From NCBI GenBank assembly GCA_009380095.1, contig WHSL01000033.1, positions 1 to 37,944 on the forward strand: a DNA stretch of 37,944 nt, given 5' to 3'. This DNA comes from Streptosporangiales bacterium. GTDB lineage: Bacteria > Actinomycetota > Actinomycetes > Streptosporangiales > Streptosporangiaceae. Below, piece after piece: positions 1 to 37,944 of this stretch. The notes below the pieces were generated by a model. The model searched no databases, was not told the DNA's origin, and saw nothing but the letters and a program-made list of their open reading frames with translations. A program made the position numbers and the translations under genes. Each line of letters starts with the position of its first letter. Within the stretch, counting starts at the first letter, position 1.

Positions 1-762
1 CGGGTTCCGGTCGTCCAGGTCCCCGCCGGAGGCGTCGCCACTGGGGTTGCCGGAGCCGGGACCGACGTTGTTCGACGGCTCGTCGTCGGGCGTGCCGTCC
101 TGGTCGCGGTCGGGCTCACCCCAGACGTGGGACTGATCGCCGTCGGACCCGTCGTCGGGCATCCCGTCCTCGTTGAACATGTGCGTCCCCGAGGTGCTGT
201 CCGGAATGTCCTCGTACCCGGGCGCGTCGTCCAGGTCGCCACCGGAGGAGTCGCCATCGGGGTTACCGGAGCCGGGACCGACGTTGTTGGACGGCCAGTC
301 GTCATCCCACCCGTCACGGTCACGGTCCGGGTCACCGGGATCGGCGACCCACGGCCGGGCATCGTCCAGGTCCCCGCCCGAGGCGTCGCCCCCAGGGTTG
401 CCGGAACCGGGACCGACGTTGTTGGACTGCCACGTGTCCTCGATGCCGTCGCCGTCGGCGTCGGTCCCGCCCGGGTCGACCGCGCCGGGCCGCTCGTCGT
501 CGAGGTCGCCGCCGGTGACGTCCTGGTCCGGGTTGCCGGAGCCGGGCCCGTAGTTGTTGGTCTGCTCGGTGTCCTTGATGCCGTCGCCGTCGGCGTCCCA
601 CTCGACCGGGCCGGGCCTCTCCGGGAAGTCCGGCAGCGGGTCGCCCGGCTCCAGGGCCGGCGCGTCGTCGAGGTCGCCGCCCGAGGTGTCGCCGGTCGGG
701 TTGCCCGATCCGGGGCCGTAGTTCGTGGTGTTGCCGTAGTCGTCATCGGCGACGCCGTCGCC
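1..762 (-). repeat. About 45-residue repeats with DxDxDG calcium loops and GPGSGNP
   Basis: Inside the preceding gene, five copies of a unit pair an Asp-rich loop (DRDGDGVADDD, DADGDGIKD, DADGDGIED, DRDRDGWDD, DRDQDGTPD) with N-N-x-GPGSGNP and then SGGDLDD or TGGDLDD. The GPGSGNP motifs start at 717, 549, 414, 279 and 63, so spacings are 56, 45, 45 and 72 residues. The loops resemble thrombospondin type-3 or dockerin calcium sites; calcium binding is inferred. The array continues past the left edge. Confidence 0.85.
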
Positions 763-3700
763 GTCGCGGTCGTTCGGCATTCCGTGCGTGTACGGCCGCC
801 ACTCCCCGCTCTCCGGGTCCCGGTAGTAGCTGCCGAGCAGCCGGCGGGTCTCGTGGCTCTCGCCGCCCTCGACACCCACGCACAGCACGACGCAGCCCTC
901 GAGCCCCGGCGTGACGTCCTTGGGGGTGTCCCGGCTGTACTCGCCACGGGTGCGGAGCCCCTCGTCCAGATACCGTCCCCACTCCCGGGTCGCGTCGTCC
1001 AGCGCCACCTTGGCCTGGGCGAAGCCCTGCGGGTCCGCGGCGTCCCCGGCCTGGGCCCCGCCCGCGCTGCGATAGTTGAACTCGACCGCGTCGTACGCCC
1101 GCTGCGCCTCCTGCCAGCGCTGCAGCGCCTCCATCGCCCCGGGCCGGTTGAGGTCCACCTCGGTACGGATGGTCGTCACGCCGTCGTCCGTGGCGAGGTC
1201 GTCGCCGCCGGTGCCCTTGGCCTTGCGGCCGATCAGGGTCGCGCTCCAGCCGCCCTTCCAGTCCTGCTCCTTGAGCTGCACGTACCTGACCGGCTTGCCG
1301 TCCTCGTAGATCAGCTGGCCGGACCTGGTGCCGGTGCTCTCGTACGTGACCTTGCCCTCGGGGCCGACGCCCTTGACGCTGAAGCCCAGCTTGGCCTCGC
1401 GGTCCACCCCGCTGGTGGAGACCGTGTCGGTCTCGATCCGTACGTCGTCGGAGGGGTCCACGGTGCCCTGGTCGTTGACCGTGACGGACCTGCCGGCCTC
1501 GTGGTTTCCGCCGATCTTGCCGCCGGCCACGATGAGGTCGCCGCCCAGGCCGCCCTCCTCGCGCTTGGACGAGCCGTCGGTGGAGATCTTGGGGACGGTC
1601 AGCTCGTGCCGGATGTCCTCGGCGATGGCGTCCGCCCGCTCGTCGACGCGGTCCAGCCGCTCCTGCATCTCCCGGGCCGCCGCGCTCTCGTCGCCGGCGT
1701 CCACCGGCGCGCCGGCCATCTCCTCGTCGAAGATCCGCTTCCGTGTCTCGTCGACGCGCGCCGTGTAGTCGCGGTACTGCTGCTCGTTGTCGAAGAGCAG
1801 CGCCTCCGACCTGTCGTCCTTCCAGGAGACGGTGAGGTCGGCGCCGCCCTGGAGCCTGCCGATCCCGCCCTTGATCTCGAACGGGACGCCGTTGCTCCTG
1901 CTCTCGCCGGTGGTCTCCAGTACGGAGCCGTCCGCCCGGCGCTGCACGATCGTGGTCTGCTTGTCCTCGCGCTTCCAGACCAGCAGCTTCACGGACCCGC
2001 TCGACTCGTCGCTCTGGTAGTCGCGCGCGTAGGGCGGGATCCTGTCGAGGCCTTCGGGCCACTCGCCCTCCGGCGCGGCCGGGTCGCCCGCGGCGGGGTC
2101 GTCGGGGGCGGGGTCGTCGGGGGCGGGGTCGTCGGGTGGGACGTTGTGCGCGAGCACGGGGGCCGCGTCGGCCGTGTCGCCGCCCGCGTAGAAGGTGTGG
2201 ATGCCGGACACCGAGAGGGAGTGCACGGTCGAGCCCGCGGGGGCGGCCCGTGCGACGCGGGTGATGGGGGTCGGGACGCGGGAGGTGATGGCCTCGTCAC
2301 CCTTCTCGATCATGGAGAGCGGGCCGGCCGGTACGGCGAGGCTGCCGCCCTTCCGCAGGTCGGCCGCCTTCACCCAGCGGCGGGCTATGGGGTCGTACAG
2401 CCGCTGGTCGCCGGCGACGGTGAGCTCGTCGCCGCCGCGGATGACGATCTCCACGAGGGGCTTGCGGCTGACCCGCTCGGAGGTCGAGGTGACCTTGCGC
2501 GGCAGCGTGACGCCCGAGGTCGGGTCCGTCGCGATCACGACGTCGCCCTTGCGGATCCGGGCGAGCGGCTTCTTCTGCCCACCGGCCAGGGTCACCGGGG
2601 TGGTCCCGGCCATCCCCTCGCCGCCGCCCCGGGCCATCCGCATCGGCTGTGGGGCCGCCGAGCCGGCGGCCTCATCGCCCTTCCCGGACGCGGCGCCATC
2701 TCCCGCCGCAGAGCCCTTCCCGGACGCGGCGCCATCGCTCGCCGCAGAGCCCTCACCGGACGCGGCGCCATCGCGAGAGGCAGAGCCACCGTCGGACGCC
2801 GCGTCATCGGCGGACGCGTCATCGGCGGACGCGGACTCACCGTCGGACGCGGACTCATTGTCGGACGCGGAGCCACCGGCGCCGTCGCCCGCGCCAGAGG
2901 CGTCGCTCGCGCCTGAGGAGGAGTCGAACGCGTCCGAGGGGTCGGTCATGTCGGCGGATTGGCCGGCCGGGATGTCTTCGGGGAAGTAGGTGAGGTAGGC
3001 GTCGACCTTGTCCGCGGCGGGGAGCAGCCCGGCTCGGACGGTGTCGCCCCCGTCGGGGGCGTGGATGACGCGCCCGCCGCCGGCGTACACGCCGATGTGC
3101 CCGCCGCCCGCCAGCACGAGGTCCCCGGGCCTCAGCTCGTCCCGCGAGATCGGCCGTCCGAGCTCCCGCTGCGCCTCCAGACCGGCCGGAATCTGTATCC
3201 CGGCCCGCGCCAGCGCCAGCCTCGTCAGCTCCGTACAGTCGCAGGCGTCCTCGGCGGACGACCACGGGTAGGTCTGTCCCAGCTGGGCGACGGCGTACGC
3301 GACGACCTGCTTTCGCAGGGCCTTCATCGTCGGCTCGCGCCGCTCGGCCGCACGTTCGGCGGCGGCGCGTTCACGGGCCTGCTCGGCGCGGCGTTCCGCG
3401 GCGGCCTCGTCGGCGCGCTTCTCCGCCGCCCGCTTCGCGGCGGCCTTCTTCGCCGCCGCCTTCTTCTCAGCCGCCTTCTTCTCAGCGGCCCGCTTCGCGG
3501 CGTCGTACTCCGCCGACGCGGACGGCGTCCGTACGGTGAGCCCGCGCAGCGCGCGCAGCTGCGCCGCGAGCCGCTTCTCCTCGGCGTCCAGCCGGTTCGC
3601 CCCGCGTTCCAGCGTTGCGGCCGTCCGCTCGATCCCGGCGGTGTCCGTCTTGATGCCCGCCTGCCGCGCGGCGGTGGCGAACCGGCGCAGCTCGGTCAGC

Positions 3701-4062
3701 TCGCGTACGAGGGCGGAACGCTCGGTCCGCACCCGGCTCACCGCGGCGATGACCCGCGCGACCAGCGCGGCCCGCGGGCCCATGGCCTCCGGCACGCCGG
3801 GTGTGGTGGGAGCGCCGCTGCCGGCCGCCGCGTAGGCGACGGCGGCCTCGGCCGGAGAGGTCAGGGCGACGGTCGTGGCGAGGCCGACCCCGACGACGCC
3901 GGCCGTACGCAGGGCGCGCCGTCCGGAACGGAGTGGGCGGGGCGGGGAGCCGGGTTCACCGGCTCCCGGTGCACGGCGGAGGCCGAACGCGCGGCCCGCC
4001 TCGAGCGCGCGGTGGATCCAGTGGCGAAGGGGGGACGCGGAGTGGGGCTGTGGCGATGTCAC
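1..4062 (-). CDS. Secreted NlpC/P60 - degenerate Hint - calcium-repeat protein (3' end off window)
   Basis: At least 1354 residues; the frame is open from 4062 to the left edge. The GTG at 4062 is chosen because GTGAGG lies six bases upstream. Residues about 50-74 form an Arg-Arg-preceded hydrophobic signal peptide ending in AEAA. About 135-250 is an Ala/Lys/Glu-rich coiled coil. About 255-355 is an NlpC/P60 cysteine peptidase: Cys276 in DCTEL, His322 in HIGVY and His334 in VIHAP, so it should cleave peptidoglycan stem peptides outside the cell. An Ala/Ser/Asp linker (about 368-475) follows. About 485-640 has the Hint fold pattern (GTTPVTL, GDVVIATDP, AADLRKG, final VLAHN) but no nucleophilic Cys and no block-B His. 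About 650-1095 is of unknown function. From about 1115 a repeated Asp-rich unit begins. The peptidase is certain, the dead Hint likely; the real C-terminus is not visible. Confidence 0.9.
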   Translation of the reverse strand, partial: MTSPQPHSASPLRHWIHRALEAGRAFGLRRAPGAGEPGSPPRPLRSGRRALRTAGVVGVGLATTVALTSPAEAAVAYAAAGSGAPTTPGVPEAMGPRAALVARVIAAVSRVRTERSALVRELTELRRFATAARQAGIKTDTAGIERTAATLERGANRLDAEEKRLAAQLRALRGLTVRTPSASAEYDAAKRAAEKKAAEKKAAAKKAAAKRAAEKRADEAAAERRAEQARERAAAERAAERREPTMKALRKQVVAYAVAQLGQTYPWSSAEDACDCTELTRLALARAGIQIPAGLEAQRELGRPISRDELRPGDLVLAGGGHIGVYAGGGRVIHAPDGGDTVRAGLLPAADKVDAYLTYFPEDIPAGQSADMTDPSDAFDSSSGASDASGAGDGAGGSASDNESASDGESASADDASADDAASDGGSASRDGAASGEGSAASDGAASGKGSAAGDGAASGKGDEAAGSAAPQPMRMARGGGEGMAGTTPVTLAGGQKKPLARIRKGDVVIATDPTSGVTLPRKVTSTSERVSRKPLVEIVIRGGDELTVAGDQRLYDPIARRWVKAADLRKGGSLAVPAGPLSMIEKGDEAITSRVPTPITRVARAAPAGSTVHSLSVSGIHTFYAGGDTADAAPVLAHNVPPDDPAPDDPAPDDPAAGDPAAPEGEWPEGLDRIPPYARDYQSDESSGSVKLLVWKREDKQTTIVQRRADGSVLETTGESRSNGVPFEIKGGIGRLQGGADLTVSWKDDRSEALLFDNEQQYRDYTARVDETRKRIFDEEMAGAPVDAGDESAAAREMQERLDRVDERADAIAEDIRHELTVPKISTDGSSKREEGGLGGDLIVAGGKIGGNHEAGRSVTVNDQGTVDPSDDVRIETDTVSTSGVDREAKLGFSVKGVGPEGKVTYESTGTRSGQLIYEDGKPVRYVQLKEQDWKGGWSATLIGRKAKGTGGDDLATDDGVTTIRTEVDLNRPGAMEALQRWQEAQRAYDAVEFNYRSAGGAQAGDAADPQGFAQAKVALDDATREWGRYLDEGLRTRGEYSRDTPKDVTPGLEGCVVLCVGVEGGESHETRRLLGSYYRDPESGEWRPYTHGMPNDRDGDGVADDDYGNTTNYGPGSGNPTGDTSGGDLDDAPALEPGDPLPDFPERPGPVEWDADGDGIKDTEQTNNYGPGSGNPDQDVTGGDLDDERPGAVDPGGTDADGDGIEDTWQSNNVGPGSGNPGGDASGGDLDDARPWVADPGDPDRDRDGWDDDWPSNNVGPGSGNPDGDSSGGDLDDAPGYEDIPDSTSGTHMFNEDGMPDDGSDGDQSHVWGEPDRDQDGTPDDEPSNNVGPGSGNPSGDASGGDLDDRNP

Positions 4063-4370
4063 GTGGAACCTCACGAGGCACGACGGGAAGGAGGACAACG
4101 TGGTGGGTGAAGGGCCCCGTCGGCGGACACACGTCGACGCCACGCGGATGCCGTACCCGAACGCCGCCGCGACCAGGTCGAACGGCCTGCGTTCCATCGC
4201 CCCCGAGCGCCCCGCCAGGCTCCGCGGCTCCAGCGGGCCACCGAAGGTGGTACCCCAGAGTTACCACACAGCGCCCCACGCGAAAAGGCCCAAGCCGGGC
4301 GTCCCGACGGGCTGAAGCGCCCTCCGGGAAGCGCGCCGAAGGCGACCGCGGAGGGCGCGGGGGGCGGGTC
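4063..4370. other. Intergenic region, SDR gene to NlpC gene
   Basis: 308 bases with no gene I support. It should hold the NlpC promoter and 5' leader on the minus strand. An inverted repeat GTGGTA ... TACCAC (4247-4252 and 4262-4267) could be an operator or the base of a leader hairpin. The NlpC frame stays open upstream to an ATG at 4197, but codon use there does not look coding. A terminator hairpin for the SDR gene occupies 4317-4358. Confidence 0.5.
4317..4358 (-). terminator. Hairpin downstream of the SDR gene
   Basis: A perfect 10-bp stem, GCGCCCTCCG (4317-4326) with CGGAGGGCGC (4349-4358), and a 22-base loop, begins 12 bases after the SDR stop codon. There is no U-tract, which is common for actinomycete terminators. 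Termination is inferred from position and shape. Confidence 0.5.
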
Positions 4371-5153
4371 TCAGTCGCCGAGGATGCGGCCCATGGCCGA
4401 GCGCACGAGGGCCCGCGGCAGCAGCCGGTTCAGCGGCAGCGACGCCTTGTTGGCGAGGCCCGGTACGCAGATCGCCCGGCCCGCCGCGACGGCGTCCAGC
4501 CCGGCGGTGGCCACCTCCTCCGGCGTGGTCCACACGAAGCCCGGCAGCCCGTCCCGGCGCATCCCCGCGCGCCGGTGGAAGTCCGTCCGGGTCAGGCCCG
4601 GCAGCACCGCGGTGACGTGCACGTTCTGGCCCGCCACCTCGGCGTGCACGCCCTCGGTGAAGCGGGTGACGAACGCCTTGGTGGCCGCGTACGTGGCCGT
4701 ACCGGGCGCGGCGTTCTCGCCCGCCATGGACGACACGTTGAGCACGCCTCCGTGCCGCCGGTCGATCATGCCCGGCAGGGCGGCGCGGGTCAGCCGGACC
4801 AGGGCGGTCACGTTCACGTCGAGCTGTGCCTGCTCGCCGTCCAGCGGGAGCTCGGCGAACCGGCCCTGCGTGCCGAGGCCCGCGTTGTTCACCAGCAGCT
4901 CCACCTGCCGTGCCGGGTCGGCGAGGCGTTCCTCGAGCGCGGCCAGCCGCTCCCGGTCCGCGAGGTCGGCCGCGACCACCTCCACGCCGACCTTGGCGGT
5001 GGCGCGTAGGTCGTCGGCCAGCTCTTCCAGCCGGTCGGTGTTCCGGGCGACGAGCACCAGGTCCGTGCCCCGCCGGGCCAGGGCGCGCGCGAAGGCCGTA
5101 CCGATCCCGCTGGACGCGCCGGTGACGAGCGCGCTGCGATAGGCGTGCTGCAT
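4371..5153 (-). CDS. SDR-family NAD(P)-dependent oxidoreductase
   Basis: 260 residues, a normal length for a classical short-chain dehydrogenase/reductase. The Rossmann glycine motif TGASSGIG is at residues 10-17, followed by NNAG, a Ser in NVSSMAG and the catalytic YAATK. These show a cytosolic NAD(P)-dependent alcohol/ketone oxidoreductase; the substrate cannot be read from sequence. It looks like the DltE-like branch often annotated only as SDR. It lies 38 bases downstream of the YbaK-type gene on the same strand, so the two may share a transcript. A hairpin follows the stop. No strong Shine-Dalgarno precedes the ATG, so the start is probable rather than certain. Confidence 0.93.
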   Translation of the reverse strand: MQHAYRSALVTGASSGIGTAFARALARRGTDLVLVARNTDRLEELADDLRATAKVGVEVVAADLADRERLAALEERLADPARQVELLVNNAGLGTQGRFAELPLDGEQAQLDVNVTALVRLTRAALPGMIDRRHGGVLNVSSMAGENAAPGTATYAATKAFVTRFTEGVHAEVAGQNVHVTAVLPGLTRTDFHRRAGMRRDGLPGFVWTTPEEVATAGLDAVAAGRAICVPGLANKASLPLNRLLPRALVRSAMGRILGD

Positions 5154-5191
5154 GCCGAAAGGTTAGACGGATTGCCGGAGCCTCCGGGGGG

Positions 5192-5737
5192 TCAGACCGG
5201 TTTCGCGAGCCCTTCCACGACCTCGGCGCCGGGGAGTCCGGCGAGCTCGGAGCCGGGCACGAGCAGCTTCGAGCGCCGCACCCCACTGCCGACGATCACG
5301 TACGGGACCGCGGTCACCCGCGCGTCCACCAGCACCGGCCAGGCCTCGGGCAGCCCGGCGGGGGTGATGCCGCCGTACTCCATTCCGGTGGCCGCGACCG
5401 CCTCGTCCTGCGACATGAAGGACGCCTTGCGGACGTCGAGCCGCCGCCGCACCGTGTTGTTGACGTCCGCGCGGGTCGTCGCCAGGACGACACAGGCGGC
5501 CGTACGCGGCTCACCGCCGCGCCGCCCGGTGATGACCACGCAGTTGCCGCCAGCCTCCAGGGGCACGTCGTACGCCTCGGACATCGCGGCCGTGTCGGCG
5601 AGCCCGGGATCGATCTCGGTCACCAGGGCGCCCGGCAGATGGCCCGCGAGGATCGCCGCCGCCACCGGCGGAGCCAGCAGTTCGAGCCCGTCCTTGGCCG
5701 GCACGGTCGCCAGGCCCCACGTCGTGCTGTCGGTCAT
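5192..5737 (-). CDS. YbaK/EbsC-family aminoacyl-tRNA deacylase
   Basis: 181 residues. The C-terminal two thirds match the YbaK/ProX fold: KASFMSQDEAV, then TGMEYGGITPAGLP, then PVLVDARV, and a final GSGVRRSKL segment. Family members hydrolyse mischarged tRNAs such as Cys-tRNA(Pro) in trans; the exact substrate of this one is unknown. The ATG at 5737 starts MTDSTTWG; an upstream in-frame extension exists but overlaps the promoter of the divergent hydratase gene and is not conserved-looking. The gene is divergent from echA by 91 bases and precedes the SDR gene by 38 bases. Confidence 0.85.
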   Translation of the reverse strand: MTDSTTWGLATVPAKDGLELLAPPVAAAILAGHLPGALVTEIDPGLADTAAMSEAYDVPLEAGGNCVVITGRRGGEPRTAACVVLATTRADVNNTVRRRLDVRKASFMSQDEAVAATGMEYGGITPAGLPEAWPVLVDARVTAVPYVIVGSGVRRSKLLVPGSELAGLPGAEVVEGLAKPV

Positions 5738-5760
5738 GCCCTCAACGTAGCGGCCCGGCC

Positions 5761-5789
5761 TTAACCCGGGCGCCCCTGGGCAATAGAGT
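5761..5789 (+). promoter_or_regulatory. Candidate sigma-70-type promoter of the enoyl-CoA hydratase gene
   Basis: TTAACC (5761-5766) and TAGAGT (5784-5789) are separated by 17 bases, each matching four of six consensus positions. A start near 5796 would give a leader of about 33 bases containing the GGAGG at 5816-5820. Inferred from sequence only. Confidence 0.5.
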
Positions 5790-5828
5790 CGTGGACCGTC
5801 AACGGCGATGGATGCGGAGGGCCACCAC

Positions 5829-6608
5829 ATGGGCGAGTTCGTCAGGGTCGAGGTCGACGGTGCGGTGGCGACGATCCGGCTGGACCGGCCGCCGATGAAC
5901 GCGCTGAACGCCCAGGTCCAGGAGGAGATCGCGGCGGCGGCGGAACAGGCGGGGGACGACGCCGCGGTGCGCGCGGTGGTGATCTACGGCGGGGAGAAGG
6001 TGTTCGCGGCCGGCGCCGACATCAAGGAGATGTCGGTGATGACGTACGCGCAGATGTCCGAGCACTCGCGCCGGCTGCAGGCCTCGTTCACCGCGGTCGC
6101 GAAGATCCCGAAGCCGGTGGTCGCGGCGGTCACCGGGTACGCGCTCGGCGGCGGCTGCGAGCTCGCGCTCTGCGCCGACTTCCGGGTCGCGGCGGACAGC
6201 GCCAAGATCGGGCAGCCGGAGATCCTGCTCGGCATCATCCCCGGCGCCGGCGGCACCCAGCGGCTCCCCCGGCTGATCGGCCCCGCCCGCGCCAAGGACC
6301 TGATCTTCACCGGGCGGCACGTGGGCGCCGCCGAGGCGCTGGAGATCGGCCTGGTGGACGAGGTCGCCGAGCCGGACAAGGTGTACGAGGCCGCGCTGGC
6401 CCTGGCCCGCCGCTACGCCGACGGCCCGGCGGTGGCGCTGCGCGCGGCCAAGCAGGCCATCGACTCCGGGCTCGAGGCCGACCTGGACACCGGCCTGGAG
6501 ATCGAGCGGCTGCACTTCTCGGGCCTGTTCGCCACCGAGGACCAGCGCATCGGCATGCAGAGCTTCATCGAGAACGGCCCCGGCAAGGCCACCTTCGTGG
6601 GCCGCTGA
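5829..6608 (+). CDS. echA: Enoyl-CoA hydratase/isomerase (crotonase family)
   Basis: 259 residues. It catalyses hydration of 2-enoyl-CoA in fatty-acid beta-oxidation or a related acyl-CoA pathway, in the cytosol. Crotonase hallmarks are present: oxyanion-hole AAGADIKEM, GGGCELAL with catalytic Glu111, and QPEILLGIIPGAGGTQRLP with catalytic Glu131. Both active-site glutamates are kept, so a true hydratase is likely. The ATG at 5829 is chosen over the ATG at 5808 because GGAGG (5816-5820) lies eight bases upstream and MGEFVRVEV is the usual family start. Its last 50 bases recur as a fragment at 12345-12394, beyond the carboxylase gene. The symbol is used generically. Confidence 0.93.
   Translation: MGEFVRVEVDGAVATIRLDRPPMNALNAQVQEEIAAAAEQAGDDAAVRAVVIYGGEKVFAAGADIKEMSVMTYAQMSEHSRRLQASFTAVAKIPKPVVAAVTGYALGGGCELALCADFRVAADSAKIGQPEILLGIIPGAGGTQRLPRLIGPARAKDLIFTGRHVGAAEALEIGLVDEVAEPDKVYEAALALARRYADGPAVALRAAKQAIDSGLEADLDTGLEIERLHFSGLFATEDQRIGMQSFIENGPGKATFVGR
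6559..6608 (+). repeat. Left copy of 50-bp direct repeat (3' end of echA)
   Basis: Bases 6559-6598 are identical (40 of 40) to 12345-12384, and the next ten bases match at seven. The two copies flank the giant carboxylase gene. This copy is the intact end of the hydratase gene, coding for QSFIENGPGKATFVGR and the stop. Confidence 0.93.
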
Positions 6609-6848
6609 CCTCCCCTGCCCGACCCGGCCGTTCGCGCGGACGCGTTTGTGGCGGATGTCGCATGAAACGGCGTCCAGGTGGCGCGGCCGGGGCACTTTTT
6701 GTGGATTCCCTACAACGTCGCGGCTCCAGCCTTCGCCCTGCCGGACCTGGTGTACACGGCTGTGATCGAGCAGGGTGTGAGCGGGTGCGGGCGACGGTCC
6801 AGGCCCGGACGTCGCCTTCTGTACGCGGGTACTCGGGAGGCTCAGCCG

Positions 6849-12317
<5,469 letters not shown>

Positions 12318-12344
12318 GGCAGGGAGATCGCGCACATCGGCACA

Positions 12345-12394
12345 AGAGCTTCATCGAGAACGGCCCCGGCAAGGCCACCTTCGTCGGTCGCTTA
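12345..12394 (+). pseudogene. Fragment of an enoyl-CoA hydratase 3' end (right direct repeat)
   Basis: Read in one frame it gives SFIENGPGKATFVGR, the exact C-terminus of the hydratase at 5829-6608, with the stop changed from TGA to TTA. The differences (GTG/GTC, GGC/GGT) are synonymous, as expected of a homologous gene end that evolved under selection before being broken. A weaker match extends a few bases further left (CATCGGCA) with a one-base length difference. It starts 28 bases after the carboxylase stop. Confidence 0.9.
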
Positions 12395-12438
12395 AAAATG
12401 CGGTGCGCGAGCCGGATTCGCGCTGAGATCATCCGTTG

Positions 12439-12930
12439 ATGGGAGCGCCTGAGGTTCGGCCGGAGATCGTCGAGTTCTACACGTCGGCCTATGACGAGGC
12501 CGGCCGCCTGTCCTCCAAGGCGCCTGGCGTGCTGGAGTTCGTCCGCACGCGGGTCGCCGCCGCGGCGATCAGCCGGCACGCCGGGCTGCTCGACCTCGCC
12601 GCCACCAACCGGCTCGGCCTGGAGTCGACGATGCGGGCGGTGCTGTCCACCGGCCGTCACGACCGTGCCCTCGGCTTCACCACCGCCTACTTCCACACCG
12701 CCGAGGAGCTCGGATCGGAGCTGGCCGAAGCGGGATTCGCCGACGTCCGCCTCTACGGCGTCGAAGGGCCCACCTGGCCCGTCCTCAAGGGCCTGGAGGC
12801 CCACACCGGCGAGTCCCTGACCGGATCCGCACTCCTCGACTCGGCGCTCACCGCCGCCCGGCTCACCGAGACCGACCCGGCGATGATCGCCTCCAGCTCC
12901 CACATCCTGGCCATCGGCCACACGCCGTGA
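12439..12930 (+). pseudogene. SAM-dependent methyltransferase with the SAM-binding core deleted
   Basis: 163 residues, still in one open frame. The N-terminus (PEVRPEIVEFYTSAYDEAGR) and the C-terminal half (AAAISRHAGLLDLA, LGFTTAYFHTAEEL, RLYGVEGPTWP) match an actinomycete class I methyltransferase family of about 270 residues. Between FVRTR and VAAAAISR the usual segment with the GxGxG nucleotide loop, the acidic residue and the LLLGPLYHL-type motif is missing, roughly 100 residues. Without it the protein cannot bind SAM in the usual way, so it is probably non-functional. No good ribosome site precedes the ATG. Family assignment is from memory of such proteins. Confidence 0.7.
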
Positions 12931-13434
12931 TCACGTGCCGGGACCGCGCCCGCCCAGGGTGGCGAGGAGGGCTTCGGCGGTGGCGGTGTTGCTGGTGACG
13001 GCTGGGAGGCCGGTGCGGCGCTCCAGCTCGGGGAGTAGCGACAGGGTGGGGAGGTTGGTGCAGCTCATGAGCAGCGCGTCGGCGGTGTCGTCGCCGTCGG
13101 CATGCTGGAGGACCCGGTCCGGCGGGACCGCGGCGATGTCGGCGTCCCGGATGATCTCCAGGCCCGCGGCGCTGCTCACCCCGAGCCCGTGCCCGCGCAG
13201 GTACGCGCACTCCGCGTCCGTGATGTCCGCGGTGTAGGGCGTACGGACCCGTACCCGCCGCCCGTGCCGGAGCAGCGCCGCCGCGACGGCCGCGGCCGTG
13301 GTGACGACCGGCGCGCCGGTACGGTCCGCCAGGTCTCGCGCCAGCGCCCGCTCGGCCCGGCCCGCCATCCGTACCGTCCTGCACGCCCTCGAACGACACA
13401 GCCCCAAGCCCTCGTGACCGCCGGGCCCGATCAT
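12931..13434 (-). pseudogene. C-terminal part of an Asp/Glu racemase - maleate isomerase family protein
   Basis: 167 codons at most. The part from GAPVVTTAAAVAAAL through TPYTADITDAE, GLEIIRDADIAA and MSCTNLPTL to PAVTSNTATAEALL matches the C-terminal two thirds of maleate isomerase, arylmalonate decarboxylase and Asp/Glu racemases. The second catalytic Cys (SCTNLPT) is present. The N-terminal domain with the first Cys is absent: the 5' end runs straight into the glgP 3' end, ten bases from its stop codon, and the first 22 codons do not look like the family. It is most likely a 5'-truncated remnant. Confidence 0.65.
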
Positions 13435-13444
13435 GGGGAGAGCG

Positions 13445-16036
13445 TCAGCGGAGGGTGCCGTTCGTCATCCCCAATGGCGAGTCGGGGACCACGACGAGGC
13501 CCATCTCGGCGGGCCCGGTGAGCGCCGGGTTGCTGGGCAGCACGCGCACCGTGTAGCCGAACGAGCCGGCCCGGTCCAGCGACACCTCACCGGCGTACTT
13601 GACCAGCGGCCCCTCCTGGGACACGACGCTGAGCGCGGTGTGCCCGGGGTCGAGCAGGTCGTCGCCTTCGTCCACGCGGCCGGAGACGACCTCCACGCAG
13701 ACGTCGTCCGCGCCGAGGTCACCGAGCACGACCGTGGCCCGCACATGCATGTCCGAGCCCAGCTGCGGCGCCGCGTACTCCGCCTCGACGTGCTCGATCC
13801 GCACCCCCGGCCAGGACTTGAGCACCCGCTGCTTCCACGCGGCCAGCTCCCGTACCCCGCGCAGGTCGCCCTCGACGAGCGCACGCGAGGACTCCGCGGC
13901 GGGCTGGTACAGCTCGACCACGTAGTCGCGCAGCATCCGCCCGGCCAGCACCTTCGGGCCGAGCGTGATCAGCGTGTGCTTGACCATCTCCAGCCAGCGG
14001 CGCGGCAGCCCGTCGGCGTCCCGGGTGTAGAAGCGCTCGGTGACGTGCTCGCCGATGAGCTCGTACAGCGCCGTGGCCTCCAGCTCGTCGCGGCGCTCCG
14101 GGTCGGCGGTGCCGTCGGCGGACGGGATCGCCCAGCCGTTAGAGCCGTCGAACCACTCGTCCCACCAGCCGTCCTTGATGGACAGGTTGAGACCGCCGTT
14201 CAGCACCGCCTTCATCCCGGAGGTGCCGCAGGCCTCCAGCGGACGCAGCGGGTTGTTCATCCACACGTCGCACCCGGTGACCATGGACTTGCCGAGCGCC
14301 ATGTCGTAGTCGGGCAGGAAGACGATGCGGTGCCGCACCTCGGCGTCGTCGGCGAACCGGACGATCTCCTGGATCAGCTTCTTGCCGCCCTCGTCCGCCG
14401 GATGCGCCTTGCCGGCGATGACGATCTGCACCGGGCGGTCCGGGTCGAGCAGCAGCGCCTTGAGCCGCTTCCGGTCCTTGAGCATCAGCGTGAGCCGCTT
14501 GTACGACGGCACGCGCCGGGCGAAGCCGATGGTCAGCACGTCCGGGTCGAGCGCGTCGTCGATCCAGCCGATCTCCGCCTCGCTGGCGCCGCGCTGCCGC
14601 CACGACTCGCGCAGCCGCCGCCGGGCGTCCAGAACCAGCCGCTCGCGCTGGATCCGGCGCAACCCCCACAGCTCCGCGTCGTCGATCTCCCGTACGCGGT
14701 CGAAGCCCTCGCCGCGGGAGAGCCGGTCGCGCCCGGCCGTACGGTCCGCCAGGTCCAGGAACTCCTGCCCCACCCAGGTGGGCGCGTGCACCCCGTTGGT
14801 GATCGAGCCGATCGGCACCTCGGAGGTGTCGAAGCCCGGCCACAGCCCGTGGAACATCTCCCGGCTGACCGCGCCGTGCAGCTCGGAGACGCCGTTCACC
14901 CGCTGGGCCAGGCGCATCCCCATGATCGCCATGTTGAACACGGCCGGGTCGCCCTCGGGGTAGGTCTCGGCGCCGAGCGCGAGGATCCGCTCCACGGGCA
15001 GGCCCGGGATGGCCGCGTCGCCGCTGAAGTGCTCCTCGATGAGGTCGCGCGGGAACCTGTCGATGCCCGCGGGGACCGGCGTGTGCGTGGTGAACAGCGT
15101 GCCCGCGCGGGCCGCCTCCAGCCCCTCGTCGAAGGTGAGCCCGCGCTCCTCCACGTACTCCCGGACCCGCTCCAGGCCGAGGAACCCCGCGTGCCCCTCG
15201 TTGCTGTGGAACACCTCGGGCGCGGGGTGGCCGGTGATCCTGCAGTACGCGCGGACCGCGCGGGTGCCGCCGATGCCGAGCAGCAGCTCCTGGCGGAGCC
15301 GGTGCTGGCCGCCGCCCCCGTACAGCCGGTCGGTGACATCGCGTAGGTCGGGCTCGTTGTCCTCGACGTAGGTGTCGAGCAGCAGCAGCGGCACCCGGCC
15401 CACCTGGGCCAGCCAGACGTGCGCGAGCATCGGCCGGCCGCCGGGCAGCGGAACGGAGATCCGCACCGGAGCGCCGTCCTCCTCGCGGAGCAGCGTGAGC
15501 GGCGCGCCGTTCGGGTCCTGCGACGGGTAGTGCTCCAGCTGCCAGCCCTCCGGCGAGAGCGACTGGCTGAAGTAGCCGTGCCGGTACTGCAGGCCCACCC
15601 CGATGATCGGCACGCCCAGGTCGCTGGCGGTCTTGAGGTGGTCACCGGCGAGGATGCCGAGGCCGCCGGAGTACTGCGGCAGCGCCGAGGTGATGCCGTA
15701 CTCCGCGGAGAAGTACGCGATCGCGGAAGGCGCGCCCGCCACCGACTGGTACCAGCGCGGCGCGGTCAGGTAGTCGCGCAGGTCCTCGGCGGCGTCGCCG
15801 AGCCGGCGCAGGAAGCGGCGGTCGGCGGCGAGCTCGTCGAGTCGCTCCGGGGCGATCTCGCCGAGCAGCCGTACGGGGTCGTGCCGTACGGCCTCCCAGG
15901 TCTCGGGGTCGATGGCCGCGAAGACCTCACGGGTCTCGGCATGCCACGACCAGCGCAGGTTGGCGGCGAGTTCGCCCAGCGGGGCGAGGGGCTCGGGGAG
16001 AACGGTTCGGACGGTGAACCGGCGGATGGCCTTCAC
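13445..16036 (-). CDS. glgP: Alpha-glucan (glycogen) phosphorylase
   Basis: 863 residues, the size of the actinobacterial phosphorylase subfamily with an N-terminal DUF3417 segment. It releases glucose 1-phosphate from alpha-1,4-glucan ends in the cytosol. Visible signatures include YFSAEYGI, YSGGLGILAGDHLK, FHSNEGHAGF, THTPVPAGIDRF and the PLP-site block EACGTSGMKAVLNGG with Lys609 as the Schiff-base lysine. I chose the GTG at 16036 (MKAIRRFTV) rather than the TTG at 16045 because family members begin there. No Shine-Dalgarno is seen, and a TACGGT box ends eight bases before the GTG, which fits a leaderless transcript. It is divergent from glgE and provides the breakdown arm of the glucan cycle. 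Confidence 0.95.
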   Translation of the reverse strand: MKAIRRFTVRTVLPEPLAPLGELAANLRWSWHAETREVFAAIDPETWEAVRHDPVRLLGEIAPERLDELAADRRFLRRLGDAAEDLRDYLTAPRWYQSVAGAPSAIAYFSAEYGITSALPQYSGGLGILAGDHLKTASDLGVPIIGVGLQYRHGYFSQSLSPEGWQLEHYPSQDPNGAPLTLLREEDGAPVRISVPLPGGRPMLAHVWLAQVGRVPLLLLDTYVEDNEPDLRDVTDRLYGGGGQHRLRQELLLGIGGTRAVRAYCRITGHPAPEVFHSNEGHAGFLGLERVREYVEERGLTFDEGLEAARAGTLFTTHTPVPAGIDRFPRDLIEEHFSGDAAIPGLPVERILALGAETYPEGDPAVFNMAIMGMRLAQRVNGVSELHGAVSREMFHGLWPGFDTSEVPIGSITNGVHAPTWVGQEFLDLADRTAGRDRLSRGEGFDRVREIDDAELWGLRRIQRERLVLDARRRLRESWRQRGASEAEIGWIDDALDPDVLTIGFARRVPSYKRLTLMLKDRKRLKALLLDPDRPVQIVIAGKAHPADEGGKKLIQEIVRFADDAEVRHRIVFLPDYDMALGKSMVTGCDVWMNNPLRPLEACGTSGMKAVLNGGLNLSIKDGWWDEWFDGSNGWAIPSADGTADPERRDELEATALYELIGEHVTERFYTRDADGLPRRWLEMVKHTLITLGPKVLAGRMLRDYVVELYQPAAESSRALVEGDLRGVRELAAWKQRVLKSWPGVRIEHVEAEYAAPQLGSDMHVRATVVLGDLGADDVCVEVVSGRVDEGDDLLDPGHTALSVVSQEGPLVKYAGEVSLDRAGSFGYTVRVLPSNPALTGPAEMGLVVVPDSPLGMTNGTLR

Positions 16037-16044
16037 GCGGACCA

Positions 16045-16050
16045 ACCGTA
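16045..16050 (-). promoter_or_regulatory. Candidate -10 box of glgP (leaderless)
   Basis: TACGGT on the minus strand ends eight bases before the chosen GTG. TTCTCA lies 18 bases upstream and matches four of six -35 positions. TACGGT is frequent in this DNA, so this is weak by itself. Confidence 0.35.
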
Positions 16051-16428
16051 ATCACAGTTCGGAGGACGTGAGAACCGAACCGGCAACCTCACCGATGCGT
16101 GTCGCGACGGTTTTGCCCGTTCGGCGGGGGGTTACGCCGGAGCCACCCGATCCGGGCGCCCGGTTACCGATTCAGCCCGTTTTGCCGGGGCAGAGTGGGA
16201 GGCGACCGCTCTGATACCTGGAATGTGACATGGCCCACATGACCGGCGGTCGTAACACGGCCGAAACCGCACCGTCAGCCCGTGACACTTGTGCGCGGGG
16301 AGTCACCCGGCGCATCACCCCCCGGCATGGCGTGCGCGGGCGGAGCGTGCCCGGCGGTCACAGATCATTCTCTCTGAAACCCCAGGTAACAGGTCTATTC
16401 GCTGTGTCGTTCCAGTAATCACGAACAC

Positions 16429-16434
16429 TACGGT
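16429..16434 (+). promoter_or_regulatory. Candidate -10 box of glgE (leaderless)
   Basis: TACGGT ends seven bases before the glgE ATG, so transcription would begin at or next to the A of the ATG. No clear -35 is visible. The arrangement mirrors that at glgP. Confidence 0.35.
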
Positions 16435-16441
16435 TAGGGCG

Positions 16442-18408
16442 ATGGTCGGACGCATTCCCATTCTCGATGTACGGCCCGTGCTGGACTGCGGGGTCGCCAA
16501 AGCGGTCGCCGGCGAGTCCTTCGAGGTCAGCGCCACGGTGTTCCGCGAGGGCCACGAACGGCTGGGCTGCGGGGTCGTGCTGCACGACCCGCGCGGCCGG
16601 CGCGGCCCGCTGACGTACATGACCGAAACGGTGCCGGGCACCGACCGGTACGCCGCCGAGGTGACCGTCACCACCGAGGGGCGCTGGACGTTCACGGTCG
16701 AGGCCTGGGGCGATCCGATCGCGCACTGGATCCACGACGCGGAGATCAAGGTCCCCCGCGGGCAGGACGTCGAGCTGATGCTGGAGGAGGGCGCGCTGCT
16801 GTACGAGCGCGCCGCCAAGGGCGTGCCCAAGCGACACCGCCCGGTGCTCCAGCAGTCCGCCGAGGTGCTGCGCAACCCGGCCATCGCGGCGCACGAACGG
16901 CTCGCGGCCGCGCTGGACGAGGAGATCATCGGCCTGCTGCGCGAGCACCCGCTGCGCGAGCTGGTCACGCGCTCCGGCCGGCATCCGGTGATGGTTCACC
17001 GCGAGCGCGCGCTGTACGGCTCCTGGTACGAGTTCTTCCCCCGCTCGGAGGGCGCGTCGATCGATCCGCCACGCTCCGGCACGTTCAAGACCGCGGCCGA
17101 CCGGCTCCCGGCCATCGCCGAGATGGGCTTCGAGGTCGTCTACCTGCCGCCGGTCCACCCGATCGGCTACTCCTTCCGCAAGGGCCGCAACAACACGCTG
17201 GTGGCCCAGCCCGGCGACCCCGGCTCCCCGTGGGCGATCGGCTCGCACGAGGGCGGCCACGACGCGGTCCACCCCGACCTGGGCACGATCGACGACTTCG
17301 ACTTCTTCGTCGGCAGAGCCGGGGAGCTCGGCATGGAGGTGGCGCTGGACCTGGCGCTGCAGTGCTCCCCCGACCATCCCTGGGTGCAGGAGCACCCGGA
17401 CTGGTTCAACATCCGGGCGGACGGCTCGATCGCGTACGCGGAGAACCCGCCGAAGAAGTACCAGGACATCTATCCGCTGAACTTCGACAAGGACCCCGAG
17501 GGGATCTACGCGGAGGTGCTGCGGGTGGTACGGCACTGGATGGACCACGGCGTGCGGATCTTCCGGGTGGACAACCCGCACACCAAGCCGGTGCCGTTCT
17601 GGGAACGGCTGCTCGCCGAGATCGCGAAGTCCGACCCGGACGTGCTGTTCCTGGCGGAGGCGTTCACCCGGCCGGTCGTGATGCACACCCTCGCGAAGAT
17701 CGGCTTCCACCAGAGCTACACGTACTTCACCTGGCGCAACACGCGGCAGGAGCTCGAGGAGTACCTGACCGAGCTGAGCACGGTCTCGGCCCCGTACATG
17801 CGGCCGAACTTCTTCGTCAACACGCCGGACATCCTGCACGCCTACCTTCAGTACGGCGGGCGCGCGGCGTTCGAGATCCGTGCCGTGCTGGCCGCGCTGC
17901 TCTCCCCGACGTGGGGCGTCTACTCGGGCTACGAGCTGTGCGAGCACACCGCCGTACGGCCCGGTAGCGAGGAGTACCGCGACTCGGAGAAGTACCAGTA
18001 CCGGCCCCGCGACTGGGCCGCCGCGGAGCGTGCGGGAACCACCGTCGCGCCGTTGATTCGGAAGTTGAACAACCTTCGGCGCGCCCATCCTGCGCTGAAA
18101 CATCTACGTAACCTAAAGTTCCACTACGCCGATCAACCCGAGCTGATCAGCTTCTCGAAGCGTGAGCCGGGCCCCGCAGACGACGGTCTCGGGGACGCCG
18201 TCCTGGTCGTCGTGAACCTCGATCCGCACCAGGCCCACGAGGCCACGGTGTACTTGGACCTACCCGCGCTCGGGCTCGCCCCGGACGAGGAGTTCGTGGT
18301 GACCGACGAGCTCTCGGGTGAGTCCTACCGCTGGGGCGCCGCCAACTACGTCCGCCTCGACCCACATGTCCAGACCGCCCACATCTTCACGCTTCGGAGA
18401 AGCGAGTC

Positions 18409-18412
<4 letters not shown>
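16442..18412 (+). CDS. glgE: Alpha-1,4-glucan:maltose-1-phosphate maltosyltransferase
   Basis: 656 residues. GlgE transfers maltosyl units from alpha-maltose 1-phosphate to the non-reducing ends of glucans, the polymerising step of the GlgE pathway. It is a GH13 enzyme: an N-terminal beta domain ([12 protein letters not shown] onward), then the barrel with [17 protein letters not shown], the nucleophile Asp377 in [10 protein letters not shown] and the acid/base Glu406 in LAEAFTRP, and a C-terminal beta domain. RVDNPHTKP separates GlgE from ordinary amylases. The ATG at 16442 starts at the conserved N-terminus; an in-frame upstream extension lacks similarity. The stop codon overlaps the treS start by four bases, so the two are translationally coupled. 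Confidence 0.95.
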
Positions 18413-20193
<1,781 letters not shown>

Positions 20194-20233
20194 CGCATGA
20201 CCTGACGGGCGGTTTGGAGGCGAAGTTTCTCTC

Positions 20234-21610
20234 ATGGCTGAGCGGCTCGAGGAGTGCCTGGCCGAGTGGTTGCCGCGGCAGCGGTGGTTCGCCGGGAAGG
20301 ACCGTGAACTCACCCACGTCACGGTCCTGGCCGACACCGAGCTGAGGCCCGGTGACCCGTCGCTACGGCACCTCGTCGTGGCGGCCCACCAGGGCCATCA
20401 GGACGAGACGGCGGACCGGTACCAGGTGCTCCTCGGGCGGCGGACCGTGCTGCCCGACCGGCTCAGGCACGTCGAGATCGGTCAGTGGGACGGCGGGCAC
20501 GGGTACGACGCCGCGCACGACGCCGGTCTCACCGGCGAACTGCTGGAGCGGTTCGCCTCCGAGGCCGGCGCGGGGCGGCTCGGCTTCCACCGGCTGCCGC
20601 CCCCCGTCACCACCGGCCTGCCCAGCCTGGTGATCGGCGGGGAGCAGTCCAACACCACGCTGATCTACGGCGAGGAATACGTCTGCAAGCTGTTCCGCCG
20701 GCTGTGGCCGGGGGTCAACCCCGACCTCGAGCTCACCGCCGCGCTCGCGGCGCGCCGCTCGCGGCACGTCGCGCGGCCGCACGGCTGGTTCGAGATGCCG
20801 CTGGACGGCGAGCCGACCACGCTCGGCTTACTGCAGGAGTACCTCCGCACCGCGACCGACGGCTGGGTGCTCGCCGCCACCAGCGTCCGCGACCTGTACG
20901 CCTCGCCGGAGATCCCGGTCGCCGAGGCCGGCGGCGACTTCTCCGGGGAGGCGGGCCGGCTCGGGCGGGCCACCGCCGAGGTCCACCGCGACCTGGCCCA
21001 GGCCTTCGACACCGGGGTGGTGCCGGGCGACGAGCTGATCGAGGTGGCGCACGGCATGCACGCGCGGCTCTCCACCGCGGTGGCGGCGGTGCCGGCGCTG
21101 GCGCCGTACGCCGAGCGGGTCGGCGTGGTGTTCGACGAGTTCGCCAAGCTGGAGCGGCCGCTCCCGGTGCAGCGCGTGCACGGCGACTACCACCTGGGCC
21201 AGGTCGTCCGTACGCACAGCGGCTGGGTGCTGCTCGACTTCGAGGGCGAGCCCGCCAAGCCGGTGACCGAGCGCCGCGCCATGTCCAGCCCGCTGCGCGA
21301 CGTGGCCGGGATGCTGCGCTCCTTCGACTACGCGGCGCGGCACCAGCTCATCGGGCATCCCGACGAGTCCCGGCTGGCCGGGGTGGCGCGCTCCTGGGCC
21401 GCGCACAACCGGGACGCGTTCTGCGCCGGCTACGCCGAGGCCGCCGGCGGGGATCCGCGCGAGCAGGCGGTGGCGCTGCGCGCGTACGAGTTCGACAAGG
21501 CGGTGTACGAGGTCGTCTACGAGGCGCGCAACCGCCCGTCCTGGCTGCGCATCCCGCTCGACTCGATCGCCGCGCTCGTCGGAGCCGACCCCGTTGTCGA
21601 GTCTTCCTAG
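20234..21610 (+). CDS. mak: Maltokinase
   Basis: 458 residues, the normal length for actinobacterial maltokinase (Mak, also called Pep2). It phosphorylates maltose with ATP to give maltose 1-phosphate, the GlgE donor. The N-terminal cap has LPRQRWFAGKDREL; the kinase core has HGDYHLGQ (catalytic Asp318) and LLDFEGEP (metal-binding Asp335), as in aminoglycoside-phosphotransferase-like kinases. A GGAGG at 20216-20220 lies 13 bases before the ATG, a rather long spacing, so initiation may be modest. It sits between treS and glgB, completing the TreS-Mak-GlgE relay. Confidence 0.94.
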   Translation: MAERLEECLAEWLPRQRWFAGKDRELTHVTVLADTELRPGDPSLRHLVVAAHQGHQDETADRYQVLLGRRTVLPDRLRHVEIGQWDGGHGYDAAHDAGLTGELLERFASEAGAGRLGFHRLPPPVTTGLPSLVIGGEQSNTTLIYGEEYVCKLFRRLWPGVNPDLELTAALAARRSRHVARPHGWFEMPLDGEPTTLGLLQEYLRTATDGWVLAATSVRDLYASPEIPVAEAGGDFSGEAGRLGRATAEVHRDLAQAFDTGVVPGDELIEVAHGMHARLSTAVAAVPALAPYAERVGVVFDEFAKLERPLPVQRVHGDYHLGQVVRTHSGWVLLDFEGEPAKPVTERRAMSSPLRDVAGMLRSFDYAARHQLIGHPDESRLAGVARSWAAHNRDAFCAGYAEAAGGDPREQAVALRAYEFDKAVYEVVYEARNRPSWLRIPLDSIAALVGADPVVESS

Positions 21611-21644
21611 TTCATGGTTTCGTACCGCTGAGGAGTGACCGTAC

Positions 21645-23819
<2,175 letters not shown>

Positions 23820-23820
23820 C

Positions 23821-23872
23821 CCGAGACGTCGTCTCGGCGGCGTCTCGGCGGCGTCTCGGCGGCGTCTCGGAG
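23821..23872. repeat. Tandem 11-bp repeats CGTCTCGGCGG with hairpin
   Basis: Three full copies (23830, 23841, 23852) and a partial fourth ending near 23872. The preceding CCGAGACG (23821-23828) is complementary to the CGTCTCGG in every copy, so several alternative hairpins are possible. It fills the gap between the convergent glgB and thioesterase genes and may act as a two-way terminator. Confidence 0.8.
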
Positions 23873-23875
23873 CGA

Positions 23876-24361
23876 TCACCCGGCGCGCGGGTCGGTGGTG
23901 GGGTCGTAGGACTCGTTGGGGACGAGGCCGGCGGTGGCGTGGGCGACGCGTTTGCCTTCGGGGGTGTAGATGACGGACTGGGCGACCATGCGGCGGCGTC
24001 CGGGGTGCAGCAGTTCGGCGCGGACCGGGTAGTCGACGCCGGCGTCCGCGCCGCGGAGGAAGTCGATGTTGAGGTTGAGCGTGAGCATGGGCAGGAAGCG
24101 TTCGCCGACGCTGACACCGGCCATGCAGGCCGAGTCGTCCAGCACCATGGAGATGTAGCCGCCGGCCACGCCGCCCTGCACGTTCAGCGTGTGCGGGGTG
24201 GGCGACCAGATCAGCTCCACCCGGCCGCGCTCGGCGGACACGAGCCGGAGGCCCACGTGCTCGAAGTGCGGGCTCCAGGGCATCTCGGCCCGGGCGAGCT
24301 CGGTGAGCAGCTCGACCCCGGACAGCGACGCCGCGCGGGCGAACGGCGACTCGACGGCCAC
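23876..24361 (-). CDS. PaaI-type hotdog-fold thioesterase
   Basis: 161 residues. The segment TLNVQGGVAGGYISMVLDD followed by SACMAG matches the helix of hotdog acyl-CoA thioesterases (PaaI/4HBT family), and MLTLNLNIDFLRGA is the strand that follows. It probably hydrolyses an acyl-CoA in the cytosol; the substrate is unknown. The usual HGG of the family reads AGG here, so activity is not assured. The start is GTG at 24361, with GAGGAGAG just upstream. Its leader consists of seven 14-bp tandem repeats, and its 3' side abuts an 11-bp repeat array. A TetR gene is divergent on the other side. Confidence 0.85.
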   Translation of the reverse strand: MAVESPFARAASLSGVELLTELARAEMPWSPHFEHVGLRLVSAERGRVELIWSPTPHTLNVQGGVAGGYISMVLDDSACMAGVSVGERFLPMLTLNLNIDFLRGADAGVDYPVRAELLHPGRRRMVAQSVIYTPEGKRVAHATAGLVPNESYDPTTDPRAG

Positions 24362-24372
24362 AGGCTCTCCTC

Positions 24373-24477
24373 GGTCTCGTGGTTGCGGTCTCGTGGTTGC
24401 GGTCTCGTGGTTGCGGTCTCGTGGTTGCGGTCTCGTGGTTGCGGTCTCGTGGTTACGGTCTCGTGGTTGCGGTCTCG
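24373..24477. repeat. Seven-and-a-half tandem copies of the 14-bp unit GGTCTCGTGGTTGC
   Basis: Copies begin at 24373, 24387, 24401, 24415, 24429, 24443, 24457 and (partial) 24471. Only the sixth differs, with TTAC for TTGC. The array lies between the divergent thioesterase and tetR genes, ending 12 bases before the thioesterase start, so on the minus strand it is 5' leader or promoter DNA. There are no spacers, so it is not a CRISPR array. Confidence 0.95.
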
Positions 24478-24648
24478 GTCCGCTGCCTTACGGGGAGGGT
24501 AACCGGCCCGTCCGGAACTCCCCCGGGCGGGCGCGGCGCGGATTCTTTTGTGATGGCACGGACACGGTCGGCGATCTTCCGCCGGTGAGACGTGATCCCG
24601 TACGGTAGGTCAGCCGGTGTCGACCCAGGTGAGCAAGTGAGGCGTGCG

Positions 24649-25251
24649 GTGGTAAAGAAGGACGTGGCGGTGGACGCCGAGTCCGGTGACAACCGGGAGC
24701 GGATCCTCGATGCGGCGCGCCGCCGCTTCACGGCGCAGGGCTACACCGGCACGACGATCCGGCAGATCGCCGCGGACGTGGGCGTCGACCTGGCGCTGGT
24801 GCACTACTTCTTCGGGACGAAGGACGCGCTGTTCGTCGCGGCCATGGAGCTGCCGCTGAACCCGGCCACGACGGCGTCGGAGATGATCGCCGAGGCCCGG
24901 ACCGGCGACTTCGGCGTCCGGCTCGTCCGGCGGCTGCTGGACATCTGGCAGGACGCCGCGTCGCAGAACCCGATGCTGGCGATGGTCCGGTCGGCCGCCA
25001 CCCACGACGAGGCGGCCCGCATGCTGCGCGAGTTCTTCGCCGACGTGGTAGTCGGCCCCGTGGTCGCGAGCCTGGAGATGGACGAGCCGGAGCTGCGGGT
25101 CTCGCTGGCGTCCTCGCAGATCACCGGCCTCGCCTTCGTCCGCCACGTGATCCAGCTGGAGCCGCTGGCCTCGGCCGACCCCGACACGGTCGCCGCCTGG
25201 GTCGGCCCCACCATCCAGCGTTACCTCACCGCCCCGGTCCCCAACCCCTGA
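24649..25251 (+). CDS. TetR-family transcriptional regulator
   Basis: 200 residues. The N-terminal HTH is typical: RERILDAARRRFTAQGY, TGTTIRQIAADVGVDLALVHYFFGTKDALFVAAM. The C-terminal part fits the ligand-binding and dimerisation domain of the TetR C-terminal type with FxxMVRSAATHDEAA. The GTG at 24649 is preceded by GTGAGG with a six-base spacer, better than the upstream GTG at 24592. It is divergent from the thioesterase across the 14-bp repeat array, which makes that gene its most likely target. The ligand is unknown. It converges with the Uma2 gene 14 bases later. Confidence 0.92.
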   Translation: MVKKDVAVDAESGDNRERILDAARRRFTAQGYTGTTIRQIAADVGVDLALVHYFFGTKDALFVAAMELPLNPATTASEMIAEARTGDFGVRLVRRLLDIWQDAASQNPMLAMVRSAATHDEAARMLREFFADVVVGPVVASLEMDEPELRVSLASSQITGLAFVRHVIQLEPLASADPDTVAAWVGPTIQRYLTAPVPNP

Positions 25252-25265
25252 CCCAGGACCCCATA

Positions 25266-25880
25266 TCAGTCGAGAAGCACGCCCGTGTCGAGGGTGCTGC
25301 CGAAGGGCTCGGGTAGGTCCAGCGGATCTCCGGCGGTGACTTGGGTGATCGTCTCGTAACGAGCGCCCCTGGGCTGGGAGTACAGGGTCACCGTCCAGGG
25401 ATCGTCGAGCGGATCGATCACCAGGTAGACCGGAATGCCCGCCTGAGCGTACGTGCGCGGCTTCGCATCCTTGTCGTCCGTGACCGAGGACCGGGACACG
25501 ACCTCGGTGGCCATCAGGACTCCATGGCTGACGATGTGGCAAGGATCGTATTCAGGCGCGTCGAGCGGGACGACGATCAGATCGGGAGCCGGCCGTTCCT
25601 CGTGCGGCGCCGAATAGAGGCCGATATCAGGCAGCGACTCCCACCCGCGTTCGCCGCACAGGTCGTCGAGCGCACGGTACAGCCGCATGACGATCCGGAT
25701 GTGCTGCCGACTGGCCGTGGGGCTCACGACGATGCGCCCGTCGTACAGCTCGACCTTCTGTCCCGGCAGGTCGAGTTCCTCGTAGATGCGCAGGAGCTCG
25801 TCGTGGCCGACACCGGAAACCTCGACCCGCGCGTTGTCCGGCACATGGAGCCGCTCGGAAACCATGACCACATCATTCAC
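25266..25880 (-). CDS. Uma2-family (DUF820) putative restriction endonuclease
   Basis: 204 residues from the furthest start. YEELDLPGQKVELYDGRIVVSPTAS and APDLIVV, then TEVVSRSS and DAKPRTYAQAGIPVYLVID, match the Uma2/DUF820 family with a PD-(D/E)xK nuclease fold (acidic residues in PDL and TEV, Lys in DAK). Such genes are numerous in actinomycetes and cyanobacteria; their biological role is poorly known. Start choice is open: GTG 25880 sits directly against GGGGGAA, while GTG 25871 or ATG 25865 give more normal spacing. It appears to be a single-gene unit; 166 bases without recognisable features separate it from sppA. Confidence 0.85.
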   Translation of the reverse strand: MNDVVMVSERLHVPDNARVEVSGVGHDELLRIYEELDLPGQKVELYDGRIVVSPTASRQHIRIVMRLYRALDDLCGERGWESLPDIGLYSAPHEERPAPDLIVVPLDAPEYDPCHIVSHGVLMATEVVSRSSVTDDKDAKPRTYAQAGIPVYLVIDPLDDPWTVTLYSQPRGARYETITQVTAGDPLDLPEPFGSTLDTGVLLD

Positions 25881-26046
25881 TTCCCCCGAGGGTGTGCGCC
25901 AGTTCTCTGGGGTGAACCGGCGGCGATGACCAGCACGCTAGCCGTGTCCGGCGGGCACCGTCGGGGACCGAACGGGCATCCCGGCCATGTCGGGCGGAGG
26001 TTTACTGATCGGTCGTTAGGGTCCGTAAAGATGCGGACCCGGGCGC

Positions 26047-27750
26047 TCAGGTGATGGTCCAGTGGCCGGGGAGGGAGAGGGGGCCGTGGGCGGGCAGGCC
26101 GAGGCGGGTGGCGAGGTCGGCCATGGGGCCCCAGGCGCGGAGGCGCAGGGTGGCCGCCGCGGCCGTACGGTCCTCGCTGGACTCCGGCGGGCGCAGCCGC
26201 TCCAGCGGGCCGGTCTTCGGGTACGACCGTAGCGGCGCGTCGGCGGGCAGCCCGGCCCGCTTGCGCGCCTCGTCGGCCGCCCGCTCCACCCCGCCGAGCT
26301 CGTCGACGAGCCCGTTGGCCACCGCGTCGGCGCCGGTCCAGACGCGGCCCCGGGCCAGCTCGTGCGCGCGCTCCCGGGTCATCCCGCGCCCGGCGGCGAC
26401 CTTGCCGGTGAAGTCCTCGTACACCCGGTCCATCCAGCCGTTGAGCCGCGCCCACTCGGCCTCGGTGAAGCCGAGCGAGGTGGAGAACATGCGGGCGTTC
26501 GCGCCCTCCTGGACGGAGTCCGTGCCCACGCCGATCCGGCCGAGCAGCTCGGTGATCACCGGCTTGCCGCCGAGCACGCCGATGGAACCGGTGAGCGTGC
26601 CGGGCTGCGCGACGATCGCGTCCGCACCCATGGAGACGAAGTAGCCGCCGGACGCGGCGACCACGCCCATCGACACGACGACGGGCTTGCCCGCGGCGCG
26701 CGCCTGGCCGACCTCGCGCCAGATCGTGTCGGAGGCGGTGTACGAGCCGCCGGGGCTGTCCACCCGCAGCACGATCGCCTTGACCCGGTCGTCGCGGCGC
26801 GCGGCGCGCAGCGCGGCCGCCACCGTGTCCGCGCCCATCACCGGGCCGCTGAACGGGGTGCGGTGGCTACGCCCGAGCACGATCGGCCCGGTCGCGTGGA
26901 TCAGCGCCACGACCTGCTCCCCCGGGTGCGGCAGCCGCTTGGCGAGGTTGCCGGCCGAACGCTGGTAGCGCCCCACGTACTGCAGCCTGACCTGGTCGCC
27001 GAAGCGCTTGCGGAGCCCGCCGTACACCTCGTCGCGGTAGCTGAGCTCGTCGACGAGGCCGTGCTCCAGCGCCTCGGCCGCCGTGTACGGCCCCTCGTCC
27101 ACGAGGCGCCGCACACCGTCCTCGGGGAGGCCGCGGCCCTCGGCGACCCCCACCACGACCTGCTCGGCGATGGACTCGGCGAGCCGCCCGCTGGCCTCGC
27201 GGTGCGGCTCGGTGTAGCCGGTCTGGGTGAACGTGTTGGCGGCGGTCTTGTACTCGTGCCGCTGGGTGAGCTGGTAGTCGACGCCGGCCTTCTGCAGCGT
27301 GTCGTGCAGGAAGCGCTCCTCGATCGCCACGCCGGTGAGCCCGACGTCACCCGAGGGCTGCAGGTGGATACGGCCGAACGCGGTGGCCAGATAGTACGGA
27401 AGCGTCCCGCCGCCGAGCTCGCCGAAGCTCTCCGCCCAGGCCACGGTGGGCTTGCCCGCGGCGCCGAAGTGCTTGACCGCGTCGCGGATCTCCTGCAGCT
27501 GGGCGAGGGCGATGCGGCCGCCGCCGACCTTGGCGACGAGCGCGATCACCTTGGGGTCACGCGCCGCGCGGCGCAGCCCCTCGACGATGTCGGACAGCCG
27601 GGTGCGCCGCATCGCCTGGATCGCGGCGATGGGGTCCGTCGGCGGGCCTTCGACGATCCCCTCGGTGAGGTCGAGTTCGAGGATCAGCGGCGCGTTGTGC
27701 CGCTGCCTCGCCGCAAGGAGCTGACCTACGACCTTGGACGCATCCACCAT
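26047..27750 (-). CDS. sppA: Signal peptide peptidase SppA, 67K type
   Basis: 567 residues with two tandem ClpP/crotonase-like domains, the long form of SppA. The catalytic dyad is visible: Lys168 in RHEYKTAAN of the N-terminal domain and Ser367 in VVAASGGYFVS of the C-terminal domain, corresponding to Lys209 and Ser409 of E. coli. It degrades cleaved signal peptides or other membrane-associated peptides. Unlike the E. coli enzyme, no N-terminal transmembrane segment is visible before LILELDL, so it may be cytosolic or peripheral. It lies 48 bases downstream of the DHFR-like gene on the same strand. The Shine-Dalgarno is weak. Confidence 0.93.
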   Translation of the reverse strand: MVDASKVVGQLLAARQRHNAPLILELDLTEGIVEGPPTDPIAAIQAMRRTRLSDIVEGLRRAARDPKVIALVAKVGGGRIALAQLQEIRDAVKHFGAAGKPTVAWAESFGELGGGTLPYYLATAFGRIHLQPSGDVGLTGVAIEERFLHDTLQKAGVDYQLTQRHEYKTAANTFTQTGYTEPHREASGRLAESIAEQVVVGVAEGRGLPEDGVRRLVDEGPYTAAEALEHGLVDELSYRDEVYGGLRKRFGDQVRLQYVGRYQRSAGNLAKRLPHPGEQVVALIHATGPIVLGRSHRTPFSGPVMGADTVAAALRAARRDDRVKAIVLRVDSPGGSYTASDTIWREVGQARAAGKPVVVSMGVVAASGGYFVSMGADAIVAQPGTLTGSIGVLGGKPVITELLGRIGVGTDSVQEGANARMFSTSLGFTEAEWARLNGWMDRVYEDFTGKVAAGRGMTRERAHELARGRVWTGADAVANGLVDELGGVERAADEARKRAGLPADAPLRSYPKTGPLERLRPPESSEDRTAAAATLRLRAWGPMADLATRLGLPAHGPLSLPGHWTIT

Positions 27751-27798
27751 GGGCCCACCCTACGGCCCCCGGAGCGGGCCCGGGGTTCACGCGGCCGA

Positions 27799-28347
27799 TC
27801 AGCCGGCGTCCGGCACGTAGGTCAGGTTGAGCACGCCGGTGGCGAACGTCTCCGAGCTGGCGAGCTTCAGCGGGTGCGTCGGCGTGTCCTCGAACAGCCG
27901 CTGCCCGGAGCCGACGACGATCGGGTGCACGAGCAGGTTCAGCTCGTCGAGCAGACCGTTGGCGAGCAGCCACCGTACGGTCGTCGCGGAGCCGGACATC
28001 TGCAGGTCGCCCCCGGTGATCTGCTCCTTGAGCTCCCGCAGCCGGGCCGCGACGTCACCGTTGATGAGGGTGGTGTTCTGCCACTCCGCCTTCTCCAGGG
28101 AGTTCGAGACGACGAACTTCCGGGCCTCGTTGAAGGTCGCGGCGAGCTCCGGGTCGGCGTCGGCCGTCGTCCAGTAGTCGGACCACTCGTCGTACAGCTT
28201 GCGGCCCATCAGGAGGCCCGCCGCGCTCGACAGGCCCGCCTCGACGGCGGCGCCCATCTCGTCGTTCCAGTACGGGAAGTGCCACTGGTCCGGCGCTTCG
28301 ACCACGCCGTCCACGGAAATGAAGAAACTCGAAATGATCTTGGCCAT
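27799..28347 (-). CDS. RibD C-terminal / dihydrofolate-reductase-like protein
   Basis: 182 residues. MAKIISSFFISVDGVVEAPDQW, LLMGRKLYDEWSDYW, KFVVSNSLEKAEWQNT and LLDELNLLVHPIVVGSGQRLF follow the DHFR-like domain of the RibD C-terminal family. These single-domain proteins are probably NADPH-dependent reductases; substrate unknown, and they are not true folate reductases. The ATG at 28347 has GGAGAG four bases upstream. The frame stays open far upstream, but that part overlaps the AraC gene in another frame and is not real. It lies 89 bases downstream of the AraC gene, which probably regulates it. Confidence 0.9.
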   Translation of the reverse strand: MAKIISSFFISVDGVVEAPDQWHFPYWNDEMGAAVEAGLSSAAGLLMGRKLYDEWSDYWTTADADPELAATFNEARKFVVSNSLEKAEWQNTTLINGDVAARLRELKEQITGGDLQMSGSATTVRWLLANGLLDELNLLVHPIVVGSGQRLFEDTPTHPLKLASSETFATGVLNLTYVPDAG

Positions 28348-28436
28348 GGTGCTCTCCGCTCCCCGGTCGAGGCTTCTCCGCCCGGCTCCTTCGCCAGGCC
28401 GCCGACCGGGAGGTGAGGTTAGGACGGAGCGGGCGC

Positions 28437-29138
28437 TCAGGTCTTGTACAGAAGCGACAGCGGCTCCGCCGGATCCGGATCGGTCAGCCGCGTGGCGGTC
28501 CGCCCAATGTAGCGGGTCAGCGACCTCGCGAGATGCGGCTGGTCGAAGTAGCCGAGCCGGTGGACCACGTCGCGTGCCGGCACCCCGTCCCTGATCAGCA
28601 CAGCCGCCCGCCGCGCACGGCCGATCTGCCGTACGGCGTCGCGGGTGAGCCCGGTGGCCGCGAGGAAACGCCGCTGCACGGTGCGTTCGGACACCTTTGC
28701 CGGCTCGCCGCGGAGCACCGCGGCGACGACGGGATCGGCGTCGAGAACGTCCTCCCGCACCAGCCGCCGGACGAACTCCTCGGCGTTGTCGTAGTCGGGA
28801 CGCCGCCACACCGAGCCCTTCAGCCGGAACGACCGTGGCGTCACGTCCGGGATGTCCACCTCGCCGTCGACGAGCCGCCGCACCGGCAGGTGCGGCATGG
28901 ACGCGCCGACCGCGAAGGTGATGCCGAAGAACGTGGCGCCGGCGGGCACGGGCGCGTGGGAGACCCTCGTCTCCGGCCCGCGTACGGCCGCCTCGATCCG
29001 GCCGCGGTGCTCCCAGAAGACGAGCTCCGCGTTCGCGATCGCGACCGACAGCAGCCGGCCGGCATCGCCGCTGCTGCTCCGCCACACCTGCTCGATGTAC
29101 GGCGAGTCGGACGATCGGCACTCCACCGCGAGCCCCAT
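28437..29138 (-). CDS. AraC-family transcriptional regulator
   Basis: 233 residues, short for AraC. A C-terminal double HTH is visible: VSERTVQRRFLAATGLTRDAVRQIGRAR, then IRDGVPARDVVHRLGYFDQPHLARSLTRYIG. The N-terminal half (DUF6597-like sensor in appearance) has no enzymatic motif. It is on the same strand as, and upstream of, the RibD/DHFR-like gene, and divergent from the flavin reductase gene by 46 bases; either or both may be targets. The inducer is unknown. Confidence 0.9.
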   Translation of the reverse strand: MGLAVECRSSDSPYIEQVWRSSSGDAGRLLSVAIANAELVFWEHRGRIEAAVRGPETRVSHAPVPAGATFFGITFAVGASMPHLPVRRLVDGEVDIPDVTPRSFRLKGSVWRRPDYDNAEEFVRRLVREDVLDADPVVAAVLRGEPAKVSERTVQRRFLAATGLTRDAVRQIGRARRAAVLIRDGVPARDVVHRLGYFDQPHLARSLTRYIGRTATRLTDPDPAEPLSLLYKT

Positions 29139-29184
29139 CCGGGCAGGATACGACGTTTCCCGCCGCGTTCCCTAGGCTGAGGTC

Positions 29185-29676
29185 GTGGCGATCACGGCTG
29201 GGGAGTTCACGGAGGCGGTGGGGCGGTTCGCGACCGGCGTGACGGTGGTGACCGTACGGGATGGCCGCGACGACGTGGGCGGTACGGTCAGCGCGTTCTG
29301 CTCCGTCTCCTTGGAGCCCCCGCTGGTGCTGGTCTCCCTCGCCGCCCAGGGCTATCTGGCCGAGGCCGTGCTGCGGGCGGGGACGTTCGGCCTCACCGTG
29401 CTGGCGGAGGCGCAGAAGCAGATCGCGGGGCGGTTCGCCGCGGAGGGCAGGCCGAGCGCGCGACTGCTGCTCGGCGGGGTGGCGCACCGGCGGGGTGAGC
29501 ACACCGAGGCGCTGATCGTCGAGGGCGGCACGGCCGCGCTGGAGTGCGCCGTACGGGACCGGGTCGCCGCCGGCGACCACACGCTCGTCATCGCCGAGGT
29601 GCTGGCGGTGCCGTACGTGACCGACGCCGAGCCGCTGGTGCACCTGCGGGGCCGCTACCGGGCCAAGACCCGATAG
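29185..29676 (+). CDS. Flavin reductase-like domain protein
   Basis: 163 residues. FTEAVGRFATGVTVVTVRDG, GGTVSAFCSVSLEPPLVLVSLA, FGLTVLAEAQKQIAGRFA and GDHTLVIAEVLAV are the standard blocks of the FMN-binding flavin reductase-like family. Such proteins supply reduced flavin to two-component monooxygenases or reduce small substrates with NAD(P)H. No monooxygenase partner is adjacent, so its role here is unknown. The GTG at 29185 follows GAGGT closely. It converges with the transporter binding-protein gene, 18 bases apart. Confidence 0.9.
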   Translation: MAITAGEFTEAVGRFATGVTVVTVRDGRDDVGGTVSAFCSVSLEPPLVLVSLAAQGYLAEAVLRAGTFGLTVLAEAQKQIAGRFAAEGRPSARLLLGGVAHRRGEHTEALIVEGGTAALECAVRDRVAAGDHTLVIAEVLAVPYVTDAEPLVHLRGRYRAKTR

Positions 29677-29694
29677 CGGCCCGCACGAGTCAGG

Positions 29695-30612
29695 TCAGGC
29701 GAGGCTCTTCTCCTTAAGCCAGTCACCCGCGACCGTGTCGTAGTCGTCCTTGTCGATGGCGACGCGCTCCATCAGCTTGATCAGGTCCTGGGTGGTGAGC
29801 CGCGCGGAGATCGCGTTCAGCGTGGAGCGGACCGTCTCGTTGGCGCCCTTCTTGTAGACGAGCGGGGTGACCTGCTGGGCCGAGAAGAGGTTCTTCGGGT
29901 CCTGCAGCACGACCCAGCCGTTCTTGGCGATCTGCGGGTTCGTGGTGTAGACGTTCGCCACCTGCACCTGGTCCTGGTTCAGGTTCTCCCAGGTGATCGG
30001 GCCGTCGGTGTCGAGCTCCTTGAACGACTTGAAGTCCAGCCCGTAGACCGACTCCAGGCCCTTCAGGCCCTGCTGGCGCTCCTTGAACTCCGGCGCCGCG
30101 CCGATGACCATGTTCTCGGCCACGGGCTTGAGGTCCTCGATCGTGGCGATCTTGTTCGCGTCGGCCGTCTTCTTGGTGACGGTCACCGAGTCCTTGTTCT
30201 CGGCCTTGGACGTGTTGAGAAGTTCGAGCTCGGCGGGGAGCTTCTGCTTCAGCTCGGTGACGATCTCTTCGGGGTTGGCCGCCGTGGTCTTGGGGTCGAT
30301 GAAGGCGAGCAGCGCGCCGGTGTACTCCGGCAGCACGGTGAGGCCGCCGGACTTCACCTGGTTGTAGATGACCTCTCGGCTGCCGATGTTGAGCTTGCGC
30401 TGGACCTTGACGCCCTTGGCCTCCAGGGCCTGCGCGTAGATCTCGCCGAGCAGCTGGTTCTCGGGGAAGTTCGCGGACCCGACGACGACCTGGCCGCCTT
30501 CGCCACCCCCACCGCCCTTGAGCGGGTCGCCCGAGTCCCCGCCGCCACCGCAGGCGGTCAGGGCAAGTGCCGCGGCAAGCCCGATGGCCGCGCCGCGCAG
30601 TGTGCGGATCAT
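29695..30612 (-). CDS. Quaternary-amine ABC transporter substrate-binding lipoprotein (OpuCC/ProX-like)
   Basis: 305 residues. A lipoprotein signal peptide ends in LTACGGGG, so the mature protein is anchored outside the membrane by a lipidated Cys. VVVGSANFPENQLLGEIYAQ, LPEYTGALLAF and QVANVYTTNPQI are hallmarks of the OpuAC/OpuCC family that binds choline, glycine betaine, carnitine and related quaternary amines in an aromatic box. Which ligand is bound cannot be read by eye. AAGGAG precedes the ATG with suitable spacing. It is the last gene of a four-gene operon (ATPase, permease, permease, binding protein), 47 bases after the second permease. Confidence 0.93.
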   Translation of the reverse strand: MIRTLRGAAIGLAAALALTACGGGGDSGDPLKGGGGGEGGQVVVGSANFPENQLLGEIYAQALEAKGVKVQRKLNIGSREVIYNQVKSGGLTVLPEYTGALLAFIDPKTTAANPEEIVTELKQKLPAELELLNTSKAENKDSVTVTKKTADANKIATIEDLKPVAENMVIGAAPEFKERQQGLKGLESVYGLDFKSFKELDTDGPITWENLNQDQVQVANVYTTNPQIAKNGWVVLQDPKNLFSAQQVTPLVYKKGANETVRSTLNAISARLTTQDLIKLMERVAIDKDDYDTVAGDWLKEKSLA

Positions 30613-30659
30613 CCTGATATCTCCTTCATATGGCCGGCCCTTGCCGGTCCGGTACTCGG

Positions 30660-31346
30660 TCAGGACGCCCCCGCGCCCCGGATGCCCGGCGAAACGAAGA
30701 TCCGCCGGATCAGTACGAAGAACGACTGCGTGAGCATGGCGAGCGCGATCACCAGCACAGAGCCGCCGACGACGGTCTCGTATTCCTGGCGCGCGAACCC
30801 GTCGATGATGTAGCGGCCGAGCCCGCCGAGCCCCGCGTACGCGGCCACCGTCGCCGTGGCGATCACCTGGATGGCCGCGGTCCGCACGCCGAGCAGGATC
30901 AGCGGAAGGCCCGCGGGCACCTCGACCCGGAAGAGCCGCTGGGCGCCGGTCATGCCCATGCCCTGGGCCGCGTCCTTGAGGTCGGCGTCCACCTGGCGGA
31001 TCCCGGTGAACGTGTTGACCAGCATCGGCGGAATGGCCAAGGCGATCAGCGGCACGAGGATCGGCCCGAGGCCGCCGGCGGTCACGGTCACGGCCAGGAC
31101 GACGAGCCCGAGCGTGGGCAGGGCGCGCGCCGCGTTCGCGGAGTTGAGGACCAGGTAGGCCCCCTTCCCCGTGTGCCCGGTGTACAGCCCCAGGGGCACC
31201 GCGAGCACGGCCGCGACGAGCAGCGAGATCCCGGAGTACTCCAGGTGCTCGATCAGCCGGGCGGTGATGCCGCCCTCGCCCTGCCAGTTGACGGGATCGG
31301 TGATCCACGCGATGAAGAAGCCGAGAAGGCCGACGACGCCGCTCAT
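30660..31346 (-). CDS. Quaternary-amine ABC transporter permease 2 (OpuCB/OpuCD-like)
   Basis: 228 residues with several hydrophobic spans (GISLLVAAVLAVPLGLY, LGLVVLAVTVTAGGLGPILV, SVLVIALAMLTQSFFVL). The EAA-type cytoplasmic loop reads DLKDAAQGMGMTGAQRLFRVEVP, the contact site for the ATPase. It forms half of the membrane channel with the product of the preceding gene. Its ATG overlaps the stop of that gene in an ATGA, so the two are translationally coupled. Confidence 0.93.
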   Translation of the reverse strand: MSGVVGLLGFFIAWITDPVNWQGEGGITARLIEHLEYSGISLLVAAVLAVPLGLYTGHTGKGAYLVLNSANAARALPTLGLVVLAVTVTAGGLGPILVPLIALAIPPMLVNTFTGIRQVDADLKDAAQGMGMTGAQRLFRVEVPAGLPLILLGVRTAAIQVIATATVAAYAGLGGLGRYIIDGFARQEYETVVGGSVLVIALAMLTQSFFVLIRRIFVSPGIRGAGAS

Positions 31347-32001
31347 GCCGCCCCCTCCCGCGAGCGGGACCAGGGTGTCAGGACTCGCTGGGCGATGAGC
31401 AGGACGCCGTCGGCGAGGAACGCGAGCGCCACGATCAGCACGATCCCGACGAAGATCGGCGTCGCGAAGTCACGCTGCAGGCCGTCGGTGAAGTAGTAGC
31501 CCAGCCCGCCCATGCCCATGATGGCCCCGACGCTGACCATGCTGATGTTGGACACGGTGGCGACCCGGAGCCCGGCGATGATCACGGGGACGGCGATCGG
31601 CAGCTCCACCTGCAGGAGCCGGCGCAGCCCGCCGAAGCCCATCGCCTCGGCCGCCTGCCGGACCGGCATGGGCACCGAGTTCAGCCCGTCCACCACGTTG
31701 GGGACGAGGACGGAGAGGCTGAACAGCGACAGCGGGATCATCACGGTCCAGTACGTGAGGCCGGTGATGTTGATGAACAGCATGAACAGCGCCAGCGAGG
31801 GGATCGCGTAGAGAATGCTCGTGGTCGTGAGCACCGGCGGGAACAGCCGCCGCCAGCGGACCGAGATCAGCCCCAGCGGCAGCGCCATGATCAGGCCGAG
31901 CACGACCGGGACCAGGGCGAGCAGCATGTTCTCCCCGAGGTAGCCGGCGATGTCGGGGATGTTGCGGCCGATCCAGTCCCACCGGATCAGCGGCTCCTCG
32001 T

Positions 32002-32005
<4 letters not shown>
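31343..32005 (-). CDS. Quaternary-amine ABC transporter permease 1 (OpuCB/OpuCD-like)
   Basis: 220 residues, an integral membrane protein with about six spans. VRQAAEAMGFGGLRRLLQVELPIAVPVIIAGLR is split across the EAA loop and next span, typical of the glycine betaine/proline (ProW/OpuCB) permeases. It pairs with the second permease as a heterodimeric channel. The ATG overlaps the stop of the ATPase gene by four bases (32002-32005). Confidence 0.93.
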
Positions 32006-33144
<1,139 letters not shown>

Positions 33145-33233
33145 GTGGATGGGTCCTCTCCGGCGCGGCTACAAGGTCGTCTTGGCCTGCTCGGGTCTCG
33201 CGCGGGGGCGTCCGGCGAGCATGGATCCGCCAG

Positions 33234-33239
33234 ACTCTA
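33234..33239 (-). promoter_or_regulatory. Candidate -10 box of the transporter operon
   Basis: TAGAGT on the minus strand, the same hexamer as in the echA promoter, would start transcription near 33227 and give a leader of about 83 bases to the TTG. No good -35 is seen at 16-18 bases, so an activator or another sigma factor may be needed. Part of the 268-base divergent region 33145-33412, in which I see no other feature. Confidence 0.35.
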
Positions 33240-33412
33240 CTCACCGCGCCGGACAGTTCGGCTTACCCCTCTATCCCGCATCTCCGGCCTGAAAGGTGTT
33301 CAACCCTATCGGCCCAGGTCGCCCGGGTTCCGGTCAAAGGTCACCACTCGGTTACGGTCGTGGAGCGGCGGGCTCCGTACGGGGCCCGGAACCAGGGGAA
33401 GGGCACGCGCGG

Positions 33413-34912
33413 ATGGAGTCCATCACAGAACCGGAGGATCTCGACATTCCGGCGATCTCCCGGATCGCCGCGGGCGCGGGGGTCACGCTCGACACGGGCC
33501 TCCGTGACCGGATGCGCACCCACCGCGCCACCGTCCTCGACGCGCTCACCTCCGGCGACACACCCGTGTACGGGGTCAACACCGGCATGGGCCGGCTCGC
33601 GCAACGCCGGCTCACCCTGGAGGAACAGGCCGGGCACCAGGCCCACCTGTTCACCGCGCGGGCCGTCGGCGGGCCGCCCTGGCTGCCCGAAGCGGACGCG
33701 CGGGCGGTGCTCGCGGTGAAGCTGCGCACCCTGGTGACTCAGGAGAGCGGTGCGAGCCCGGAACTCGCCGAATACGTGGCCGCGCGGCTGGGCGACGGCT
33801 TCACGCCGGCGATCCCGCGCGAGGGCAACGGCAGTGCGGGCGAGATCATCCCGCTCTGCCACGCGTTCCAGACGTTCCTCGGCCTGGGGACCGTACTCGA
33901 GGAGGGCACCGAGGTGCCGGCGGCCGAGACCCTGGCCCGCCGGGGCGTGCCGCCGGTCCGGCTCGGCCCGAAGGAGGGCATGACGCTGCTGCAGGGCTCG
34001 CCGGTGGCCACCGCGCAGGCGATCATGCGCGGCGGCGAGGCGGGGGCCGCGCTCAGGCTCCAGGTGCACGCCGCGGCCGGTACGGTCGCCGCGCTCGGCG
34101 CTCCGCGCGGCGTCTACGACCCCCGGCTGGCCGGGCCGGACGAGGTGCTCGGGGCGATGCTCGCGGCGGTCCGAAACCTCGGTGCGGGCGGGCCGGTGCG
34201 GGAGGACGTGGTGCAGGCGCCGGTGTCCGTACGGGTCGCGCCGCAGGCGCTGGCGCACGCGGCCCGTACGGTCGACGACCTCGCCGCCGCGGCGGACCGG
34301 ACGCTCGCCGCGGTCACCGACTCCCCGGCGTTCCTGGACGGGGGGTTCGTCTCCACCGGCGCGTTCCACGCCGTCGAGCTCGGCCTGCGGATGGACGCGG
34401 TGAGCGCGGCGCTGATCCACCTCGCCGAGGGGAGCGTGCAGCGGCTGCACCGCCTGCTCGACGAGCGCTTCACCGGGCTCCCGCCGCAGCTGGCCGTCGA
34501 TCCCGGCCCGCAGGCCGGGCTGATCACCACGCACAAGCGCGCGGTGGGCGAGCTGCACGCGCTGCGCGGGCTCGCGGCCCCGGCCACGCTCGGCACGATC
34601 GACACCTCCGGCGGCCAGGAGGACCTGCAGGCCTTCGCGGGCGCGGCGGGCGAACGCCTCCGCACCGTCGTACACCGGCTGGGGACGGTCACCGCCTGCG
34701 AGCTCATCGCCGCCCACCAGGCCACCGCGCTCCGCGAAGCCGACCCCCCGCCGGCACTCCGCGACCTGTACGCGACCGTGGCCCAACACGTTCCCCTGGT
34801 CACCGAGGACCGCTCCCTCGGCCCGGAGATCGAACGCCTCGCCACCATCCTCCGCACCGCCCCTCCACAAATTGGGGGAAAGATTTTCCGGCGGGTGGGC
34901 GGCTCGGCGTGA
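33413..34912 (+). CDS. Aromatic amino acid lyase (HAL/PAL) homologue lacking the MIO triad
   Basis: 499 residues, a normal HAL length. The fold is clear: VYGVNTGMG with Tyr53 (the catalytic Tyr position of HAL), KEGMTLLQGSPVATA, PVSVRVAPQ and GGQEDLQAFAG. But the MIO prosthetic-group motif, normally GASGDL, reads GSAGEI (Ser141-Ala142-Gly143), so the central Ser that must cyclise is Ala. NGTQ reads QGSP and GNFHG reads GAFHA. It therefore should not make MIO and is not an ordinary histidine or phenylalanine ammonia-lyase. MIO-independent members are known, namely ergothionase, which eliminates trimethylamine from ergothioneine. Next to a quaternary-amine importer, a betaine-type substrate is plausible; this is inference. 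The ATG at 33413 has AGGGGAAGGG nine bases upstream. Confidence 0.88.
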   Translation: MESITEPEDLDIPAISRIAAGAGVTLDTGLRDRMRTHRATVLDALTSGDTPVYGVNTGMGRLAQRRLTLEEQAGHQAHLFTARAVGGPPWLPEADARAVLAVKLRTLVTQESGASPELAEYVAARLGDGFTPAIPREGNGSAGEIIPLCHAFQTFLGLGTVLEEGTEVPAAETLARRGVPPVRLGPKEGMTLLQGSPVATAQAIMRGGEAGAALRLQVHAAAGTVAALGAPRGVYDPRLAGPDEVLGAMLAAVRNLGAGGPVREDVVQAPVSVRVAPQALAHAARTVDDLAAAADRTLAAVTDSPAFLDGGFVSTGAFHAVELGLRMDAVSAALIHLAEGSVQRLHRLLDERFTGLPPQLAVDPGPQAGLITTHKRAVGELHALRGLAAPATLGTIDTSGGQEDLQAFAGAAGERLRTVVHRLGTVTACELIAAHQATALREADPPPALRDLYATVAQHVPLVTEDRSLGPEIERLATILRTAPPQIGGKIFRRVGGSA

Positions 34913-35345
34913 GGGGTCGTCTACCTGCTGGGATGGGCGTTGACCTGGGGTTTCTGGTGCGTGCGCGGGCTGGTTGGTCGTTGGTGTGTCCGGCTGGTGG
35001 CGGCCAGTGGTGGGGGTTGCCGGCTGGTCGTGGGCCAGTGGCGGGCCGGTTCGGCGGGGTTTGCCTTGGTGGCTCGGTGTTGGCTGCGGTTCGGGCGGTT
35101 GCCGGGTTCGGCGCTGTGTTCTGAGCTGTGCGTGCGGGACTCGCGTGGCCCTGGTCGCTGCGCCCACCCTTTTTCTCCCAACCCCGATGAAACCTGCACT
35201 TAGCGGCGTCCGGGTTCTGTCAAGGGTGGCCGTAGGCCAGCACGGAGTGCCGCGTAGCGCCCTTGACGGGTTCCGGGCGTCGCCACCCTCCCTCAATCGG
35301 GGTTTGGGGAACCCCGGCAGTTTCCAGTTCAGCTGTTGACAGGTC
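34913..35345. other. Non-coding region after the HAL-like gene
   Basis: 433 bases with no gene I support; short frames here have no coding character. The first part is T/G-rich (TGGTGG-type strings). It holds the cloverleaf element at 35219-35267 and a hairpin GGGGTT ... AACCCC at 35299-35304 and 35310-35315. The visible shift from the compact GC-rich genes suggests the edge of an accessory segment. Confidence 0.6.
35219..35267. repeat. Cloverleaf-like inverted-repeat element with three C(GNA)G triloop arms
   Basis: An 8-bp closing stem, GTCAAGGG (35219-35226) with CCCTTGAC (35260-35267), encloses three consecutive small hairpins: GGCC-GTA-GGCC (35228-35238), GCAC-GGA-GTGC (35240-35250) and CGC-GTA-GCG (35251-35259). 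Only two bases are left unpaired between the arms. All three loops are GNA triplets closed by C-G, a loop class known to be unusually stable in DNA. Function unknown. Confidence 0.8.
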
Positions 35346-35600
35346 TCAGCCGACGTGGATGCCGTCGAGCATCTTGGTGGGCATCTCGCAGGCGGTGAGC
35401 AGGGCTGCCAGTTCGTCACGTTCGGCGGTGGTAATGCTGGCGTGGTCCTCGCGGAGGACGTGAAGGAGAAGGTCGAGAAGTTCACCGGTTTCCCCGCCGC
35501 GCGCGATGGTGTGGAGGTGTTTGGCGGTCGCGGGGTCCACGCGGTCGGCGAAGCGTTCGGGTAGTTCGGCCGTGAGCCGGGCCATGGTGTTCAGGTCCAT
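35346..35600 (-). CDS. Small protein, presumed immunity protein of the EndoU toxin
   Basis: 84 residues: begins MDLNTMARLTAELPERFADR, then EAL-type helices with GGETGELLDLLLHVLRE, and ends KMLDGIHVG. It is acidic, probably all alpha-helical, with no signal or membrane segment. Its ATG overlaps the stop of the EndoU gene (TAATG), so it is co-translated with the toxin. Small acidic helical proteins in this position are commonly the cognate immunity proteins of EndoU and related toxins in actinomycetes. Assignment is from position and general appearance, not a recognised domain. Confidence 0.7.
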   Translation of the reverse strand: MDLNTMARLTAELPERFADRVDPATAKHLHTIARGGETGELLDLLLHVLREDHASITTAERDELAALLTACEMPTKMLDGIHVG

Positions 35601-36130
35601 TAGGCGGTGTCCTCCGGATTGGCGATGACTCCTCGGCCGCCGGGCTCGGGCCAGGCTGCCCATATCTTGCCCTCGGGCCAGACGATGACAACGACGGTGA
35701 CACCGTCGTGGGTCCCTTGGCACTCCCATCGGCGGTTGCGCTGCTGTTCTGGCGGGCTGTCGGGGTTGCGGGCCACGTGTTCGATGTAGGCGCAAGTCGT
35801 GTCGTCGTCCCAGTCGGGGGGGAACTCGGTCTTGCCCGGCTTCTCGGTGCCGTGGCGATGGCCTCCGCCCTTCCCGGTTGGGCCGCCGTCGAGAATGTGT
35901 GAGCGCCGGTCGGGCTCTAGATGGATGGTTTCGGGGTCGGGCCGGTCCGGGTTACCGACTACGCCGGGGGCATCCCAACCGCTGTACGTCTTGGCTGTTT
36001 CGGACTGCGCGGGCTCGTCTGGCGACTCGATCTGAGACCACGGCACCCACGCACGATCGTCGGAGTGCTGGCGGCTGGTCTGATCGGCGGGGTGGCTGAC
36101 CTCTGGCCGTTCGTGGGGGCGGTCGGTCAC
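35600..36130 (-). CDS. EndoU-family nuclease, polymorphic-toxin type
   Basis: About 176 residues from the GTG at 36130. The C-terminal half has the bacterial EndoU pattern: RRSHILDGG (His near residue 78), GGGHRHG (His 91), GKTEFPPDWDDD (Lys 100), then IEHVARNPDSPP and a final VTVVVIVWPEGKIWAAWP. EndoU toxins cut RNA and are usually the C-terminal tip of large secreted contact-dependent toxins. Here no secretion or delivery domain is attached; the N-terminal 70 residues are polar and unrecognised. No in-frame Met exists and no Shine-Dalgarno is clear, so the start is uncertain and a displaced toxin tip is possible. It overlaps the presumed immunity gene by TAATG. Confidence 0.7.
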   Translation of the reverse strand: MTDRPHERPEVSHPADQTSRQHSDDRAWVPWSQIESPDEPAQSETAKTYSGWDAPGVVGNPDRPDPETIHLEPDRRSHILDGGPTGKGGGHRHGTEKPGKTEFPPDWDDDTTCAYIEHVARNPDSPPEQQRNRRWECQGTHDGVTVVVIVWPEGKIWAAWPEPGGRGVIANPEDTA

Positions 36131-36651
36131 CCCGTGAGGGTAGAGGCCGGTGGGCTTGTCAGGGGCGATGGTCGGGGCCTTTCCGGCTGCTGGTTCGTAT
36201 GGCGGTTGGTGGGCGCGGGGCGGTGACCTGAGCCGGTGAGGTCGCGGTGGTGGCGCGCGTGCGGGAGGGCGGCCGGCGCCGCGGGCGCGAACGGCCGAAG
36301 GCCGCATACGCAAGCCCGTGCGGTGCCGGTCCGCCCCGGCCCCGGCATGCGCAGCCGCCGGAGGCGGCCCGCCCCGCGCCGGCGCGCGAAGCGCGCCCAT
36401 CCCCCCGGCCCGGTCCGACCTGCTGCCCTTGGAATGCCAAGACGGGCGCCGGTGGCGGGTCCGGGCCACGTAGCGGCCCGGCTTGACCTTCTAGGGAAAT
36501 TCGAACACACACGTCCTCACGTGTCGGGCCCGCGCGAAAGTGTGGCTGCTACTGGGTGAGCTTGCGGCGTCGGGCTTTTCGGCGGCGGATGGTGCTGCGG
36601 TGACAGTTTTGGTGCTGCGGTTGGGATCGCGAGCAGGGGTGGCGGGCTCGG
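36131..36651. other. Non-coding, hairpin-rich region upstream of the EndoU gene
   Basis: 521 bases; open frames here are Arg/Pro/Ala-rich and look like artefacts of G+C. Hairpins seen: CGGCC-GAA-GGCCG (36292-36304), GGCGCGC-GAA-GCGCGCC (36381-36397), CGGGCCAC-GTA-GCGGCCCG with one mismatch (36462-36480), CTTGG ... CCAAG (around 36429-36442) and ACACGT ... ACGTGT near 36512. No promoter could be assigned. Confidence 0.6.
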
Positions 36652-36891
36652 TCACTGCGCGTCTCCCGGGAAGTCCTCGCGGACCTCGGGGACGGCTGCG
36701 CGGCCGCCTCGGGGCCGGAACTGGGTGCCTGCTCGGGCGAGACGGCCGTGCACGGTGCCGTAGGACCAGCCGCCCAGGGCTCTGCCGATGGTGCGGATGC
36801 TGGCGCCAGCGTCATAAAGCTGTCTGAGTTCGGCGCCGGTGGGGCCCTCGGTGCGTTGCAGTGTGCGTCGGTATGGCTGCTGCGCGGACAC
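36652..36891 (-). CDS. Small helix-turn-helix protein
   Basis: 79 residues. GPTGAELRQLYDAGASIRTI followed by GRALGGWSYGTVHGRLARAG is the HTH seen in many small actinomycete DNA-binding proteins, with an Arg/Gly-rich tail (FRPRGGRAA). It probably binds DNA; targets are unknown. The GTG at 36891 has GAGGAG nine bases upstream. It lies downstream of hemC on the same strand with two hairpins between them, so it is likely transcribed separately. Confidence 0.75.
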   Translation of the reverse strand: MSAQQPYRRTLQRTEGPTGAELRQLYDAGASIRTIGRALGGWSYGTVHGRLARAGTQFRPRGGRAAVPEVREDFPGDAQ

Positions 36892-36947
36892 GTGCGGGTA
36901 CTCCTCTCGGGGAGTGGTCGATTAAGGCAGGCGGAACAGGGGCATGA

Positions 36948-36995
36948 CGGCGCCTACCGACACACGCCCGGCTCCCCTGTGGTCGGTAGGCGCCG
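36948..36995. repeat. 14-bp inverted repeat upstream of the HTH gene
   Basis: CGGCGCCTACCGAC (36948-36961) and its exact complement GTCGGTAGGCGCCG (36982-36995), separated by 20 bases. It ends 57 bases before the start of the HTH gene and could be an operator, a leader hairpin or a second terminator. Confidence 0.7.
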
Positions 36996-37037
36996 CCGCT
37001 TCCCCGCCCCGGGCGCGCTCGGACGCAGGGAAGTAGA

Positions 37038-37075
37038 GGGGTTGTCTGCCAGGGAGGGGACGGGCAGACAACCCC
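37038..37075 (-). terminator. Hairpin terminator of hemC
   Basis: A perfect 13-bp stem, GGGGTTGTCTGCC (37038-37050) with GGCAGACAACCCC (37063-37075), and a 12-base loop starts 15 bases after the hemC stop. No U-tract follows, as usual in this group. Confidence 0.65.
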
Positions 37076-37090
37076 GGGTTCTGCGGGGTG

Positions 37091-37944
37091 CTAGTGCGGG
37101 ATGCCCGCGATGATGTTGCGGGCGCCCTTGCGGGCCAGGGTGGCGGCGACGATCGCGCCTAGCTCGGGGGCGCGGTCGGGCTTGTCCCATTCATGCGCGT
37201 AGGCGAAGGTGCCGCCTTCGCGGGAGAACACCATGCCGATCAGGGAGAGTTGTCCGTCGCCGGTGGTGTGGCAGTGCCCGGCGATCGGGCTGTTGCAGTG
37301 CCCTTGCAGGCCGTGCAGCATCGTCCGCTCGGCGGTGATGTGCGTGCGGGTCTCTGGGTGGTCGAGGAGCCGCATGAGTTCGATGATTTTGGGGTCCGCT
37401 TCGCGGGCCTGGATACCGACGACGCCTGCGCCCACGGCGGGGCACATCATGTCGTGGTTGAGTAGCTGGCCGATGCGGTGCTGCATGCCGATGCGTTCCA
37501 GGCCGGCGCGGGCGAGCACCAGCGCCTCGAACTTGTTTTCGTCGTCCAGCCGGGCGAGGCGGCTGTTCACGTTGCCCCGGATGCGTTCAACGTGCAGATC
37601 TGGCCGGAACCGAAGGAGCTGCGCCTTGCGCCGCACGGCGGACGTGCCGATCCGGGTACCCGGCGGCAGGTCCTCGATACGGCTGTACGGCGAGCCCGTG
37701 CGGAAGACGACCGCGTCACGAACGTCGTCGCGGGCGAGGTAGGCGGCGAAGACTGTGCCCTCGGGGAGCGGCTGATCCCCTGGCACGTCCTTCATGCAGT
37801 GCACCGCGATGTCTACCGCGCCCATCACTAGATGCCGGTCGATCTCCTTCAGAAACGCGCCCTTGCCTCCCAGCTCGGCAAGGTCACCCCGCCACTTGTC
37901 ACCGGAGGTCTCAATCCCGACGATCTCAACGGCAAGATCCGGGA
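37091..37944 (-). CDS. hemC: Hydroxymethylbilane synthase (porphobilinogen deaminase), 5' end off window
   Basis: The frame is open to the right edge; about 283 codons of a protein normally near 310-320 residues. HemC joins four porphobilinogens into hydroxymethylbilane in tetrapyrrole synthesis. GGKGAFLKEID, AVHCMKDVP (the catalytic Asp in KDVP), GTSAVRRKAQL and RGNVNSRLARLD are the standard blocks. The dipyrromethane-bearing Cys is probably that in LQGHCNSPIAGH, a divergent form of the usual GGC block. It stands apart from other haem genes within this window and has lower G+C than the glycogen genes (about 68% in the line counted), so it may be a second, accessory copy; the rest of the genome would decide. 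Confidence 0.88.
   Translation of the reverse strand, partial: PDLAVEIVGIETSGDKWRGDLAELGGKGAFLKEIDRHLVMGAVDIAVHCMKDVPGDQPLPEGTVFAAYLARDDVRDAVVFRTGSPYSRIEDLPPGTRIGTSAVRRKAQLLRFRPDLHVERIRGNVNSRLARLDDENKFEALVLARAGLERIGMQHRIGQLLNHDMMCPAVGAGVVGIQAREADPKIIELMRLLDHPETRTHITAERTMLHGLQGHCNSPIAGHCHTTGDGQLSLIGMVFSREGGTFAYAHEWDKPDRAPELGAIVAATLARKGARNIIAGIPH

Follow-up and report, generated by a model that had tools for sequence, protein, structure and literature searches.

A cloverleaf DNA element capped by C(GNA)G minihairpins in bacterial plasmids, filamentous phages and chromosomes: a probable single-stranded DNA promoter or second-strand origin

The window, by which we mean the entire 37,944-nucleotide stretch of Streptosporangiales DNA analyzed here, contains a 49-base segment for which a cloverleaf had been proposed from the letters alone, and its location between the 3′ ends of convergent genes (a lyase-like gene on the + strand and an 85-aa gene on the − strand) raises the question of what such a fold would do there. 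The original prediction described an 8-bp closing stem holding three hairpins with C(GNA)G triloops and two unpaired bases. When the segment was folded as single-stranded DNA (ssDNA), this same shape was the minimum-free-energy structure (−15.6 kcal/mol, 63% of the ensemble), although the two unpaired bases proved unnecessary, as every base outside the loops pairs (8+13+11+9+8=49). The claim that the shape is unlikely by chance held up: its z-score was −3.98, none of 200 shuffles equaled it, and a pattern made of the closing-stem halves matched three sites in the genome and none in the reversed control. The palindrome also extends beyond the reported core, with outer arms and a second outer stem (CCCCGAT/ATCGGGG) that together surround an unpaired bubble (Table 1).

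Table 1. Coordinates of the cloverleaf element and its surroundings in the window
Feature	Position	Strand	Basis
Aromatic amino-acid lyase-like gene, 3′ end facing the element	33296..34912	+	ORF; identity by eye
Repeat common to two more copies on contig C233, from CAAATTGGGGG through the cloverleaf	34868..35320	+	Sequence comparison
Outermost stem CCCCGAT, 5′ side	35182..35188	+	Inverted repeat; DNA fold; similar outer stem in plasmid elements L360 and L364
Outer arm, 5′ side	35203..35218	+	Inverted repeat; DNA fold
Cloverleaf core, GNA strand	35219..35267	+	DNA fold; family alignment; covariation
Closing stem 5′ half GTCAAGGG	35219..35226	+	DNA fold; family alignment; compensatory variants in relatives
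Hairpin 1 TGGCC-GTA-GGCCA, loop GTA	35227..35239	+	DNA fold; helix 2 in covariation test
Hairpin 2 GCAC-GGA-GTGC, loop GGA	35240..35250	+	DNA fold; helix 3 in covariation test
Hairpin 3 CGC-GTA-GCG, loop GTA	35251..35259	+	DNA fold; helix 4 in covariation test
Closing stem 3′ half CCCTTGAC	35260..35267	+	DNA fold; family alignment; compensatory variants
−35-like box TTGACG within closing stem	35263..35268	+	Sequence; family statistics
Outer arm, 3′ side (−35/−10 spacer)	35268..35283	+	Inverted repeat; DNA fold
−10-like box CACCCT, spacer 15, in unpaired bubble	35284..35289	+	Family statistics; DNA fold
Outermost stem ATCGGGG, 3′ side	35296..35302	+	Inverted repeat; DNA fold
85-aa gene, putative EndoU-toxin immunity protein, 3′ end facing the element	35346..35603	−	ORF
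EndoU_bacteria domain (PF14436) gene	35600..36136	−	Pfam, E=1.7e-9

The 49-base cloverleaf belongs to a family of folding DNA elements with copies dispersed among bacterial plasmids, filamentous phages and chromosomes. What unites the family is the closing stem GTCAAGGG/CCCTTGAC, usually with three C(GNA)G hairpins, and its members occur on chromosomes and plasmids of actinomycetes as well as in Clostridia, Myxococcales, Dyadobacter and inoviruses. Scanning GTDB genomes yielded at least 117 stretches, mostly from actinomycetes but also from Clostridia, Myxococcales, Dyadobacter and others, some of them chance matches, and a class-level search found the loose stem pattern in 40 of 198 genomes, including some matches that are not cloverleafs. 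One Streptomyces genome has ∼25 copies and one Myxococcales genome (G204) has 36 matches, while BLAST with the 49-nt core identified 47 plasmids. The Myxococcales matches (L274–L293) form a lineage-specific repeat family with an additional GGAGCATGC-CT-GCATGCTCC hairpin on the 5′ side and GGCGGAGGCTA at the 3′ edge. Some matches were set aside: four from Alphaproteobacteria (L066, L071, L128 and L136) are probably coincidental, the homologous plasmid region being annotated as a lytic transglycosylase CDS, and three others (L148, L263 and L272) are divergent or ordinary phage promoters with TTGAC −35 boxes rather than cloverleafs. The core GTCAAGGG/CCCTTGAC shows no resemblance by eye to integron attC sites, and literature searches on the element sequence, cloverleafs, MITE-type repeats and 13E12 returned nothing relevant.

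The original prediction had proposed looking in this and related genomes for the same layout with covarying stems, and this is what was found. Among 22 distinct cores of the same layout, 98.7% of cells were paired (just 24–46% in slid alignments), and 37 cells carried double-sided changes as compared to 9.6 in shuffles. Covariation scored 0.240 versus 0.066 when shuffled, a value matched by 0 of 500 shuffles. The invariance of the closing stem is partly imposed by the search pattern, but plasmid relatives found by BLAST carry the compensatory closing stems GTCCAGGG/CCCTGGAC and GTCAAGAA/TTCTTGAC, the reverse of the uncompensated stems that would have counted against the prediction. Within the same genome, a third cloverleaf (contig C402) differs in the sequence of all three stems yet keeps the pairing and the C(GNA)G loops.

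Which strand folds can be stated plainly. It is the strand carrying the GNA loops, because, with DNA parameters, it folds more stably than the complementary strand in 62 of the 67 unrelated elements and because its arm mismatches are G·A rather than C·T (121 vs 31) and G·G rather than C·C (88 vs 25). Sheared-pair GNA/GNA motifs in DNA would be expected to give such mismatches, and internal mismatches of the GGA/GGA type lie on this same strand. The GCGAAGC minihairpin has been generalized to d(C-GNA-G). The three hairpins have the same loop and closing pair as such minihairpins, of which GCGAAGC is an example (PMC4686876), but here three of them serve as arms of one element.

Whether the fold belongs to ssDNA or to a structured RNA had been left as alternatives. 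The covarying and compensatory stems, the C(GNA)G triloops, the same-strand GGA/GGA mismatches and the presence in ssDNA replicons (below) all favor the former. Triloops formed in 110 of 177 cases with DNA parameters as compared to 74 of 177 with RNA parameters, a 69-nt stretch of the window folded as RNA retained the closing stem but lost the cloverleaf, and no Rfam family matched at gathering score. A structured RNA or bidirectional terminator would suit the convergent genes around the window copy, and convergence is the most frequent arrangement in the family, but there is no U run and the promoter signature described next would be left unexplained, so we consider this reading very improbable.

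The original prediction missed that the closing stem contains a −35 box (TTGACN). A −10-like nAnnnT begins 17–19 nt 3′ of CCCTTGAC in 41 of 67 elements with mutually unrelated arms, where ∼3.5 would be expected from other offsets, and on the opposite side in 3 of 67. This places nAnnnT 15–17 nt beyond TTGACN, in the unpaired bubble at the hairpin foot; across the 67 elements, pairing drops to chance exactly at this position and recovers further out. The p-value for the 67 elements is post hoc, since the signal was first noticed in overlapping data, but among plasmid elements fetched after the idea was formed, 9 of 15 had nAnnnT (p=1.1e-8). The −35 box is fixed by the search pattern, and it is the −10 and the structure that are free to vary. 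Examples in the family are TTGACG-16-TACAAT, TTGACC-16-TAAACT, TTGACT-16-GACAAT and TTGACG-16-CACACT, and in the window copy the sequence is TTGACG-15-CACCCT. In the Myxococcales copies (G204), the −10 is poor. Instead of nAnnnT, Dyadobacter copies have TTG-N19 followed by TAGCTTTG, TACCTTTG or TATCTTTG, of the form TAnnTTTG, which is the Bacteroidota promoter box; these copies thus appear to match their host's own promoter type. By fold and sequence statistics, a single strand here forms a stem-loop that rebuilds −35 and −10 at promoter spacing, as an Frpo-type promoter does.

Because the folding strand, the −35 in the stem, the −10 in the bubble and the residence in ssDNA replicons make up the combination seen in Frpo, sso and filamentous-phage minus-strand origins, we think that the element is probably an ssDNA promoter or second-strand origin of the Frpo/sso kind, read by host RNA polymerase. 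Polymerase binding, priming and direction of use are what we infer from this architecture. Once single-stranded, the GNA strand (+ in the window) would fold, capped by its three C(GNA)G minihairpins; the −35 box (TTGACN) would become double-stranded within the closing stem, the spacer would consist of the paired outer arms, and the −10 would lie in the already open bubble at the foot. Host housekeeping RNA polymerase would then bind the hairpin with the strand on the 5′ side as its template, and the resulting RNA would prime second-strand synthesis and transcribe genes where these are present on the 5′ side. Mobile elements with a single-stranded stage would be the carriers of such a sequence.

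The replicons that carry the element are consistent with this. In all three inoviruses (3 of 3), the GNA loops are on the coding, virion-sense strand. The minus-strand origin of M13 is likewise a virion-strand hairpin, recognized by sigma70 RNA polymerase, but the element differs from it in its cloverleaf layout and core sequence and in not being conserved among the related inoviruses examined: relatives of inovirus L244 beyond L259 lack the exact motif. On a 1579-bp Curtobacterium plasmid (L354), the element lies just downstream of rep and on the rep strand, and the Rep looks, by eye, like a rolling-circle protein. As would be expected of an sso, the element is thus on the strand that becomes single in the three inoviruses and, taking the Rep type judged by eye, in the Curtobacterium plasmid. 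The position after rep is shared with the sso of rolling-circle plasmids and ICEBs1 (PMC4595007), as are the several stem-loops and, by prediction here, the orientation specificity, the appearance only in ssDNA and the priming by RNA polymerase or primase. However, no known sso class matched the element by sequence in the searches made, and the motif is absent from the known rolling-circle plasmid pIJ101, whose sti was rejected as the same element for this reason.

Conjugative plasmids present a more divided picture. On a Kocuria plasmid, the element has a VirD4-like gene on one side and the anti-restriction gene ardC on the other; ardC is on the 5′ (template) side and reads away, an arrangement that fits the placement of Frpo-type promoters in the leading region of the transferred strand, upstream of early genes. 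MOBP plasmids of actinomycetes, with the fixed order recombinase – element – small gene – oriT-like repeat – mobC – relaxase, appear to have the opposite arrangement, the oriT being assigned from the repeat. Relaxase genes usually enter the recipient last, and by this rule and the oriT-like repeat, the transferred strand seems to be opposite to the GNA strand. The unrelated actinomycete plasmids L355, L357, L360, L362–L364 and L366 conserve the block VbhA/Fic – recombinase – element – small gene – mobC – relaxase; an inverted repeat and the oriT-like motif AGCAAGCTATA accompany it. Clostridial conjugative elements have the cloverleaf near VirD4-like genes. As compared to the Frpo/ssi promoters of F, ColIb-P9 and relatives (PMC9849209, PMC11541004), the element has in common an ssDNA hairpin predicted to rebuild −35 and −10 for host RNA polymerase and, in Kocuria, the adjoining anti-restriction gene. 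It differs, the comparison being one of architecture, in its three C(GNA)G minihairpins and invariant 8-bp stem, its apparent position opposite the T-strand in MOBP plasmids, its many chromosomal copies, and its span across actinomycetes, Firmicutes, Myxococcota and Bacteroidota.

Could the boxes instead belong to an ordinary double-stranded promoter lying in a palindrome (perhaps cruciform-regulated) and reading outward to the 3′ side? Their spacing is normal for one, and the 3′-side gene reads away in L349, L353, L354 and L359. Overall, though, 62 of the 3′-side genes point towards the element as compared to 35 away, and such a promoter would not explain the conserved hairpins, GNA loops, arm pairing and strand-specific mismatches; we regard it as improbable. 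Most copies do not drive a neighboring gene, because the genes flanking chromosomal copies are convergent in 28 cases and divergent in 11, and the candidate role of neighbor-gene promoter is contradicted by these orientation statistics.

On some chromosomes, the element is paired. Nearly all copies in Streptomyces NBC_00249 (G143) are in inverted pairs, 1–4 kb apart, around differing genes, with conservation that ends sharply outward and continues inward. Of the 19 close pairs counted across loci, 16 have the arrangement (−)...(+) and none is (+)...(−). One Streptomyces unit of ∼3 kb has 181-bp inverted repeats of 97% identity and is flanked by thiG and a kinase gene; in related Streptomyces the two genes are close together and the unit is absent, although variation in the intergenic sequence prevents the exact insertion junction from being placed. 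Pairs in Actinomadura (L093 and L122) bracket a DUF222-HNH gene (domain names by eye). Judging from these sequences, inverted pairs in Streptomyces and Actinomadura bracket small cargo units, and the window copy lies in such a repeat.

These observations are the basis of the main rival, in which the element is a folded-DNA recombination end, i.e., a subterminal site of a transposon-like cargo unit used by a recombinase or transposase, with the promoter boxes being secondary. The bracketing of different cargo, the sharp outer edge, the ∼3-kb unit and the DUF222-HNH gene between pairs all speak for it. However, the examined units have no common enzyme, many copies are single, the plasmids, phages and phyla involved share no enzyme, a Y1 transposase is absent from five copy-carrying genomes, and the −10 statistics would be unexplained. 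We consider it unlikely, if less so than the other alternatives. The recognition site originally suggested thus stands as folded ssDNA, but the promoter in its stem favors priming or transcription by RNA polymerase over recombination. DUF222-HNH was rejected as a general mobilizer since it is present only in some Actinomadura pairs and near contig C402. IS256 was rejected as well: cloverleafs lie directly 3′ of IS256-like transposase genes in Clostridia L064, L098 and L134, but their orientation gives no simple role. Least probable of all is a REP-like repeat spread by a RAYT/Y1 transposase; the dispersed copies with the extra hairpin in G204 are reminiscent of one, but no Y1_Tnp gene was found in this genome (G000), G143, G124, G102 or G098.

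For the preferred ssDNA promoter, inverted pairs in Streptomyces and Actinomadura would mean that either strand has a hairpin near its 3′ end that points into the cargo. It is possible, though we offer this only tentatively, that the family is a widespread and previously undescribed class of cloverleaf ssDNA promoter/origin at work in ssDNA phages and plasmids that, on chromosomes, also delimits cargo units through end elements directing RNA inward. Gene cassettes would then move or become established through ssDNA. Promoters of this type are known mainly from enterobacterial F-like plasmids; given a recognizable cloverleaf form of them in actinomycetes and several further phyla, early expression and second-strand priming on ssDNA could be looked for with a pattern search, and the element would flag many unannotated mobile cassettes on chromosomes.

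Within its own genome, the window copy is a chromosomal family member beside what appears, from domain content, to be an EndoU toxin/immunity-like cassette, although the putative immunity gene itself had no Pfam match. The cassette (35346–36136) is duplicated with ∼1.6 kb of surroundings on contig C233 and looks mobile; that contig has one 96% copy of the surrounding sequence and a second, inverted copy at the contig end. A copy on contig C17 (L019, G000:C17:1-4000, near position 150) is without ∼93 bp including the cloverleaf, with exactly the palindrome missing between CCCC and GCTAAG; it adjoins a transposase-like gene (ISAzo13-like by eye) and may reflect hairpin loss, an assembly effect or an empty site. 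The cloverleaf on contig C402 (L053, 2560–2610) has a 16-bp outer stem and lies 175 bp upstream of a DUF222-HNH gene (13E12-like by eye), the gene type also found between the Actinomadura pairs. At the other end of the window, positions 1–4197 (−) hold a very long ORF that contains an intein/Hedgehog-like stretch and, C-terminally, acidic Gly-Asp repeats (PGSGNP...GGDLDD).
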